Origin: Aquabacterium humicola
GTDB lineage: Bacteria > Pseudomonadota > Gammaproteobacteria > Burkholderiales > Burkholderiaceae_C
DNA: 64,000 bases
Direction: 5' to 3'
NCBI RefSeq assembly: GCF_030167915.1
Contig: NZ_JARGNB010000007.1
Coordinates: 248,001 to 312,000, forward strand
A program made the position numbers and the translations under genes. The notes under the pieces were generated by a model. The model worked only from the letters and a program-made list of their open reading frames with translations, had not been told where the DNA came from and searched no databases. How positions within the stretch are numbered: the stretch's first letter is position 1; each line of letters begins with the position of its first letter. Below, piece by piece: positions 1 through 64,000 of this stretch.

Positions 1-864
1 GTCGACCTGCACCAGGAAGAAGGTGTTGGGGAAGAAGAAGTAGATCAGGTTGCCGTGCTGGCGCGGCTGGAAGTGCTCGGCCGCCGGCGGGCGCGTCGGG
101 TCGAGCGACGCCTTGACCAGGAAGAGCCGTCGGTGCGGCCCGAGCTCGTCGACGATCTGCACGTTGTCGGCGAACATCTGCGCGATCGTCGCGCGGTGCG
201 CCACCTTGAAGTGGTAGGCCTCGAACGAACCGTCGGCCAGCAGCTTCCAGTTGCAGCGCCGCTCGATGGTGCGCGGATCGAAGCCGGCATGCGTGCCGAA
301 GCCCATCGTGTCCAGCTCGTCGGCCAGCGGTGCCAGCAGCGCACCGGCATCGATGGCCGCGCAGCGCGTGTCCGGCACGACCCAGACCGCGCCGGCGCGC
401 TCGGTCACCGCCAGCGGCCGCAGGCCGGCGGCTTCGCGGTCCAGCGACGGGAAGCCGACCTGCTGCGGCACGCCGCGCAGGCGGCCGTCGAGGCCGTAGG
501 TCCAGGCGTGGTACGGGCAGGCGAAACGATCGGACCCTTGGCCGGTGCCCGGCGGCACGATGCGCGCGCCGCGGTGCCGGCAGACGTTGACGAAGGCGCG
601 CAGCACGCCGTCGTCGCCGCGCACCACCAGCAGCGGCACGCCGAGTCGGTCGGTCGACACGTGGCTGCCGGGCGCGCGCAGCACATCGGCGGCGGCGACC
701 GGCTGCGGCCAGCGACGCAGCAGCGTGCGCTCGCGCTCGAAACGCTCGGCATCGAGGTAGTCGGCGACGGGGATCGTCGACGGGGCGTCGGCCATCTCCG
801 GCTCGTGCCGTTCGAGCACCGCCAGCGCGCGGCGCAGCAGGTCCTGGGCGTTGGTCGGCGTCAT
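1..864 (-). CDS. Rieske aromatic ring-hydroxylating oxygenase, large subunit (3' end cut by window)
   Basis: The N-terminal 288 residues of a Rieske non-haem iron oxygenase alpha subunit are present and the rest lies beyond position 1. The [2Fe-2S] Rieske motif is visible as Cys95-x-His97 and Cys116-x-x-His119 (VCRHRG ... CPYHAW). The start of the catalytic domain carries the mononuclear iron histidines in EAYHFKVAH (His218, His223), preceded by the usual NWK. These enzymes use electrons from a reductase to hydroxylate or demethylate aromatic or quaternary-amine substrates. The substrate cannot be told from this part, and no ferredoxin or reductase gene is visible on this side. The ATG at 864 is the first plausible start, but no strong ribosome binding site precedes it. 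The gene is divergent from the usp gene. Confidence 0.9.
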   Translation of the reverse strand, partial: MTPTNAQDLLRRALAVLERHEPEMADAPSTIPVADYLDAERFERERTLLRRWPQPVAAADVLRAPGSHVSTDRLGVPLLVVRGDDGVLRAFVNVCRHRGARIVPPGTGQGSDRFACPYHAWTYGLDGRLRGVPQQVGFPSLDREAAGLRPLAVTERAGAVWVVPDTRCAAIDAGALLAPLADELDTMGFGTHAGFDPRTIERRCNWKLLADGSFEAYHFKVAHRATIAQMFADNVQIVDELGPHRRLFLVKASLDPTRPPAAEHFQPRQHGNLIYFFFPNTFFLVQVD

Positions 865-936
865 GGGGCTCGCGACAGGGCAGGGCGATGGGCGGGATGC
901 TAGCGGTCGCCGGCGGGCCGATCCAAGTCAGCCGGA

Positions 937-950
937 TTGACGGCGATCAA
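937..950 (+). promoter_or_regulatory. Putative FNR/ANR-type box upstream of the universal stress gene
   Basis: TTGAC-GGCG-ATCAA differs from the FNR/ANR consensus TTGAT-N4-ATCAA at one position. Its centre lies about 63 bases before the usp start codon, a reasonable distance for an activator site. Universal stress genes are frequent FNR/ANR targets. The functional reading is an inference from one site. Confidence 0.45.
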
Positions 951-1006
951 GCGTCGCGCCGGCCCGGTGCGCGACGATGACGGCATCGAACCCGGAAGGA
1001 GCCCGC

Positions 1007-1429
1007 ATGAAGATCCTGCTCGCTGTCGACGGCAGCGCCACCACCAAGCGCATGCTGGCCATGCTGGCCGCGCACGACGAGATGCTCGGCCACGGTCACC
1101 AGTACACCGCGGTGACGGTGGTGACGCCGATCCCCGGCCGTGCCGCGGCCTTCCTGTCGCGCGAGACGATCGACGGCTGGTACCAGGAACAGGCCGACGA
1201 GGTGCTGAACCCGGTGCGCAGCTTCGCGGCGCAGAACGGCTGGAACTTCGAGGCGCGCCATGTCATCGGCCATCCCGGCGACCAGATCGCCGCGTTGTGC
1301 GAGGAAGGCAAGTTCGACCTCGTCGTGATGGGCACGCACGGCCATTCGATGATCGGCAACGTCGTGATGGGCTCGGTGGCGACGCGTGTGCTGGCGCTGG
1401 TCAAGAAGCCGGTGCTGCTGGTGCCTTGA
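1007..1429 (+). CDS. Universal stress protein, UspA family
   Basis: This 140-residue single-domain Usp begins MKILLAVDGS, the usual first strand. It ends with the nucleotide-binding signature G-x2-G-x9-G-S (GTHG ... MGSVA) followed by KKPVLLVP, so it probably belongs to the ATP-binding class of cytoplasmic Usp proteins. I chose the ATG at 1007 because GGAAGGAG at 994-1001 sits five bases before it. An in-frame ATG at 977 would add ten residues upstream of the conserved first strand. A possible FNR box lies upstream, which would fit induction under low oxygen. The gene appears monocistronic. Confidence 0.9.
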   Translation: MKILLAVDGSATTKRMLAMLAAHDEMLGHGHQYTAVTVVTPIPGRAAAFLSRETIDGWYQEQADEVLNPVRSFAAQNGWNFEARHVIGHPGDQIAALCEEGKFDLVVMGTHGHSMIGNVVMGSVATRVLALVKKPVLLVP

Positions 1430-1436
1430 ACGGCCG

Positions 1437-2258
1437 TCACGAAACGGGCGCGCTCGCCGTGCCCTTGAAGAACACGTAGAGGAAGCTGCCGTCGGGCTGC
1501 GTCGTGCGGTCCAGCGCGGCGAGCCCTTCGTCGAAGCGCGCCGCATCGATGAGTCCGGCCGCCACGGCGGGTTCCCGCACGCCGGCGATCATCGCGGTGA
1601 AGGTCCTGCGGGTGAAGCCCTCGACCAGGGCCGGCCGGCTGGCGTCCGCGTAGACGACGCGGGGGTGCACCTGCACCGCGCCGTAGCCGGCCGCGCACAG
1701 CAGCGGGTACAGCGCGCGGCCGATGCAGGCATCACCGCCGGCACGGCGCTGCAGCGCCACCTGGCAGGCGATCGCCTCGCGCGCCGCGGCGCTGTCGGGA
1801 TGGAAGACGGTCGGGCCGTGGTCGCCCTCGATCACCGTCATCGTGCCGCCTGGGCGCAGCAGCGTGCGCAGGGCCGCCAGCGCATCGACCGGCCGCGACA
1901 GGTGCTCGAGCACGAAGCAGACGAAGGCGTGGTCGAACGACGCCGGCGCGAACGGCAGCGCGAACAGGTCGGCCTGCCGGAACTCGACGTTGCGCAGGCC
2001 GGCCGCGTCGGCGCGGCGCCGGGCCTCGTGAACCGAGCCGGCATCGATGTCGATCGACGTGAACCGGGCGTCCGGGCTGCGCGTGGCCAGCGTCAGCGTC
2101 TGCGCGCCGACGCCGCAGCCGACTTCCAGCACGCGGCTGCCGGCCGGGAAGGTGGTGTCGCCGTGCAGCAGCCCGGCCAGGGTGTCGGCCTGGTCGTTGA
2201 GGCGCTGGTGCTCGTTCTCCGAATGGCCGTGCACATAGCCGGTTATCGATGTCGACAT
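1437..2258 (-). CDS. SAM-dependent class I methyltransferase
   Basis: This 273-residue protein has the Rossmann-type methyltransferase core. Motif I is VLEVGCGVGAQTL (about residues 43-55), followed by an acidic ribose-binding loop (SIDIDAG) and a post-motif FDHAFVCFVLEHL. It resembles UbiE/Methyltransf_11-type enzymes acting on small molecules. The substrate cannot be predicted from the sequence. It is convergent with the usp gene, with only seven bases between the stop codons. On its 5' side it is separated by about 65 bases from the AraC gene on the same strand, so it may be the last gene of that transcription unit. Confidence 0.8.
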   Translation of the reverse strand: MSTSITGYVHGHSENEHQRLNDQADTLAGLLHGDTTFPAGSRVLEVGCGVGAQTLTLATRSPDARFTSIDIDAGSVHEARRRADAAGLRNVEFRQADLFALPFAPASFDHAFVCFVLEHLSRPVDALAALRTLLRPGGTMTVIEGDHGPTVFHPDSAAAREAIACQVALQRRAGGDACIGRALYPLLCAAGYGAVQVHPRVVYADASRPALVEGFTRRTFTAMIAGVREPAVAAGLIDAARFDEGLAALDRTTQPDGSFLYVFFKGTASAPVS

Positions 2259-2322
2259 CGGGAGGCCCGCGGTGGTGTGGATGCGGCAGTCTCGCGGCGC
2301 GGGCGAGCCGCCGTCTTGAACG

Positions 2323-3156
2323 TTATTGCAGCCGGGGCGGACGCACCGCCGCGCGCTGCCAGTCGCCCGGCGTGTAGCCGAACAGGCGCACGAAGCAGCG
2401 CGTCAGGTGGCTCTGGTCGGCGAAGCCGGCGCCGGTGGCCGCGTCCGCCAGGCGTGCGCCGTCGCGGATCAGCCGGCGCGCGTTTTCCGCGCGCTGCTGC
2501 AGCAGCCAGGCATGCGGCGGCAGTCCGTAGAGCGCGGCGAAGCGCCGCAGCAGCTGGAAGCGGCTGCAACCGGCCATCGCGGCGAGCTCGGCGAGCGTCG
2601 GCGCGGCGAGCGGGTCGTCGGCCAGCCGTTCGCGCACCGCGCGCAGCGCGGCATGCGGCGCATCGTCGGCCGGCTGCGCGGGCGCCAGCAGCGCGGTGCA
2701 GCAGCGGGCCAGCGCCTCGTCGCAGGCCATCCGTGCCGCGGCGTCGCCGCTTCGCACCGGGCCGGCATCGAGGCGGCGGAACAGCGCGGCGATCGCGGTC
2801 TGCCGGTGGCGCTCGCGGTGCACCGGTTGCGTGAAGGCCAGTCCGCCCGCCGGCGTGCCGAGCACCGCGGCCACGGCGTCCGGCGCGAGGTACAGCATGC
2901 GCCAGCGCCGCGCCGCGCCGTCCACCGGCCGGCCGTCGTGCACTTCGCCGGGGTTGGTCGTGATGACGTCGCCGGCGACCGCGCGCACCTCGCCGCGCCC
3001 GCTGGCCGATTGCTGCGCGCCGCGCTCGAGCAGCCCGAAGCCGAAGTCCGCATGCCAGTGGCGGGCGTAGTGGCGCGCGCTGTCCAGCCGCGTGCCATGC
3101 ACGCCGGGCCAGGGCGTCGCCAGCACTTCGCCGCGGTGGACCGGCGCGCTCGCCAT
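2323..3156 (-). CDS. AraC-family transcriptional regulator
   Basis: This 277-residue protein has an N-terminal cupin-like sensing half (about residues 10-150, with ITTNPGEVHDG) and a C-terminal double helix-turn-helix of the AraC/XylS type. The HTH half runs from LAELAAMAGCSRFQLLRRF to the second helix at ADQSHLTRCFVRLFGYTPG. The arrangement matches regulators such as the YdeC/AraC_binding group. The ATG at 3156-3154 shares one base with the stop codon of the peptidase upstream (TGATG), so translation is probably coupled and the two are co-transcribed. The ligand is unknown. Confidence 0.88.
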   Translation of the reverse strand: MASAPVHRGEVLATPWPGVHGTRLDSARHYARHWHADFGFGLLERGAQQSASGRGEVRAVAGDVITTNPGEVHDGRPVDGAARRWRMLYLAPDAVAAVLGTPAGGLAFTQPVHRERHRQTAIAALFRRLDAGPVRSGDAAARMACDEALARCCTALLAPAQPADDAPHAALRAVRERLADDPLAAPTLAELAAMAGCSRFQLLRRFAALYGLPPHAWLLQQRAENARRLIRDGARLADAATGAGFADQSHLTRCFVRLFGYTPGDWQRAAVRPPRLQ

Positions 3157-5213
3157 CAGCGCCGCCCTGTCGCGCGAGCGGGTGGCCGGTCGTGCTGCGC
3201 GAGCCAGTCGAAGACCTCGCCGTACCACTGGCGCGAGTTGCGCGGCTTCAGCACCCAGTGGTTCTCGTCGGGGAACCACAGCAGGCGCGCCGCGACGCCG
3301 CGGCGCTTGAGCGTGTTGTAGAAGGCCAGGCCGTTGCAGTCGGGCACGCGGTAGTCGAGCGCGCCGTGGATCACCAGCGTCGGCGTGTTCATCGCCTGCG
3401 CGAAGTTGTGCGGGCTCTGCGCCAGCACGGCGGCCATGTCGTCCCAGTAGAGCGCGCCGAGGTCCTTCGGCCGGTCGGGGTAGGAATCGGCCGCGAAGGT
3501 GGCGACGCGGTCGAACACGCCGGCGTGGCAGACGTAGGCGCGGTAGCGGCCCGGAGCCGCGTGGCCGTTCATCCAGGCGACCAGGAAACCGCCGTAGCTG
3601 CCGCCGCTGGCGAAGAGGCGCTTGGCATCGACCCAGCGCTGCGCTCGCAGCCAGTCGGTCGCCGCCTCGAGGTCCTGGAACTCCAGCTCGGCGAGCCGGC
3701 CGACGATGCTGTGCTTGAAGGCGTGGCCGAAGCTCGTCGAGCCGTGGTAGTTCACCTGCGCGACCACGTGGCCGCGCGAGGCCAGCAGGTGCGCGTTCCA
3801 GCGGTAGCCGAAGTTGTCGCCGGCGGCGATCTGCGGGCCGCCGTGGATCACGTGCAGCACCGGGTACTTTCTGCGCGCGTCGAAGCCGGGCGGGAAGGTC
3901 AGCCACATCTGCACGTCGTCGCCGAGCGCGCCTTCGAAGCGGACCGCCTGCACCTCGCCGAGGTCCAGTCGCGCGAGCAGCGCATCGTTGAAGCGTTCGA
4001 GCCGGCGCGGCGCTTCGCCACCACCGTCGACGCCAGCGCGCTGCGCGAAGACGCGCACCGGGTGGCTGTGGCCGTCGACCGCCGTGACGACGACGTCGTC
4101 GCCCGGGGCACCGCCGACGCCGAGGCCCTGCACCCAGCCGTGCTGCGTCAGCGGCTCGAAGCGGTCCTCGTCGACGGCGCAGCGCCACAGCAGGCAGCGG
4201 CCCTGCTGTTCGGCGCGACAGTACAACGCGCGTCCGTCGCGTGACCACACCGGCGCGCCGAGCACCTCGTGGTCCCACGCGTCGCCGAGCAGCCGCCAGC
4301 GTCCCCCGCGCCCGAGCAGCGCGGGCTTGGCCGGCATCGTGTGCGCGACACCGACGTTGGCCGCCACCGCCACCAGGCGATCGCCCTGCGGGCTGTAGCG
4401 CGGCAGGTCGAAGTCCCAGGCCTCGTCGTCGGCCACGGTCCGGAAGGCCGGGCGCGCGCCTCGCGGCGAACCGAGCGTCAGCTCGACGATCGTCCGGCGC
4501 TGGCCGGCCATCTGCTCGGCCGCCGGGTCGAAGGCGAAGGCGATGCGCCGGCCGTCGGCGCTGACGTCGAAAGGCAGCGGCTGCAGGTCGACCCGCGGCA
4601 GCTGGTGGTGCGTGCCTTCGAACAGGTCGACGATGCGGCCGCTGCCGAAGTCCAGCGTCAGCAGGTGCAGCACGCGGCCCATCGGATGCTGGTGGTCGAA
4701 GAGCCGGTAGTTCGCCTCGCCGGTGGCGTAGCCGGTCTCCTTGCGCGCATTGAAGCCGGCGAAGGCCCTGGCCTGCGCGTGCGCACCCTTCAGGTCCGGC
4801 CAGACCCACGCCGCGAAGACCACGCCGCGGCCGTCGGGCAGCCAGCGGAAGGCCTCGATGCCGGGCGCGAAATCGCTGGCGCGGCGGGCCTCGCCGCCGT
4901 CGGCCGGGATCAGGTAGAGCTGCGGCTGGTCGTCGCTGGCGCCCTGCTGCGCGCGTTTCGCGACGAAGGCGATGCGATCGCCGCGCGGCGACCAGACGGG
5001 CTGGCCGCACTTGCGGCCGAAGCGCGTCAGCGGCCGCGGCGCACGCCGGGCCGCGGCATCGAGCAGCCACAGCTGGGTGCGGCTGTCGTTGTCCTCCATC
5101 GACGGCGTGGTGACGCTGCACACCACCCGTGAGCCGTCGGGCGCGACGGCCACCTCGCCGATGCGCTCGAAGCGCCACAGATCCTCGATGCTGATCGCGG
5201 CGCGCTTGGGCAT
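3156..5213 (-). CDS. S9 family prolyl oligopeptidase / acylaminoacyl-peptidase-like enzyme
   Basis: This 685-residue protein has an N-terminal beta-propeller with TolB/WD-like blades (for example VAVAPDGSRVVCSV near residue 20) and a C-terminal alpha/beta-hydrolase domain. The nucleophile elbow is GGSYGGFLVAW, the acid is in HGALDYRVP and the histidine in FPDENHWV. All three catalytic residues are therefore present. No export signal is seen, so it is probably cytoplasmic and degrades short peptides. It overlaps the AraC gene by one base. The next upstream gene starts on the same strand, with only 13 bases between them. Confidence 0.92.
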   Translation of the reverse strand: MPKRAAISIEDLWRFERIGEVAVAPDGSRVVCSVTTPSMEDNDSRTQLWLLDAAARRAPRPLTRFGRKCGQPVWSPRGDRIAFVAKRAQQGASDDQPQLYLIPADGGEARRASDFAPGIEAFRWLPDGRGVVFAAWVWPDLKGAHAQARAFAGFNARKETGYATGEANYRLFDHQHPMGRVLHLLTLDFGSGRIVDLFEGTHHQLPRVDLQPLPFDVSADGRRIAFAFDPAAEQMAGQRRTIVELTLGSPRGARPAFRTVADDEAWDFDLPRYSPQGDRLVAVAANVGVAHTMPAKPALLGRGGRWRLLGDAWDHEVLGAPVWSRDGRALYCRAEQQGRCLLWRCAVDEDRFEPLTQHGWVQGLGVGGAPGDDVVVTAVDGHSHPVRVFAQRAGVDGGGEAPRRLERFNDALLARLDLGEVQAVRFEGALGDDVQMWLTFPPGFDARRKYPVLHVIHGGPQIAAGDNFGYRWNAHLLASRGHVVAQVNYHGSTSFGHAFKHSIVGRLAELEFQDLEAATDWLRAQRWVDAKRLFASGGSYGGFLVAWMNGHAAPGRYRAYVCHAGVFDRVATFAADSYPDRPKDLGALYWDDMAAVLAQSPHNFAQAMNTPTLVIHGALDYRVPDCNGLAFYNTLKRRGVAARLLWFPDENHWVLKPRNSRQWYGEVFDWLAQHDRPPARATGRR

Positions 5214-5226
5214 CGGCGCCGGCGGC

Positions 5227-7539
5227 TCAGTGCAGCTTGTGCAGCGGGCCGGCGCCGCCTGCGCGATGGGCGTGCCGCAGCCGCTGCATGGTCTGCAGCT
5301 CGCGCTGGAACCGCGCCATCTCGTCGAGCGTCGGCGGCTCGCTGGCCAGGCGCTGGCGCCGGGGGATCGCCGCCTGGTCGAGGTTGGCGCCCCAGCTCTC
5401 GCCGACGCGCATCGCGATCGGCGCGGGCAGCTGGTCGACCTCGGCCTCGTCGGCCCAGGGGGCGAGCTGGCGCACGATCTCGCGCACGCGGGGCTTGATC
5501 AGCGCCTCGCCGACCCGGCCGCGCTGGCCCCAGCGCACGATCACGCTGGACGACGAGGTGGTGTCGCTGTCGAAGGCGTCGACGATCGCGAAGTCGCGCC
5601 GGATCCCCAGCCGCCGCTGCATCAGGAACTCCTCCAGCGTCATCGCGATGTCCTCGAACGAGGTGGTGTAGCTGTAGTCGTCGGTCGCCAGGTCGGCGCT
5701 GAAGAAGCCGGCGACCTGCGCGGGGGTGTAGGCCTTCTGCGCGGCGGTCGCGGTCTCACCGCGGAAGCGCACGCGGCCGAGGTCCTTCATCGGCGTCGAC
5801 GACAGCGGGAAGGCCGCCGGCACGGTGTCCGAGGTCAGCTGGTAGGCGTCCCAGCGCGGCAGGAAGCTGTCCAGCACCGTGTGCGCCGGGTTCAGCGTGG
5901 CATAGGACGACGGCGGCGTGTAGTCGAGCGCGTGGCCAAGCTCGTGGAACATCAGCCAGCCGGCTTCGTTGTGCACGTCGTCCAGGGTGCGCGTGATGCG
6001 CTGGCGGGGGTCGAAGAACGCGAAGATGTTCTGGCTGCCGCGCACGTAGCGCCACATCGTCTCGTACTGCAGGCCGTCGCCGAAGTCGCTGCGGTAGTCG
6101 GGTGCCTCGTTCATCGTGTCGCGTTCCTCGGGCGTCAGCCAGAACGAGTCGCCGTCGAGGTAGATCGCGCCGGTGGCCGGGAAGTAGAACGAGGGCCGGA
6201 TGTGCGTCGACAGCACCACCGCGGTGACGCTGTTGAGCATGCGGCGGAAGTCGCCGCGGGTGTCGTGCGTGCGCAGGAAGTTCTCGAAGTTGCGGCCGAG
6301 CCAGTCGTGCGATACCAGCACGCGCGCCATCACCTGTTCGACGCTGGGAATGCCGCCTTGGCTGGTCTGCGCCAGGAAGGGCAGCGTGCCCAGTGTGCAG
6401 AGGTTGGCCTTCGAACCGCTGTGCCAGGTGGCCGCGTCGTAGCTGCAGCGCCGCAGCACCGCGGCATACGGCCCGTTGGCGACGTACGGATAGACGCGCG
6501 CGACATGATCGCCATTCCACACCGCGTTGGTATCGCTGGCCGGGGCCTGGTTGTGGCGCTCGACGAGCACGATCACCTCGTCGCTGGCCATGCGGCCGGC
6601 GGTGGTGTGCAGGGTCGCGCGCAGGCGCACCAGCGTGTCGCGCGTCACCTGCGGCGCGGTGAACACCGCGAGCCGGCTGGTCGAGGTGTCCAGCGTCACC
6701 GCCGGACCCTCCACCTGCGTCCAGGTCACGGCCTTGACCTCGTCGCCCGAGGGCAGGCGCGGCCACGCGCGCACCGACACCTTGCCGCCCATGCGCACCG
6801 CATGGCTGGCGCGCACGGTGATGCCGGCCTCGGCGCCGTCGCCGGCAGCCACGTCGAGCGACACGGCCTGCGAGCGCGGCGTGCCATCCGGTGCGGTGAA
6901 GTTCAGCTGGAACGCATACGAGCCGGCCTGCGGCGGATCGAAGCTGATGGCCTGGGTCTTGTCGGCGGGCAGCGTGACGGCCGGGCCGGCGGTCTGCGTC
7001 CAGCGCGGCGTGTCGATCGCGCCGCTGCAGCCGGCGATCACCAGGCCGGCGTTGCGCCCGACCGCCGCGTTCGGCGTCGAGAAGACGTCATGCGTCGCGC
7101 CCGTCTGCGCGCACAGCGTCGACAGCACGCGCGGTTGCGGGGTGATGTACTGCGTCAACGCGCCGACCGGGCGGATCTCGGCGCCGAAGAGGCCGCCGAG
7201 CACGTAGACCTGGCCGTCCTTCACGCCGAGGTAGATGCCGGTGGCTTCGTAGTAGCGGTAGCGGTAGCCCAGCGCGTCGCCGCTGGCCGGATGGCCGGGG
7301 AAGTATTCGGGAAACTGCACCTCGCCGTAGTTCATCAGCTGTTCGGCCGCGTCGACCGGATCGACGGTGCCGGCCACCGCCAGCGCACGGCGTTGCGGTG
7401 CGGCATCGCGCGCCGTGACCAGCGCCTGCGCCGCGCCGGCGACCGTCGGCTGTCGCGTGGTGGGGCCGTCGCTGCCGCCGCAGGCGGCGAGCCAGACGGT
7501 GGCGGCCAGTGCGAGGCCGAGGAGTGCACGTTGCAACAT
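5227..7539 (-). CDS. Secreted lipoprotein with zincin-like HELGH motif
   Basis: This 770-residue protein starts with a lipoprotein signal (MLQRALLGLALAATVWLAAC) followed by GGSDG. That supports the ATG at 7539 rather than an in-frame start 57 bases upstream. Residues of roughly 40-130 (YFPGHPASGDALGYRYRYY, then a GVKDGQVYVLGG stretch) match a domain I recognise from the N-termini of several burkholderialean surface proteins. Ig-like or PKD-like segments follow. Near residue 530 there is FHELGHALDY, a HExxH zinc site, so the C-terminal half is probably a metallopeptidase. The family is not identified; the M60/enhancin-like peptidases are one possibility. The third zinc ligand could not be fixed by eye. 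Confidence 0.7.
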   Translation of the reverse strand: MLQRALLGLALAATVWLAACGGSDGPTTRQPTVAGAAQALVTARDAAPQRRALAVAGTVDPVDAAEQLMNYGEVQFPEYFPGHPASGDALGYRYRYYEATGIYLGVKDGQVYVLGGLFGAEIRPVGALTQYITPQPRVLSTLCAQTGATHDVFSTPNAAVGRNAGLVIAGCSGAIDTPRWTQTAGPAVTLPADKTQAISFDPPQAGSYAFQLNFTAPDGTPRSQAVSLDVAAGDGAEAGITVRASHAVRMGGKVSVRAWPRLPSGDEVKAVTWTQVEGPAVTLDTSTSRLAVFTAPQVTRDTLVRLRATLHTTAGRMASDEVIVLVERHNQAPASDTNAVWNGDHVARVYPYVANGPYAAVLRRCSYDAATWHSGSKANLCTLGTLPFLAQTSQGGIPSVEQVMARVLVSHDWLGRNFENFLRTHDTRGDFRRMLNSVTAVVLSTHIRPSFYFPATGAIYLDGDSFWLTPEERDTMNEAPDYRSDFGDGLQYETMWRYVRGSQNIFAFFDPRQRITRTLDDVHNEAGWLMFHELGHALDYTPPSSYATLNPAHTVLDSFLPRWDAYQLTSDTVPAAFPLSSTPMKDLGRVRFRGETATAAQKAYTPAQVAGFFSADLATDDYSYTTSFEDIAMTLEEFLMQRRLGIRRDFAIVDAFDSDTTSSSSVIVRWGQRGRVGEALIKPRVREIVRQLAPWADEAEVDQLPAPIAMRVGESWGANLDQAAIPRRQRLASEPPTLDEMARFQRELQTMQRLRHAHRAGGAGPLHKLH

Positions 7540-7695
7540 GTCTAGGAAAGCTCCGGGGAACGGATACGAGCCGGCGCGAACCCTCGCGCCGGGCACCCGA
7601 CCGGGACTGCTTTCAGTCCATCGGCGGGGTCCGGTATTGTCATGGCCGGAGGCACCCGCGCCGGCGCCAGAAGGGTGATCTCGGCCGGCGAAGCG

Positions 7696-9921
7696 TTACA
7701 CGACGCTACGCCGGCCGGCACGCCACAGCACGAACGCGAACTCGTCCGCCCGCTCGTCGTCGACCTGGCTGCGCGTGCTGCCCAGGCCGTGGCCGGCGTC
7801 GAAGCTCACGCGCAGCAGGATCGGGTTCGCCGAGCGGTTGGCCTTCTGCAGCGCGGCGGCCATCTTGCCGCCATGCCAGGCCTCGACGCGCGGATCGGTC
7901 ATGCCCACCGTCAGCAGCACGGCGGGATAACGCGTGCCGGGCCGCACGTGCTGCAGCGCGTCCATCGCCTTCAGGCCGGCGAAGCCGTCCTTGGTCGTCA
8001 CGGTGCCGAACTCGTCGATGTTCGGCGGGCCGTTCTGCGAGAACTCCGCGCGCAGCGCGTTGGAGATGCCGACGTTGGAGATCACGCCGGCGAAGAGGTC
8101 CGGGCGTTCGGTCAGCGCCCGCCCGACGGTGATGCCGCCCGCGGAGCCGCCCTGGATCGTCAGTGCCGCCTTCGAGGTCCAGCGCTCGCGGATCAGGTGC
8201 TCGCAGCAATCGATCAGGTCGCGCCAGGTGTTCGGCTTGGTGAGCTTCTGGCCACCTTTCCACCAGCGCTTGCCGTACTCGCCGCCGCCGCGCACGTGCG
8301 CGGTGGCGAAGACGCCGCCGCGTTCCAGCAGCGCGAGCGTGCGCAGGCTGAAGTACGGGCCGCTGGTGATCTGGTAGGCGCCGTAGGCCTGCACCAGCGC
8401 CGGGTTGCGGCCGTCGCGCTTCAGGCCTTTCTTCGCGACGATCGACAGCGGCACCCGGGTGCCGTCGCGCGCGGTCGCGAAGCTGCGGATCGCCTCGTAG
8501 CCGGACAGGTCGACCGTGGCCGGCGGCGCGAGGCCGGCACGCTCGGTGCGGCCGCTGGCGGGGTCGTGGCGGAAGGTCGTCAGCGGCAGCAGCCAGGCGG
8601 TGCCGTCGATGAAGCAGCCGTCGTCGGCGGTGCTGGCCGACAGGCCACTGATCGAGCCCTCGAACGGCAGCGCGACCGACGACAGCTTGCCGTCGCGGCC
8701 GAGCCGGCGCAGCGCGTGGTAGCCGCCGTCGAGGTCCAGCAGGTACAGCCCGTCGCGCGCCAGCGCGAGGTTCTCGACGACCAGCGGCCCTTCGGGCACG
8801 ACGCTGACCGCGTTGGCATAGGTGCCGCTGGCCAGCGGCGTGCGCAGCACCTTGCCGTTCTGCGCGCCGCGCGTCGTCAGCAGGTAGAGATCGTCGGCAT
8901 CGAAGGCGAGGCCGGTGACCTCGTCGTCGATCGTGCAGACCTGGCGCCACTTGGCGCGGCCGGCCACCGCGTCGCCCAGCGGCGCGACGAAGATCGGGTT
9001 CTCGCGCCGCACGCCACCGTATAGCACCAGCACCGCCCAGTCGCCCGAGCGCGCGCAGTTGATCGACGGGAACTCGCTGTCCGACAGCGGCAGCGAGGCG
9101 TCCTTGCCGTGCTGCACCAGCAGCACGTCGTCCTTCGGGTCGGTGCCCAGCTTGTGGAACAGTGCCGGCGAGCGCTTGTAGTAGTCGACCGTGCCGAGCT
9201 TGCCCACGTCGGCGACGCGGCCGTAGAAGAAGCCGCTGCCATCGGGCAGCCACGATGGCCCGGCGTACTGCGTACCGGCGATGCGCTCGGGCAGCACGCG
9301 CATCGTGTCGACCTCCATCACGTGCAGCACGGAGTTCTCGCTGCCCGCCGGGGACAGGCCGTAGACGACGTGCCGACCATCGGGCGACGGCACCCACCAG
9401 TCGAGCGACAGGTGCGTGCCGCCGTCGCCCTTCATCGTCGTCGGGTCGACGAGGATGCGCTCAGGCCCCGTGGCGCCGGCGCGCACCGCGAGCTTGAAGT
9501 TGTCGGCGCCGGCCGGTCGCACCTGGTAGAAGACCTTGTCGCCGGCTTTCTGCGCGCCGAAGGCCACCGCGGTGCCGCCGGACAGCTCGGTGATGCGGCG
9601 CTTGAGCGCGTCGCGGCCGGGAATGCCGTTCAGCACCGCGCGCGCATGCGCATCCTGGCCGCGCATGAAGGGTTCCCAGTCGGGGTCCTTCGGGTTCTCC
9701 ATCCAGCGGTACGGATCGACCACCGTCTCGCCGAAGAAGGTCTCCTTGACGGGCTCGATGCGCGCGACCGGCAGCGCCGGCGACTTCACCCGCGCGCCGG
9801 CTTTCGCGGCCGCGGCGAGCGAGGTCAAGGGCCAGGCCGGGACAGCGCCGGTGGCCAGCGCCGCGGTGGCGCGCAGCAGGTGGCGGCGGTTGGGCCCGAG
9901 GGCAGGGGACGATGTCTTCAT
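7696..9921 (-). CDS. Prolyl oligopeptidase, S9A family, Tat-exported
   Basis: This 741-residue enzyme begins with an Arg-Arg signal (PNRRHLLRATAALATG) typical of Tat substrates or of folded-protein export. It continues with the S9A propeller start VVDPYRWMENP. The hydrolase domain has the nucleophile in QGGSAGG, the aspartate in VGMTDPRVEAWHGGKM and the histidine in FDAGHG, so the catalytic triad is complete. It should cleave proline-containing peptides in the periplasm. The start at 9921 retains the complete Tat signal. The gene is separate from the other S9 peptidase of this region and stands alone, with about 155 bases before the lipoprotein gene downstream. Confidence 0.93.
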   Translation of the reverse strand: MKTSSPALGPNRRHLLRATAALATGAVPAWPLTSLAAAAKAGARVKSPALPVARIEPVKETFFGETVVDPYRWMENPKDPDWEPFMRGQDAHARAVLNGIPGRDALKRRITELSGGTAVAFGAQKAGDKVFYQVRPAGADNFKLAVRAGATGPERILVDPTTMKGDGGTHLSLDWWVPSPDGRHVVYGLSPAGSENSVLHVMEVDTMRVLPERIAGTQYAGPSWLPDGSGFFYGRVADVGKLGTVDYYKRSPALFHKLGTDPKDDVLLVQHGKDASLPLSDSEFPSINCARSGDWAVLVLYGGVRRENPIFVAPLGDAVAGRAKWRQVCTIDDEVTGLAFDADDLYLLTTRGAQNGKVLRTPLASGTYANAVSVVPEGPLVVENLALARDGLYLLDLDGGYHALRRLGRDGKLSSVALPFEGSISGLSASTADDGCFIDGTAWLLPLTTFRHDPASGRTERAGLAPPATVDLSGYEAIRSFATARDGTRVPLSIVAKKGLKRDGRNPALVQAYGAYQITSGPYFSLRTLALLERGGVFATAHVRGGGEYGKRWWKGGQKLTKPNTWRDLIDCCEHLIRERWTSKAALTIQGGSAGGITVGRALTERPDLFAGVISNVGISNALRAEFSQNGPPNIDEFGTVTTKDGFAGLKAMDALQHVRPGTRYPAVLLTVGMTDPRVEAWHGGKMAAALQKANRSANPILLRVSFDAGHGLGSTRSQVDDERADEFAFVLWRAGRRSVV

Positions 9922-10056
9922 GGTCTATCGGCAACCGGGCTTCAGAGGGCGCCGATTGTGACCAATCGAGCGGGCCCGGCGGGTCGCCAGGCGGGCGGCG
10001 CCGCCTTAGGATCGTCAACCCGTAGTAGGTTCTGCCATCATGGCTCGAAGGGCTTC

Positions 10057-10290
10057 ATGGAATCACCCGTGCATCGCCTCGGCGACCTGTTCCGTCAACT
10101 CGGCCTGCCCGACGACCCGTCGGCGATCGAGGACTTCATCGCCACCCATCGTCCGCTGCCCGGCTACGTCACGCTGGCGGACGCCTCGTTCTGGAACGCG
10201 AGCCAGGCGCAGTTCCTGCGCGAAGCGGTCAACGCGGACGCGGACTGGGCCGAGTTGATCGACTCGCTGGCGGCCCGATTGAGCGGCTGA
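10057..10290 (+). CDS. DUF2789 family small protein
   Basis: This 77-residue protein (MESPVHRLGDLFRQLGLPD ... FWNASQAQFLREA) matches the short DUF2789 family of beta- and gammaproteobacteria, whose function is unknown. The ATG at 10057 follows a GAAGGG stretch. An in-frame longer reading lacks support. It is predicted to be soluble and helical. It lies 37 bases upstream of the STAND gene on the same strand and could be transcribed with it, though nothing in the family suggests a shared role. Confidence 0.8.
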   Translation: MESPVHRLGDLFRQLGLPDDPSAIEDFIATHRPLPGYVTLADASFWNASQAQFLREAVNADADWAELIDSLAARLSG

Positions 10291-10327
10291 GCCTCCAGGC
10301 TGCACTGAAGCGAGGGGCTTGCGCACC

Positions 10328-13300
10328 ATGCCGAACGACATCTACCTCTCGTCGACCCTCGAGGACCTGCGCGTGGAACGCGAGGCCGTGCGCGACATGC
10401 TCGCTCGCAACGGATACGGCGTGAAAGACAGCTACCAGGCGAGCGACCAGGCCCTGCTTGCCAGTTGCTTCGAGGACGTCGCGTCCTGCGCGTTGTACGT
10501 GTGCATCGTCGGCATGCGCTACGGCCACCGGCCGGAAAGCGCCATTGCCAATCCGGAGGGCAAGTCGATCACGCAGCTCGAGTTGGAGCACGCCCGACGC
10601 CTTGGCCTGCCGTGCCTGGTCTTCCTGAAGTCAGAGCAGGCGGCCTACACGCGCGGCCAGCACGACGAGCTGTGCAAGGAGAACGAGCATGGCCTGCGCA
10701 TCAAGACGTTTCGCGATTGGCTGCAGACAAAGTCCGGCTTGCGGCCGGCACAGTTCGAGACGATCCATGAACTGCAGGAAAAAGTGCTGGCAGCGCTCCC
10801 GCAGGCACTCGCGAAGGTGGCGTCGCAGCGCGCTTCCACCCGGGAATCACGTGCGGCAGAGGCCGTGGTGCGCGTGCCGTTCATGGTCGACGATCTCCCG
10901 CCCGACTTCGTGCCGCGGCCGGCGGAGTACGCGCAGTTGGTGTCGCACCTGCTCGACCGCGAGCGCAAGGAGCCGCTGGCCATCACGACCGCGCTGCGTG
11001 GTGCCGGAGGCTTCGGCAAGACCGTGCTGGCGCGCGCGCTGTGCCACAACCAGGACATTCGGACGGCCTTCAAAGGCGGCATCATGTGGGTCACGCTGGG
11101 CGAAAACCCTGGTTCGCTGATCGGTCGCATCCAGGATCTGATCTACATGCTGAGCGACCGGCGGCCCAGCTTCGACGGCATCGAAGGCGCGAGCACCGCG
11201 CTGGCCGAAGCACTGGGCGAACGCGACATTCTCATGGTGATCGATGACGCCTGGGACGTGGCGCACGTGCAGCCGTTCCTGCGCGGTGGGCCGCGCTGCG
11301 CGCGGGTGATCACGACGCGCCGTGACGACGTGCCACCGCAGAACGCGAGACGTACCGATGTCGACGCCATGTCGAGCAGTGAGTCGCTGGCGCTGCTGAG
11401 CCACGGCTTGCCTGAAGGCGCGGTACGGGCCGGCGGCGAGACGCTGGCCGCGTTGACGCGTCGCCTCGGGGAGTGGCCGCTGCTGCTGAAGCTGGTCAAC
11501 AGCGCGCTGCGCGACCGTGTCGTGCAGCGGGGCCAGGCACTGGGCGATGCTCTCGCCTATGTGAACAGCGCGCTCGACGAGATGGGGCTGACCTTCTTCG
11601 ACGCCAGCGACGTTGGCGCGCGCAACACGGCGGTAGCGACGACGCTGGACGTCAGCCTAGCCCAGCTCGGCGAGGCCGACCGGGCCCGCTTGCATGAGCT
11701 GGCGGTCTTTCCAGAGGACGTCGCCATCCCGATCGACGTGATCGCCGCGCTGTGGGCGCACAGCGCAGGACTCAAGGGCATCGCCAGCGAGCGCTTGTGC
11801 CAGCGACTCGCGCAGCTGTCATTGTTGCAGGCGTTGGACCTCGGCACGCGCACCGTGCGGCTGCACGACGTCGTGCGCCAGTTCCTGCTCGGCCGGGTTG
11901 GCGGCGGCGTGCCGGCACTTCATGCGCTGCTGCTGGACAGCGCACGGCCGACGGACGGCGCCTGGGCGGCACTGGCACCTGCTAAGGGCTACTGGTGGGA
12001 CTGGCTCTTCGTCCACCTGCGTGCAGCCGGTCGGAGCGACGAGTTGGTGGCGACAGCGCTAGATCTGCGCTACCTGACGGTGAAGGGGCTGCTGTGCACG
12101 CCGGCAGCGGTGGAAGCCGACCTCGGCATCGCACTTGCCGTGGAGCCCGAGCACGGCAGACTGCTTGCATTGCGCCGAAGCTACACGCAAGCCGCGCACC
12201 TGCTGTCGCGCTGTCGCGGGCGGGACGAAGCGCAGGCAACGCTCGCCGCGCGACTCCGGTTCGTCGATGCGCTCGCGCCGCTGGCCAGTGCGCTGCATGC
12301 AGGAAGCGCCACGCCCCGCCTGACGCCAGTCACGGTGCCGCCGGACCTGCCGCACCCGGCGCTGATCCGCACGCTGGGCGAGCACCACGGCACGATGAAC
12401 GTCTGCGCGCTGAGCGCCGACGGCCGCCGCATGGCCACGGCGGGCCGCGACCGCACGATCCGCCTGTGGAACACCGGCAGCGGCGTCGAGCTGCTGTCCT
12501 TGCCGGGCCATGCGGTGCGGGCGCTGCGGCTCAGCGAGGACGGCAGCCTGCTCGCGGCCGCCACCGAAGAACGGCGGCTGATCGTCTGGGACACCCGCAC
12601 CGGCGAAGAGCGCCTGCGCTGCGCCGGTCATGTCGACGTGCTGACCGGCTGCGCGCTGAACACCGCCCACCGCCGCGTGCTGAGCTCGTCGCTCGACGGC
12701 ACGATCCGGCTCTGGGACCTGGACAGCGGCGCGCTGCTGAAGACGCTGGGCCGCACCTCGGCCGAGAACGAGCGCGCATTGATGGTGCCGGCCAACGATG
12801 CCGGCCACAGGGGCCCGGTGCTCGGCTGCGACATCAGCTCTGACGGCACGCTACTGGCCTCGGCCTCGAGTGACCAGACGGTGATCCTGTGGGATGTGCG
12901 CACCGGCGAGGCATTGCGGGTCTACCGCAGCCACGAGGCCGCGGTGAATGCCTGTGCGTTCAGCCCCGACGGCCGCTTCCTGGCTGCTGCGAGCGCCGAT
13001 CAGACGGTGTGCATCTGGTCCGCCACCGACACCACGGTTCGCCTGCTCGCCGGGCATGACGATGCCGTGAAGGACCTGGCGTGGTCCGACGACGGCGCGA
13101 CGCTGCTGAGCGCGTCGGCCGACGGCACGCTGCGCATGTGGGACGTGGCAACGAAGCGCCTGCTGCGCAGTTACACCGGCCACACCGACTGGGTCGTCAG
13201 CTGCGGCCTGTCGTCGCGCGCCGGGTTGATCGCGTCGGCGTCGATCGACGGCACCGTGCGCCTGTGGGAGCGGGATGCGCCCGGCAGCGAGCGGGTCCGC

Positions 13301-14245
13301 CGCTCGCGCAGCGAGCAGTGGGTGCAGGCCTGCGCCGCGCAGCCCGCGCATGGCCTGCTCGCCACCACCGCGGCCGACCGTGGCCTGCTGCTCTGGAATC
13401 CGGCGCGGTGCCATCGCACCATGTCGCTGCGCGGCCACGAGGCAGCCGTGCGTGCTTGTGCGATCAGCGCCGACGGTCGCTTGGCGGCATCGGCCTCAGC
13501 CGACAAGTCGGTGATCGTCTGGGACGTGGTGACAGGGCGCCTGCTGCACAAGCTGAGCGGCCATCGCGACTGGGTCAACGCCTGCAGCATCGACGCCACC
13601 GGCACGCTGATCGCCTCGGCATCGAACGACCGTACGCTGCGGCTGTGGGACCTGGCGTCGCGCGCGCGCAAGCTGGCTTTCGTCGCCCATGCGCACTGGG
13701 TCACCGCCTGCGTTATCAGCCCAGACCGGCGCTGGCTCTATTCGGCCGCCGCCGACGGCACGCTGCGGCGCTGGCCGCTGGCCGACATCGACGAGGCGCT
13801 GTGGGAAGACTGGCTGTCGGGCCGCCGCGAGCTGGCGGCGGACGCGGCGGTCGCGGCGCTGCGGCCGCTCGAGCTCGGCGGCCATGCGCAGTCGCTGAAC
13901 GCGCTGGCGCTCAGTACCGACGGCCGGGTGCTGGCCAGTGCGTCCAGTGACCGGACGCTGGGGCTGTGGGATGCGCAGACCGGCGAGGGTCTGCGGCTGC
14001 TCGAAGGCCACCTGCTCGACGTCAACGGGTGCGCCTTCAGCCCGGACGGACGGCAGCTCGCGTCGGTGTCGTCCGACGGCTGCATCAAGGTCTGGCGCGT
14101 TGTCGACGGACAGTGCCTGATGTCGCTGCGCGTCGACAGCGAGCTCACGGACGTGCGCTTTGTCGATGCCGACGGCGCACGACTGGTCACCGTTGGCGCG
14201 ATGGGGGTGTACTTCCTCGGTTGCGGCGACGGCGCCCCCGCGTGA
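10328..14245 (+). CDS. STAND NTPase: DUF4062 - NB-ARC - 14 WD40 repeats
   Basis: This 1305-residue three-part protein is built like an NLR-type signalling ATPase. Residues 1 to about 165 form a DUF4062 domain (IYLSSTLEDLRVEREAVRD ... VCIVGMRYGHRP). An NB-ARC module follows, with P-loop GAGGFGKT near residue 229, Walker B LMVIDDAWD near 302 and the TTRRDD sensor near 328, then winged-helix and helical linker segments. From about residue 678 I count 14 WD40 units (for example GHEAAVRACAISADG ... SVIVWD), enough for two seven-bladed propellers. WD40 arrays in such proteins sense a ligand, the NB-ARC oligomerises and the N-terminal domain acts as effector. I chose ATG 10328, after GAGGGG; a TTG at 10319 is possible. 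The first 2 kb looks less strongly GC-biased by eye than the repeats. A defence role is inferred. Confidence 0.88.
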   Translation: MPNDIYLSSTLEDLRVEREAVRDMLARNGYGVKDSYQASDQALLASCFEDVASCALYVCIVGMRYGHRPESAIANPEGKSITQLELEHARRLGLPCLVFLKSEQAAYTRGQHDELCKENEHGLRIKTFRDWLQTKSGLRPAQFETIHELQEKVLAALPQALAKVASQRASTRESRAAEAVVRVPFMVDDLPPDFVPRPAEYAQLVSHLLDRERKEPLAITTALRGAGGFGKTVLARALCHNQDIRTAFKGGIMWVTLGENPGSLIGRIQDLIYMLSDRRPSFDGIEGASTALAEALGERDILMVIDDAWDVAHVQPFLRGGPRCARVITTRRDDVPPQNARRTDVDAMSSSESLALLSHGLPEGAVRAGGETLAALTRRLGEWPLLLKLVNSALRDRVVQRGQALGDALAYVNSALDEMGLTFFDASDVGARNTAVATTLDVSLAQLGEADRARLHELAVFPEDVAIPIDVIAALWAHSAGLKGIASERLCQRLAQLSLLQALDLGTRTVRLHDVVRQFLLGRVGGGVPALHALLLDSARPTDGAWAALAPAKGYWWDWLFVHLRAAGRSDELVATALDLRYLTVKGLLCTPAAVEADLGIALAVEPEHGRLLALRRSYTQAAHLLSRCRGRDEAQATLAARLRFVDALAPLASALHAGSATPRLTPVTVPPDLPHPALIRTLGEHHGTMNVCALSADGRRMATAGRDRTIRLWNTGSGVELLSLPGHAVRALRLSEDGSLLAAATEERRLIVWDTRTGEERLRCAGHVDVLTGCALNTAHRRVLSSSLDGTIRLWDLDSGALLKTLGRTSAENERALMVPANDAGHRGPVLGCDISSDGTLLASASSDQTVILWDVRTGEALRVYRSHEAAVNACAFSPDGRFLAAASADQTVCIWSATDTTVRLLAGHDDAVKDLAWSDDGATLLSASADGTLRMWDVATKRLLRSYTGHTDWVVSCGLSSRAGLIASASIDGTVRLWERDAPGSERVRRSRSEQWVQACAAQPAHGLLATTAADRGLLLWNPARCHRTMSLRGHEAAVRACAISADGRLAASASADKSVIVWDVVTGRLLHKLSGHRDWVNACSIDATGTLIASASNDRTLRLWDLASRARKLAFVAHAHWVTACVISPDRRWLYSAAADGTLRRWPLADIDEALWEDWLSGRRELAADAAVAALRPLELGGHAQSLNALALSTDGRVLASASSDRTLGLWDAQTGEGLRLLEGHLLDVNGCAFSPDGRQLASVSSDGCIKVWRVVDGQCLMSLRVDSELTDVRFVDADGARLVTVGAMGVYFLGCGDGAPA

Positions 14246-14310
14246 GGCGGGCATCGTCCTGCGGCCCGGTGGGCAACGGCCTTGGCCTCGCCAGCGTCCT
14301 TTGACCGCCT

Positions 14311-15552
14311 TCAGCGCAGCAGATCCCGCAAGGTGCGCGCCACCACCTTGGTCGCGCGGCGCAGGTCTTCCAGCACCAGGTGTTCGTCGGCGCGCTTGGC
14401 GTTGGACTCCAGCACCGTGCGCGGGCCCGCGCCGTAGATCGCCGCCGGCACGCCGGCCGCGCCGTAGAGGCGCACGTCGGTGTACAGCGGCGTGCCCGAG
14501 GTCGGGATCGGCTCGCCGAACACCGCTTCGCCGTGGCGCTGCAGCGCCTGCACCAGCGGCGCGCTGCGGTGGTCGGGCTTCCACGAATCGGCGCGCAGCA
14601 GGCGCCTGATCTCGACGCGGATGCCGGGGACCGTGGCGGCCGCCTCGGCGATCACGCGGCGCACGTCGGCCTCGACGACTTCCGGGTTCTCCTCGGGGAT
14701 CATGCGGCGGTCGAGCTTGAGCACCACCTTGCCGGGCACGACGTTGGTATTGGTGCCGCCTTCGATGCGGCCGACGTTGAGGTAGGGGTGCTGGATGCCG
14801 GGCACCTTCGACAGCACCGAGCGATAACGCGCATTCTGCTCATACAGCGCGTTCAGGATGGCCACCGCGCCCTGCAGCGCGTCGATGCCGGTGTCGGGGA
14901 TCGCCGCGTGGGCCATCTTGCCGTGCACCGTCACTTCCATCTGCAGGCAGCCGTTGTGCGCGGTGATCACCTGGTAGCTGAAGCCGGCGGCGAGCAGGAA
15001 GTCGGGCCTGGTCAGCCCTTTCTTCAGCAGCCAGCCGGGGCCGAGCTCGCCGCCGAACTCCTCGTCGTAGGTGAAGTGCAGCTCCACCGCGCCGCGCAGC
15101 GGTGCGCCCAGCGCCTCGAGCGCCCGCAGCGCGAAGGTGTAGCTGGCGAAGTCGCTCTTGCTGACCGCCGCGGCGCGCGCGTAGAGCTTGCCGTCGACCA
15201 CCTCGCCGCCATACGGGTCGTGCGTCCAGCCCTCGCCGGGCGGCACGACGTCGCCGTGCGCGTTCAGCGCGATGGTCGGGCCGCCGTCCGCGAAGCGCCG
15301 GCGCACGATCAGGTTGGTGATCGATTGCAGGCCGTAGTCCTGCACCTCCTGCGCGGGCACGGCATGTTTTTCGGCCGTGTAGCCGAAGCCCTGCAGCAGC
15401 TCGGCGGTGCGTTCGGCATGCGGCGCGTTGTTGCCCGGCGGCGTGTCGGTGGGCACCTGCACCAGGGCCTGCAGGAAGCGCACCTCGTCGTCGAAGTGCG
15501 CGTCGATCCAGGCGTCGAGCTTCGGATAGTCGGTGGCGTGGTTCATCGTCAT
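14311..15552 (-). CDS. M20 family amidohydrolase/peptidase (ArgE/DapE type)
   Basis: This protein of about 413 residues has the M20 zinc-hydrolase fold. NAHGDVVPPG carries the first metal His and Asp, TYDEEFGGELG carries the catalytic and metal-binding acidic pair, and a dimerisation domain is inserted (MEVTVHGKMAHAAIPDTG). It is the last gene of the purine-degrading operon, after the UraD-AllC fusion. A role in hydrolysing a ureide or N-carbamoyl compound is therefore likely, although the sequence alone only supports a carboxypeptidase-like amidohydrolase. The ATG at 15552 is preferred. A TTG at 15570 would overlap the preceding stop codon (TTGA), so translational coupling with a slightly longer product is also possible. 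Confidence 0.83.
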   Translation of the reverse strand: MTMNHATDYPKLDAWIDAHFDDEVRFLQALVQVPTDTPPGNNAPHAERTAELLQGFGYTAEKHAVPAQEVQDYGLQSITNLIVRRRFADGGPTIALNAHGDVVPPGEGWTHDPYGGEVVDGKLYARAAAVSKSDFASYTFALRALEALGAPLRGAVELHFTYDEEFGGELGPGWLLKKGLTRPDFLLAAGFSYQVITAHNGCLQMEVTVHGKMAHAAIPDTGIDALQGAVAILNALYEQNARYRSVLSKVPGIQHPYLNVGRIEGGTNTNVVPGKVVLKLDRRMIPEENPEVVEADVRRVIAEAAATVPGIRVEIRRLLRADSWKPDHRSAPLVQALQRHGEAVFGEPIPTSGTPLYTDVRLYGAAGVPAAIYGAGPRTVLESNAKRADEHLVLEDLRRATKVVARTLRDLLR

Positions 15553-15566
15553 GGCGGGCAAGGTCT

Positions 15567-17339
15567 TCAAGCGGTCGCGAGGTCGTCGAGCAGGTGGCCG
15601 AAGGCGCGCACCGCGAGCTCGATGTCGTGGTTGGTGCTCGATTCGAGCGGGTTATGGCTGATGCCGGCGTTGAGGCCGCGCACGAACAGCATCGCCTGCG
15701 GCATCACCTCGTGCAGCTTCATCGCGTCGTGGCCGGCGCCGCTGGGCATGCGGAACAGCGGCAGGTGCAGCCGTTCGACCGCCCGCTCCCAGCGTGCCTG
15801 CCAGGCTGGGGCGCTCGGCGCGGCGGCGGCGCGCAGCGTCTCCTCCAGCCGATGAGCGAGTCCGCGGCGCTCGCAGATGCGCTGCAGCTCGGCGAGCGCA
15901 TCGGCGGCGCAGGCATCGCGCGCGGCGTCGGTGGTGGCGCGGATGTCCAGGCTGAACGCGCAGCGGCCGGGCACGACGTTGATCGACCCGTTGGGCACCT
16001 GCAGCATGCCGACGGTGCCGACGACATGCGGCACGCTGGCCGCGCGCTTTTCGAGGTAGAGGATCAGCTCGGCGACGGCCGCCGCGGCATCGCGCCGGCG
16101 GTCCATCGGCGTCGTGCCGGCGTGGCTGGCCATGCCGATCACCTCGCCGAGGTAGCGCACGCTGCCGTTGATCGAGGTGACGATGCCCAGCGGCAGGTCG
16201 AGCTCGTTGAGCACCGGCCCCTGCTCGATGTGCACCTCGACGAAGCCGAGGTAGCGGGCCGGGTCGCGCTTGAGCTTCGGGATGTCGGCGATGCACAGGC
16301 CCGCGTGCTGCATCGCCTGGCGCATCGTGATGCCGTCGGCGTCCTGCTGCTCCAGCCACGCGGGGTCGAAGTGGCCGGTCAGCGCGCCGGAGCCGAGGAA
16401 GGTGGCCTTGTAGCGCTGACCCTCTTCCTCCGCGAAGCCGACCACCTCGATGCCGAAGGGCAGCCGCCGGCCGGCGTCGCGCAGCGCGCGCACGTTGGCC
16501 ATCGGCACGAAGATGCCCAGCCGCCCGTCGTACTTGCCGCCGTTGCGCACGGTGTCGTAGTGGCTGCCGGTCAGGAGGCGCGGCGCATCCGGCGTCGTGC
16601 CATCGTAGACGCCGACGACGTTGCCGACCGCGTCGATCTCCACGCGGTCGAAGCCGCAGTCCTCGCGCATCCAGTGCGCCAGGCGCTGCGCGCAGGCGCG
16701 GTGCGCGTCGGTCAGGTAGGTGACGGTCAGCTGGCCCTGCTCGACATAACCCGGGTCGCTGTGCTGCGCGAGCTTCTCGGCCCAGTCCCACACCAGGTTG
16801 CCCTGGGCCGGCGCCTCGCCGAACTTGTCGTCGAGGCGGATCTGCGCGATGCGGTGGATGTTGCGCAGGCACTCGGCGAGCTCGTAGTCGGCCGGGTGCT
16901 GCAGCCGCCGCTCGAAGGTGGCGATGATCTCGTGCCGCGACAGCCCCAGTCCGCGCGGGCCGCGCACCGCGAGGATGAACGGGAAGCCGAATTTGGCGTT
17001 GTAGTCGGCGTTGAGCCGCTGCAGTGTCGCGAATTCCTCGGGCGTGCAGTCGGTGAGTCCGGCCTTGCCCTGCTCGTGGGTCGATTCGGCGGTCAGCGTC
17101 TTCGACACCATCGCCTTGCCGGCGAGCTCCGGGTGGGCGCGGATCAGCGTCAGCTGCGCCGCTTCACCGGCATCGCGCACCACCTGCACCAGCGCCTGTT
17201 CGAGCTGCGCGCGGCTGCGGAAGGGGCGCTGCGCCGCGGCGCGCTCGGCGATCCACGGCGAGTGTTCATAGACGCCGTCGAGCAGTGCGGTGAATTCGGC
17301 CGCGCTCGCGGCGTTGAGTTGGTCGAGGGTCAGGGTCAT
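15567..17339 (-). CDS. Bifunctional OHCU decarboxylase - allantoate amidohydrolase
   Basis: One 590-residue frame joins two consecutive ureide-pathway enzymes. Residues 1-170 are UraD-like (2-oxo-4-hydroxy-4-carboxy-5-ureidoimidazoline decarboxylase) with the catalytic histidine in IRAHPELAGKA and the STHEQGKAGL loop. Residues 175-590 are an AllC-like M20 allantoate amidohydrolase. Its metal residues lie in GSHYDTVRNGGKYDG, EEEGQR, EVHIEQGP and SHNPLE. The joined protein would yield S-allantoin and later open allantoate, with PuuE acting in between. The gene is six bases downstream of puuE and overlaps or abuts the M20 gene, which indicates one operon. Separate proteins are the textbook arrangement. 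I see no internal stop or ribosome site that would split it. Confidence 0.92.
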   Translation of the reverse strand: MTLTLDQLNAASAAEFTALLDGVYEHSPWIAERAAAQRPFRSRAQLEQALVQVVRDAGEAAQLTLIRAHPELAGKAMVSKTLTAESTHEQGKAGLTDCTPEEFATLQRLNADYNAKFGFPFILAVRGPRGLGLSRHEIIATFERRLQHPADYELAECLRNIHRIAQIRLDDKFGEAPAQGNLVWDWAEKLAQHSDPGYVEQGQLTVTYLTDAHRACAQRLAHWMREDCGFDRVEIDAVGNVVGVYDGTTPDAPRLLTGSHYDTVRNGGKYDGRLGIFVPMANVRALRDAGRRLPFGIEVVGFAEEEGQRYKATFLGSGALTGHFDPAWLEQQDADGITMRQAMQHAGLCIADIPKLKRDPARYLGFVEVHIEQGPVLNELDLPLGIVTSINGSVRYLGEVIGMASHAGTTPMDRRRDAAAAVAELILYLEKRAASVPHVVGTVGMLQVPNGSINVVPGRCAFSLDIRATTDAARDACAADALAELQRICERRGLAHRLEETLRAAAAPSAPAWQARWERAVERLHLPLFRMPSGAGHDAMKLHEVMPQAMLFVRGLNAGISHNPLESSTNHDIELAVRAFGHLLDDLATA

Positions 17340-17345
17340 CGAAAT

Positions 17346-18320
17346 TCACTCCCAGACGAAGGCGGTCGATGCATCGAAGGGATGCGTCGCCTTCCAGTGC
17401 CGCGCGATGTCGATGCGGCGCGTGATCCAGACGCGGTCGTGCGCCTGCACATGGTCGAGGAAACGCTGCAGCGCACGCAGGCGGCCCGGCCGGCCGAGCA
17501 GGCGGCAGTGCATGCCGATGCTCATCATGCTCGGGTGCTCCTCGCCCTCGGCGTAGTGCACGTCGAAGGCATCGCGCAGGTACTCGAAGAACTCGTCGCC
17601 GTGGCTGAACCCCTGCGGCAGCGAGAAGCGCATGTCGTTGCAGTCCAGCGTGTAGGGCACGACGAGCTGCGGTGCGAGCGTGCCGTCGCCCTTCTTCACC
17701 TGCAGCCAGAACGGCAGGTCGTCGCCGTAGTAGTCGCTGTCGTATTCGAGGCCGCCGTGCTCGACGACGAGCCGGCGCGTATTCGGGCTGTCGCGGCCGG
17801 TGTACCAGCCGCGGCCGTGCACGTCGATGCCGCGGCCGCGGGCTTCGGCCGTCAGGCGCTCGATGATCTCGAGGCCGCGCTGCAGGTGCGCGCGCTCGGT
17901 CGCCTCGTCGACGTTCTGGTAATGGATCCAGCGCCAGCCGTGGCAGGCGATCTCGTGGCCGAGCTCGACGAAGGCGGCGGTGACCTCGGGACAGCGCTCG
18001 AGGGCCATCGAGACGCCGAAGATCGTCAGCGGCAGGCGGCGGTTCTCGAATTCGCGCAGGATGCGCCAGACACCGACGCGTGAACCGTACTCGTAGATGC
18101 CTTCCATGCTCAGGTGGCGCGCGGTGTAGGCGGCCGGGCTGAACATCTCCGACAGGAACTGCTCGCTGCCGGCATCGCCGTGCAGCACCGAGTTCTCGCC
18201 GCCTTCTTCGTAATTGAGCACGAACTGCACGGCCACGCGCGCGCGGTTCGGCCAGTGCGGATGCGGCGGGCGACGGCCGTAGCCGTGCAGGTCGCGGGGA
18301 TAGCGGGCAGGGGCGTTCAT
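17346..18320 (-). CDS. puuE: Allantoinase PuuE (polysaccharide-deacetylase fold)
   Basis: This 324-residue protein is the metal-light allantoinase that hydrolyses allantoin to allantoate. It starts PRDLHGYGRRPPHPHWPNRA, has FVLNYEEGGENS and the deacetylase segment GHEIACHGWRWIHYQ, and ends with SIGMHCRLLGRPGRL. All are characteristic of PuuE rather than of the amidohydrolase-type AllB. Its length is normal for the family. The gene follows the GntR regulator by ten bases and precedes the UraD-AllC fusion by six bases on the same strand. Regulator, allantoinase and later enzymes therefore form one transcription unit led by the GntR gene and its operator. Confidence 0.95.
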   Translation of the reverse strand: MNAPARYPRDLHGYGRRPPHPHWPNRARVAVQFVLNYEEGGENSVLHGDAGSEQFLSEMFSPAAYTARHLSMEGIYEYGSRVGVWRILREFENRRLPLTIFGVSMALERCPEVTAAFVELGHEIACHGWRWIHYQNVDEATERAHLQRGLEIIERLTAEARGRGIDVHGRGWYTGRDSPNTRRLVVEHGGLEYDSDYYGDDLPFWLQVKKGDGTLAPQLVVPYTLDCNDMRFSLPQGFSHGDEFFEYLRDAFDVHYAEGEEHPSMMSIGMHCRLLGRPGRLRALQRFLDHVQAHDRVWITRRIDIARHWKATHPFDASTAFVWE

Positions 18321-18330
18321 CGTGGGCGAT

Positions 18331-19110
18331 TCACTCGGCGGAAGGACGCAGCACCGATTCGAGGTCGGGTGTGCGCGGATCGAGGTGCAGGTTGCGCTCG
18401 ACGCTGTGCAGGTGCTGTTCCATCAGGCGCACCGCGGCGCGCGCGTCGCGGCGTTCGAGCGCATCGACGATCGCGACGTGTTCGTCCTGCGAGGCTTCGG
18501 CCGAATGCGAGGACTGGTACATCAGCGAGATCAGCGACGAGCGCGATAGCAGGTCGGCGAGCAGTTGCGCGAGCACCTCGTTGCCTAGCATGCGCGCGAG
18601 CACCACGTGGAAGTCGGCCAGCAGGCGCGTGCGGCCCGGCACGTCGGTGCGGCCGATGGCGTCGCGCTCCTGGCGCAGGTGGACGCGCAGCTCGGCGATC
18701 TGCGCATCGGTGATGCGCGCGCAGAGCTGGCGCACCGCGGCGGCCTCGAGCATCGCGCGCACCTCGTAGACCTGGCGCGCCTCGTCGACGCTGGGCGTGG
18801 CGACGAAGGCGCCGCGCGCGGGCTCCAGCGTCACCAGGTGGTCGCGGCTCAACTGGTTCAGCGCCTGGCGCACGATGGTGCGCGAGACCTGGAAGATGTC
18901 GGCGATCTTCTGCTCGGCGAGCTTGGTGCCGGGCATCAGCCGGCGCTCGACGATCGCGGTGGTGATCGATTCGACGATGCGCTCCGTGCTGCTGGCGGGC
19001 GGATCGTCCGGCGGCGCCGCGGCGCGGGTGCCGGCGCGGACGGCGGCATCGCGAGGAGTGGCGCGCGGCGTGGGGCGGATGACCTTCAGGTTGGCGCGGC
19101 TGCGCGGCAT
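18331..19110 (-). CDS. GntR (FCD/FadR-type) regulator of the purine cluster
   Basis: This 259-residue protein has an N-terminal winged helix (residues about 40-105, with KIADIFQVSRTIVRQALNQL) and a C-terminal FCD ligand-binding domain with metal-site residues typical of this class (LADFHVVLARML, QDEHVAIVDALE). A 35-residue basic, Ala/Pro-rich tail precedes the DNA-binding domain. The start at 19110 is the first ATG in frame after the operator region. It is divergent from uraH across 87 bases that hold the GTGTATACAC palindrome, and the same palindrome precedes puuD. This suggests that the protein autoregulates and controls both halves of the cluster. The effector, possibly urate or allantoin, is not shown. 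Confidence 0.9.
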   Translation of the reverse strand: MPRSRANLKVIRPTPRATPRDAAVRAGTRAAAPPDDPPASSTERIVESITTAIVERRLMPGTKLAEQKIADIFQVSRTIVRQALNQLSRDHLVTLEPARGAFVATPSVDEARQVYEVRAMLEAAAVRQLCARITDAQIAELRVHLRQERDAIGRTDVPGRTRLLADFHVVLARMLGNEVLAQLLADLLSRSSLISLMYQSSHSAEASQDEHVAIVDALERRDARAAVRLMEQHLHSVERNLHLDPRTPDLESVLRPSAE

Positions 19111-19143
19111 TGTCGGCGGACCTGGGTTGACGTGTATTCGCGA

Positions 19144-19153
19144 GTGTATACAC
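19144..19153. promoter_or_regulatory. Putative GntR operator, copy 1 (uraH/gntR divergent promoter)
   Basis: GTGTATACAC is a perfect 10-bp palindrome followed by TTT, with a half-like GTGTAT twelve bases upstream at 19132-19137. FadR-type GntR regulators commonly bind sites built on a T-A-T-A-centred palindrome. It lies between the divergent starts of gntR and uraH, where repression of both is possible. Copy 2 has the identical 13-base stretch including the TTT. Confidence 0.7.
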
Positions 19154-19197
19154 TTTGGGTCGTCGTGCAAGCGCACTTTCCCTTCGACGAGTCTTCC

Positions 19198-19554
19198 ATG
19201 GGCCACCTGAGCACCCACGTCCTCGACACGATGAACGGCTGCCCGGCCGCCGGCATGACCGTGACGCTGCAGCGCGTGCACGGCGACCGCGCCGAGACGA
19301 TCAAGCGCATCGTGCTGAATGCCGATGGCCGCAACGACGGCGGTCCGCTGCTCGATGCGGCAGCGATGGCCACTGGGCGCTATCGCCTGTTGTTCGAGGT
19401 GGCGTCGTACTTCCGCGCCCGCGGCGTGGTGCTGCCGGAGCCGCCGTTCATCGACGAGGTGCCGCTGGACTTCGGCATCGCCGACGCCGCCGGCCACTAC
19501 CACGTGCCGCTGCTGGTCAGCCCCTGGGCGTATTCGACCTACCGCGGGTCCTGA
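19198..19554 (+). CDS. uraH: 5-hydroxyisourate hydrolase (transthyretin-like)
   Basis: This 118-residue enzyme hydrolyses 5-hydroxyisourate, the first product of urate oxidation, to OHCU. The family hallmarks are the N-terminal LSTHVLDTMNGCPA and the C-terminal tetrapeptide-like YSTYRGS. The histidines in HVLD and AGHYHVPLL and the arginine in GRYRLLF are the expected active-site residues. The length is typical for a cytosolic UraH without signal peptide. It is divergent from the gntR-puuE-uraD/allC operon. It is convergent with a pilin-like gene that begins nowhere near the pathway. Confidence 0.95.
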   Translation: MGHLSTHVLDTMNGCPAAGMTVTLQRVHGDRAETIKRIVLNADGRNDGGPLLDAAAMATGRYRLLFEVASYFRARGVVLPEPPFIDEVPLDFGIADAAGHYHVPLLVSPWAYSTYRGS

Positions 19555-19565
19555 ACCCCTGCGGC

Positions 19566-20060
19566 TCAACTGCCGGCGCGGCAGTTCAGCGGCAGCACGC
19601 CGGCGGGCACGTCCGTGCGGTCGACGCCGCGCAGCGTCATCTTGCCGGGCGCGCTCGCATGGCCGCAGACCCAGCTCACCGGCACCACCGGTGCATCGGC
19701 GACGACCGCCGGCCGCAGCGTGAGCGTGCGGCCGTGGATCTGGCCATCGGCCTTGTTGCCCAGGCGCAGATGGATCGCGCCGTTCTCGACGCTCATCGAC
19801 GACACGTAGGTCGCCATCACCTGGTCGGGCGCCGGCAGGCCGATGCTGGCGTTGTCGACGGGCAGCTCGCGGCGGGCGCTCCATGCGGCACCGATCGGGC
19901 CCTTGGCGATGTCGGCCAGCTTCGCGGCCTCGACGATCTGGCCGCGCACATGGCCGCTGCGCAGGCTCGGCAGCGCCAGGGTCGCCAGGATCGCGATGAT
20001 CGCGATGACCGCCATCAGCTCGAGCAGCGTGAATCCTCGGTTGCGCAGGGGCCGCGTCAT
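19566..20060 (-). CDS. Type IV pilin / pseudopilin-like protein (FimT/GspH type)
   Basis: This 164-residue protein begins with a classic prepilin leader, RNRGFTLLELMAVIAIIAIL, where the prepilin peptidase would cut before Phe and methylate it. The rest is an unidentified soluble domain with two cysteines near the C-terminus. Short length and single copy suggest a minor pilin or pseudopilin. No secretion or pilus assembly gene is nearby, and the gene lies inside the purine catabolic cluster, eleven bases from the uraH stop in convergent orientation. An ATG at 20069 would add three residues. Its promoter region is shared with that of puuD. Confidence 0.85.
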   Translation of the reverse strand: MTRPLRNRGFTLLELMAVIAIIAILATLALPSLRSGHVRGQIVEAAKLADIAKGPIGAAWSARRELPVDNASIGLPAPDQVMATYVSSMSVENGAIHLRLGNKADGQIHGRTLTLRPAVVADAPVVPVSWVCGHASAPGKMTLRGVDRTDVPAGVLPLNCRAGS

Positions 20061-20143
20061 GCCGCGCATTCTGGCGAAGCGCGGACACAGCGGCGCTGCG
20101 GCGTGGTGACCAAGGGTTTGCACCAAGATCGGTGTGCACCAAC

Positions 20144-20153
20144 GTGTATACAC
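20144..20153. promoter_or_regulatory. Putative GntR operator, copy 2 (puuD promoter region)
   Basis: GTGTATACAC followed by TTT is identical to copy 1, about 140 bases before the puuD start and about 85 bases before the pilin-like start on the opposite strand. A second short palindrome, GGTGTGCACC, lies just upstream at 20131-20140. The pair of sites links puuD to the gntR-controlled operon. Confidence 0.68.
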
Positions 20154-20236
20154 TTTCAGAACGTCGCCGCGGAGCTCGTGCGGTCCCTCCGGCCGCCGGT
20201 CGCGACGTTCACTCCTCACAGAGCCCGCTGTGGTGA

Positions 20237-20270
20237 GGGGAAAGTGCAGCAGACTCGCTGCACTTTCCTC
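20237..20270 (+). promoter_or_regulatory. Strong hairpin in the puuD 5' untranslated region
   Basis: GGAAAGTGCAGC at 20239-20250 and GCTGCACTTTCC at 20257-20268 form a 12-bp perfect stem around the six-base loop AGACTC. It can be extended by one G-T and one G-C pair. It ends 23 bases before the puuD start codon and is not followed by a U tract. It could protect the mRNA, slow initiation or be a bound site; the role is unknown. Confidence 0.55.
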
Positions 20271-20293
20271 CGATGCGATGTGAGTGAGAAGCG

Positions 20294-21499
20294 ATGGATG
20301 CCTACCTGCTCGATTGGGCCAACCTGCTGTTGCGCTGGGCCCATGTCATCACGGCGATTGCCTGGATCGGCTCGTCGTTCTATTTCGTCTTCCTCGACAA
20401 CAGCCTGACGCCGCCGACCGCGCCCGACCTGAAGCAGAAAGGCGTCGACGGCGAGCTGTGGGCCGTGCACGGCGGCGGCTTCTACCACCCGCAGAAGTAC
20501 CTCGTCGCGCCGAAGACGCTGCCCGAGCACCTGCACTGGTTCTACTGGGAGAGCTACTCCACCTGGCTCACCGGGTTCGGCCTGTTCACGGTGCTGTACC
20601 TGTTCAACGCCGGCAGCTTCCTGGTCGACAAGAGCGTGCACGACTGGTCGCCCGGCGCGGCGATCGGCGCCGCGCTGGGTTTCCTGGCGGCGTTCTGGCT
20701 GGTCTACGACGCGATCTGCCGCGCCTTCGGCCAGAAGCCCAACGGCGACCGCATCGTCGCGTTCGGCGTGCTGGTGTTCGTGGTCTTCGCGTCGTGGCTG
20801 GCCTGCCAGCTCTTCGCCGGGCGTGCGGCCTTCCTGCTGGTCGGCGCGATGCTGGCCACCGCGATGAGCGCGAATGTCTTCTTCTGGATCATTCCCGGCC
20901 AGCGCACGGTCGTCGCGCAGATGAAGGCCGGCCAGCCGGTCGATCCGATCCACGGCCAGCGCGCCAAGCAGCGCAGCGTGCACAACACCTACTTCACGCT
21001 GCCGGTGCTGATCGCGATGCTGTCCAACCACTACGGCTGGCTGTACCAGGGCGCGAACAACTGGCTGGTGCTGGTGCTGCTGATGCTGGCCGGGGCGCTG
21101 ATCCGCCACAGCTTCGTCGCGCGGCACAAGGCGCTGGTGCAGGACAAGCGCGTGCCGTGGGAGCACGCCGTCGGCGGCACCGTGGTGCTGGTGGCCCTCG
21201 CGCTCTGGCTCGCCCCCCCGCCACCGTCCGCCGCGCAGCAGGCCGCCGCCGCGAAGCCCGTCGTCTTCGGCGAGGTCAAGGCGGTGATCGACCAGCGCTG
21301 CGCGATGTGCCACAACGCGCAGTTGCAGCAGAAGAACGTCGCACTGCACACGCCCGAGCTGGTCAAGCAGCATGCGCAGCAGGTCTACCAGCAGGCGGCC
21401 GTGCTCAAGCTGATGCCGCTGAACAACGCGACGCAGATCACCGATGCCGAGCGCACGCTGATCAAGCGCTGGTTCGAAGCCGGAGCGCCGCTGAACTGA
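20294..21499 (+). CDS. puuD: Urate hydroxylase PuuD (membrane urate oxidase with cytochrome c domain)
   Basis: This 401-residue membrane protein oxidises urate to 5-hydroxyisourate and passes electrons to a respiratory cytochrome rather than to oxygen. About eight hydrophobic segments fill residues 1-310, beginning WAHVITAIAWIGSSFYFVFL, with conserved histidines on both faces. The C-terminal domain is a small cytochrome c with the haem site CAMCH near residue 335 and the Met ligand region LKLMPLNNATQIT. Domain order and length match known PuuD proteins. GTGAGAAG precedes the ATG. An operator and a strong hairpin lie upstream, and the urate permease gene follows about 100 bases downstream. Confidence 0.95.
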   Translation: MDAYLLDWANLLLRWAHVITAIAWIGSSFYFVFLDNSLTPPTAPDLKQKGVDGELWAVHGGGFYHPQKYLVAPKTLPEHLHWFYWESYSTWLTGFGLFTVLYLFNAGSFLVDKSVHDWSPGAAIGAALGFLAAFWLVYDAICRAFGQKPNGDRIVAFGVLVFVVFASWLACQLFAGRAAFLLVGAMLATAMSANVFFWIIPGQRTVVAQMKAGQPVDPIHGQRAKQRSVHNTYFTLPVLIAMLSNHYGWLYQGANNWLVLVLLMLAGALIRHSFVARHKALVQDKRVPWEHAVGGTVVLVALALWLAPPPPSAAQQAAAAKPVVFGEVKAVIDQRCAMCHNAQLQQKNVALHTPELVKQHAQQVYQQAAVLKLMPLNNATQITDAERTLIKRWFEAGAPLN

Positions 21500-21597
21500 C
21501 GTTTCTCCACCGCCGCTTTCGCCCGCGGCGGTGACGTGCGCGGGCCGGGCGGAGCCTTGCCTGTGATTGCCTCCACCAGCCCACGAGGAGCCCCGCG

Positions 21598-22971
21598 ATG
21601 AACACGACGATCCCCACCGTGCACCCCGTCGACGAACGATTGCCCGCGGGCCGGCTCGCGGCGCTCGGCCTGCAGCACGTGCTGGTGATGTATGCCGGCG
21701 CGATCGCGGTGCCGCTGATCATCGGCCGCGCGCTGAAGCTGTCGCCGGAACAGGTCGCGCTGCTGATCTCGGCGGACCTCTTCTGCTGCGGGCTCGTCAC
21801 GCTGGTGCAGGCGCTCGGCATGACCCGCTGGTTCGGCATCCGCCTGCCGGTGATGATGGGCGTGACCTTCGCGGCCGTCGGCCCGATGGTGGCGATGGCC
21901 AATGCGAATCCCGGCACCGCAGGCGCGCAGGCGATCTTCGGCGCCATCATTGGCGCCGGCGTGCTGTCGATGTTAATCGCGCCGGTGATCGGGCGGCTGC
22001 TGCGCTTCTTCCCGCCGGTGGTCACCGGCACCATCATCGCGGTGATCGGCATCAGCCTGATGCGCGTGGGCATCGGCTGGGCGCTGGGCGGGCCGGCGAA
22101 TTCGACGAACCCGAACTACGGCGCGCTCGACAACCTGGCCGTCGCCGGCTTCGTGCTCGCCGCGATCCTCTTGATCGCCAAGCTCGGCCGCGGCTTCATC
22201 GCCAACATCTCGGTGCTGCTGGGCATCGTGCTGGGCTGCGCGGTGGCGGCGGGTCTCGGCAAGATGGGCTTCGAGAAGGTTGCGCAGGCCCGCTGGTTCG
22301 ATGTCATCACGCCGTTCGCCTTCGGCACCCCGACCTTCGACCCGGTGCTGATCCTGACGATGACGCTGGTGATGGTGGTCGTGATGATCGAGTCGACCGG
22401 CATGTTCCTCGCGTTGTCGGACATCACCGCGAAGCCGCTGACGCCCCGCGAGCTCACCGCCGGCCTGCGCACCGACGGCCTGGGCACGCTGATCGGCGGC
22501 ATCTTCAATACCTTCCCGTACACCAGCTTCTCGCAGAACGTCGGCCTGGTCGGCGTGACCGGCGTGCGCAGCCGCTTCGTCTGCGTCGCCGCCGGCGTGA
22601 TCATGATCGTGCTCGGGCTGCTGCCGAAGATGGCGGCGCTGGTCGAATCGGTGCCCACCTTCGTGCTCGGCGGCGCGGGCCTGGTGATGTTCGGCATGGT
22701 CGCGGCCACCGGCATCCGCATCCTGTCGGCCGTGGACTTCCGCGGCCAGCGCAACAACCTCTACATCGTGGCGGTGTCCATCGGCTTCGGCATGCTGCCG
22801 CTGGTGGCGCCGCGCTGGATGAACCAGATGCCGCATGCGCTGCACCCGCTGCTGGAGTCGGGCATCCTGCTGGCGAGCCTGAGTGCCGTTGCGCTCAACC
22901 TGTTCTTCAACGGCGGCCGTGCGGACGAACGTGCGGCGGTCGAGGCGGCGAAGACGGCGGAAGCGCACTGA
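21598..22971 (+). CDS. NCS2 nucleobase:cation symporter, probable urate permease
   Basis: This 457-residue transporter has about 12-14 membrane segments and the NCS2 signatures: the short LQHVLVMYAGAIAVPLIIG near the N-terminus, the FTPTFDPV/VESTG segment and the QNVGLVGVTGVRSR motif with the conserved Gln and Asn-type position. The motif form VGVTGVRSR resembles urate/xanthine carriers such as UacT or PucJ rather than uracil carriers. Its place after puuD supports uptake of urate by proton symport. GAGGAG lies about eight bases before the ATG. The stop codon falls in the first copy of a GC-rich 27-bp repeat. Confidence 0.92.
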   Translation: MNTTIPTVHPVDERLPAGRLAALGLQHVLVMYAGAIAVPLIIGRALKLSPEQVALLISADLFCCGLVTLVQALGMTRWFGIRLPVMMGVTFAAVGPMVAMANANPGTAGAQAIFGAIIGAGVLSMLIAPVIGRLLRFFPPVVTGTIIAVIGISLMRVGIGWALGGPANSTNPNYGALDNLAVAGFVLAAILLIAKLGRGFIANISVLLGIVLGCAVAAGLGKMGFEKVAQARWFDVITPFAFGTPTFDPVLILTMTLVMVVVMIESTGMFLALSDITAKPLTPRELTAGLRTDGLGTLIGGIFNTFPYTSFSQNVGLVGVTGVRSRFVCVAAGVIMIVLGLLPKMAALVESVPTFVLGGAGLVMFGMVAATGIRILSAVDFRGQRNNLYIVAVSIGFGMLPLVAPRWMNQMPHALHPLLESGILLASLSAVALNLFFNGGRADERAAVEAAKTAEAH

Positions 22972-23006
22972 GCGCGCGAAGCGGCCGAAGCGCGCTGAGC
23001 GCGCGA
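22961..23006 (+). repeat. Two near-identical 19-bp repeats with palindromic core after the permease
   Basis: AAGCGCACTGAGCGCGCGA (22961-22979) and AAGCGCGCTGAGCGCGCGA (22988-23006) differ at one base, with a 27-bp period. The second copy contains the inverted repeat GCGCGC-TGA-GCGCGC. The first copy holds the permease stop codon. The pair could form terminator-like hairpins but lacks a T run. Confidence 0.6.
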
Positions 23007-23068
23007 GTGGCCGACGCGCATTGTTCAGAATCGCGGGTCCCGCCACCACCGCCGACCGAGGCCCGCCG

Positions 23069-23296
23069 ATGCCCACCATCCACGTCGAACTGTTCGAAGG
23101 CCGCACTCCCTTGCAGAAGGCCGCGCTGGCGAAGGAGCTCACCGAGGCCTGCGTGCGTGTGCTCGGCGGCAGCCCCGACAGCATCGACGTGATCTTCCGG
23201 GACGTCGCGCGCCACGACTGGGCGACCGGCGGCACCCTGTGGAGCGAGCGCGCCGCGCCGGCGCCCGCCGCCGGAGCCGGCGGCAGCTCGAGCTGA
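23069..23296 (+). CDS. 4-oxalocrotonate tautomerase family enzyme
   Basis: This 75-residue protein starts MPTIHVELFEGRT, so Pro2 becomes the N-terminal catalytic proline after removal of Met. An arginine follows at the usual position in the active site (FRDVARHDWATGG). These small hexameric enzymes carry out keto-enol tautomerisation of unsaturated acids. The C-terminal Ala/Gly/Ser tail is longer than in the core family. It lies about 100 bases after the urate permease and upstream of dctA; no substrate can be assigned from context. Confidence 0.85.
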   Translation: MPTIHVELFEGRTPLQKAALAKELTEACVRVLGGSPDSIDVIFRDVARHDWATGGTLWSERAAPAPAAGAGGSSS

Positions 23297-23438
23297 GGCT
23301 CGAGCCGCCGCGTCCGGCCCGACGCTCCCGCGCCCCCGCCGGCGCGATTGCGTCCGTTTGCTGCAGCACTGACCTCCGCGCCCCGACGCAATCCCGGGGG
23401 TAATCCCCAGGCTCCCGGGCAGAACCATTGCCTACATT

Positions 23439-23452
23439 GCTTGCATACAAGC
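23439..23452. promoter_or_regulatory. Putative GntR-type operator before dctA
   Basis: GCTTG-CATA-CAAGC is an inverted repeat containing TTGCATACAA, close to the TTGTATACAA-like sites recognised by FadR-type GntR regulators. It lies about 40 bases before the dctA start, and a GntR gene is the next gene downstream of dctA. The assignment is inference. Confidence 0.4.
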
Positions 23453-23492
23453 TTGTGGTTCAGTTGTCCTCGTTTCGGCCCGGAGGTGGTCC

Positions 23493-24826
23493 ATGCCCCG
23501 TTTCCTGCGTTCCCTGTTCGGCCAGGTCGTGCTGGCGCTGTTGATCGGCGTTGCGCTCGGCTTCGCGATGCCGGATCTCGCGATCAAGCTCAAGCCGCTC
23601 GGCGACGGCTTCATCAAGCTGGTGAAGATGCTGATCCCGGTGCTGGTGTTCTGCGTCGTCGTGCACGGCATTGCCGGCGCGGGCGACCCAAGCGCGTCGG
23701 CCGCGTCGGCGTCAAGGCGCTGATCTATTTCGAGGCGGTGACCACCGTCGCGCTGATGCTCGGCCTGCTGCTGGCGTTCTGGTTCCAGCCCGGCGTCGGC
23801 ATGAACGTCGACCCGGCGACGCTCGATGCCAAGGCGATGGCCGTCTATGCGGACAACGCCGGCAAGCTGACCTCCGGCGGCACGGTCGACTTCCTGATGA
23901 AGCTGATCCCGACGACCGTGGTCTCGGCCTTCGCCACCGGCGACGTGCTGCAGGTGCTGCTGTTCGCGGTGATCTTCGGCTGCGCGCTGGCACTGGTCGG
24001 CGAGCGCGGCGCGCCGGTCGCGAACTTCATCGACACGCTGTCCCAGGTGCTGTTCAAGACCATGGGCCTGATCATCCGCCTCGCGCCGCTGGGCGTGCTG
24101 GGCGCCATCGCCTTCACCGTCGGCAAGTACGGGCTCGGGTCGCTGAAGCAGCTGGGCATGCTGGTGCTGCTGTTCTACGGCGCGGTGCTGATCTTCGTCT
24201 TCGGCGTGCTCGGGCTGATCATGCGGCTCGCCGGCTTCTCGCTGTGGAAGTTCCTGAAGTACCTGCGCGAGGAGCTCGCGGTGGTGTTCGCCACCACCTC
24301 CAGCGACAGCGTGCTGCCGCAGGTGATGGCCAAGCTGCGCCGCATGGGCGTGCGCGACTCCACCGTCGGCCTGGTGATCCCCACCGGCTACTCGTTCAAC
24401 CTCGACGCGTTCTCGATCTACATCACGCTGGCGGCGGTGTTCATCGCGCAGGCCACCAACACGCCGATCTCGATGACCGACCTGCTGACCATCCTCGCGG
24501 TGTCGCTGATCACCAGCAAGGGCGCGCACGGCGTGCCGGGCTCGGCGATCGTCGTGCTCGCCGCCACCTTGCAGGCGATCCCCGCGATCCCGGCGATCGG
24601 CCTCGTGCTGGTGCTGTCGGTCGACTGGTTCATGGGCATCGCGCGCGCGCTGGGCAACCTGATCGGCAACTGCGTCGCGACGGTGGCCATCGCCGCCTGG
24701 GAGGGCGACGTCGACCGCGAGCGCGCGCACGCGGTGCTCGACGGGCGCGCGGCGCCGGCCGAGGATGAAACGATCGACGCGGCCGACGTGCCCGCGCTGC
24801 CGCTGAGCGCCGCGGCCAAGGCTTGA
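23493..24826 (+). pseudogene. dctA: C4-dicarboxylate transporter DctA, broken by a one-base frameshift
   Basis: The two parts of a DctA-type dicarboxylate:cation symporter lie in different frames. The first 65 or so codons ([19 protein letters not shown] ... [11 protein letters not shown]) run into a stop at 23721-23723. The remaining sequence, from [16 protein letters not shown] to the C-terminus, continues in the next frame. Family alignment expects a hydrophobic residue and then [11 protein letters not shown] after GAGD. This is restored if one base is added at about 23688-23690 (gacC_CAAGCGCGTC). The restored protein is about 444 residues, normal for DctA, with SSSD-type GYSFNLDAF and other substrate motifs intact. 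The rest shows no decay, so it is a recent mutation or a sequencing error. GGAGGTG sits before the ATG. Confidence 0.88.
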
Positions 24827-24840
24827 GTCATGATCTGGTG

Positions 24841-25524
24841 ATGATCTCGACCCAGTCCGACATCGCGCAGCGCGTCGTCGAAGCGATCCTCGCGCAGAAG
24901 CTCAAGCCGGGTGAACGCCTCGGCGAGCAGGAACTCGCGGACCTCTTCGGCGTCAGCCGCACGCTGGTGCGCGAGGCGCTGATGCAGCTGCAGGCGCGCG
25001 GCTTCGTCGAGGTGCGCTCGCGCAAGGGCTGGTACGTCGTCGAGCCGTCGATTGACGAGGCGCGGGATGCCTTCGCGGCGCGCCGCGCGGTCGAAGGCGG
25101 CATGCTCCGGCAGTGCGAGGGGCGGCCGCTGCAGTCGGTGCTGAAGCGCCTGAAGGCCCACATCCGCGACGAGCGCGCGGCGGTCGATGGCGCCGATGCC
25201 GCGACGCGCGCCTTCGTGCTGGCCGACTTCCATGTCTGCCTCGCCGAATCGCTCGGCCACCGCGTGCTCGCCGACATGCTGCGCGACCTGACCGCGCGCA
25301 CCACGCTGGTCGCCACGCTCTACCAGAGCACGCACGACGCCCGCGCGTCCTGCGCCGACCATGCGCGCATCGTCGCGGCGCTCGAAGCCGGCGACCTGGC
25401 CGGCGCGGAGGCGCTGATGCTCGAGCACATCGGCACCGTCGAGTCCGCGCTCGGCCAGTCCATCGCCGAGCGTGCCGATCCGCGCGAACGCCTGCGCGCG
25501 ACGCTGGCGCCGGTGGAACGGTGA
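24841..25524 (+). CDS. GntR (FCD/FadR-type) regulator, probably of dctA
   Basis: This protein of about 227 residues has a GntR winged helix (ELADLFGVSRTLVREALMQL, residues 30-60) and an FCD domain with the metal-binding histidine pattern (LADFHVCLAESLGH, ADHARIVAALE). It begins within 15 bases of the dctA stop. An upstream TTG at 24823 overlaps that stop, so coupling to dctA is likely. Because FCD regulators often sense small acids, it probably responds to a dicarboxylate or a related acid. A candidate operator is TTGCATACAA before dctA. It is a different protein from the purine-cluster GntR, and it overlaps the following GrpB gene by four bases. Confidence 0.87.
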   Translation: MISTQSDIAQRVVEAILAQKLKPGERLGEQELADLFGVSRTLVREALMQLQARGFVEVRSRKGWYVVEPSIDEARDAFAARRAVEGGMLRQCEGRPLQSVLKRLKAHIRDERAAVDGADAATRAFVLADFHVCLAESLGHRVLADMLRDLTARTTLVATLYQSTHDARASCADHARIVAALEAGDLAGAEALMLEHIGTVESALGQSIAERADPRERLRATLAPVER

Positions 25525-26078
25525 TCACCATCGCGCCCTACGACCCGCGCTGGGTCGACGACTTCCAGCGCCTGGCGGCCGCGCTGCGCGAGTCGCTCGG
25601 CGCGCTGGCGCTGCGCATCGACCACATCGGCTCCACCGCGGTGCCCGGCCTGGCGGCGAAGGACGTGATCGACGTCCAGGTCACGGTGGCCGCGCTCGCC
25701 GAGCCCGAGATCGGCCGGCGGCTGCTGGCGGCCGGCTTCGCGCCGCAGCAGCCGACCGAAGACCACGTGCCGCCCGGCGCCGCCGCCGACTTGGCCGGCT
25801 GGCAGAAGCGCCTCTTCAAGGAGCGGCCCGACGAACGCCGGGTGAACATCCACGTGCGCGAGCAGGGCCGCCCGAACCAGCGCTACGCGCTGCTGATGCG
25901 CGACCACCTGCGCGCGCACCGCGCGACGGCCGATGCCTACGCCGAACTGAAGCGCCGGCTCGCCGCGGCGCTGGCCGACGACGAGGCCTACCCCGACGTC
26001 AAGGACCCGGCGGTGGACCTGATCTACCTGGCCGCGGAGGACTGGGCGCGTCGCACCGGGTGGACCCCCGACGACTGA
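25521..26078 (+). CDS. GrpB family (UPF0157) protein
   Basis: This 185-residue protein belongs to the GrpB/UPF0157 family of the nucleotidyltransferase-like fold, with the conserved HIGSTAVPGLAAKDVIDVQV segment and a C-terminal RYALLMRDHLRAHRATADAYAELK. The biochemical function of the family is not established. It starts with GTG at 25521, which overlaps the regulator stop as GTGA. The two genes are therefore translationally coupled, although no shared function is evident. About 145 bases of GC-rich, dyad-rich DNA without a gene follow. Confidence 0.85.
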   Translation: MITIAPYDPRWVDDFQRLAAALRESLGALALRIDHIGSTAVPGLAAKDVIDVQVTVAALAEPEIGRRLLAAGFAPQQPTEDHVPPGAAADLAGWQKRLFKERPDERRVNIHVREQGRPNQRYALLMRDHLRAHRATADAYAELKRRLAAALADDEAYPDVKDPAVDLIYLAAEDWARRTGWTPDD

Positions 26079-26223
26079 ACGCCACGCCCCGGCCGGGCCC
26101 GCGGAAGGCAGCCCGGTGGCCGGCGGGCGGCGGCGGCCACCTTGTACCTGACCTCCGCGCAGCGCTGCCACGGCCACGTCCTTTCGGCGATACTGCCGGC
26201 CCTTCCCGCCGCCTGCCTTCCCC

Positions 26224-27426
26224 ATGACTACCGCCCGGTCCACCGGCCTGGACACGCTGCGCGCGCTCGCGATCGCGCTGGTGTTCATGTACCACTACAT
26301 GGTCTTCGTATCGGGCGCGCCGACCTTCGGCTGGCTGAGCACCGTCGGCTGGGTCGGCGTCGACCTGTTCTTCGTGCTCAGCGGCTACCTGATCGGCCAC
26401 CAGCTCTTCGCCGGGCTGGCCGCCGGCCGGCGGCTGTCGTTGAAGGCCTTCTACGCGCGGCGCGCGCTGCGCACCTGGCCGGCGTTCTGGGTCGTGCTGG
26501 CGGCCTATTTCCTGTGGCCGGGCGAGCTCGGCGGGCGCACGCCGCCGCCGCTGTGGCGCTTCCTGAGCTTCACGCAGAACTTCGGCCTGCCGCCGGGCAC
26601 CGCGTTCTCGCATGCCTGGTCGCTGTGCATCGAGGAGCAGTTCTACCTCGTGCTGCCGCTGGCGGCGCTGGCCTTCGTCGCGGCCGGCCGCAGGCCGCGC
26701 ACCGCGTGGATCGGCTTCGCCGTGCTGCTGGCCGTCGGCATCGCCGCGCGCTCGCTGCTGTGGGTCGAACATGGCCGCGAGCTCGCCGGCGGCGGCCACG
26801 GCACCGCCGGCTACCACCCGAACATCTACTACGCAACGCTGTGCCGCTTCGACGAGTTCCTGCCCGGTCTGGCGATCGCGCTGCTGCGCAACTTCCACCC
26901 GGCGGCGTGGGCGCGGCTGATGGCGCATGGCCGCGCGCTGTTCTGGGGTGGCCTCGCCACCGTCGCGCTGGTCTTCGTCGCCATCGTGCGCTGGTACTAC
27001 GTCGACGGCTACGGCTATACCTTCGTGATGACCGCGGTCGGCTACTCGGCGGTGGCGTGGGCCTTCGCGCTGCTGGTGGCGTCGGGCCTGAGCCCGGTCT
27101 CGCCGCTGCAGCGCTGGCGCATCCCCGGGGCGCCGCAGCTGGCGCTGTGGTCGTACTCGATCTACCTGACGCACAAGGCCGTCGCGCACGTGCTGCACCA
27201 GCTCGGCAAGCAGCACGGCTGGTCGCCCGGCCTCGAGCTGGCGGCGATCACGGTGGCCTCGCTCGCCGCCGGCGCGCTGCTGTACCGCCTGGTCGAGCGG
27301 CCGTTCATGGATCTGCGCGACCGCTGGTGCCCTTCGCTGTTCCGGGCGCCCGCGGCGCCCGGCGCGCCGATGCCCGCACCGCTGCACCTTTCTCGACCGG
27401 CTTCGCGGCCGGACCGATCGGCTTGA
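26224..27426 (+). CDS. Membrane acyltransferase, family 3 (OafA/YrhL type)
   Basis: This 400-residue integral membrane protein has about ten hydrophobic segments. Acyltransferase-3 signatures are present: LDTLRALAIALVFMYHY at the start with the conserved Arg and His, VGVDLFFVLSGYLIG, FYARRALRTWPAFW, and AWSLCIEEQFYLVLP with the conserved Glu. Such enzymes O-acetylate cell-surface glycans or other envelope molecules. The target is unknown. The last 122 bases overlap, on the opposite strand, the 3' end of the LysR/NhaR gene. The C-terminal tail after VERPFMDLRDRW is therefore shared coding DNA in two directions. Confidence 0.9.
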   Translation: MTTARSTGLDTLRALAIALVFMYHYMVFVSGAPTFGWLSTVGWVGVDLFFVLSGYLIGHQLFAGLAAGRRLSLKAFYARRALRTWPAFWVVLAAYFLWPGELGGRTPPPLWRFLSFTQNFGLPPGTAFSHAWSLCIEEQFYLVLPLAALAFVAAGRRPRTAWIGFAVLLAVGIAARSLLWVEHGRELAGGGHGTAGYHPNIYYATLCRFDEFLPGLAIALLRNFHPAAWARLMAHGRALFWGGLATVALVFVAIVRWYYVDGYGYTFVMTAVGYSAVAWAFALLVASGLSPVSPLQRWRIPGAPQLALWSYSIYLTHKAVAHVLHQLGKQHGWSPGLELAAITVASLAAGALLYRLVERPFMDLRDRWCPSLFRAPAAPGAPMPAPLHLSRPASRPDRSA

Positions 27427-28342
27427 GCGCCTCGCGGCTTTCGAGGAAGCCGCCGCGCGCGGCCTGCATGATCGCGACGACGCAGGGGTGGCTGACCCGG
27501 CGCTCGACCGAGATCGCGTAGAAGTCCTCGACCAGCCCGGCCGCGCGGCCGAGCACCTGCACGCCGTACTGCGCGCAGGTCTCGGCCTCCAGCACCGTCG
27601 GCGCCATGAAGATGCCGCGGCCTTCCGCGCCGAAGGCCTTCATCAGCGCGGCATCGTCGAACTCGCCGACCGCGCGCGGCTTCAGGCCGTCATTGGCCAG
27701 CCAGCGTTCGAGCCGGCCGCGCAGCGCGGTCTGCGCGCCCTGCAGCAGCATCGGGGCCCCGTCGAGCAGCGCAGGGAATCGGCCGCGCAGCGTGCGCTTG
27801 AGCGTCGGCGTCGCAAAAAAGCTCATCGCCGTCGAACCCAGCGCATGGTCGAAGGCCTTGATGCTGGCGCGCCGGCGCCCCAGCGGCTCGTCCGCAATCA
27901 CGAGATCGAGCCGCTGCACCGACAGCTGGGCCAGCAGGTCGGCCAGCTTGCCTTCATGGCACACCAGCCGCACGTCGTCGGGCAGCGCGAGCGCGGGCTC
28001 CAGAAGCCGGTAGGCGATCGACTTCGGCACCGCATCGGCCAGCCCGACGCGGAACACCAGCGTGCGCTGCCCGCTGCGGGCCTGGCCGAGCGCGGCCTGC
28101 AGTTCGGCGCCGAGCGCGAAGATCTGCTCGGCGTACTGCAGCGCGGTGCGGCCTTCGTCGGTCAGCTCGAGGTGGCGGCCGGTCTTCTTGAACAGCGGGC
28201 AGCCGAGCCGCGATTCGAGCAGCTTGATCTGCGTCGACAGCGTCTGCGGCGTCGCATGCAATTGCTCGGCCGCGCGCACGATGCCACCGGCCTTGGCGGC
28301 CACCCAGAAGTAGTGCAGGTGCTTGTAGTTCACGGGGGGCAA
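27305..28342 (-). CDS. NhaR-type LysR family regulator
   Basis: This 345-residue LysR-type protein begins MPPVNYKHLHYFWVAAKAG, the typical opening of NhaR-like sodium/stress regulators. A winged helix follows (RAAEQLHATPQTLSTQIKLLE) and then a periplasmic-binding-like effector domain (VGLADAVPKSIAYRLLEPAL). About 40 residues at the C-terminus are Ala/Arg/Pro-rich and exceed the normal family length of about 300. These are encoded antisense to the acyltransferase 3' end. It is divergent from terC, and the gap holds a GCTTCGC inverted repeat that may be its operator. Confidence 0.88.
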   Translation of the reverse strand: MPPVNYKHLHYFWVAAKAGGIVRAAEQLHATPQTLSTQIKLLESRLGCPLFKKTGRHLELTDEGRTALQYAEQIFALGAELQAALGQARSGQRTLVFRVGLADAVPKSIAYRLLEPALALPDDVRLVCHEGKLADLLAQLSVQRLDLVIADEPLGRRRASIKAFDHALGSTAMSFFATPTLKRTLRGRFPALLDGAPMLLQGAQTALRGRLERWLANDGLKPRAVGEFDDAALMKAFGAEGRGIFMAPTVLEAETCAQYGVQVLGRAAGLVEDFYAISVERRVSHPCVVAIMQAARGGFLESREALKPIGPAAKPVEKGAAVRASARRAPRAPGTAKGTSGRADP

Positions 28343-28362
28343 GCTCCGGGTTCTGCGGCCAT

Positions 28363-28413
28363 GCTTCGCTTTTTGCGAAGCGTGGGGATCGGAAATTCGA
28401 CTTTACGCGAAGC
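28363..28413. promoter_or_regulatory. Candidate LysR/NhaR operator with GCGAAGC half-sites
   Basis: GCTTCGC-TTTTT-GCGAAGC (28363-28381) is a perfect 7-bp inverted repeat containing a T-N11-A pattern typical of LysR sites. A further GCGAAGC half-site follows at 28407-28413. The elements lie in the 123-base gap between the divergent nhaR-like and terC genes. Confidence 0.5.
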
Positions 28414-28465
28414 ACCCCGGCCCCGAACATCGCGGATTGCGCCGCTTCACCCCCCGCCCGCCGCC

Positions 28466-29233
28466 ATGGAATTCCTGCTCGACCCCAACATCTGGATCGC
28501 GTTCGCGATGCTCACGGCCCTCGAGATCGTGCTGGGCATCGACAACATCATCTTCATCTCGATCCTCGTCGGCCGGCTGCCGCCGGAGCAGCGCAACCTG
28601 GCGCGGCGCCTCGGCCTGGGCTTCGCGATGCTGACGCGCCTGGCGCTGCTGTTTTCGCTGAGCTGGGTGATGGGGCTGAAGGAGGAGCTGTTCGCGATCC
28701 TCGGCCAGTCGATCAGCGGGCGTGACCTGGTGCTGCTGGGCGGGGGCCTGTTCCTGCTCTACAAGGCCTCGCACGAGATCTTCGTCGAGGTCGAGGCGCG
28801 CGAGCAGCGTGACGACCTGGTCGAGGAGAAGGGCACCCCGCTGGACGCCGCCGCCGTCGCCGCTCGCCGCACGATGCTGTGGTCGATCATCGGCCAGATC
28901 GCGGTGATCGACATCGTCTTCTCGCTCGACTCGGTGATCACCGCGGTCGGCATGGTCGACCAGCTCGGCGTGATGGTGGCGGCGGTGGTCGCCGCGGTCG
29001 GCGTGATGCTGGTGGCCGCGAAGCCGATCGGCGACTTCGTCGACCGCCACCCGTCGGTCAAGGTGCTGGCGCTGGCCTTCCTGGTGATGGTGGGCATGGC
29101 GCTGACCGCCGAAGCCTTCGACGCGCACGTGCCCAAGGGCTACATCTACGCGGCGATGGCCTTCTCGCTCGCGGTCGAGGCGCTGAACATCCGCGCGCGC
29201 CGCAAGCGCCAGGAGCTGGCCGCCGCCGCCTGA
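28466..29233 (+). CDS. TerC family integral membrane protein
   Basis: This 255-residue membrane protein has seven or so hydrophobic segments and the two TerC acidic membrane motifs, LGIDNIIFISILVG near residue 25 and VFSLDSVITAVGM near residue 155. Both carry the Asp used in metal handling. TerC proteins are linked to tellurite resistance and, as Alx/MeeF-type exporters, to manganese efflux. This one has no attached CBS or transporter-associated domain. The start ATG follows a GC-rich region with no clear ribosome site. Divergence from an NhaR-like regulator suggests ion or stress control, which is inferred. Confidence 0.88.
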   Translation: MEFLLDPNIWIAFAMLTALEIVLGIDNIIFISILVGRLPPEQRNLARRLGLGFAMLTRLALLFSLSWVMGLKEELFAILGQSISGRDLVLLGGGLFLLYKASHEIFVEVEAREQRDDLVEEKGTPLDAAAVAARRTMLWSIIGQIAVIDIVFSLDSVITAVGMVDQLGVMVAAVVAAVGVMLVAAKPIGDFVDRHPSVKVLALAFLVMVGMALTAEAFDAHVPKGYIYAAMAFSLAVEALNIRARRKRQELAAAA

Positions 29234-29243
29234 CGCGCGGACG

Positions 29244-30488
29244 TCACGGGAAGCTGAAGTTGTTGCTGGCCGTCGCACCGGCGGCCAGCGTCAGCGGACC
29301 GGCCGACTTGCTCAGGCTGCCCGAGGTCGCGACCACCGTGTAGCGCCCGGCCGCCGCCGCATCCGCGGTGAAGGCCAGCGGCGCCGCCCCGGGGGCGTAC
29401 GCGGCCACCCGCGGCGCGGCGGTCGGCACGCTGAACGCATAGGCCCCGGTGGCGCCGTGCACCGGCGCCGCGGCCCATTCGATCGTCGTGCCGTTGGACA
29501 AGGGCTGCGTGACGCGCACCAGCGCGTCGATCGGCGTGCTGCCGGTGCTCACGGTGCCGACCAGCTGCGCAGCGGCCGAAGGCGCCGCGGTCAGCGGCAG
29601 CGCGGTGCTGCCGAGCGTGGTCAGCGTGCTGCCGCCGACCACCACGCCGGTCACCACCTGCGTCGTGCGGCCCGGAGCCGCCAGCACCAGCGTGTAGGTG
29701 CCCGGCGCCACCGGCGACAACACGTACTTGCCGGTGGCGTCCGGCAAGGTGCTCTTGATCACCGTGCCGCCCTGCTGAAGCGACACGGTCGTCGACGGGC
29801 CGACCAGCGTGGGCTCGACATGACCCTGCAGGCCGCTGCTGAACAGCGCGGTCGCCGACAGCACCGGCTTGAGCAGGTAGTTGCCGGAGTTGCCGGCACG
29901 CACCACCGACCTGCAGGCGTCGAAATCGATCACCACGTCGGCGCTCTGGTTCGCGGCCACGTCGATGCCGATGTCGAGCTTCAGGCCGCTCTGCTGCGCG
30001 CTGGGGGTCTTCAGCTCGACCTCGGCCTCGCCGCTGGGCTTCACCGCGTTGGCCAGCGGCGCCGCGCTGCTGTTGGCCGCCAGCACGAGGCGCAGCTGCT
30101 GGTAGCGGCCGGGCGGCAGCGTGGTTTCGCCCAGCTCGGCCAGCACGCCGTTGCGCAGCGTCAGCAGGTCGAGGCGACGTGCGGGCGACAGCACGATCTC
30201 GCTCCAGCCGGTTGCGCTGCCGTCGGCGGTGGCGCTCTGGTGCACGCGCACGCGCTCGACCGTGACGTGCACGCTGTCGTAGCCGCAGGCCGGCGCATCG
30301 GTCAGGAAGGCGCGCAGCGTGCCCTGGCCGGCGCCGAAGGGCGGCGGCGGGTTGTTGCCGCCGTCGCCGCCACCGCCACCGCAGCCGGCGAGCGTGAAGC
30401 CGGCCATCAACGCGGCCATGAGCGGGGCCATGAGCGCGGTCATCTTCCCGCCGCGGCGCGCCGCCTGGATCCCAACGAGTCGGTTCAT
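29244..30488 (-). CDS. DUF4382 domain lipoprotein
   Basis: This 414-residue protein has a lipoprotein signal ending LAGC, followed by a Gly/Asp/Asn linker (GGGGGDGGNN). A DUF4382 domain follows (GTLRAFLTDAPACGYDSVHV ... about residues 55-200), and then a carboxypeptidase-regulatory-like segment and Ig-like repeats (GKYVLSPVAPGTYTLVLAAP). DUF4382 proteins are usually surface or periplasmic lipoproteins of unknown function. I chose ATG 30488 because AAAGGA lies seven bases before it and the signal peptide follows directly. It is on the same strand as the CsgG-like operon, 130 bases downstream of it, and could be the last gene of that transcription unit. Confidence 0.82.
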   Translation of the reverse strand: MNRLVGIQAARRGGKMTALMAPLMAALMAGFTLAGCGGGGGDGGNNPPPPFGAGQGTLRAFLTDAPACGYDSVHVTVERVRVHQSATADGSATGWSEIVLSPARRLDLLTLRNGVLAELGETTLPPGRYQQLRLVLAANSSAAPLANAVKPSGEAEVELKTPSAQQSGLKLDIGIDVAANQSADVVIDFDACRSVVRAGNSGNYLLKPVLSATALFSSGLQGHVEPTLVGPSTTVSLQQGGTVIKSTLPDATGKYVLSPVAPGTYTLVLAAPGRTTQVVTGVVVGGSTLTTLGSTALPLTAAPSAAAQLVGTVSTGSTPIDALVRVTQPLSNGTTIEWAAAPVHGATGAYAFSVPTAAPRVAAYAPGAAPLAFTADAAAAGRYTVVATSGSLSKSAGPLTLAAGATASNNFSFP

Positions 30489-30618
30489 GTCGATTCCTTT
30501 CGTCACGCCGATGGCAAACATCGTGCCGTTCACGAGGGGCATCGGTCCGCAGCCGATTGCAACCTGCAGCGACAAAGTGTTCCGACCCCCGACCGGCGTG
30601 GCGCAACGGGTGCCGTCC

Positions 30619-32271
30619 TCAGCGGACGGTCACGGGCGCGCCCGGCAACGCCAGCATCGTGATCACGGCCGGCGCCTTCGTCAGCGCCTCGAAGATGCGC
30701 TGCAACTCGCCGAAGCTGCGGATCGCGTTCAGCGCCTGGAAGTCGCCCCAGCGCAAGGCGGCGGGTGCGTCGACGTAGACCTCGCGCGGCGCCGCGACGC
30801 AGCCCAGCGCACGCAGCGCCTGCGGCGGCAGGCGAAAGCCCTGCGCGCCCGGCAGCTGCAGCGGCTTCGACGGCTGCACCAGCGGATCGGGCGCAAAGCG
30901 GTTCGGGAAGATGCGCTGCATCGTGCCGGCGCTGTCCTGTGCATAACAGTAGACGTACGCGGCCTCGGTGGGCTTGATGCGGAACGACAGCGAGCCGTCG
31001 GGCAGCGCGGGCAGCGGCTCGAGCGCGACGGCCAGCGGGCGGGCGCGGGTCGACGCGGCCAGCGGCAGCGCAGCGGCGACCGGGGCGATCGCGGCGGTGG
31101 CCGGCTGCGCCATGGCGGACTGCAGGCCGCCGCTGCCGGGCAGGGTGGCCGTCGGGGTGGCGACGGGGAGGGCCGCGGGGGTCGCCGAGACAGCGGCAGG
31201 ACGGGCCGGCTCCGGCCCCCCGTCGCGGAACGGCTGCTCCGGCGCCACCGGGGCCGGTGCCTCGATGAAGCGGGTGAAGAGCGCGAGGTCCACCACCGGC
31301 TCGTGTCCCAGCCCGAGCGCGCCGCGGTAGGCGGCCACGGCCCGGCGCAGCGCCGGGCTGATGCGGCCGTCGACCGGACCGTCGTAGAAGCCGCGGTTGC
31401 GCAACTGCAGCTGGAAGTACGGCGTCAGCTCACCGCCGCGGTCCATGCCGATGAACCAGTCCTCGATCTCGTCGCGGATCTCGGGCAGCCGGGCGTCGAG
31501 CCCCAGGCAGCGCCAGTACGGCAGCTTCAGCAGCTTGCCGAACAGCTCCACCGCCGACAGCTCGACCATGTTGCGCAGCGCCTGCGCGGTGCCGTCGGTG
31601 CGCTGGAACGAGCTGCTGAAGTTGATGCCGAGCTTGCTGATCGTCGCCTGCGCATCGAGCGCATCGCCTTCCTTGATCACCGTCGTGACGTTCTTCGACA
31701 CCACGCCCGGCACGAGCGCCAGCGTGCGCGTCTCGACCAGCGCGACGTCCAGCCCCAGCACGTTGAGCTGCCGGCTGCGCGAGGCGCCGGCCCCGAGCAC
31801 CGTGCCCGCCGACACGCCGGCATCGGCCTGGCGCCGCAGCACGCCTTCGTCGAGCTGGGTGATCGACCCCCGCAGGTCGTACTGCGGCACCACCGCGAAC
31901 GGCTGGCGCTGCTGCGCGCTGTTGAGGAAGGCGACGACGTTGTTCGCGTCCGGCCCGAAGGCCACCACCTGCAACGCGCGGCTGCGCCGCGTCATGTCCG
32001 AGATCGCCGACATCATCATGTCGCGGGTGCCGGCGTTGACCTTCTTCGTCGTGTCGGTCAGGTCCTCCAACATCACGCTGACGTCGCGCGTGCCGTAGGC
32101 GAGGTAGAGGTTGTCCATGCAGCGCAGCGCGTCGCCGAAGCCGGTGACGTTGCGCTGCGGCAGCGCGGGCGCCGCGGGCTTCAGCGCCGCGGCCTGGTCC
32201 TGCGCGCGCGGCGGCAAGGTGGACGAGCAGCCGGCGACGGCCAGCGCGGCGAGCAGGGCGAGGGACTTCAT
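30619..32271 (-). CDS. CsgG/HfaB-like outer-membrane lipoprotein with peptidoglycan-binding and DUF4384 domains
   Basis: This 550-residue lipoprotein carries the signal MKSLALLAALAVAGC. A CsgG-type domain occupies roughly residues 40-270, recognisable from YDLRGSITQLDEG, VLGLDVALVETRTLALVPG and the following V-x-K-x-V stretch. In curli secretion CsgG forms the nonameric pore in the outer membrane. A peptidoglycan-binding-like segment follows (FQLQLRNRGFYDGPVDGRIS, about 285-320), then a Pro/Ala linker and a DUF4384-like domain (SFRIKPTEAAYVYCYAQ). This fusion is longer than CsgG (about 277 residues). GGAG lies 11 bases before the ATG. It is 31 bases downstream of the small secreted protein gene, the third gene of an operon led by the repeat protein. 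Confidence 0.82.
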   Translation of the reverse strand: MKSLALLAALAVAGCSSTLPPRAQDQAAALKPAAPALPQRNVTGFGDALRCMDNLYLAYGTRDVSVMLEDLTDTTKKVNAGTRDMMMSAISDMTRRSRALQVVAFGPDANNVVAFLNSAQQRQPFAVVPQYDLRGSITQLDEGVLRRQADAGVSAGTVLGAGASRSRQLNVLGLDVALVETRTLALVPGVVSKNVTTVIKEGDALDAQATISKLGINFSSSFQRTDGTAQALRNMVELSAVELFGKLLKLPYWRCLGLDARLPEIRDEIEDWFIGMDRGGELTPYFQLQLRNRGFYDGPVDGRISPALRRAVAAYRGALGLGHEPVVDLALFTRFIEAPAPVAPEQPFRDGGPEPARPAAVSATPAALPVATPTATLPGSGGLQSAMAQPATAAIAPVAAALPLAASTRARPLAVALEPLPALPDGSLSFRIKPTEAAYVYCYAQDSAGTMQRIFPNRFAPDPLVQPSKPLQLPGAQGFRLPPQALRALGCVAAPREVYVDAPAALRWGDFQALNAIRSFGELQRIFEALTKAPAVITMLALPGAPVTVR

Positions 32272-32302
32272 GGCAACGCTCCGGTACGGATAACCGTCAA
32301 AA

Positions 32303-32635
32303 TCAGCGGCAGTTGTTGCCGGCCTGGATGATGTCGCCGGTGACGATCACGGTCGTCTCGCGGCGCGGGCTGCCGATGCGCGGCTTGTCCTCGAAGACGT
32401 TGCCGATCGCGATCGTGCAGCCGTTGCCGAAGGCCTGCGTGCTCGCGCCGCCGGCGCCGCGGCCGAAGGCCACCGCGCTGGCCGGCTGGCCGGCGCGCTG
32501 GCGCGCGGCGGTCTCGGCGGCGACCTGGCTCTTGCCGCGGGCGAGGCGGGCGTTGATGTCGTCGCCGATCTCGGGCGTGCCGGCCAGCGCGGCGGTGCCG
32601 CCGAGGACGAGCAGGGCGATCAGGGGCAGTCGCAT
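32303..32635 (-). CDS. Short secreted protein of the CsgG-like operon
   Basis: This 110-residue protein has a signal peptide (MRLPLIALLVLGGTAALAG). The mature part is Ala/Gly-rich, then has a conserved-looking end: GNGCTIAIGNVFE ... ETTVIVTGDIIQAGNNC, with two cysteines that could form a disulphide. The IAIGNV strand resembles the QxxxIGSV strands of the repeat protein upstream. It could therefore be a partner or nucleator, as CsgB and HfaA are for their fibres. That is an inference from size, export and position; I do not recognise the family. It lies 13 bases after the repeat protein and 31 bases before the CsgG-like gene. Confidence 0.7.
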   Translation of the reverse strand: MRLPLIALLVLGGTAALAGTPEIGDDINARLARGKSQVAAETAARQRAGQPASAVAFGRGAGGASTQAFGNGCTIAIGNVFEDKPRIGSPRRETTVIVTGDIIQAGNNCR

Positions 32636-32648
32636 GGCCGCCTCCGCC

Positions 32649-34094
32649 TCAGTCCGCGACCACGTCGTTCGGCCCGCTGCCGCTGACCGCGCCGACCAGG
32701 ATGGTCTGCGTCTGCGCCGACGGGTTGCTGAACTGCGACAGCGTGCCGTTGACCGTGACGTCGGTGCGCACGTTCGCGCCGGTGTCCTGCACGCTGCCCA
32801 GGCGCATCACCTGGCGTGCGTTGGCGCTGTTGGCGTTCTGGCTGATCGCGCCGCCGACCACCACACGCGTCTGCACGCTGCCGGTGGTGCCGCGCACGCT
32901 GCCGATGGCCAGGTTCTGCGACGCGCCGTTGGCGCCGGCGGTCAGCGTCTGCGTGATCGCCGCGCTGACGACGGCATCGGTGATGGCCCGGCCGCTGGCC
33001 AGCTCGATGCTGCCGATCGAGATCAGCTGCGACGCGCTGCCCGGCGCGCTCGCCGTCTGGCTGATTGCGCCGGTGGCCACGCCGCGGGCCTGTGCATCCT
33101 GCGGCGAACCGCCGCCGACCGAACCGATGCTCAGGATCTGCGAGGTGCGTCCGGTGGCCGACTGCGACAGCGCCCCCAGGGCCTGCCCGGTGGCCGAGAC
33201 CTGGCCGGCGGCATCGACGTTCTCGACCGCGCCGATGCGCACGATCTGCTGCGTGGCCTCGGTCTGGCTCTGCGACAGCGTGGCGGCGAGCAGGCCGTCG
33301 GTGCGCACGGCGTTGGCTTGCGAGCCCTGCGCCGAGCCGACGTCCAGGCGCTGTTCGCCGCCGCCGCTGCTGCCGCCGGACGCGGTGCTCGATTGCGTGA
33401 CCACGCCGCTGACCGTGCCTTGCAGCACCGCGTTGCCGATGGTCGCGCCCTCGGCGCTGCCGATGCGCACGGCTTGCGCGGTGCCGCCGCGCTGCGTCTG
33501 GGTCAGCGCGGCGGTGAGCGTGCCGGTGGCGTCGAGGTTGCCGCCGCTGAATTCCCGGCTGGCACCGACGTCGACCCGTTGCGAGCCGCTGGTGTTCGGC
33601 CCGAACTCGTCGCTGCGCTGCGTGACATTGGCCTGCACGGTGCCGGTCAGCGTCGCGCTGCCGCGCACCGTCAGCGAGCCGTCGACGGCGCCGATGGCGA
33701 TCGACTGTTCGACGTTGGCATCGCTGCGCCGCGTCTGCGACAGGTTGCCCGCCAGCGTGCCCTGCGTCGTGATGCTGCCGCCGACTTGCGTCGGCTGGTT
33801 GATACCCCCGACCGAGGCCGTCTGGCGGCTGCCGAGGAAGCCGGTCGACAGGTTCGATTGCGTGACGTTGCCGTTGACCGTGCCGCGCACCGTCAGGCTG
33901 GCGCCGGCCGGCTCGACCGCGCGCAAAGAGCCGTCGCCGATCTGGCGCAGGTTGTTGCCGGCGCCGCGTTCCGGCAGCAGCACCGTGTTCGACGTGCCGT
34001 CGGCGACGCTGCCGGGCGCGCGCTGGGCATGCACCGCGGACGCGCCGAGCAGCAGCAGCGAGGCGAGGGCGACAGGGGTGGACTTGAACAACAT
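32649..34094 (-). CDS. Secreted protein with about 11 amyloid-like repeats
   Basis: This 481-residue protein has a signal peptide (MLFKSTPVALASLLLLGA, cut after AVHAQ) and about eleven repeats of 35-43 residues filling the rest. The repeat consensus, read by eye, is G-x-h-x-(G/A)-x-h-(S/T)-Q, then a variable turn, then Q-x-h-x-h-G-(S/A)-h. Alternating Gln and Ser/Thr strands joined by Gly/Asn turns resemble curlin and other functional amyloid subunits. No cysteine or membrane segment follows the signal. AGGAG lies about seven bases before ATG 34094; an in-frame longer start at 34121 would precede the signal. It is followed by a small secreted protein and a CsgG-like pore, and is the likely exported fibre or surface adhesin. 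Confidence 0.78.
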   Translation of the reverse strand: MLFKSTPVALASLLLLGASAVHAQRAPGSVADGTSNTVLLPERGAGNNLRQIGDGSLRAVEPAGASLTVRGTVNGNVTQSNLSTGFLGSRQTASVGGINQPTQVGGSITTQGTLAGNLSQTRRSDANVEQSIAIGAVDGSLTVRGSATLTGTVQANVTQRSDEFGPNTSGSQRVDVGASREFSGGNLDATGTLTAALTQTQRGGTAQAVRIGSAEGATIGNAVLQGTVSGVVTQSSTASGGSSGGGEQRLDVGSAQGSQANAVRTDGLLAATLSQSQTEATQQIVRIGAVENVDAAGQVSATGQALGALSQSATGRTSQILSIGSVGGGSPQDAQARGVATGAISQTASAPGSASQLISIGSIELASGRAITDAVVSAAITQTLTAGANGASQNLAIGSVRGTTGSVQTRVVVGGAISQNANSANARQVMRLGSVQDTGANVRTDVTVNGTLSQFSNPSAQTQTILVGAVSGSGPNDVVAD

Positions 34095-34196
34095 CGTGCG
34101 CTCCTGGGGCCGGCCGGACATCGACCGTGTGAGCGCACCTACGGCATCGCGGGCGGTGGCGGACGCCGCGGCGCCGCCTGCCTCCAGCGCACTAGT

Positions 34197-35105
34197 TCAC
34201 GCCGAACGCACCCACCAGTCGCCCTGCAGCGCGTCCTGCAGGAAGCCGATGAAGCTGGTCACCTTCGACGGCACCAGCTTCGGCGACGGGAACACCGCAT
34301 GCACCTCCTGCGCCGGCAGCCCGTGGTCGGGCAGGACCGGGCGCACGCTGCCGTCGGCGACCGATTCGCGCGCGACGTACCAGGGCAGGATCGCGAGGCC
34401 GAAGCCGGCGCGCGCGGCGGCCAGCACCGCCGACAGGTTGTTCGAGCGCAGCGGGCCCTTCACCGGCACTGAACGCTCGTCGCCCGAAGGCAGCGTGAGG
34501 CTCCAGCGGTCGTCGCCCTGCACGCTGCTGTAGACGAGGCAGGCATGCTGCGCCAGGTCGTCGAGCGAGGCGGGCGTGCCGCGCTGCTCGAGGTAGGCCG
34601 GCGCCGCGACCATCAGCCACGGGTTGCTGCCGAGGTAGCGCGCGCCCAGTGTCGAGTCGGCCAGCCGCCCCATGCGCACGGCCAGGTCGATGCCCTGCTC
34701 GACGAGGTTGACATAGCGGTCGTCGAAGCTCAGGTCGACCACCACCTCGGGATGTGCGCGCATGTAGCGCAGCACCAGCGGCACCAGCACGCGGCGGCCG
34801 AAGGCCACCGACGTGCTGACGCGCAAGGTACCGCCGACCTTCGCCTGCAGCAGGGTGGCGAGGTTGTCGGCCTCGTCGAGCTCGCGCGCGATCAGCTTGC
34901 ACTTGTCGTAGTACAGCGCGCCGACCTCGGTGGTCGTGACGCCGCGCGTCGAGCGGTGCAGCAGGCGGGCGCCCAGACGTTGCTCCATCGACGCCACCGC
35001 CTTGGTGGCGGTCGGCTGCGTGATGCCGAGCTCGGCAGCGGCCTTGCTGAAGCTTTGTGTCTCGACGACGCGGATGAAGAGCTGCACGCCGGTGATGCGG
35101 TCCAT
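34197..35105 (-). CDS. LysR family transcriptional regulator
   Basis: This 302-residue LysR protein has an N-terminal winged helix (residues 1-62, SFSKAAAELGITQPTATKAVASME) and a LysR-substrate-binding domain (VGGTLRVSTSVAFGRRVLVPL). Length and order are normal for the large CrgA/PecT-like group. It lies 102 bases upstream of the repeat-protein operon on the same strand, but its own start faces the small genes at 35 kb. Whether it controls the secreted-protein operon is not shown. The effector is unknown. Confidence 0.9.
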   Translation of the reverse strand: MDRITGVQLFIRVVETQSFSKAAAELGITQPTATKAVASMEQRLGARLLHRSTRGVTTTEVGALYYDKCKLIARELDEADNLATLLQAKVGGTLRVSTSVAFGRRVLVPLVLRYMRAHPEVVVDLSFDDRYVNLVEQGIDLAVRMGRLADSTLGARYLGSNPWLMVAAPAYLEQRGTPASLDDLAQHACLVYSSVQGDDRWSLTLPSGDERSVPVKGPLRSNNLSAVLAAARAGFGLAILPWYVARESVADGSVRPVLPDHGLPAQEVHAVFPSPKLVPSKVTSFIGFLQDALQGDWWVRSA

Positions 35106-35173
35106 GGGCCCGCACTGTAAGGTGCGCTGCCCGGGTCGACCGACTTGCGCGCCGACGTGCGCGCATCAGCGCG

Positions 35174-35386
35174 TCAATGCAGCAGACGGATCGCGCCTTC
35201 CGCGACGTAGCGCTTGAAATCGCTCAGCGGAATCGCCGCCGCGCCGTGCGTCGGACCGTCGGTCCAGCTCAGCGTGGCGTCGTTGTGGGTGGTCTCGATC
35301 TCGACCGGGCCGGGCCGGATCGGCATCGGCTGCCCGTCGCCTTCGCGGTATTCGACTTTGCCGATGATCTGGGCGTTTTGGCTCAT
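35174..35386 (-). CDS. Small conserved-looking protein, function unknown
   Basis: This 70-residue protein (MSQNAQIIGKVEYREGDGQ ...) has no signal or membrane segment. It has a good ribosome site, AAGGA, seven bases before the ATG. Its composition is that of a folded beta-rich domain with a central ATLSWTDG. I do not recognise the family. It lies 68 bases upstream of the LysR gene on the same strand and may share its transcript. Confidence 0.6.
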   Translation of the reverse strand: MSQNAQIIGKVEYREGDGQPMPIRPGPVEIETTHNDATLSWTDGPTHGAAAIPLSDFKRYVAEGAIRLLH

Positions 35387-35466
35387 GGCATTTCCTTGCG
35401 TCGTGTCTGCAATGCGAGCATGGTCGCGGCGCGCGCCCGCACCTTGCGCCGGATCACGGGAAATGC

Positions 35467-35574
35467 GCCTGTAGCCGTCGTCCTACAGGCCTTCGCGGGG
35501 GCCGTCGTTGTGCTTCCAAACCGCCGGATCTGACGTGTCTGTCGGACAGGCATCACCGTAGGCCAAGCCCTACG
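35467..35574. repeat. Three successive small inverted repeats in the gap before the secreted protein
   Basis: Three dyads lie in the 271-base gap between the divergent genes at 35386 and 35658. They are GCCTGTAG-N8-CTACAGGC (35467-35490), CTGTC-G-GACAG (35539-35549) and CGTAGG-N6-CCTACG (35557-35574). The first and third share CTACA/CCTAC cores. They could be operators or RNA hairpins; no function is established. Confidence 0.4.
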
Positions 35575-35657
35575 CCCACAGCCGCCGCACTCCGACCGTG
35601 CCGGCCCGCCTGGTTTCCTAAGCTGAACTCGTCCTCGCATCTCCCAAGGAGACGATC

Positions 35658-36602
35658 ATGCTGTTCCGAAAGACAACCATCGCGACGCTGTTGGTAGCCG
35701 GTAGCGCCTTCGGCACGTTCGGCCTCGCCCCGATGACGGTGCAGGCCGCCGCCCCGGCGGCCTATACCAGCAGCCACCCGTTCGCGGTCTTCATCAGTGA
35801 CTTCGACGTCGACCAGGTGCAGCGGGTGCGGCCGGGTGCCGAGCTCGACTTCAGCGTGCGTGGCGCGCCGGGCGCGCAGGTGTCGCTGACGATCGACGGC
35901 GGCCAGCGCACGATCATGCTGACCGAGGCCAGCGCTGGCGTCTATGAAGGCACCTACACGGTGAGCCGGCGCGATCGCATCGGCCCGAACTCGCGCGTCA
36001 ACGTGACGATGCGCCGCGGCGACCAGGTCGCCAGCGCGCAGCTGGCGCGCGGCCTGCAGGAAGGTTGGCCGGCGGCCAACGTCGCGGTCGTCAACTCGCC
36101 GGAGATCACGCACCTGAACATTGCCGACGAAGGCTGGCGCCGCGGTGGCCAGGCGTTGCGCTTCACGATGCAGGCCACTCCGGGCGGCCGCGCGACGGTG
36201 CAGCTGGAAGGCAGCGACCCGCAGACGCTGATCCTCGACGAGGTGCGGCCGGGTGAATACTCGACCGTGCACGTGCTGCGCCGCAACCAGGTGCTGAACA
36301 CCGACCGCCCGCTGGTGGCGCAGCTGCGCCTGGGCAATCGCGTGGCGACCAGCACGCTGAGCAACGCCTATGCGGGCCTCGACCTGCGTCGCTTCACTGG
36401 CTGCGCGGGTGATCGCTGCGGCATCGTCGAATCGGTGAGCCGCCTGGATCGCGGTCCGTGGCGCGAGGCGCAGTATGAAGTGGTGGTGCGTACCGATGAA
36501 GGCGGCCGCCGCATCGTGACCTACGAGAACTCGCCGCCGGTGCGCGTGGGTGACGCAGTGCGCTTCGCGGGCGACGGCCTGGAGCTGCGCAACCGCGGCT
36601 AG
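35658..36602 (+). CDS. Secreted protein with duplicated beta domain, unknown function
   Basis: This 314-residue protein has an N-terminal signal peptide ([19 protein letters not shown], cut near AAA). Two related domains of about 90-100 residues follow, each with an opening like [20 protein letters not shown] or [19 protein letters not shown] and a closing like [18 protein letters not shown] third part with a possible disulphide ([18 protein letters not shown]) forms a C-terminal beta-rich tail similar to those in SlyB/glycine-zipper-associated proteins. It is probably periplasmic or surface-attached. GGAGACG precedes the ATG. A strong terminator hairpin follows the stop codon directly. Confidence 0.7.
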
Positions 36603-36628
36603 GTCTGCCGCTCGCCATTGCCTCGCTG

Positions 36629-36658
36629 CGGCGGCCGGGCCTTCGGGTCCGGCCGCCG
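36629..36658 (+). terminator. Rho-independent terminator with TTCG tetraloop
   Basis: CGGCGGCCGGGCC-TTCG-GGTCCGGCCGCCG forms a 13-bp GC-rich stem (one G-T pair) with a stable TTCG loop, 26 bases after the stop of the secreted protein gene. TCTTCGTT follows. Confidence 0.75.
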
Positions 36659-36685
36659 TCTTCGTTGCGGCGCTCGAGGCCTCGG

Positions 36686-36702
36686 CATTCCGCCGCGGAA
36701 TG
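36686..36702. promoter_or_regulatory. Perfect palindrome before gcl, candidate operator
   Basis: CATTCCGC-C-GCGGAATG is a perfect 8-bp inverted repeat about 97 bases before the gcl start. Its core TTCCG-N3-CGGAA recurs with the same spacing at 44000-44012. It is a likely site for the regulator of the glyoxylate operon; the regulator is not identified here. Confidence 0.5.
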
Positions 36703-36798
36703 ACTGTTATCGGCGCACCGGTCTTCTCGCCGCGCCTGTCGCCGCCGACCATCGCTGCCAACCGGTCCAGGAAGGACCTTCGAAGGAGTCTGGCAGCA

Positions 36799-38589
<1,791 letters not shown>

Positions 38590-38610
38590 ATCGACCGAGA
38601 GAGAAGCACA

Positions 38611-39390
38611 GTGCCCAAGTTCGCTGCCAACCTGACGATGCTCTTCAACGAGTTGCCCTTCCTCGACCGTTTCGAGGCCGCCGCACGCGTCGGCTTCGAT
38701 GCCGTGGAGTTCCTGTTTCCCTATGCCTTTCCGGCCGCGCAGATCCAGGAGCGGCTCTACCGCCACGGCCTGAAGCTTGTTCTGCACAACCTGCCGGCCG
38801 GCGACTGGGACGCCGGCGAGCGTGGCATCGCCTGCCATCCGGACCGCATCGGCGAGTTCCGGGACGGTGTCGGCCGCGCGGTCGGTTATGCGCAGGCGCT
38901 CGGCGTCGGCCAGCTGAACTGCCTGGCCGGCAAGGCGCCGGCCGGCGTCGACCACGCGGTCGCGCACGCGACGCTGGTCGAGAACCTGCGCTTTGCCGCC
39001 GCCGCGCTGGGCGAGGCCGGCCTGAAGCTGCTGATCGAGCCGATCAACACGGTCGACATCCCCGGCTTCTTCGTCAACCGCACCGCGCAGGCGCTGCAGA
39101 TCCTCGACGAGGTCGGCGCGGGCAACGCCTTCCTGCAATACGACCTGTACCACGCGCAGCGCATGGAAGGCGAGCTCGCGGCGACGCTCGAGAAGCACCT
39201 GCCGCGCATCGCGCACGTGCAGCTGGCCGACAACCCCGGCCGCCACGAGCCCGGCACCGGCGAGATCAACTACGCCTTCCTGTTCCGGCACCTCGACCGC
39301 ATCGGCTACGCCGGCTGGATCGGCTGCGAATACAAGCCCGCGACGACCACGGAGGCGGGCTTGCACTGGCGCCAGCAACTGGCGCAGTAG
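38611..39390 (+). CDS. hyi: Hydroxypyruvate isomerase
   Basis: This 259-residue TIM-barrel enzyme, of the xylose-isomerase-like superfamily, interconverts hydroxypyruvate and tartronate semialdehyde. It starts PKFAANLTMLFNELPFLDRF and contains the metal-site acids in LIEPINTVDIPGFF and YDLYHAQRMEG, and the histidine in HVQLADNPGRHEPGTGE. The start codon is GTG at 38611 after GAGAGAGAAG. It follows gcl by 21 bases in the same operon. Confidence 0.95.
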   Translation: MPKFAANLTMLFNELPFLDRFEAAARVGFDAVEFLFPYAFPAAQIQERLYRHGLKLVLHNLPAGDWDAGERGIACHPDRIGEFRDGVGRAVGYAQALGVGQLNCLAGKAPAGVDHAVAHATLVENLRFAAAALGEAGLKLLIEPINTVDIPGFFVNRTAQALQILDEVGAGNAFLQYDLYHAQRMEGELAATLEKHLPRIAHVQLADNPGRHEPGTGEINYAFLFRHLDRIGYAGWIGCEYKPATTTEAGLHWRQQLAQ

Positions 39391-39468
39391 CCCGCCACCC
39401 GCATCCGATTTCCGTCATGGTGTCTCGACGCACGCCATGACGCTCTTTTCATTCCCTAGGAATCCACC

Positions 39469-40374
39469 ATGACCTCCCAACCGCTCAAGATCGGTTTCAT
39501 CGGCCTCGGCATCATGGGCGCGCCGATGTGCGGCCACCTGATCGCCGCCGGCCACACGGTGTTCGTGCACAGCCGGGGCAAGCTGCCGGCGGCCATCACC
39601 GACAGCCGCGCGACGATCTGCACCCATTCGCGCGGCGTCGCCGAGCGCGCCGACATCGTCTTCCTGATGCTGCCGGACACCCCCGACGTCGAGCAGGCGC
39701 TGTTCGGCGAGACCGGCGTCGCCTCCGGCATCAGCCGCGGAAAGGTGGTCGTGGACATGAGCTCGATCTCGCCGATCGCCACCAAGGGCTTCGCGCAGCG
39801 CCTCGCCGACATCGGTTGCGGATACCTGGATGCACCGGTGTCCGGCGGCGAAGTCGGCGCGAAGAACGCGACGCTGTCGATCATGGTCGGCGGCGACGAG
39901 GCGGTGTTCGAACGCGTGAAGCCGCTGTTCGAGCTGATGGGCGGGAACATCACGCTCGTCGGCAAGGCGGGCGACGGCCAGACCGCGAAGGTCGCGAACC
40001 AGATCATCGTCGCGCTGAACATCGAGGCGGTGGCCGAGGCGCTGGTCTTCGCCGCGAAGGCCGGCGCCGACCCGGCCAAGGTGCGCCAGGCGCTGATGGG
40101 CGGCTTCGCGGCCTCGCGCGTCCTCGAAGTGCACGGCGAGCGCATGATCAAGCGCACCTTCGAGCCGGGTTTCCGCATCGGGCTGCACCAGAAGGACCTG
40201 AACCTCGCGCTGTCCAGCGCGCGCGCGCTGGGCGTCTCGCTGCCGAACACCGCGACGGCGCAGGAGCTCTTCAACGCCTGCGCGGCCGCCGGCGGCCAGG
40301 GATGGGATCATTCGGCCCTGGTGCGCTCGCTGGAGAAGCTCGCCAGTTTCGAGATCGAGAACAGCGTTTCATGA
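39469..40374 (+). CDS. glxR: Tartronate semialdehyde reductase
   Basis: This 301-residue enzyme of the beta-hydroxyacid dehydrogenase family reduces tartronate semialdehyde to D-glycerate with NAD(P)H. It has the Rossmann motif GFIGLGIMGAPMCGHL at the N-terminus, the substrate-binding DAPVSGGEVGAKNATLSIM and the catalytic lysine in GQTAKVANQI. The name could equally be garR; context with gcl and hyi favours the glyoxylate-operon form. AGGA precedes the ATG. The stop overlaps the start of the kinase gene as ATGA. Confidence 0.94.
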   Translation: MTSQPLKIGFIGLGIMGAPMCGHLIAAGHTVFVHSRGKLPAAITDSRATICTHSRGVAERADIVFLMLPDTPDVEQALFGETGVASGISRGKVVVDMSSISPIATKGFAQRLADIGCGYLDAPVSGGEVGAKNATLSIMVGGDEAVFERVKPLFELMGGNITLVGKAGDGQTAKVANQIIVALNIEAVAEALVFAAKAGADPAKVRQALMGGFAASRVLEVHGERMIKRTFEPGFRIGLHQKDLNLALSSARALGVSLPNTATAQELFNACAAAGGQGWDHSALVRSLEKLASFEIENSVS

Positions 40375-41651
40375 CCATTCAACCGCGCGCGCTGCTGCGC
40401 CAGATGTTCGATGCCGCCGTCGCTTCGGCGCAGCCCGCGCTGTGCGTGCCCCGGCACCTGCCGTCGCCCGACGACCTGAAGGGCGGCCGGCTGATCGTCA
40501 TCGGCGCCGGCAAGGCCTCGGCGGCGATGGCGCGCGCGGTGGAAGAACACTGGGCCGGCCCCCCCGATGCGTTGCAGGGGCTGGTCGTCACGCGCTACGG
40601 CTACGGCGCGCCCTGCGAGCGCATCCGCCTGATCGAGGCCGCGCACCCGGTGCCCGACCGCGCCGGCTTCGCGGCGGCCGAGGAACTGATGCGCTACGTG
40701 CAGGGCCTGCGCACGAACGACTTCGTGCTGGCGCTGATCAGCGGGGGCGGCTCGGCGCTGCTGCCGCTGCCCGCGCCGGGCCTGAGCTTCGAGCACAAGC
40801 AGGCGCTGAATGCCGCGCTGCTGCGCTCGGGCGCGACCATCGTCGAGATGAACTGCGTGCGCCGGCACCTGTCGGCGATCAAGGGTGGGCGCCTGGCCGC
40901 CGCGTGTCCGGCGCCGATGCGCACGCTGGTGCTGTCCGACGTGCCGGGCGACGACCCGGTCGACATCGCCTCCGGCCCGACGGTGGCCGACCCCACCACC
41001 TGCGCCGATGCCCTCGACATCCTGCGCCGCCATGCGATCGACGTGCCGGCCGAGGTGCGCACGCTGCTGGAGTCCGGCCGCGGCGAGACGGTCAAGCCGG
41101 GTGATGCGCGGCTCGCGCGCAACGAGGTGCGGGTGATCGCCGCGCCGCAGCAGGCGCTGGAAGCGGCCGCGGCCGTCGCCCGCGAGCACGGTGTCACGCC
41201 GCTGATCCTCGGTGACGCGATCGAGGGCGAAGCGAAGGAAGTGGGCACCGTGCTGGCCGGCATCGCCCGTCAGGTTGCTCTGCACGGCCAGCCCGTCGCC
41301 GCACCCTGCGTGCTGCTGTCTGGCGGCGAGACGACGGTGACGGTGCGCGGCACCGGCCGCGGCGGCCGCAACGTCGAATGCCTGCTGGCCTGCGCGGTGT
41401 CGCTGGCCGGCTTGCCGAAGGTGCATGCGCTGATGGGCGACACCGACGGCGTCGACGGCATCGAGGAAACCGCCGGCGCGATCATCGGCCCGGATACGCT
41501 CGAACGCGGCCGCGCCGCGGGCCTGAAGGCACGCGATGCGCTCGCCAACAACGACGGCCACGGCTTCTTCGCCGCGATCGGCGATGCGGTGATCACCGGC
41601 CCGACTCGCACCAACGTCAACGACTTCCGCGCGATCCTGATCGACGCCTGA
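40371..41651 (+). CDS. ttuD: Glycerate 2-kinase, TtuD/MOFRL type
   Basis: This 426-residue kinase of the MOFRL family phosphorylates D-glycerate to 2-phosphoglycerate, the last step of the operon. Signatures seen are VIGAGKASAAMARAVE, ISGGGSALLPLPA with the Gly-rich phosphate loop, and the C-terminal MOFRL domain around LSGGETTVTVRGTGRGGRN and GDTDGVDG. The ATG at 40371 overlaps the stop of glxR, so translation is coupled. The stop codon is embedded in a small tandem repeat, GATCGACGCCT twice. Confidence 0.94.
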   Translation: MTIQPRALLRQMFDAAVASAQPALCVPRHLPSPDDLKGGRLIVIGAGKASAAMARAVEEHWAGPPDALQGLVVTRYGYGAPCERIRLIEAAHPVPDRAGFAAAEELMRYVQGLRTNDFVLALISGGGSALLPLPAPGLSFEHKQALNAALLRSGATIVEMNCVRRHLSAIKGGRLAAACPAPMRTLVLSDVPGDDPVDIASGPTVADPTTCADALDILRRHAIDVPAEVRTLLESGRGETVKPGDARLARNEVRVIAAPQQALEAAAAVAREHGVTPLILGDAIEGEAKEVGTVLAGIARQVALHGQPVAAPCVLLSGGETTVTVRGTGRGGRNVECLLACAVSLAGLPKVHALMGDTDGVDGIEETAGAIIGPDTLERGRAAGLKARDALANNDGHGFFAAIGDAVITGPTRTNVNDFRAILIDA

Positions 41652-41699
41652 TCGACGCCTGTTCGACCCAGGAGCTCCGGCCACCGGCGCCGCGCCGAT

Positions 41700-41723
41700 A
41701 CACGGCCGGCGGCCGGCCTGTGT
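41700..41723 (+). terminator. Imperfect terminator-like hairpin after the glyoxylate operon
   Basis: ACACGGCCGG-CGG-CCGGCCTGTGT forms a ten-pair stem with one bulged T, about 50 bases after the kinase stop. There is no T tract, so factor-independent termination is uncertain. Confidence 0.4.
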
Positions 41724-41846
41724 GGCTTCGGTGACAGCGGGGTCCGTTGCGCACCCCGGTGGCGCGTCGACGCACCAGCCTGGCACAGCGGCTGCTTTCC
41801 ACGCCCCTCGAGCGGTGCGTGATGCCGCGACAGCAAGAGGGTTCGG

Positions 41847-43064
41847 ATGGTGTCGATCACGGATGCATGGCGTCAGCGCAGGCGGCGCGCGGGCTTGATC
41901 GTGCTGGGCGCGCTGGGTGCATTCGGTGCGCTGGCCATGGTCGGCGCGGCCACGCTGCTGCCCGTCTGGCGCGGGCCGGACGTGCTGCGCATCGGCGTCG
42001 CGCAGCCGCTGTCCGGCGAGCTCGCGGCGCAGGGCGCCGACATGCTCAACGGCGTCACCCTGGCGGTCGAGGAGATCAATGCCGCCGGCGGCGTGCGCAT
42101 CGGCGGCCGCGCGGTGAAGCTGGCGGTCGTGCCGGCCGACGACCGCGCGGAGCCCGAAGCAGGCAAGGCCGCGGCCCGCGCGCTGGTGGCCGCCGACGTG
42201 CTGGTCGCGGTGGCCGACCTGAACTCCGGCGTCAGCATCGCTGCCGCGCCGACCTATGCCGCGGCCGGCATCCCGCAGCTGGCGATCTCGACCAAGCCGC
42301 AGTTCACGCAGCTGAAGCTGCCGACGACCTTGCGCCTGGTGGCCAACGACGACCTGCAGGCGCGCGCCATCGCCGAGCAGACGCGGCAGCTCGCGCACGG
42401 CAAGGACGGCAAGGACGGCAAGGGCTACGCGGTGCTCGACGACGGCACGCCCTACGGCGAGGGCCTGGCCGACGACGTCGTGCGCCTGCTGGCCGAGCAG
42501 CGCGTCACGCTCGCCGCGCGGCACTCGTCGGACAGCCGCAGCATCGACTTCGAGCCCTTCGTCGCCGAGCTGCGGCGCACGCGCGCCGAAGTGGTGGTCG
42601 CGCTGGTCAGCGACTTCCAGGCCGAGGCGCTGGTGCGCCAGCTGGTCGCGGCCGGCCTGTCGCAGGTGCGGCTGATCGGCAGCGACACGCTGAAGACCGA
42701 CAAGCTGCTCGCCGCCGGCCGCGCGCTGCAGGCGGTGTACGTCACCTCGCCGATCCTCGAGGTGGGCGAGTTGCCCGCCGGCCGGGCCTTTCTCGAGCGC
42801 TTCCGCGCGCGCTTCCGCGATGCGCCGGTCTACGGCGCGCACTACGGCTACGACGCGGTGCACCTCGTCGCCGACGCGCTGACCCGCAACGGCACGACCG
42901 ACAAGGCGAAGCTGCTGGACCGCCTGAAGCGCTTCGACGGCCACGCGCCGGTCACCGGCTCGATGCGCTTCGGCGCCGACGGCGAGCAGCGCTACGGCGC
43001 GGTCTCGGTCTACCAGCTGAGCGGCGGCCGCTGGCTGCCGGTGATGCGCTCGGACCGTTGGTGA
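41847..43064 (+). CDS. Branched-chain amino-acid-type ABC substrate-binding protein, membrane-anchored
   Basis: This 405-residue protein has an N-terminal basic stretch and one hydrophobic segment (LIVLGALGAFGALAMVGAATL). A Leu/Ile/Val-binding-like periplasmic domain follows (LRIGVAQPLSGELAAQGADM ... YGAHYGYDAVHLVADAL). No ABC permease or ATPase is adjacent, so it may pair with a transporter elsewhere or serve as a sensor. A short Gly-Lys-Asp repeat (GKDGKDGKG) sits in a loop near residue 192, from a 9-bp duplication. The last 113 bases overlap, antisense, the tail of the next LysR gene. Confidence 0.85.
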   Translation: MVSITDAWRQRRRRAGLIVLGALGAFGALAMVGAATLLPVWRGPDVLRIGVAQPLSGELAAQGADMLNGVTLAVEEINAAGGVRIGGRAVKLAVVPADDRAEPEAGKAAARALVAADVLVAVADLNSGVSIAAAPTYAAAGIPQLAISTKPQFTQLKLPTTLRLVANDDLQARAIAEQTRQLAHGKDGKDGKGYAVLDDGTPYGEGLADDVVRLLAEQRVTLAARHSSDSRSIDFEPFVAELRRTRAEVVVALVSDFQAEALVRQLVAAGLSQVRLIGSDTLKTDKLLAAGRALQAVYVTSPILEVGELPAGRAFLERFRARFRDAPVYGAHYGYDAVHLVADALTRNGTTDKAKLLDRLKRFDGHAPVTGSMRFGADGEQRYGAVSVYQLSGGRWLPVMRSDRW

Positions 43065-43980
43065 TCGGCAGGTCCTCGTCGGCGGCTGCCCGCGCGACGA
43101 GGTGCTCGACCAGCCGCTGCGCCGCCGGCGGCAGCGTGTCCAGCGGACGGAAGCAGACCGCGAAGCGGCGCTCGGCCCAGGCATCGGTGAGCGGGATGAT
43201 GCGCAGGCCCAGCAGCTGCGCGTACGAGGCGCCGACCTCCACTGGCACCACGCTGACGCCCAGCCCCGCGGCGACGACGCGGAAGCTGGCGTCGAAGGTC
43301 GACACGATCACCCGGTAGGACACGGTGCGCCCGGCGCGGGCCGCGGCGCGCGCGAGCATCGTGTGCACCGCGGTCGACGGCGGCAGGCCGACATGCTCGT
43401 GCGCCAGCGTCTGCTCGAAGCGCAGCGACGCATGCTTCGCCAGCGCATGGTCCGGATGCACCGCCAGCGCGAGCCGGTCGCGCCGGTAGGGCCGGTGCGG
43501 CAGGCCTTCGAAGTCGATGGTGTCCCAGCACACGCCGACCGAGGCGCTGCCCTCGCGCAGCTGGCGCACCAGGTCGCGCGAGAAGCGCTCCTCGATGTCG
43601 ACCTGGATCGCGCGGTTGGCGGGCTCGCGCATGAAGGACGCGATGTCGTCGAGCAGCGACTCGGCGATCGCCGACGCGGTGGCGATCAGCCGCACACGGC
43701 CCTTGACGCCGGCGCCGAAGGACGCGATGTCGCCGGCGATGCGGTCCATCGTGAACAGCACGTCGCGCGCGTGCTCCAGCAGCGCCTGGCCGGCCGGCGT
43801 CGGCTGCACGCCGCGGCGCGCGCGCAGCAGCAGCGGCGTGCCGAGGTCGTGTTCCAGCTGCGCGATGCGCTTGCTGATCGCCGACGGCTCGATGTGCTCC
43901 TGCGCGGCGGCGCGCGCCATCGTGCGGTGATCGCAGACCGCGACGAACAGGCGCAGCGTCTTCAGGTCGATGTCGCGCAT
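42952..43980 (-). CDS. LysR family transcriptional regulator
   Basis: This 342-residue LysR protein starts MRDIDLKTLRLFVAVCDHR. It has a winged helix (EHIEPSAISKRIAQLEHDLG) and a substrate-binding domain (VRLIATASAIAESLLDDIASF). The C-terminal 35-40 residues are Arg/Ser/Pro-rich, exceed the usual length and are encoded antisense to the 3' end of the substrate-binding-protein gene. The gene is divergent from the HMGL/CoA-transferase fusion with 115 bases between them, in which a TTCCG-N3-CGGAA dyad lies. It is the likely regulator of the fusion gene. Confidence 0.88.
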   Translation of the reverse strand: MRDIDLKTLRLFVAVCDHRTMARAAAQEHIEPSAISKRIAQLEHDLGTPLLLRARRGVQPTPAGQALLEHARDVLFTMDRIAGDIASFGAGVKGRVRLIATASAIAESLLDDIASFMREPANRAIQVDIEERFSRDLVRQLREGSASVGVCWDTIDFEGLPHRPYRRDRLALAVHPDHALAKHASLRFEQTLAHEHVGLPPSTAVHTMLARAAARAGRTVSYRVIVSTFDASFRVVAAGLGVSVVPVEVGASYAQLLGLRIIPLTDAWAERRFAVCFRPLDTLPPAAQRLVEHLVARAAADEDLPITNGPSASPAASGRRSAGRPRPRRSAARRRRRSASSR

Positions 43981-43999
43981 GGCGGGGGCGCTCCAGGCG

Positions 44000-44012
44000 T
44001 TCCGGCTCGGAA
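44000..44012. promoter_or_regulatory. Candidate LysR operator, TTCCG-N3-CGGAA
   Basis: TTCCG-GCT-CGGAA is a perfect 5-bp inverted repeat spanning a T-N11-A pattern, in the gap between the divergent LysR and HMGL/CoA-transferase genes. A further TTCCGAA follows at 44022-44028. The same TTCCG-N3-CGGAA core is seen before gcl at 36688-36700. Confidence 0.5.
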
Positions 44013-44095
44013 TTCTGAACCTTCCGAATGATCGCTGGCGGTTTGATCTGGAAAGCCTAGAGTGAACCCATCCCCGTTTCACCCGAGCCGCCGCC

Positions 44096-46246
44096 ATGTC
44101 CAGCCTCCCTTCCCATGCCGTGATCCGCGAAGTCGGCCTGCGCGACGGCCTGCAGAGCATCGCGACGATCCTGCCCACGGCCTCGAAGCGCGACTGGATA
44201 CGGGCCGCCTACGACGCCGGCCAGCGCGAGATCGAAGTCGGCTCCTTCGTGCCGGCCAGGCTGCTGCCGCAGCTGGCCGACACCGCCGAGCTGGTGGCCT
44301 ACGCGAAGACGTTGCCGGGGCTGTTCACCTCGGTACTGGTGCCGAACCTGAAGGGCGCCGAACGCGCGCTGGAGGCCCGCGCCGACCTGATGCTGGTGCC
44401 GCTGTCGGCCAGCCACGCGCACAGCCTCGCGAACCTGCGCAGGACGCCCGACGAGGTGGTGACCGAGGTCGCGCGCATGCGGGCACTGCGCGACGCCTCG
44501 GGCGCGAAGACGCTGATCGAAGGCGGCGTCGGCACGGCCTTCGGCTGCACGCTGCAGGGCGAGGTCAAGCCGGCCGAGGTGCTGCGCCTGCTGCAGGCGC
44601 TGCTCGACGCCGGCGCCGACCGCGTCAGCCTGGCCGACACCGTCGGCTACGCGAACCCGGCGGCGGTGGAGGCGCTGTTCGAGCAGGCCCGCCGCACCGC
44701 CGGCGAGCGCTTCTGGTGCGGCCACTTCCACGATACGCGCGGCCTCGCGCTGGCCAACGTCACCGCGGCGCTGCGCACCGGGGTCACGCGGTTCGACGCC
44801 ACGCTGGGCGGCATCGGCGGCTGCCCGCATGCGCCGGGCGCCAGCGGCAACGCGGCCAGCGAGGACCTGGCCTTCCTGCTCGAGGACATGGGCATCGCGA
44901 CCGGCATCGACGTCGACGCGCTGCTGGCGCTGCGCGCACGGCTGGCGCACTGGCTGCCGGGCGAGCAGTTGCACGGCACGCTGGCCTGCGCCGGCTTGCC
45001 GAAGACCTTCCGGCCGGCCGCGCCCGTGTCGTCGTCGTCCACCCGGCCCGCGACCGGCGTGGGCGACGCCGGCGCGCTGCCGCTTGCCGTGAACGGGGGA
45101 GCCGGCGCGCTGCCGCTTGCCGGCGTGCGCGTGATCGAGTTCTCCCACATGGTGATGGGCCCGACTTGCGGGATGATCCTCGCCGACCTCGGCGCGGAGG
45201 TCATCAAGGTCGAGCCGCCCGGCGGCGACAAGACGCGCACCTTGCCGGGCCTGGGCATCGGCTTCTTCCGCACCTTCAACCGCAACAAGAAGAGCGTGGT
45301 GCTGGACATCCAGACGGCCGAGGGCCGCGCAGATGCCCAGGCGCTGATCGCCACCGCCGACGTCGTGCTGGAGAACTTCCGGCCCGGGCTGATGGCCTCG
45401 CTGGGGCTGGACCACGCGTCGCTCGCGCAGCGTTTCCCGCGCCTCGTCTACGTGTCGCACAAGGGCTTCCTGCCGGGGCCGTACGAGAAGCGCCTGGCGC
45501 TCGACGAGGTGGTGCAGATGATGGGCGGCCTGTCGTACATGACCGGCCCGCCCGGGCGGCCGTTGCGCGCCGGCACCTCGGTCAACGACATCATGGGCGG
45601 CATGTTCGGCGCCATCGGCGTGCTGGCCGCGCTGCGCGAGCGCGAAGCCAACGGTCGCGGCCAGGAAGTGCAGAGCGCGCTGTTCGAGAACTGCGTCTTC
45701 CTGTCGGCGCAGCACATGCAGCAGTTCCTGATGACCGGCGAAGCGCCGCCGCCGATGCCCTCGCGCGTATCCGCGTGGAGCGTCTACGACGTCTTCACGC
45801 TGGCCGACGGCGAGCAGCTGTTCATCGGCGCGGTGAGCGACAAGCAGTTCCTGACCCTGTGCCGCGTGCTCGACGCCGCCGCGCTCGCCGCCGAGCCGGC
45901 CTTCGCCGACAACGCGCGCCGCGTCGCGGTGCGGCCCGAGCTGCTGAAACGCCTCGGCGAGATCCTGCTGCGGCACCACGTGCAGGACCTGATGCCGAAA
46001 CTGGAGGCCGCGGGCATTCCGTATGCCCCGATCATGCGGCCCGAACAGCTGGTCGACGACCCGCACCTGAAGGCCAGCAGTGGCCTGGTGCCGATGGCCA
46101 CCGAGGACGGCGGCACCACCGACGTCGTGCTGCTGCCGCTGACCTTGGGCGGGCGCCGGCTCGGCGTGCAGCGGCCGCTGCCGAAGGCCGGCGAGCACCA
46201 GGACGAGGTGTTCGGTGCGCTGCGCCGCGCCGGTCAGCCGGGCTGA
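44096..46246 (+). CDS. Fused HMG-CoA-lyase-like and class III CoA-transferase
   Basis: One 716-residue frame joins two enzyme families. Residues 5-300 are an HMG-CoA-lyase-like TIM barrel with [10 protein letters not shown], the metal pair in [13 protein letters not shown] and the catalytic-cysteine loop [17 protein letters not shown]. After a linker, residues about 342-700 form a CaiB/BaiF CoA-transferase ([43 protein letters not shown], the NDIMGG aspartate). The pair could activate a 3-hydroxy-3-methyl-type acid to its CoA ester and cleave it to acetyl-CoA or pyruvate plus a keto acid, all on one chain. The linker holds an in-frame 33-bp tandem duplication (GAGALPLA twice). The upstream LysR gene is divergent and hppD follows. 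The substrate is unknown. Confidence 0.9.
45068..45122 (+). repeat. 33-bp in-frame tandem duplication in the fusion linker
   Basis: A 22-base sequence starting GCCGGCGCGCTGC occurs at 45068-45089 and again at 45101-45122, spaced 33 bases, encoding GAGALPLA twice. The second copy runs directly into the first strand of the CoA-transferase domain, so the duplication marks the joint of the two domains. Confidence 0.85.
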
Positions 46247-46329
46247 GTGACCGGGGCACGCTGGTCAAACGGCCCGAGCCGCGCCAACATCGAGCCATCG
46301 CCCGGCGCACGAACCTTCAGGAGACCACC

Positions 46330-47406
46330 ATGGCCGACCTCTTCGACAACCCGATGGGGCTGATGGGCTTCGAGTTCGTCGAGTTCGCGTCGCCGACGCC
46401 GAATACGCTGGAGCCGGTGCTCGAGCAGCTGGGCTTCTCGCCGGTGGCCAGGCACCGCTCGAAGGACGTGGTGCTGTACCGCCAGGGCGACATCAACTTC
46501 ATCGTCAACCGCGAGCCGCACAGCATGGCCGCGTACTTTGCCGCCGAGCACGGGCCCTCGGCCTGCGGCCTGGCGTTCCGCGTGCGGGACTCGCACAAGG
46601 CCTATGCACGCGCGCTGGAGCTCGGCGCGCAGCCGATCGAGATTCCCACCGGGCCGATGGAGCTGCGGCTGCCGGCGGTCAAGGGCATCGGCGGCGCGCC
46701 GCTGTACCTGATCGACCGGTTCGAGGAAGGCCGGTCGATCTACGACATCGACTTCGAATGGATTCCCGGTGCCGATCGCCACCCGGTGGGCCATGGCCTG
46801 AAGATCGTCGACCATCTGACGCACAACGTCTACCGCGGCCGCATGTCCTACTGGTCGGCGTTCTACGAGAAGCTCTTCAACTTCCGCGAGATCCGCTACT
46901 TCGACATCCAGGGCGAATACACCGGGCTGACCTCGAAGGCGATGACCGCGCCCGACGGCCGCATCCGCATTCCCCTGAACGAGGAATCCAAGAAGGGCTC
47001 CGGCCAGATCGAGGAATTCCTGATGCAGTTCAACGGCGAGGGCATCCAGCACATCGCGCTGCTGACCGACGACCTGATCGCCACGATCGACCGCCTCGCG
47101 CTCGCCGGCGTGCCGCTGATGGCCGCTCCGAATGACGTCTATTACGAAATGCTCGACGAGCGCCTGCCGGGCCACGGCCAGCCGATCGCCGAGCTGAAGA
47201 CGCGCGGCATCCTGCTCGACGGATCGACCGCCGGTGGCCAGAAGCGCCTGCTGCTGCAGATCTTCTCGCAGGCGCTGCTCGGCCCGGTGTTCTTCGAGTT
47301 CATCCAGCGCCGCGGCGACGAGGGCTTCGGCGAGGGCAACTTCAAGGCGCTGTTCGAATCGATCGAACGCGACCAGGTGCGGCGCGGCGTGCTGGGCACC
47401 GCCTGA
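46330..47406 (+). CDS. hppD: 4-hydroxyphenylpyruvate dioxygenase
   Basis: This 358-residue enzyme converts 4-hydroxyphenylpyruvate to homogentisate in tyrosine breakdown. It has two vicinal-oxygen-chelate domains. The iron ligands of the C-terminal half are visible: VDHLTHNV (His), [11 protein letters not shown] (His) and the final FFEFIQRRG (Glu), the 2-His-1-carboxylate set. The length is normal. AGGAG is placed before ATG 46330. It is about 80 bases after the fused CoA enzyme. No homogentisate dioxygenase is in this window, so downstream genes of the pathway lie elsewhere. Confidence 0.95.
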
Positions 47407-47408
47407 CC

Positions 47409-47451
47409 AACGGGCGGACGCTGCGTGGCGGCCCGCCCGCGGGCGCCCGTT
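47409..47451 (+). terminator. Hairpin after hppD, possible terminator
   Basis: AACGGGCG (47409-47416) and CGCCCGTT (47444-47451) are perfect 8-bp arms bracketing further GC-rich inner pairing, directly after the hppD stop. No T tract follows, so termination is only plausible. Confidence 0.4.
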
Positions 47452-47605
47452 CGAAGGGGGATGCGCGCATCGCTGTAAGCGCAGCGGGCCCGGCGCGACG
47501 AAGTTCCTGACGCGGGCTGTCACGAGCGGCCCCCGTGTTTCGTCTTGACAGCAGGAGCGGCCGCATGGGGCGGCCGCCCGGTTTCGAGACCCAGGGACCC
47601 TGCCG

Positions 47606-48055
47606 ATGACCACCCGTACCGCCCGCATTCCGTACTTCCAGCTCGCGCCGAAGGCGTTCCAGAACCTGCTTGCGCTGTCCAATTCGCTGCGCAAGGACCT
47701 GCTCGGCCCCCGGCTCGTCGAGCTGGTGCTGCTGCGCCTGTCGCAGATCAACGGCTGCGCCTACTGCATGGACATGCACTGGCGCGAGCTCATCAAGCAG
47801 GACATGGCGCCGCGCGAGATCAACGCGCTGGCCGGCTGGCGCGAGGCGCCGTTCTTCACCGATCGCGAACGCGCCGCGCTGCGCTGGGCCGAGCTCGTCA
47901 ACGCGCTGCCCGCGGGTGATGCAAGCGACGAGGAATTCGCCGCCTTGCGCGCACACTTCAGCGACGAGGAGATCGCCGAGCTCGGCTTCGTGATCGTCAC
48001 GATCCGCGCCTGGAACTCGCTGAACGCGAGCCTGCGCCATCCGATGCCGGCCTGA
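47606..48055 (+). CDS. Carboxymuconolactone decarboxylase / AhpD-like protein
   Basis: This 149-residue helical protein of the CMD/AhpD family has the redox pair in LSQINGCAYCMDMHW (CxxC, about residue 51) and the following histidine. Family members are alkylhydroperoxidase-type thiol peroxidases or decarboxylases. The CxxCxxxH form supports the peroxidase-like group. The start is ATG 47606. It stands between hppD and the kinase gene. It may be expressed independently. Confidence 0.87.
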   Translation: MTTRTARIPYFQLAPKAFQNLLALSNSLRKDLLGPRLVELVLLRLSQINGCAYCMDMHWRELIKQDMAPREINALAGWREAPFFTDRERAALRWAELVNALPAGDASDEEFAALRAHFSDEEIAELGFVIVTIRAWNSLNASLRHPMPA

Positions 48056-48123
48056 GCGCCTGCGACGCACCGCGCGGTCCGGGGGTCGCTCGCCGGCGGG
48101 CGCTGTCCGTATAGTCGGTCGAC

Positions 48124-51100
48124 ATGGCCGACGACGAACGCACGATCGGCGTCCACGGCTCGTCAGCCGCGCCGGAACGCCTGCTGCAGTATACGCAGCT
48201 GCGCGCCGTCGGCCACGGCGGCATGGGCGTCGTCTACCAGGCGCGCGACGTCGACCTCGACCGGCCGGTGGCGATCAAGCTGCTGCATGGCGCCGCCGGC
48301 GGCGCCGACCCGACGCTGGTCGAGCGCCTGCTGCGCGAGGCGCGCAGCGCGGCGCAGCTGATCCATCCGAACGTCGCGCTGGTCTACCAGGTCGGGCGGC
48401 AGGACGGGCTGACCTTCATCGTGATGGAGTGGCTCGACGGCGGCGACCTCGCGCAGGTGCTGCGCGAGCGTGGCGCGCTGCCGTGGCGCGAAGCCGTCGC
48501 CGCGCTGCGCGATGCGGCCGCGGGGCTCGCCGCAGCCCATGCGGCCGGCCTGGTGCACCGCGACGTCAAGCCGTCGAACCTGATGCGCACGGCGGCCGGC
48601 CAGGTCAAGCTGGTCGACTTCGGCCTCGCGCGGCTGCACGAGGCGCCGTCTGACCTGACGCAGGCCGGCGCGCTGCTCGGCACGCCGGCCTACCTGTCGC
48701 CCGAGCAGTGCATGGGCGAGGCCGCGACGCCGCTGTCGGACGTCTACGCCCTCGGCTGCACCGCCTTCCAACTGCTGACCGGCCGTGCGCCGTTCGCGGC
48801 GGCGAACGGCGCCGCGGTGCTCTACGGCCACCTGAACAAGCCCTTGCCCGATGCACGCAGCTTCGCGCCCGACCTGCCCGACGCGCTGCTGGCGCTGCTG
48901 GAGCGCCTGTGCGCGAAGGACCCGGCGGCACGCCCGGCGAGCGCCGTGGCCGTGCGCGACGCGTTCGACGCGCTGCTCGGCGCGGGACCCGCTGCGGTGG
49001 CGCCGCCGACCCCGCGCAGCAGCGGCAACCTCGCGCTCGACGCCACGTCCTTCATCGGCCGCGAGCGCGACAGTGCGGCGATCGCCGCGTCGCTGCAGCA
49101 GGCGCGCCTGGTCACGCTCACCGGCCCGGGCGGCACCGGCAAGACGCGGCTCTCGCACCACGTCGCGCGCCGGCTGGCCCACGGCTTCTCCGATGGCGTC
49201 TGGTTGATCGAGCTCGCGCCCTTGCCGGCCGAGGCCGGCGAAGCCGCGCTGCTGGACGCGCTGGCCGAGGCGATGGGCCTGCGCGAGGCCGGCGGCGGCG
49301 CCGCGGTGGCCCAGGCGCTGATCGACCAGCTGCGCGCGCGCGAGGCGCTGCTGCTGCTCGACAACTGCGAACACGTGATCGAGGCGGCCGCCGCGCTGGC
49401 GCGTCGCATCGTCGAACGTTGCGAGCGCGTGCGCGTGCTGGCCACCAGCCGCCAGCCGCTGGGCGTGCCGGGCGAGCAGGTGGTCGCGGTGCCGCCGCTG
49501 CCGACCGGCGACGAACGGGCCAGCGTCAACGAGCTGGCCGAGGTCGATGCGGTGCGCCTGTTCGTCGAACGCGCCGCGGCGGTGCGCCCGGGCTTCATGC
49601 TGAGCACCGACAACGCGGCCGCGGTGGCGCAGATCTGCCGCCGCCTCGACGGCATCCCGCTGGCGATCGAGCTCGCGGCGGCGCGGGTGAAGCTGCTGAC
49701 GCCGCCGCAGATCGCCGCGCGCCTGGCCGATGCGTTCAAGCTGCTCGCCGGCGGCCAGCGCACGCTGCTGCCGCGGCAGCAGACGCTGCGGGCACTGATC
49801 GACTGGAGCTGGGACCTGCTCGTTGCGTGCGAGCAGCGCCTGTTCGCCCGGCTGGCGGTCTTCGCCGGCGACTTCTCGCTCGACGCGGCCGAGGCCGTGC
49901 TGCCGGACGACGCCGATGCGCCGGCGCTCGACGTGCTGGAGGGCCTGGCCAGCCTGGTCGACAAGTCGCTGGTCGTCGCGCACGAACGCCCCGGCCCGGG
50001 CGGCGGCGAGATGCGCTACCGGCTGCTCGAGACGATGCGCCAGTACGCCGCCGAGAAACTCGGCGCCACTGGCGAAGCCGCGGCGCTGCAGCAGCGCCAC
50101 GCGGTCTTCTACCTCGTGCTCGCCGTCTCGACGGTTGCCGGCCTGCACGGCAGCGACCATGCGGCGGCCGACGCGCGTCTGCAGCTGGAGCACGACAACA
50201 TGCGCGCGGCGCTCGATGCCGCCGGCGCCGCGCGCTGGTTCGACATCGCGCTGCCGGGCGCGAAGGCGCTGGCCGAATGGTGGTTCGCGCACGGCGTGCT
50301 GGCCGACGGCGTCGCGCGGCTGGAGTGGCTCATCGCGCAGGACCCGCCCGACGGCATCGCGCTCGCCGAGCTGCTGCAGCCCGCCGGCCGCCTGGCGATG
50401 TTCCTCGGCCGCCATGCGCTGGCGCGCGCCTGGTTCGAGCGCGGCCTGCCGCTGGCCCGCGCGGCCGGGGAGCGTGCGCTCGAGGCCCGATTGCTGGGCG
50501 GCCTCGGTTCGGTGGCGACGTTGCGCGGCGAGCTGCCCACGGCGCGCCGGTGCTTCGCCGATGCGCTGGCGCTGTGCTCGGTGCTCGGCGACCTGGCCGA
50601 GCGCGCAAAGGCGCACAACAACCTGGGCATGGTGCTCAACGACATGGGCGACGTCGCCGGCGCGCGCGAGCACCTCACCGCGGCGCTGCAGCTGCACCGC
50701 GCCTCGAAGCGCCCGGTGGACCTCGCCAACGGCCTGCTGAGCCTGGCCGAGCTCGAGCAGGCGGATGGCCAGGCGGCGCAGGCGCAGCCGCTGTTCGAGT
50801 CCTCGCTGAACCTGTTTGCCTCGCTGGGCGACGAGTGGTCCGCCGCCTATGCGCGAGACGGGCTCGGCCGCTGCGCGCTGCGCGCCGGCGACCTGGACAC
50901 CGCGCGGGCGCACTTCGAGCAGGCGCTTGCCGCGCTGCGCCGGGCCGGCGACCAGGGCGCGATCGCCGACCAGCTCGACCACCTCGCGCAGGTCGCGCTG
51001 CTCGAGGCGCGGCCGGAGTCCGCCGCGCGGCATGCGCGCGAGGGCCTCGCGCTGCGGCTGGCGCTGGACAACCCGGCCGCGGTCGCCGCGTCGCTGCAGA

Positions 51101-51345
51101 CCTGTGCCGCGCTGCATGCGCCGACGGACCCCGTGCGCGGCGCGCGCCTGCTCGGCGCGATGGACGTGCTGCAGCGCGCCGCGCAGGCGGTGCCGAATGC
51201 AGTGCGCATGCAGCGGCTGTCGGCGCTGTGCGCGCAGCTGGCAGGGCGCCTGGGCGACGAGACCTTCGCGCGCCTGCGGGCCGATGGCGCGCGCGAAGAT
51301 CCGCTGGTGCTCGCGCGGGCCGAAGCGCGCGGCGAAACCACGTAG
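48124..51345 (+). CDS. Ser/Thr protein kinase - STAND ATPase - TPR protein
   Basis: This 1073-residue protein joins three modules. A eukaryote-like Ser/Thr kinase lies at residues about 22-290: GHGGMGVVY glycine loop, VAIKLL lysine, HRDVKPSNL catalytic loop near 145 and DFGLA near 165. A STAND/AAA-type ATPase as in MalT/AfsR-like regulators follows (TGPGGTGKTR near 333, LLLLDNCEHVIEA, VLATSRQPLGVPGE, LPLAIELAAARV). Then come tetratricopeptide-like repeats (about 640-1010; HNNLGMVLNDMGDVAGAREHLTAAL). No DNA-binding domain or transmembrane segment is seen, so it should be a cytoplasmic signalling hub. Substrates and signals are unknown. ATG 48124 sits close to the AhpD-like gene upstream. Confidence 0.9.
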   Translation: MADDERTIGVHGSSAAPERLLQYTQLRAVGHGGMGVVYQARDVDLDRPVAIKLLHGAAGGADPTLVERLLREARSAAQLIHPNVALVYQVGRQDGLTFIVMEWLDGGDLAQVLRERGALPWREAVAALRDAAAGLAAAHAAGLVHRDVKPSNLMRTAAGQVKLVDFGLARLHEAPSDLTQAGALLGTPAYLSPEQCMGEAATPLSDVYALGCTAFQLLTGRAPFAAANGAAVLYGHLNKPLPDARSFAPDLPDALLALLERLCAKDPAARPASAVAVRDAFDALLGAGPAAVAPPTPRSSGNLALDATSFIGRERDSAAIAASLQQARLVTLTGPGGTGKTRLSHHVARRLAHGFSDGVWLIELAPLPAEAGEAALLDALAEAMGLREAGGGAAVAQALIDQLRAREALLLLDNCEHVIEAAAALARRIVERCERVRVLATSRQPLGVPGEQVVAVPPLPTGDERASVNELAEVDAVRLFVERAAAVRPGFMLSTDNAAAVAQICRRLDGIPLAIELAAARVKLLTPPQIAARLADAFKLLAGGQRTLLPRQQTLRALIDWSWDLLVACEQRLFARLAVFAGDFSLDAAEAVLPDDADAPALDVLEGLASLVDKSLVVAHERPGPGGGEMRYRLLETMRQYAAEKLGATGEAAALQQRHAVFYLVLAVSTVAGLHGSDHAAADARLQLEHDNMRAALDAAGAARWFDIALPGAKALAEWWFAHGVLADGVARLEWLIAQDPPDGIALAELLQPAGRLAMFLGRHALARAWFERGLPLARAAGERALEARLLGGLGSVATLRGELPTARRCFADALALCSVLGDLAERAKAHNNLGMVLNDMGDVAGAREHLTAALQLHRASKRPVDLANGLLSLAELEQADGQAAQAQPLFESSLNLFASLGDEWSAAYARDGLGRCALRAGDLDTARAHFEQALAALRRAGDQGAIADQLDHLAQVALLEARPESAARHAREGLALRLALDNPAAVAASLQTCAALHAPTDPVRGARLLGAMDVLQRAAQAVPNAVRMQRLSALCAQLAGRLGDETFARLRADGAREDPLVLARAEARGETT

Positions 51346-51397
51346 AGTTCGGCGCTTCGCCGACCCGGTGCGCCGCGAGCGCCTTCCACTGCTGCCG

Positions 51398-52030
51398 ATG
51401 ACGACCGCACGACCCAATGCCGACATCCTGACCCTGCGCTGCCATTGCGGCCGGCTGCGTGGCCGCGTCGATGCCTCGTCATCCGGCCGGCGCCGGCCGG
51501 GCCTGCACGTGGTCTGCTACTGCGACGACTGCCGGGCCTTCGTGCGCGCGCTGAAGCGGCCCGAGCTGCTCGACCGTTTCGGCGGTTCGGCGGTCTGGCA
51601 GACCACGCCGGCGCGCATCACGCTCGACACCGGCCGCGAGCAGCTGGCCTGCCTCAAGCTCAGCGACAAGGGCATGCTGCGCTTCCACAGCGCCTGCTGC
51701 GCGACGCCGATCGGCAATGCGCTGGGCGCCGGCTGGCCCTTCGTCGGGCTGCTGCGCGCCTGCCTCGAGGTGGACGACGCGAGCGCGCAGCGCCTCTTCG
51801 GCGCGCCGACGCATGTGCACGGCCGCCTCGCGCTGGGCGATGTCTCGGCCTTCGCAGAGCCGCGCGCATCCCTGCGCACGATCGCCCGCACCGTCGGCTT
51901 CCTTCTGCGCGCGCGGCTGGCCGGTGCGCAGCGGCCGACGGCGTTCTTCGATGCCGCCGGCCGGCCGGTGGTCACGCCGCGCGTGCTGTCGGGCGCCGAG
52001 CGCGACGCGCTGCGGGCCGCGGACCGCTGA
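51398..52030 (+). CDS. GFA/DUF6151-like zinc-binding protein
   Basis: This 210-residue protein has cysteine pairs typical of the glutathione-dependent formaldehyde-activating (GFA/CENP-V) fold: LRCHCGRLRG, VCYCDDCRAFVR and HSACCATPIGN. A C-terminal half without known motifs follows. It is most like the DUF6151 group. The reaction is unknown; zinc binding is inferred from the cysteines. It starts at ATG 51398, 52 bases after the kinase/STAND stop and on the same strand, so co-transcription is possible but no functional link is evident. Confidence 0.78.
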   Translation: MTTARPNADILTLRCHCGRLRGRVDASSSGRRRPGLHVVCYCDDCRAFVRALKRPELLDRFGGSAVWQTTPARITLDTGREQLACLKLSDKGMLRFHSACCATPIGNALGAGWPFVGLLRACLEVDDASAQRLFGAPTHVHGRLALGDVSAFAEPRASLRTIARTVGFLLRARLAGAQRPTAFFDAAGRPVVTPRVLSGAERDALRAADR

Positions 52031-52042
52031 AGGCCTGGCCGC

Positions 52043-53329
52043 TTACTTCAACGCCTGGGCTTCGTCGGCCGTCGCGGCCTGCAGCTCGACGACGCGGCCG
52101 TCCGCGGCGCTGGCATCCGGCGCGCCGGCGCGCATCAGGCGGATCAGGCTGCGCTCCAGCGCCGAGCTGCTGGGGTTGCTGACGAAGACGCAGCGCTTGC
52201 CGGTGCGCTTGCAGTGGTCCTTCACGCGCCAGTAGGCGTCGTGGCTGATGCAGCCGGTCTGGCAGATCACCAGGTCGGCGGCGGCCAGCGTGGCGTCGAG
52301 CTGGGCGACCTTGCCCTCCTCGCCGCCGTCGTGGTGCAGGAAGCGGCCGCCGGTGCGCTCGATCAGGCGCCGGTAGGCCGGCACGCTGGCCGAGCGGCCG
52401 CCGACGCAGAGTACCGCGCGCTCGTGCAGCGGCGAGGCCGTCGCGGCGGCCGGGGGCGCCACGGCGTCGGGCGCCTGGAGCGCGAGCGCTTCATCCGCCC
52501 GCCGGCGCTGGCGCTCGGCGTCCTGCCGCGCCTGCAGCGCCTGGCGCTGCAGCGCGTGCACCTGCTCCGCCAGCGCGCGGTTCTCCCGGGCGAGCTCGAA
52601 GCGCGTGCGCAGCTCCGGGGCCGCGGCTTCCAGTGCCGCCAGCTGCTCGCGCAGCTGGGCGATCGTGGTGTCGCGGCCGATGAGCTCGGCACGCAGCTGC
52701 ATCGCCAGCGCATCGAGCTGCGCGATGCGGCGGGCCTGCTCGGTGGCCAGGCGCGTGGCCCGCTGCTGCACCGCGCCGAGCTCGCGTGCGAGCACCGCGT
52801 TCTCGTCGATCAGCGCATCGAAGCGCGCCGCGTCGACGCGGGTGGCCATGCCGATCTGGTGCTGCAGCATGTGCACGTCGCCGAGCACCGCATGCGCCAG
52901 CGCATCGTCGCAGCGCGCGTGCGTCATCACCGCCCAGAAGCGGCCGGCCAGGTCGGGGCCAGCGGCGGCCTCGCGCCACCACGCGGCGAGCGCGTCGGTC
53001 GTCTTCAGGGTCGCGGCGCGGCGCAGCGCAGGCGCGTGACGCCGGTCGAGCTCCTTCTGCAGGGCCTCGGCCAGCCGGGTGCGCAGCCGGCACTCGGCGA
53101 TCGCGCCGCAGTGCAGTTCGTGGTCGCCGGCCAGCGCCTGTGCGCCGGGCACTTTGTCCGTCACGCCGAGCACTTTGTCCGTCAGGCGCCTCAGCGCGCC
53201 GATCGGCAGGCACACGCCGATCACCGGGCAATGGGCATGCGAGCCGAGCTCCCACAGGCGGCGGCGGCGCGAGCCGGCGCGTACCGTCTCCGGCCGCGTC
53301 GGCTGCTGGAAGGTGTCAGCGCGCTGCAT
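52043..53329 (-). CDS. DUF2325 protein with coiled coil
   Basis: This 428-residue protein has a helical N-terminal part, a long coiled coil (about residues 165-290, rich in Glu, Arg and Ala, for example LDALAMQLRAELIGRD) and a C-terminal DUF2325 domain. The DUF2325 domain (VLCVGGRSASVPAYRRLIERTG ... ICQTGCISHDAYWRVKDHCKR) is Rossmann-like, with conserved glycine-rich and His motifs. Function of the family is unknown. A 21-bp tandem repeat near the N-terminus encodes TDKVLGV-TDKVPGA. It is convergent with the GFA-like gene, 12 bases from its stop. Confidence 0.82.
   Translation of the reverse strand: MQRADTFQQPTRPETVRAGSRRRRLWELGSHAHCPVIGVCLPIGALRRLTDKVLGVTDKVPGAQALAGDHELHCGAIAECRLRTRLAEALQKELDRRHAPALRRAATLKTTDALAAWWREAAAGPDLAGRFWAVMTHARCDDALAHAVLGDVHMLQHQIGMATRVDAARFDALIDENAVLARELGAVQQRATRLATEQARRIAQLDALAMQLRAELIGRDTTIAQLREQLAALEAAAPELRTRFELARENRALAEQVHALQRQALQARQDAERQRRRADEALALQAPDAVAPPAAATASPLHERAVLCVGGRSASVPAYRRLIERTGGRFLHHDGGEEGKVAQLDATLAAADLVICQTGCISHDAYWRVKDHCKRTGKRCVFVSNPSSSALERSLIRLMRAGAPDASAADGRVVELQAATADEAQALK
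53143..53184. repeat. 21-bp tandem repeat inside the DUF2325 gene
   Basis: Two direct copies of CGCCGRGCACTTTGTCCGTC plus A (53143-53163 and 53164-53184) differ at one base (G/A). They add seven residues in frame to the N-terminal part of the protein (V-T-D-K-V repeated). Confidence 0.85.
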
Positions 53330-53339
53330 GCCGCGGGGG

Positions 53340-53555
53340 CTACTTGGTCAGGATCAGCTTGCCGAGCGAGGTGATGCGCAGCCGGTAGATCGCGCCCAGG
53401 TGGTCGATCTCGATCTCCTGGGCGCCGGCCAGGAGGGCCGAGCTTTGCAGGCGCGCACAGGGCATGCGTCGCACCGGCGCGGGCGACGACGGGGCCGCCG
53501 CGTGGTCGCGGGACGGTGCCGGTGCGAGGGAGGCGAAACGGGGCGTGGCGTTCAT
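53340..53555 (-). CDS. hemP: HemP family hemin uptake protein
   Basis: This 71-residue protein matches the small HemP family at its C-terminus, GAIYRLRITSLGKLILTK, with a variable Ala/Pro-rich N-terminal part. HemP is required for haem-iron uptake and, in Burkholderia, influences transcription of haem genes. It lies directly downstream of a 21-bp Fur-box-like palindrome on its own strand, so iron control is likely. The ChaN-type lipoprotein, which may bind haem, is the next gene upstream on this strand. No TonB receptor is present in the window. Confidence 0.88.
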   Translation of the reverse strand: MNATPRFASLAPAPSRDHAAAPSSPAPVRRMPCARLQSSALLAGAQEIEIDHLGAIYRLRITSLGKLILTK

Positions 53556-53566
53556 GGGCCCTACTG

Positions 53567-53587
53567 TAATGCGAATCGTTCGCATTA
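53567..53587. promoter_or_regulatory. Fur-box-like palindrome upstream of hemP
   Basis: TAATGCGAA-TCG-TTCGCATTA is a perfect 9-bp inverted repeat with a 3-base centre, immediately upstream of hemP on the minus strand. It has the AT-rich dyad form of Fur sites in this group. Iron-dependent repression of hemP is inferred. Confidence 0.75.
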
Positions 53588-53647
53588 GCAAGCCGATGGA
53601 GCGTCCGCGGCCTGTTGGCGTGGTGGCCCGGACCTGCGAGGCCAGGC

Positions 53648-54496
53648 TCAGCCGGGGCGGGCGGGAACCAACGCAGCGCAGGGGTCGGGCCGGGGCTGCA
53701 CCTCGGTGCGCAGCACACGGTCGAAGCGGCCGGGCGGGTCGGCGTCCGACTCCAGCAGGCCGATCACCCGGCTGCGCGCGCGTTCGGCCGGCGGCAACCA
53801 GCGCGGCGCGCCGGCATCGCTGCGCACATGGCCGTTGCCGGCCAGCAGCACCGCGCCGCCGGCCGCATGCCGGACCAGCAGGCGCGCCATGAACTGGTCG
53901 CGCGCCACCTGCGCCAGCGCGAGGCGCCGCGCGCCGCTCGCATCCAGCTGGCCGCAATGCCCGGCGACCAGGGCCTCGACCTGCAGCGCCATCAGGTCCT
54001 CGGGCACCGCGGCGTCGAAGCCGTGCGCCGCGAGGCCATCGGCGATGACACGGCGCACATCGGTCCGCGACACGTTGGCGGCGATCACCACCAGCCCGTG
54101 CTGCAGCGCGAGGGCGAGAAAGGGTTCGTAGTGCGGCCAGTGCCAGCCGCTGCCGCCGGCGGCAGCGATGATCGAGGCCGGTGACGCGCCGGGCGCGGTG
54201 CGGGCCGCGTCCAGGGCCGCCTGCTGCTCGCGGTCGAACTGCTCCATCAGCAGCGCCGGCCGCGCGCCGGTGTCGAGCAACTCGCGCAGGGCCTGCACGC
54301 GCAGCGCGTGCTGGGCGGCGTTGTCGTGCACTTCACCGAGCAGGATCAGCGGCGCGCCGCGCAGGTCGAGCCCCGAGTCGGCCGCCGGCCGCGGGACGGT
54401 GCAAGCTTCGAGGGCGGCCAGCGCTGCGCCGAGCAGGCCGGCCAGCACCCAGCGCCGCCGGCGGATGGTCGGATCGGCCCGGCACGGCGTGATCAC
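53648..54496 (-). CDS. ChaN family lipoprotein, probable haem-binding
   Basis: This 282-residue protein has a signal segment (RRRWVLAGLLGAALAALEAC) with a cysteine at the cut site. The residue before it is atypical for a lipobox, so lipidation is probable but not certain. The rest is a ChaN-like domain (LGEVHDNAAQHALRVQALRE, MEQFDREQQAALD, NGHVRSDAGAPRWL). ChaN binds haem between monomers in Campylobacter; that role fits the nearby hemP gene. The start GTG at 54496 overlaps the preceding stop as GTGA, so translation is coupled to the 472-residue protein gene. A second GTG just upstream is possible. Confidence 0.8.
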   Translation of the reverse strand: MITPCRADPTIRRRRWVLAGLLGAALAALEACTVPRPAADSGLDLRGAPLILLGEVHDNAAQHALRVQALRELLDTGARPALLMEQFDREQQAALDAARTAPGASPASIIAAAGGSGWHWPHYEPFLALALQHGLVVIAANVSRTDVRRVIADGLAAHGFDAAVPEDLMALQVEALVAGHCGQLDASGARRLALAQVARDQFMARLLVRHAAGGAVLLAGNGHVRSDAGAPRWLPPAERARSRVIGLLESDADPPGRFDRVLRTEVQPRPDPCAALVPARPG

Positions 54497-55911
54497 CACG
54501 GCAAGTTGAACCGCACGGCCAGCCGGCTGCGTTCGCCCGCGCGCTCCAGGGGCCCGGCCTGCAGCAGCGCCGGCGGCGTCGCGGCGGGCGCCGTCGAGAC
54601 GGGTGCCGGCGTTGGCCCCGTCGCCGTCCACGTCTGCCCGGTGAACGCCGTCAGCACGAGCGTGTAGCCCTGCATCTGCGGCGACAGTTCGCCGCTGTAC
54701 GCGCGCCCGACCTCCAGCGCATCGGCATCGGCCGGTGCATCACCCGGCTTGTCGGGCTGCACGGGCTTCAGCTTGCGCTCGGTGAACGTGGCTTCGCCGG
54801 TCGACGGGTGGTAGCGCACCTCGAAGTTGACGCTGCGCGCGGTGGCCGGCGAGCGTTGCTTGTAGAACGCGCAGAAGCCGTTGCCCGAGGGCATCACGCC
54901 GCCGGTCCAGCCGCTGCCGTCGCCGCCGGGGGTCACGCTGTCGGTGTAGTTCACGGTCTCCAGCGGCTTTGCGCCGGCAGGAGCCTCGCGGCAGACGGTG
55001 TGATCGCGCTCGCAGCCGGCGCTGCCGCAGCCGGGAATGCTCTGCGGCCTGCTGCTGGTCAGCAGCGTGCGCTTGTCGTCGACGGCGGTCGGCGCGGCCG
55101 CTTCCTTCAGCTGATAGGCCATCGGCTTGCGCGGGAACAGCTCCAGGCTGATCGGGTACTTGATCTGCGCGGTGTCGGAGCGCCAGAACTTCCACGAACC
55201 CTGCGGCATCAGCGCGGTCAGCTCCAGCGGCACGTGCGTCAGTGCGCGGTCGACGAACAGCGGGGCCAGCGCGGCGGCGGGGATGGTCAGCTGCAGCTTG
55301 TCCGGCGGCTGCACCTGCAGCCAGCCGGGCGGCGCGGGCTGGCCGGCCAGCGTCACCGCGTAGCTCAGCGTGCCGGCGGTCGGCAGGTTGGTGGTGATCG
55401 TGATGCGCGCGTCGCGGCCGGCGCGGAAGTAGTGCGAGGCGCCCTCGACGCGGCGCAGCACCGGCGTCGACGCATCGAAGGGCAGGGCCTTCAGCGCGGC
55501 GCCCACGTCCAGCGTCACCGGGCGCTCGATGCGGCCGCGGTCGGCGGCGGGGTCGGGCAGGGCCAGCAGCTGGCGGTCGAGCGCGCGCAGGATCGTGATG
55601 CGGTCGGCCGCCAGGCGGTCCCACTTGTCGTCGGCCACCGGGCGCAGCTCGGTGCGCGCGTTGGCGATCATCAGCTGCAGCTCGCGCACCGCCTTCGATG
55701 CCGGCAGCGAAGGCTCGCCGGTGGCCTTGCCGGCGAAGAAGGCCGCGCGGGCGGTGAACTGGTCGAGCACGAAGCTGACAGGGAAGCTCGGTGCGGCCAC
55801 CGACAGCGGCGCCTCGGCGGCGGGCGCCGTGGCCGCGAGACCGGCGACGACCGCGGCGATCAAGCAGCCGATCAGGCAGGCGATCAACGACCCGGTGCGC
55901 GATGACCTCAT
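54493..55911 (-). CDS. Periplasmic protein of unknown function
   Basis: This 472-residue protein has a signal peptide (LIACLIGCLIAAVVAGLAATAPAAEA). Its mature part holds hydrophobic strands and at least four cysteines in the middle (PGCGSAGCERDHTVC), likely disulphide-bonded, plus a later GNGFCAFYKQ. The order suggests beta-sandwich domains (ITITTNLPTAGTLSYAVTLAG). I do not recognise the family. It is followed, with a 4-base overlap, by the ChaN-like gene and further on by hemP, so an envelope role in the same unit is possible but not shown. Confidence 0.65.
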   Translation of the reverse strand: MRSSRTGSLIACLIGCLIAAVVAGLAATAPAAEAPLSVAAPSFPVSFVLDQFTARAAFFAGKATGEPSLPASKAVRELQLMIANARTELRPVADDKWDRLAADRITILRALDRQLLALPDPAADRGRIERPVTLDVGAALKALPFDASTPVLRRVEGASHYFRAGRDARITITTNLPTAGTLSYAVTLAGQPAPPGWLQVQPPDKLQLTIPAAALAPLFVDRALTHVPLELTALMPQGSWKFWRSDTAQIKYPISLELFPRKPMAYQLKEAAAPTAVDDKRTLLTSSRPQSIPGCGSAGCERDHTVCREAPAGAKPLETVNYTDSVTPGGDGSGWTGGVMPSGNGFCAFYKQRSPATARSVNFEVRYHPSTGEATFTERKLKPVQPDKPGDAPADADALEVGRAYSGELSPQMQGYTLVLTAFTGQTWTATGPTPAPVSTAPAATPPALLQAGPLERAGERSRLAVRFNLPW

Positions 55912-55923
55912 CGGCCCACTGTA

Positions 55924-55940
55924 GCGGAGCGCGGCTCCGC
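55924..55940. terminator. Short perfect hairpin after the NTF2-like gene
   Basis: GCGGAGC-GCG-GCTCCGC is a 7-bp perfect stem in the 42-base gap between the NTF2-like stop (55954) and the start of the periplasmic protein gene (55911). Terminator function is uncertain because no T run follows. Confidence 0.3.
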
Positions 55941-55953
55941 CGTGGGCGCCGAT

Positions 55954-56412
55954 TCAGCGCGGCCGGCCCTGCTCGTCGACCAGCCCGTGCTCGCGGTACA
56001 GCGCCATCTCGTCGCCGGCGATGAAGGCGAAGATCTTCGGTCCACCGTCGCGGCGCTGCAGCAGGTAGGTGACGACGAAGTCCAGGCCGAGCGGCTGGCC
56101 ATCGCGCCGCTCGTGGTCGCTGCGCATGCGCACGCGCACGAGGTCGTGCTGCTCGTCGATCGGCATCGCCTCGACGCCGCGCAGGTGCATGCGCTGGGTG
56201 CCGATCAGGCGGTGGAATTCGGCGCCGTCGCGCAGCACCTGCGCGTAGCGTTCGTCGTTCGCGCCGCCCTGCACCATGCCGCCGGCGCTGGCGCTGACGA
56301 AGTGCTCGGCGTAGCTCGCGCGCACCTGCTCGGCCGGCGCGTGGCCGTCGAGAACCTGGTTGAAGACGTCGACGTAACGTTCGAAGAACTCGCGGTAGTC
56401 GGGAGCGTTCAT
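55954..56412 (-). CDS. NTF2/SnoaL-like small protein
   Basis: This 152-residue protein has the general layout of the NTF2-like fold (a helical start, FERYVDVFNQVLDGHAP, then beta strands with FHRLIGTQRMHLRGVEAMP and DFVVTYLLQRRDGGPKIFAFI). The fold includes enzymes such as SnoaL cyclases and many binding proteins of unknown role. The ATG at 56412 is preferred over a TTG two codons upstream because GAGG lies about eight bases before it. It is the first gene of a possible three- or four-gene minus-strand unit. Confidence 0.65.
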   Translation of the reverse strand: MNAPDYREFFERYVDVFNQVLDGHAPAEQVRASYAEHFVSASAGGMVQGGANDERYAQVLRDGAEFHRLIGTQRMHLRGVEAMPIDEQHDLVRVRMRSDHERRDGQPLGLDFVVTYLLQRRDGGPKIFAFIAGDEMALYREHGLVDEQGRPR

Positions 56413-56573
56413 GCGCAAACCTCGTTCGGCTCGTCGGGCGAGCGATGCGCCATTTCATCCAACGCTGCGCCGATGGCCGGTCGTCCGAGCGCGCGACTGG
56501 CGGTAGGAAGCGGCCGACAGCGGCCGGCACACCGCTTGCCTGCTCGTCGACAACCTCCTCTCAGGTGATCGCC

Positions 56574-56783
56574 ATGAACCGCCATTCCCCGAAGCCGCCT
56601 ACCGAGGGCGACTCGCTGCCGCCGCTGCAGAGTCCGATGCCGCGCACGCCGGGGCTCGACCACGAGGAGCCCGAGCAGCGCCAGGAGCGCGACATCCCGA
56701 GCGAAGAAGGCAGCACCGAACGCGCCGGCGCGTCGCAGCGGCGCTCGGCAACGAAGGCGCGCGGCACGTTGGCCGGAAATTAG
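56574..56783 (+). CDS. Small disordered hypothetical protein
   Basis: This 69-residue reading frame encodes a hydrophilic Glu/Ser/Pro/Arg-rich chain with no hydrophobic core (PPTEGDSLPPLQSPMPRTPG) and a plausible AGGTG before the ATG. Low complexity makes the protein call uncertain. It sits between the NTF2-like gene on its left and the SagB-type gene on its right, the latter convergent with it. Confidence 0.45.
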   Translation: MNRHSPKPPTEGDSLPPLQSPMPRTPGLDHEEPEQRQERDIPSEEGSTERAGASQRRSATKARGTLAGN

Positions 56784-56841
56784 CGGCACGCGGCGCTCGG
56801 GTCCGGCCGGCGCGGGCCGTCGCCGAGGCCTGCGGCCCGGT

Positions 56842-58764
56842 TCACCGGACTCCCAGCGCCGCGAGGTGCACCACCCACGCGCGGGCAGGGTCGATGCCGA
56901 TGAGGGCCGCGGCCTCTTCGTCGTAGAACGCGCCGACCGCGCAGACGCCGAGCCCGCGTGCACCGGCTTCGAGGTACAGCCGTTCGCCGACCCGGCCGGC
57001 TTCGAGCAGGGCATGGCGGTATCCGCGGGCGGCGCCGGCGGGGTCGGCGGCGAAGGCCGCGCGGTCGACCGTCAGCATGAACACCGCGGCGGCATCGCCG
57101 ATCACGTCCTGGTCCAGCGCGGCCGCGCGCGGGGCCGCGCGCGTGACGCCGGCGGCTCGGCGCGGCAGCAGCCGGTGTGCATCGAGGTCGATGCGGTAGG
57201 CGCCGGCGGCGAGGCCGTTCACCGCGTGCACGACGAGGTGCATGCGCAATGCGGCCGACCACGGGTCCGGCGTGCGCAGCCCGGCGATGAGACCGCCGAG
57301 CGTTTCGAGCGGCAGGGCCGCGCTGGCGAAGCGCCGCACCGAGCGGCGACGCGCGATCAGCGCGAGCACGCCATCGTGCGGCGGTGCGGCCGGTTGCGGC
57401 AGCGCGATCGCGCCGCCATGGGCGCCATCGCGTGACGAGGCGGCGGAGGCCGGTGGCGATGCCGACGGCCCGTCCACCGCGGCGCGCAGCGAGGTCGCGC
57501 GGTGCAGCGTGCCGGTGATGCCCAGCCGCTCGGCCGTGTCGCCGCCGAGGGCCGGCGGCGCCCAGCGCTGCGCGCCCGTCGACGCGAGCACCGGCGCCCG
57601 CGCGGACTCATGCAGCGCCAGCAGCGCGAGCACGCCTTCCTCCGCTTCGTCGACCCCCAGCGCGGCCGCGGCGCGGGACTCGTCGAACCGGTGCACGAAC
57701 TGCACGCGCCGGCCCAGCGCCGCGCCCGCCTGCAGCGCGTTCTCCAGCGCATGGCCGAGGTCGGCCAGCACGTAGCGGTAGGTGCGGTCGCGGTACTTGT
57801 GGCCGCTGCGGCGGAACAGCGCGGTGGCCAGCAGCAGCACCTCGGCGCCGGCCAGCGCCGGATCGGCGGCGGCACCGAGCGCCGCATCGTCCGGTGCGGT
57901 GGCCGACAGCCGCTCCAGCGCGTGGTGCTCGGCGTCGTAGTGCCACAGGCCCGGCGCCAGCCCGTCCAGCGCCCGCACGGCCACGTACAGCTCGGTCGAG
58001 AACAGCGCGCCCGACGACGGCGATGCGCGCAGCTTCAGCGTGCCGCGTTCTTCGGTGACGCCGGCGACATGCCACAGCAGCGTGCCGAGCGCCACGCCGT
58101 CGAAGGCCGCCCCGCGGTGTGACCGGGGCGGCGGCAGGGTGATGCTCGGCGCATCGGCATAACGCTTGAATGGCGCCGGCGGATCACCCCAGTCGACACT
58201 CGGTGCACGCAGCAGCACGCCGCGCCGCGAGTGCGACGAGAAGGCGTGGAAACGCTCGACCAGCGCGAGCGCATCGCCGCCGGCGACGCGGGCCGGCGCC
58301 GCGCCGGCAGCCGTACCTGCACCCGCCAGCGGCGCCGAATCGAGCCGCAGCTCGCTGCGCCCGTGGCGCAGACCGAGCATGAAGGCCAGTGCCGCGAACA
58401 ACCCGCCGCCGAGCAGGGCCAGCGTGCCGCGCCGCGCCGACGCGTCGTCGACCGCCGCCGAAGGTCGCGCCGCGCCCCGCCGCGTGATCCAGCGCCACAC
58501 CAGCGGGAAATTGAAGCCCAGGTGCAGCAGCACCAGCAGCACGGTGCCGTAGCCGAACAGGTAGTGCCAGTCGAACACCGGCAGCTGCTGGTTCGCGACC
58601 CAGAAGATGCCGAGGCCCGCCGTGGTGCCGACGTAGGCCAGCAGCAGCAGGCTGGCGCCGATGTTCAGCGCCAGGCGAGACGGTGGGCGGCCGCGCAGCC
58701 ATTGCAGCGCCAGCCAGGCCAGCGCGGCCAGCAGGGGCAGTGCCACCCACAGCAGTTTGGGCAT
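56842..58764 (-). CDS. Membrane-anchored protein with two SagB-type nitroreductase domains
   Basis: This 640-residue protein has three to four hydrophobic segments in residues 1-140. They include histidines in FDWHYLFGYGTVLLVLLHLGF that could be haem ligands or a membrane anchor. Two related nitroreductase/SagB-like domains follow (about 165-390 and 445-640), for example HAFSSHSRRGVLLRAP, GLWHYDAEHHALERL and IARRRSVRRFASAALPL. Residues that bind FMN in the second unit look intact; the first looks more degenerate. SagB enzymes oxidise peptide azolines. No peptide-precursor or cyclodehydratase gene is beside it, so another electron-transfer role is also possible. It is divergent from the PBP gene. 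Confidence 0.75.
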   Translation of the reverse strand: MPKLLWVALPLLAALAWLALQWLRGRPPSRLALNIGASLLLLAYVGTTAGLGIFWVANQQLPVFDWHYLFGYGTVLLVLLHLGFNFPLVWRWITRRGAARPSAAVDDASARRGTLALLGGGLFAALAFMLGLRHGRSELRLDSAPLAGAGTAAGAAPARVAGGDALALVERFHAFSSHSRRGVLLRAPSVDWGDPPAPFKRYADAPSITLPPPRSHRGAAFDGVALGTLLWHVAGVTEERGTLKLRASPSSGALFSTELYVAVRALDGLAPGLWHYDAEHHALERLSATAPDDAALGAAADPALAGAEVLLLATALFRRSGHKYRDRTYRYVLADLGHALENALQAGAALGRRVQFVHRFDESRAAAALGVDEAEEGVLALLALHESARAPVLASTGAQRWAPPALGGDTAERLGITGTLHRATSLRAAVDGPSASPPASAASSRDGAHGGAIALPQPAAPPHDGVLALIARRRSVRRFASAALPLETLGGLIAGLRTPDPWSAALRMHLVVHAVNGLAAGAYRIDLDAHRLLPRRAAGVTRAAPRAAALDQDVIGDAAAVFMLTVDRAAFAADPAGAARGYRHALLEAGRVGERLYLEAGARGLGVCAVGAFYDEEAAALIGIDPARAWVVHLAALGVR

Positions 58765-58927
58765 GCCGGCCTCGTCGATCGGCCCCGGAGGAGCGGCATT
58801 CTAGGCAGCGTGCACGCGGCGCGGCGGGTAGCGTGGCGGCTGACGCGAGGGCTGTAGGAGCGCACCCACAGTCGCTCGCGGCAGCGCCCGAACGACACGT
58901 GCGGCGATCTTGACGACCATCGCCGCC

Positions 58928-61552
58928 ATGGACACCTCGCGCGACGACCCTCCGGCAGCCCGCCCCGCGGCTTCTTCCGTCCTGCGGAGCGATCCGCGAT
59001 GGCCGCGCGTGGCCGTGAGCGTCGCCCTGTGGGCGTCGATGGTGCTGGTGCCGCTGGCCTTGCTGTGTGCCGCAGGCGCGTGGTGGCTGGTGGGCCACAC
59101 CCCCGACGCCACCGCGGTCGCCGAACGGGCGGCCGAGCAGCCGACCCGCATCCTGTCGGCCGATGGCGTGCTGATCGACACGCTCGGCGAGCGCCTGCAT
59201 GCCTCGCGCACGCTGGACCAGGTGTCGCCGGCGCTGGTGCAGGCGCTGCTGGTCACCGAGGACAAGCGCTTCTACGAACATCACGGCCTCGACCTGCGGC
59301 GCATGGTCGGTGCCGCGTGGAACGTGATGAACGGCGAGATCCAGGGGGCGTCGACCTTGACGCAGCAGCTCGCGCGCAACCTCTTCCCGCAGCGCATCGG
59401 CATGGAGCGATCGCTGCTGCGCAAGCTGCGCGAGATCACGCTGGCGCTGAAGATCGAGCGCGCCTACACGAAGGACCAGATCCTGACGCTGTACCTGAAC
59501 CAGGTGCGCTTCCCCTACCGCGTGACCGGTGTCGAGATGGCCGCGCGAACCTATTTCTCGAAGTCGGCGCAGGAGCTCGATCTGCACGAATCGGCCCTGC
59601 TGGTGGCGATGTTGAAGGGCCCGAAGCGCTACGACCCCGAGCAGGCGCCCGAACGCGCGAAGGCGCGCCGCGACCTGGTGCTGACGCTGATGTCGCGCGC
59701 CGGCGCCATCGACGAGGCGACCCGCGCCCGCGCGACTGCGCAGCCGCTGGGCGTGCACCTGCAGCGGCTGGACCTGGGCCCGCAGCACGCGCCGCATTTC
59801 GTGCGCCTGGTGCGCGCGCAGCTCGACGACTGGGCCGAGGCGCAGGGCGCCGATCCGCGCGTCGAGGGCCTGACGGTGCACACGACGATCGATACCCGCC
59901 TGCAGGCCCTGGCCGAGCAGGCCGTGCGGCGGCAGGCGGCGTTGTTGCAGGCGGTGGCCGACCAGGAGTGGAGCAAGCCGGCGCTGCGCACCGGTGCCGA
60001 TGCGCTGGCGGCCGGGCAGGGCGGCCAGACTGAAACGGCGCGTTCTCCGGGTGGCGAACCGGCGCGTTCGCCGACGGCCTTCACGCATTTCTGGTCGCAG
60101 CAGCCGACGCTGCTGGCCGAGCTGGCGCGGGAGACGCCGGCCTACCGTGAGGCGCGCGCGGCCGGGCTGGACGACGCGCTGGCGCTGCGCCGTGGCCTGG
60201 CCGACCGCGACGCGCTGCAGGCGCTGAAGTTCCAGAAGACGCGGCTCGAGGCCGGCTTCGTCGCGATCGACCCCACCAGCGGCGCGGTGCGCGCCCATGT
60301 CGGCAGCCGCGATCCGGCGCAGGACCAGTTCGACCATGTCTCGCAGGCGCAGCGTCAGCCGGGATCGACCTTCAAGCCCTTCGTCTATGGCGCGGCCTTG
60401 CAGTCGGGCATCCGCTCGACCGACATCCTCTACGACGAGGCGGTGGAGATCCCGCTGCCGGACGGCACCGTCTGGTCGCCGCGCGACGTCGGCGAGGCCA
60501 CCGGCGAGCCGCTGAGCGTGCGCGAGGGCCTGGCCCGTTCGAAGAACACCATCACCGCGCAGGTGATGCGGCGCGTGGGCGTGTCGGCGGTGATCCGCTA
60601 TGCGCAGCTGATGGGCCTTTCGCGCGCGAAGCTCGATCCAGTGCCCTCGCTCGCGCTGGGCACGAGCCCGGTCACGCTGCTGGAGCTGGCGGGCGCCTAT
60701 GGCAGCTTCGCCTCGCTGGGCGTGAAGCGCCAGCCGGTGCTGATCAGCCACATCACCGACCGCCACGGTCGCGAGCTGGCGCGCTTCGCGCCCGAGCCGC
60801 AGCGTGTATTGACCGAGACGCAGGCCCTGGAGATGGTCGACATCCTGCGCGATGCGGTGAACAGCGGCACCGGCGGTTGGCTGCGCAGCCGCTTCGGCCT
60901 GCGCGTGGACGTGGCGGGCAAGACCGGCACGACGCAGCGCAACACCGACGGCTGGTTCATCGCGATGCGGCCGGACCTCGTCGCCGGGGCGTGGGTGGGC
61001 TTCAACGACCAGCGCGTGACGATGCGCAGCAACCATTGGGGCCAGGGTGGCCGCAACGCGCTGCTGATCGTCGGCGATTTCCTGCGCGCGGGCCTGCAGG
61101 CGGGCCGGATCGACCAGCGTGCGCGCTTCCCGGTGCTGCCGAAGCCCGAACCCGTGCCCGAAGACATGTCGGCCGATCCGGGTGCACAGACGTCCCCGAT
61201 GCTGCATGCCGCATTGGCGGCCGGCGCGCTGCCGCCAACGGCGCCGCCCCGGCCGACCCTGCCGCCGCCGATCCAGGCGCCGCTGTCGCCGCCGGACGCG
61301 CCGCCGGTGGTGCCGAACCTGCAGGGCCTGCGTGCGGCCCCGGTGCAGACGCTCACGCCGGTACCGCCAGCCCCGGCGCCGGTACTGCGCTGGTCCACAC
61401 CGCGCGAGCTGCCGGCACCGGCGCCGCGGGAGCTACCGCCGCTGCGGGAGCCATCGCCGCAACGCGAGCTGCCGCCGCCGCGAGAGCCGGTCCATCCGTC
61501 GGAGCCTGACGACCCCAACGACGAAGAGGCGCCGGCGGTCGTGCGCCTCTGA
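58928..61552 (+). CDS. Bifunctional penicillin-binding protein, class A (PBP1A-like)
   Basis: This 874-residue inner-membrane enzyme builds and cross-links peptidoglycan. One membrane segment lies near residue 35. A GT51 transglycosylase domain follows (VTEDKRFYEHHGLD, GASTLTQQLARNLF, KLREITLALKIER, VRFPYRVTGVEMAARTYF). The transpeptidase domain has the active-site GSTFKPF (SxxK), RSKNT (SxN) and AGKTGTT (KTG) motifs. The last 110 residues are Pro/Ala-rich and longer than usual. The ATG at 58928 is favoured over an upstream TTG at 58910. It lies alone, ending at a bidirectional-looking terminator. Confidence 0.94.
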   Translation: MDTSRDDPPAARPAASSVLRSDPRWPRVAVSVALWASMVLVPLALLCAAGAWWLVGHTPDATAVAERAAEQPTRILSADGVLIDTLGERLHASRTLDQVSPALVQALLVTEDKRFYEHHGLDLRRMVGAAWNVMNGEIQGASTLTQQLARNLFPQRIGMERSLLRKLREITLALKIERAYTKDQILTLYLNQVRFPYRVTGVEMAARTYFSKSAQELDLHESALLVAMLKGPKRYDPEQAPERAKARRDLVLTLMSRAGAIDEATRARATAQPLGVHLQRLDLGPQHAPHFVRLVRAQLDDWAEAQGADPRVEGLTVHTTIDTRLQALAEQAVRRQAALLQAVADQEWSKPALRTGADALAAGQGGQTETARSPGGEPARSPTAFTHFWSQQPTLLAELARETPAYREARAAGLDDALALRRGLADRDALQALKFQKTRLEAGFVAIDPTSGAVRAHVGSRDPAQDQFDHVSQAQRQPGSTFKPFVYGAALQSGIRSTDILYDEAVEIPLPDGTVWSPRDVGEATGEPLSVREGLARSKNTITAQVMRRVGVSAVIRYAQLMGLSRAKLDPVPSLALGTSPVTLLELAGAYGSFASLGVKRQPVLISHITDRHGRELARFAPEPQRVLTETQALEMVDILRDAVNSGTGGWLRSRFGLRVDVAGKTGTTQRNTDGWFIAMRPDLVAGAWVGFNDQRVTMRSNHWGQGGRNALLIVGDFLRAGLQAGRIDQRARFPVLPKPEPVPEDMSADPGAQTSPMLHAALAAGALPPTAPPRPTLPPPIQAPLSPPDAPPVVPNLQGLRAAPVQTLTPVPPAPAPVLRWSTPRELPAPAPRELPPLREPSPQRELPPPREPVHPSEPDDPNDEEAPAVVRL

Positions 61553-61569
61553 GGGTCACCCGAGCCGCG

Positions 61570-61608
61570 CCGCGCCAGCGCCATCCTGTCGATGGCGCGG
61601 CGCGGTTT
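61570..61608. terminator. Strong stem-loop terminator between convergent genes
   Basis: CCGCGCC-A-GCGCCATC, loop CTGTC, GATGGCGC-GGCGCGG forms a 15-bp stem with one bulged A, followed by TTT. It lies between the stop codons of the PBP gene and the convergent calcium-repeat gene and can serve both strands. Confidence 0.72.
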
Positions 61609-61613
61609 GCCGT

Positions 61614-62108
61614 TCAGCCGCGACGTCCCGGGTGGCGGTCGTTGCGGTTCGGGATGCCGTCGCCGTCGCGATCCCAGCGGCTGTCGCGGTCGTAGCGGTT
61701 CGGCACGCCGTCGCCATCGCGGTCCCAGCCGGGGGTGTAGCGGCGGTCGTGGCGGTTCGGGATGCCGTCACCGTCACGATCCCAGCGCGGGTTGTAGACG
61801 CGGTCGAGCTGGTTCGGGATCCCGTCGCCGTCGCGGTCGCCGCTGCGCACGCCGCGGTAGTAGGGGTTGTGGCCGTAGTGGTGGCCGGGGTTGTGGCCGT
61901 AGACCGGGTAGCCCGGGTAGGCCACCGTTGCGGCGGGCACGATCACGCGCGGGGCCGGCACGTAGACCGGCGCCGGGCTCACCATCACCGGCAGCGGCAC
62001 GCCGATCGACACCGACCACTGCACGTTGCCGCCCGCATGCGCGGTGCCGGCGGCCATCGCGCCCGCCAGGCCGAGCGCCGCGACGATCCACTGGGTCTTG
62101 TTGCTCAT
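61614..62108 (-). CDS. Secreted protein with thrombospondin type 3-like calcium repeats
   Basis: This 164-residue protein has a signal peptide (QWIVAALGLAGAMAAGTAHA), a Pro/Val/Tyr/His-rich middle (YPVYGHNPGHHYGHNPYYRG) and four copies of the calcium-binding DRDGDGIPN motif, spaced by Arg/Asp-rich turns. Such repeats bind calcium and stabilise surface proteins. AAGGAG precedes ATG 62108 by about nine bases. It is divergent from the PEP-CTERM gene. It is small for a complete surface protein, so it may be a short envelope or matrix component. Confidence 0.78.
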   Translation of the reverse strand: MSNKTQWIVAALGLAGAMAAGTAHAGGNVQWSVSIGVPLPVMVSPAPVYVPAPRVIVPAATVAYPGYPVYGHNPGHHYGHNPYYRGVRSGDRDGDGIPNQLDRVYNPRWDRDGDGIPNRHDRRYTPGWDRDGDGVPNRYDRDSRWDRDGDGIPNRNDRHPGRRG

Positions 62109-62544
62109 GTTCACCGTACTCCTTCTGGGGTCTTGGCCCGCTCGAGGGGCCTGCACCGTCTCAACGGCGCGACAGCGCACGCGGTTCACCGTTGCCGCGT
62201 GAAGCCTCGGTAAAGAACCGTGAAGCGCAAAGGTTGCGGCCCGCGTGACGAGTCGTGAGTTCTGGGTGATAACGTTGAAAAGACGCGGCCAGAAAAGGCC
62301 CGAAGGCGGTGCCGGCGTTACCCATGTTCCGAGACGTATCACCCAAAAGACGTGTCAAGGGACAACTGCAACAGGGCGTCATTGCCAGGGGCTGATCCTG
62401 GAACATGTGCTTGCATCAAAAGTACGCGGCCATCGAGGCTGGTTTGGATTAAGGTCAGCTTCGAGCCGTGCAGAGCCCTCGGCGGTGCACGGCCGCGTCG
62501 CTCACGACCCGCCGACTTTCCTCAATCGATCCAAGGATGTCCCC
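62109..62544. other. 436-base gap between divergent genes, no gene seen
   Basis: I see no convincing reading frame here; short frames overlapping it run in poor codon use. The gap should hold promoters for both neighbours. A sequence like a sigma-54 site occurs near 62400 but has wrong spacing. The PEP-CTERM leader AAGGA lies eight bases before its ATG. Confidence 0.6.
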
Positions 62545-63177
62545 ATGAACAAAACCCTCGTTTCGCTGCTGGGCGCGGCCGCGCTCGGCATGGTGCCGCT
62601 GGCGGCCTCGGCCGTCACGTACACCTTCAACGCCACGCTGAACGGCGCCAACGAAGTCGGCAGCAGCAGTTCCGCTGCCACCGGCCTCGCGTCGCTGATC
62701 TACGACACGCATGACACGGCCTCCCTGACCGACGACACCTACGACTTCACGATGGCCGTCTTCGGGCTGTCCGGCGGTACCGCGGCGGGCACGGCCGCCA
62801 GCGGCTATCACATCCACGGCGCGGCCACGACGACCGAGAACGCGCCGGTGCGTGTCGCGCTCGACGGTTCGCCCTTCGTCTCGCTGAACATGGGCTCGAC
62901 GCTGCTGGTCGGCGGCGACGACGTGCCGGTGACGATGATTCCGGAGACGCCGGCGGGTGCCAACAACGCGGGCCATCCGGCGATGTCGTTCCTCGACATG
63001 CTGCAGGGTCAGCTGGCCTACGTGAACGTGCACACGGCCGCCGATCCTGGCGGTGCCGTGCGCGGTCAGCTGGTGGGTGTCACGCCGGTGCCGGAGCCGT
63101 CCACCTACGCGCTGGCGCTGGCCGGCCTGGGGGTGGTCGGTGCGGCCGCGTGGCGTCGCCGCCGCGAGCTGCGCTGA
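62545..63177 (+). CDS. CHRD domain protein with PEP-CTERM sorting signal
   Basis: This 210-residue exported protein has a signal peptide (MNKTLVSLLGAAALGMVPLAASA), a CHRD-like beta domain (YTFNATLNGANEVGSSSS ... GYHIHGAATTTENAPVRV) and the C-terminal PEP-CTERM tripartite signal VPEPSTYALALAGLGVVGAAAW-RRRR. Such proteins are cut by exosortase and sorted to the surface or matrix. An exosortase gene must be elsewhere in the genome, as none is seen here. The start ATG 62545 has AAGGA before it. A terminator follows directly. Confidence 0.93.
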   Translation: MNKTLVSLLGAAALGMVPLAASAVTYTFNATLNGANEVGSSSSAATGLASLIYDTHDTASLTDDTYDFTMAVFGLSGGTAAGTAASGYHIHGAATTTENAPVRVALDGSPFVSLNMGSTLLVGGDDVPVTMIPETPAGANNAGHPAMSFLDMLQGQLAYVNVHTAADPGGAVRGQLVGVTPVPEPSTYALALAGLGVVGAAAWRRRRELR

Positions 63178-63186
63178 TGCGCATCC

Positions 63187-63214
63187 TCCCCGGCGGGCAG
63201 GCAGCCGCCGGGGA
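63187..63214 (+). terminator. Rho-independent terminator after the PEP-CTERM gene
   Basis: TCCCCGGCGG (63187-63196) and CCGCCGGGGA (63205-63214) form a 10-bp stem around an eight-base loop, followed by TCTTCTTC. It is also near the stop of the convergent acidic protein gene. Confidence 0.75.
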
Positions 63215-63220
63215 TCTTCT

Positions 63221-63604
63221 TCAACGTTCGTCGTCGCCGTCGAGTTCGTCGTCCTCTGCCTCGTCCTCCGGCAGCAGGGCGGCTTCGTCGGCGGCGTCGA
63301 GCATCTGATCGATGCTGTGCGCCGAACCGTCGATGATGCGGTCGGGCAGCAGGTCCGCGCCGTCGCGCGCGTCGTTGCCGGTCGCGGTGGCCCGTTCGCC
63401 TGTGCCCAGCGCATCGCTCGCGCTGTCGCGGTGGGCCGGCACGGCGCCGAGCTCGCCGGGGTTGTCGGTCTCGGTCGCCAGCGGCTGTTCGCCGATCACG
63501 TCGCTGCCGCTGTCGGAACTGTCGCTCGGCCCGAGGGCCTCGACATCGCGTCCGCGGGCCCGGGGCTGGACGGGGATGCCGCCCTGGATGCTGCTGCTGG
63601 CCAT
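63221..63604 (-). CDS. Acidic hypothetical protein
   Basis: This 127-residue hydrophilic protein is Asp/Glu-rich (ending LLPEDEAEDDELDGDDER) and shows no signal or membrane segment. AGGAGA lies about nine bases before ATG 63604, which supports expression. I do not recognise the family. It is convergent with the PEP-CTERM gene and divergent from the LigD-like gene; the 214 bases before LigD hold several dyads. Confidence 0.68.
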   Translation of the reverse strand: MASSSIQGGIPVQPRARGRDVEALGPSDSSDSGSDVIGEQPLATETDNPGELGAVPAHRDSASDALGTGERATATGNDARDGADLLPDRIIDGSAHSIDQMLDAADEAALLPEDEAEDDELDGDDER

Positions 63605-63725
63605 CTGCGTTCTCCTGATGGTGGGATGGATGGTTTCAGCCTAGGCAGGCCCCGCGGCGACGTCTGTAGGCAGACGGGCCCGCGGGTGTAGGACGGGGCC
63701 AAAATCGCCGGATGACCTGGCCCCT

Positions 63726-63797
63726 GCTCACGTCATTCGTTCGCCCCGGGTGGGGCTCGGCGCCCCGGGTTCGCGTGAGCGGACCCCTCCGGGGTCC
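63726..63797. repeat. Nested inverted repeats before the LigD-like gene
   Basis: GCTCACG (63726-63732) and CGTGAGC (63774-63780) enclose two direct copies of CGCCCCGGG. They are followed by the perfect hairpin GGACCCC-TCC-GGGGTCC (63781-63797), about 22 bases before the start codon. A regulatory or structural role is possible but unproven. Confidence 0.5.
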
Positions 63798-63818
63798 AGT
63801 GCGGCCGGGCGCTCGCTG

Positions 63819-64000
63819 ATGGCGTCGCGTTCCAGATCGGTCGACAGGCTCCAGCACTACCGCGCCAAGCGCGACTTCCAGCGCACGCCCGAGCCTGCGG
63901 GCGATGTGGCCGCCGCCGGCGACGGTGCGCTCTGCTTCGTCGTGCAGAAGCACGACGCGTCGCGCCTGCACTACGACTTCCGTCTCGAGCTCGACGGCGT
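63819..64000 (+). CDS. ligD: LigD-type DNA ligase/3'-phosphoesterase, N-terminal part (cut by window)
   Basis: The first 60 residues show the phosphoesterase-domain opening of LigD: LQHYRAKRDFQRTPEPAG and FVVQKHDASRLHYDFRLELDG. LigD carries out non-homologous end joining together with Ku; a free-standing phosphoesterase-domain protein begins the same way, so the full domain content is unknown. The rest lies beyond the window. No ku gene is seen on this side. The start is ATG 63819. Confidence 0.85.
   Translation, partial: MASRSRSVDRLQHYRAKRDFQRTPEPAGDVAAAGDGALCFVVQKHDASRLHYDFRLELDG

Follow-up and report, generated by a model that had tools for sequence, protein, structure and literature searches.

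A widespread cassette encoding a CsgG/HfaB-superfamily lipoprotein, a two-cysteine protein and a repeat protein: a candidate variant of surface export

Organization of the cassette

The window analyzed in this study is a stretch of 64,000 nucleotides from Aquabacterium humicola. It carries a three-gene cassette, all on the minus strand, that encodes in order a repeat protein, a small secreted protein and a CsgG-like lipoprotein (called the channel here), flanked by two further genes:

34094..32649, minus strand: repeat protein, 481 aa, Sec-type signal peptide
32635..32303, minus strand: small secreted protein, 110 aa
32271..30619, minus strand: putative CsgG/HfaB-superfamily lipoprotein (channel), 550 aa
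29244..30488, minus strand: DUF4382 lipoprotein gene, downstream of the cassette
34197..35105, minus strand: LysR-type regulator, upstream of the cassette

The original prediction had placed gaps of 13 bases (repeat to small protein gene) and 31 bases (small protein to channel gene) between three successive genes, and the ORF coordinates bear this out. All three starts are preceded by GGAG-like sequences; for the repeat protein AGGAG lies ahead of the ATG at 34094, and another in-frame ATG is found at 34121. GC3 ranges from 0.94 to 0.98 across the three genes, and all three products have signal sequences by a rule of thumb; gene starts and neighboring genes were called with our own ORF caller and this signal-peptide rule, with no trained predictor. 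Elsewhere in the window (10319-14245) a 1308-aa protein has, by eye, a DUF4062-type beginning.

Within the genus the channel is present in 3 of 21 genomes. The nearest named relative, Aquabacterium terrae S2 (now Pseudaquabacterium terrae), has the same gene order from the LysR gene, which adjoins the cassette there too, through to the DUF4382 gene. The DUF4382 lipoprotein gene was found in 2 of the 21 genomes (query without its first Met), both of which hold the cassette with channels that are 84% alike, and we are unsure whether this lipoprotein is part of the system. Because the LysR gene also occurs in four channel-less genomes of the genus, the regulator is probably not dedicated to the cassette. 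An empty site was considered in genome G259, where a permease comes after the LysR gene; in the window this permease lies about 12 kb farther along, which fits a variable region and leaves insertion unproven.

The repeat protein

The pattern Q-x-h-x-h-[GA]-[SAGVEN] matches the repeat protein 12 times, corresponding to 11 repeats spaced 35-42 residues apart plus one extra match 9 residues past the first. In 10,000 shuffles chance matches had a mean of 0.75 and a maximum of 6, so the count of about 11 repeats given previously holds. Structure prediction makes residues 66-470 all-beta, each repeat having three to four strands, and CsgA is the best fold match; the protein is probably the beta-solenoid that had been expected. 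It matched no enzyme family, and its repeats evolve fast (dN/dS from a single genome pair by a simple method). It is presumed to be the exported subunit.

A filter by composition found repeat proteins at 52 of 80 channel loci (60 sequences, at least two of them, from L064 and L098, doubtful). The set used for motif analysis has 49 rows, 48 plus that of the window, with 12 of the 60 omitted as near-copies, short or doubtful. The minimal curli motif QxGxxN is enriched in 16 of these 49 proteins; the curlin repeat profile PF07012 matched 0 of 49 at E <= 0.1. Two genomes from the same family (L043 3980-7624, L044 8633-12490) encode a distant channel homologue with very long repeat proteins ahead of it, 1214 and ~1285 aa in length, in which G-N-x-A-like motifs recur.

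The small secreted protein

The small protein is the signature of the cassette. Two cysteines, C73 and C109, are invariant in a 33-row alignment, exactly two cysteines occur past residue 25 in 61 of 61 seed sequences, and the family motif is C-x-x-I-x-I-G-N ... G-D-V-I-x-x-N-x-C. Pfam contains no family for the protein of the window, and the 33 members gave four single weak matches (E 0.05-0.07); a PDB search returned nothing below E 0.79. There is a weak likeness between the small-protein profile and that of the repeat proteins (24.9 over 30 columns at a probability of 9%; shuffles <= 11.7).

In 62 of 80 loci the small protein is encoded upstream of the channel gene, no more than 500 nt away, a count that is partly circular because the model was built from 61 sequences picked by their cysteine pattern beside a channel. 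It lies on the divergent strand in 2 further loci (L076, L127). A better check is the search of 250 genomes of the order, which matched 7 genomes with one copy each, although the matches in the window, L066 and L107 are themselves rows of the profile alignment. Six of the 7 adjoin a channel gene, and the seventh (G187) is 1.3 kb away with one gene between. In what is apparently the same sample, the channel query found 14 of 250 genomes, and the other 7 include divergent and Cys-partner forms beyond the reach of the small-protein profile.

The channel lipoprotein

The lipobox of the channel ends at C15 and is followed by a CsgG-like segment (~40-258), a peptidoglycan-binding-like segment (~287-321) and DUF4384 (~427-481). 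The DUF4384 domain previously assigned to this gene was confirmed (E 7e-12, above the family cut-off). The peptidoglycan-binding domain is borderline, since PG_binding_1 matched at E 2.7e-4 but its 21.5 bits fall slightly below the 23-bit cut-off.

The assignment to the CsgG type needed more than one line of evidence. PF03783 (CsgG) did not match the channel of the window; in alignment A1, which has 15 members with the window counted, it weakly matched 4 (best E 0.0018). The refuting condition set in the original prediction therefore gave a split result, with no PF03783 match but a predicted fold closest to CsgG. PF03783 alone was discarded as a family search because it misses the channel family. 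Two PF03783 matches above cut-off elsewhere in the genome are other proteins with no curli genes recognized nearby. The NCBIfam HfaB profile (NF037935) gave 24.2 bits for the window channel against a cut-off of 300, and weakly matched 10 of 15 A1 members (best 5e-7). Alignment by hhalign with an HfaB-profile set gave 98.6% and a score of 124 over 244 columns, with 20 shuffles at or below 22; of the 12 sequences in this set, 6 are above the HfaB cut-off and one that was kept in, L145 (48.6 bits), is rather a CsgG. Judged by eye, L145 has CsgF-like and curlin-like neighbors, and its locus seems to be a genuine curli one. By these profile comparisons HfaB is a closer relative of the channel than CsgG.

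In the predicted fold of a single chain CsgG is the best match, and CsgG chains rank above PelC and TolB (the VIA fold-match list is a re-alignment of Foldseek's top 1000). Two long strand pairs in the model, 131-149/165-180 and 185-201/207-222, fall by alignment at the positions of the CsgG hairpins. Profiles and predicted fold together support membership in the CsgG/HfaB superfamily, and with it the earlier call of a CsgG-type protein.

The segment that corresponds to the constriction loop has 11 residues in 64 of 64 channel members compared to 23 in E. coli CsgG, meaning that the loop is absent. In CsgG this loop, which we take to be Y66/N70/F71 of the precursor, is the part engaged by CsgF. 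Cysteines C51 and C255 are invariant in all 64 members, and two cysteine columns are common to the channel and the HfaB-profile rows (9 of 12 and 11 of 12 rows). The 64-row set omits 17 of the 80 loci as near-copies, truncated or, in L113, for a frame error. A channel paralogue with a much shortened first hairpin segment (G000:C42:25461-26531, L039 7417-8883; L054 7395-8951) adjoins a lytic transglycosylase and genes like those of type III secretion or flagellar export (by eye), likewise in G269 (A. terrae).

Similarity to curli and Hfa components

Profiles for CsgF (PF10614), CsgE (PF10627) and curlin repeats found nothing at E <= 1 in the whole 7.39 Mb genome, consistent with the predicted absence of CsgE and CsgF. 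With signal peptides removed, the small protein was within the shuffled range against CsgF or CsgB, and its score against CsgE (14.8, shuffles <= 10.4) covers only 13 columns at a probability of 1.3%. Homology of the repeat or small protein to HfaD or CsgA/B/E/F was looked for and not found (the csgA piece comprised the first 118 aa only).

The original prediction also compared the cassette to HfaA/HfaB/HfaD. The channel is nearer to HfaB than to CsgG, but HfaD has no counterpart and the likeness to HfaA is marginal. Repeat proteins against HfaD scored 10.3, with shuffles up to 15.0 (6 HfaD rows, the start of L138 uncertain; signal peptides removed), and a score of 31.9 in the set that retained signal peptides was rejected as an alignment of signal peptides only. 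The repeat protein did not align with HfaA beyond shuffled controls. The small protein scored 15.8 against HfaA with 20 shuffles <= 13.1, over 15 columns at a probability of 1.4% (5 HfaA rows), and 20.2 vs 12.1 over 8 columns in an uncleaned set with signal peptides kept and some ORFs wrong or partial. Both proteins have, by eye, an A-I-G-N stretch and then T-V-I-V.

Distribution and companion genes

The best 80 of 90 confirmed channel loci come mainly from Beta- and Gammaproteobacteria, the rest from some Alphaproteobacteria and Magnetococcales and from single bins labelled Myxococcota and Geobacteraceae, two groups represented here by metagenome bins only. The Myxococcaceae locus (L096) may be misbinned because it is near-identical to a betaproteobacterial bin. 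Holders with strain names are Rhodoferax sp. TH121, Azoarcus sp. L1K30, Variovorax ginsengisoli CGMCC 1.12090, Noviherbaspirillum autotrophicum TSA66 and A. terrae S2.

Companion genes were counted anywhere in the fetched stretch, up to ~8 kb away, with truncated contigs included uncorrected; L060, L062 and L114 had almost no upstream DNA. Among the 62 loci with the upstream small protein, a small 'RCWQ' protein is encoded 3' of the channel in 44 (42 within 80 nt; 2 of the 18 other loci), an OmpA-domain protein is present in 38 (vs 2 of 18) and an ECF sigma gene is nearby in 21 (vs 10 of 18). None of these three was seen in the operon of the window. Contig C23 of the same genome (L156 7832-8473, G000:C23) encodes an OmpA-domain protein with the N-terminal segment of the cassette partner and no adjoining channel; a type VI secretion gene that looks TssM-like by eye is ~2 kb away. 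Caspase-like genes (by eye) are near the cassette at L031 6581-8212, L053 10037-10897 and 12335-13690, and L076 3440-5632.

In the tree of 64 channels, the sister clade of the window's channel has a Cys-rich secreted protein of about 240-270 aa ahead of the channel. This clade comprises 9 rows and reflects one change on the tree (support 100/100); no small protein was found in it, and the repeat filter gave doubtful matches only. The Cys-rich form occurs at L089, L091, L092, L098, L106, L110 and L115-L118, and ECF sigma and anti-sigma genes often come after the channel there.

Discussion

The data presented here suggest that the cassette is an export system for a surface beta-solenoid fibre or adhesin and a third branch beside curli (Csg) and Hfa, a reading that we hold to be reasonably probable. 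The simplest account, in which the channel exports the repeat protein, is backed by the operon order, the pairing of the genes, the CsgG fold and motifs of curli type in relatives; export, ring formation and polymerization are inferred from CsgG and HfaB. All three proteins would cross the inner membrane by the Sec route. The lipoprotein, lipidated at C15, would adopt the CsgG-like fold with an internal C51-C255 disulfide and assemble, as CsgG does, into a ring with two beta-hairpins per subunit spanning the outer membrane, and its C-terminal peptidoglycan-binding-like and DUF4384 domains would remain periplasmic and attach the ring to the wall. Given the missing CsgG constriction loop, we propose that the small disulfide protein, or some other component, stands in for CsgF/CsgE by gating or capping the channel; the small protein may also template the first coil. 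The repeat protein, predicted to be all-beta, would exit unfolded and coil outside into a solenoid with about three to four strands per repeat, which may polymerize or stand as an adhesin. A bolder version is offered tentatively, and we are inclined to doubt it: a third widespread CsgG-type branch in which a loop-less channel with its own wall anchor is gated or capped by a disulfide-locked protein that amounts to one free-standing coil of the fibre, acting both as plug and as nucleator of a thicker solenoid whose repeats have three to four strands each.

It is unlikely, in our estimate, that the channel instead surfaces a non-polymerizing adhesin or anchor that holds a polysaccharide such as slime, sheath or holdfast. 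One report describes HfaA and HfaD as needing HfaB to reach the outer membrane (PMC6707917), and such a role would suit the nearness of the channel to HfaB, the common cysteine columns, the slight excess of the small protein over shuffles against HfaA and an acyltransferase-3-like gene (by eye, window 26224-27426) ~3 kb off. However, the channel scores far below the HfaB cut-off, the repeat protein does not exceed shuffles against HfaD once signal peptides are removed, and genes for making or exporting polysaccharide were not recognized in an unsystematic look by eye at the surrounding gene lists.

A periplasmic cell-wall or stress lipoprotein with a CsgG/TolB/PelC-type core, accompanied by a co-regulated beta-helical envelope protein or enzyme, would involve no export at all. 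The long strand pairs at the hairpin positions and the ranking of CsgG chains over PelC and TolB argue against it, as do the fast-evolving repeats and the lack of an enzyme family match for the window's repeat protein, and we consider it improbable. Least credible, and in our view highly improbable, is a true curli system whose CsgE, CsgF and curlin genes have diverged past profile recognition. The enriched QxGxxN motif and the fold match to CsgA would fit, but no repeat protein matched PF07012, the small protein gave no convincing alignment to CsgF, CsgB or CsgE, the loop engaged by CsgF is missing, and the repeats, at 35-42 residues and three to four strands, contrast with the 23 +/- 5 residues given for CsgA repeats in one source (PMC10192328).

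The cassette is thus widespread and apparently undescribed, a putative variant of CsgG/HfaB-type surface export, and the suggestion of a distinct system is supported. No description of it was found among the literature matches listed (open-licence full texts), and no paper among the open-licence full texts has CsgG and DUF4384 together. A gate-less relative of CsgG may interest nanopore work, and a mechanistic question arises as to how a CsgG-type channel functions when the constriction loop, CsgE and CsgF are all missing. One account reports amyloid-like fibres in most environmental biofilms but very few characterized gene systems (PMC3792158), and a 2012 curli survey gives two curli systems in Betaproteobacteria and reads the non-curli CsgG matches as pointing to a larger family (PMC3521004). 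The cassette provides candidate genes for surface fibres without known genes, good ones because of the likeness to curli and holdfast-anchor export and the recurrence in many other bacteria. Should the bolder third-branch reading be true, some of the amyloid-like surface fibres of Betaproteobacteria that lack known genes could come from this branch. Deletion and microscopy are feasible since several holders bear strain names.

Comparison with known systems

The core fold of the channel is common to PelC, TolB, TraT and other lipoproteins and periplasmic proteins. The Fap amyloid system of Pseudomonas resembles the cassette in having a Q/N-rich repeat subunit encoded by a small operon, but uses the FapF barrel and not a CsgG-type ring, and no Fap family was among the Pfam matches of the window proteins, A1 members or repeat proteins. 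The cassette differs from curli in having no CsgE, CsgF or curlin-repeat match and no constriction loop, as well as longer repeats and a wall-binding-like domain built into the channel; it is like curli in the CsgG fold predicted for the protomer and in a repeat subunit with a solenoid-like prediction and, in some family members, the minimal curli motif. Compared with Hfa, the cassette has no HfaD homologue, only marginal likeness to HfaA, a different gene order, a shorter gate segment and a channel with added peptidoglycan-binding-like and DUF4384 domains, and its holders are mostly bacteria other than Caulobacterales. With Hfa it shares a channel of one superfamily by profile alignment, two cysteine columns and co-encoded secreted proteins.
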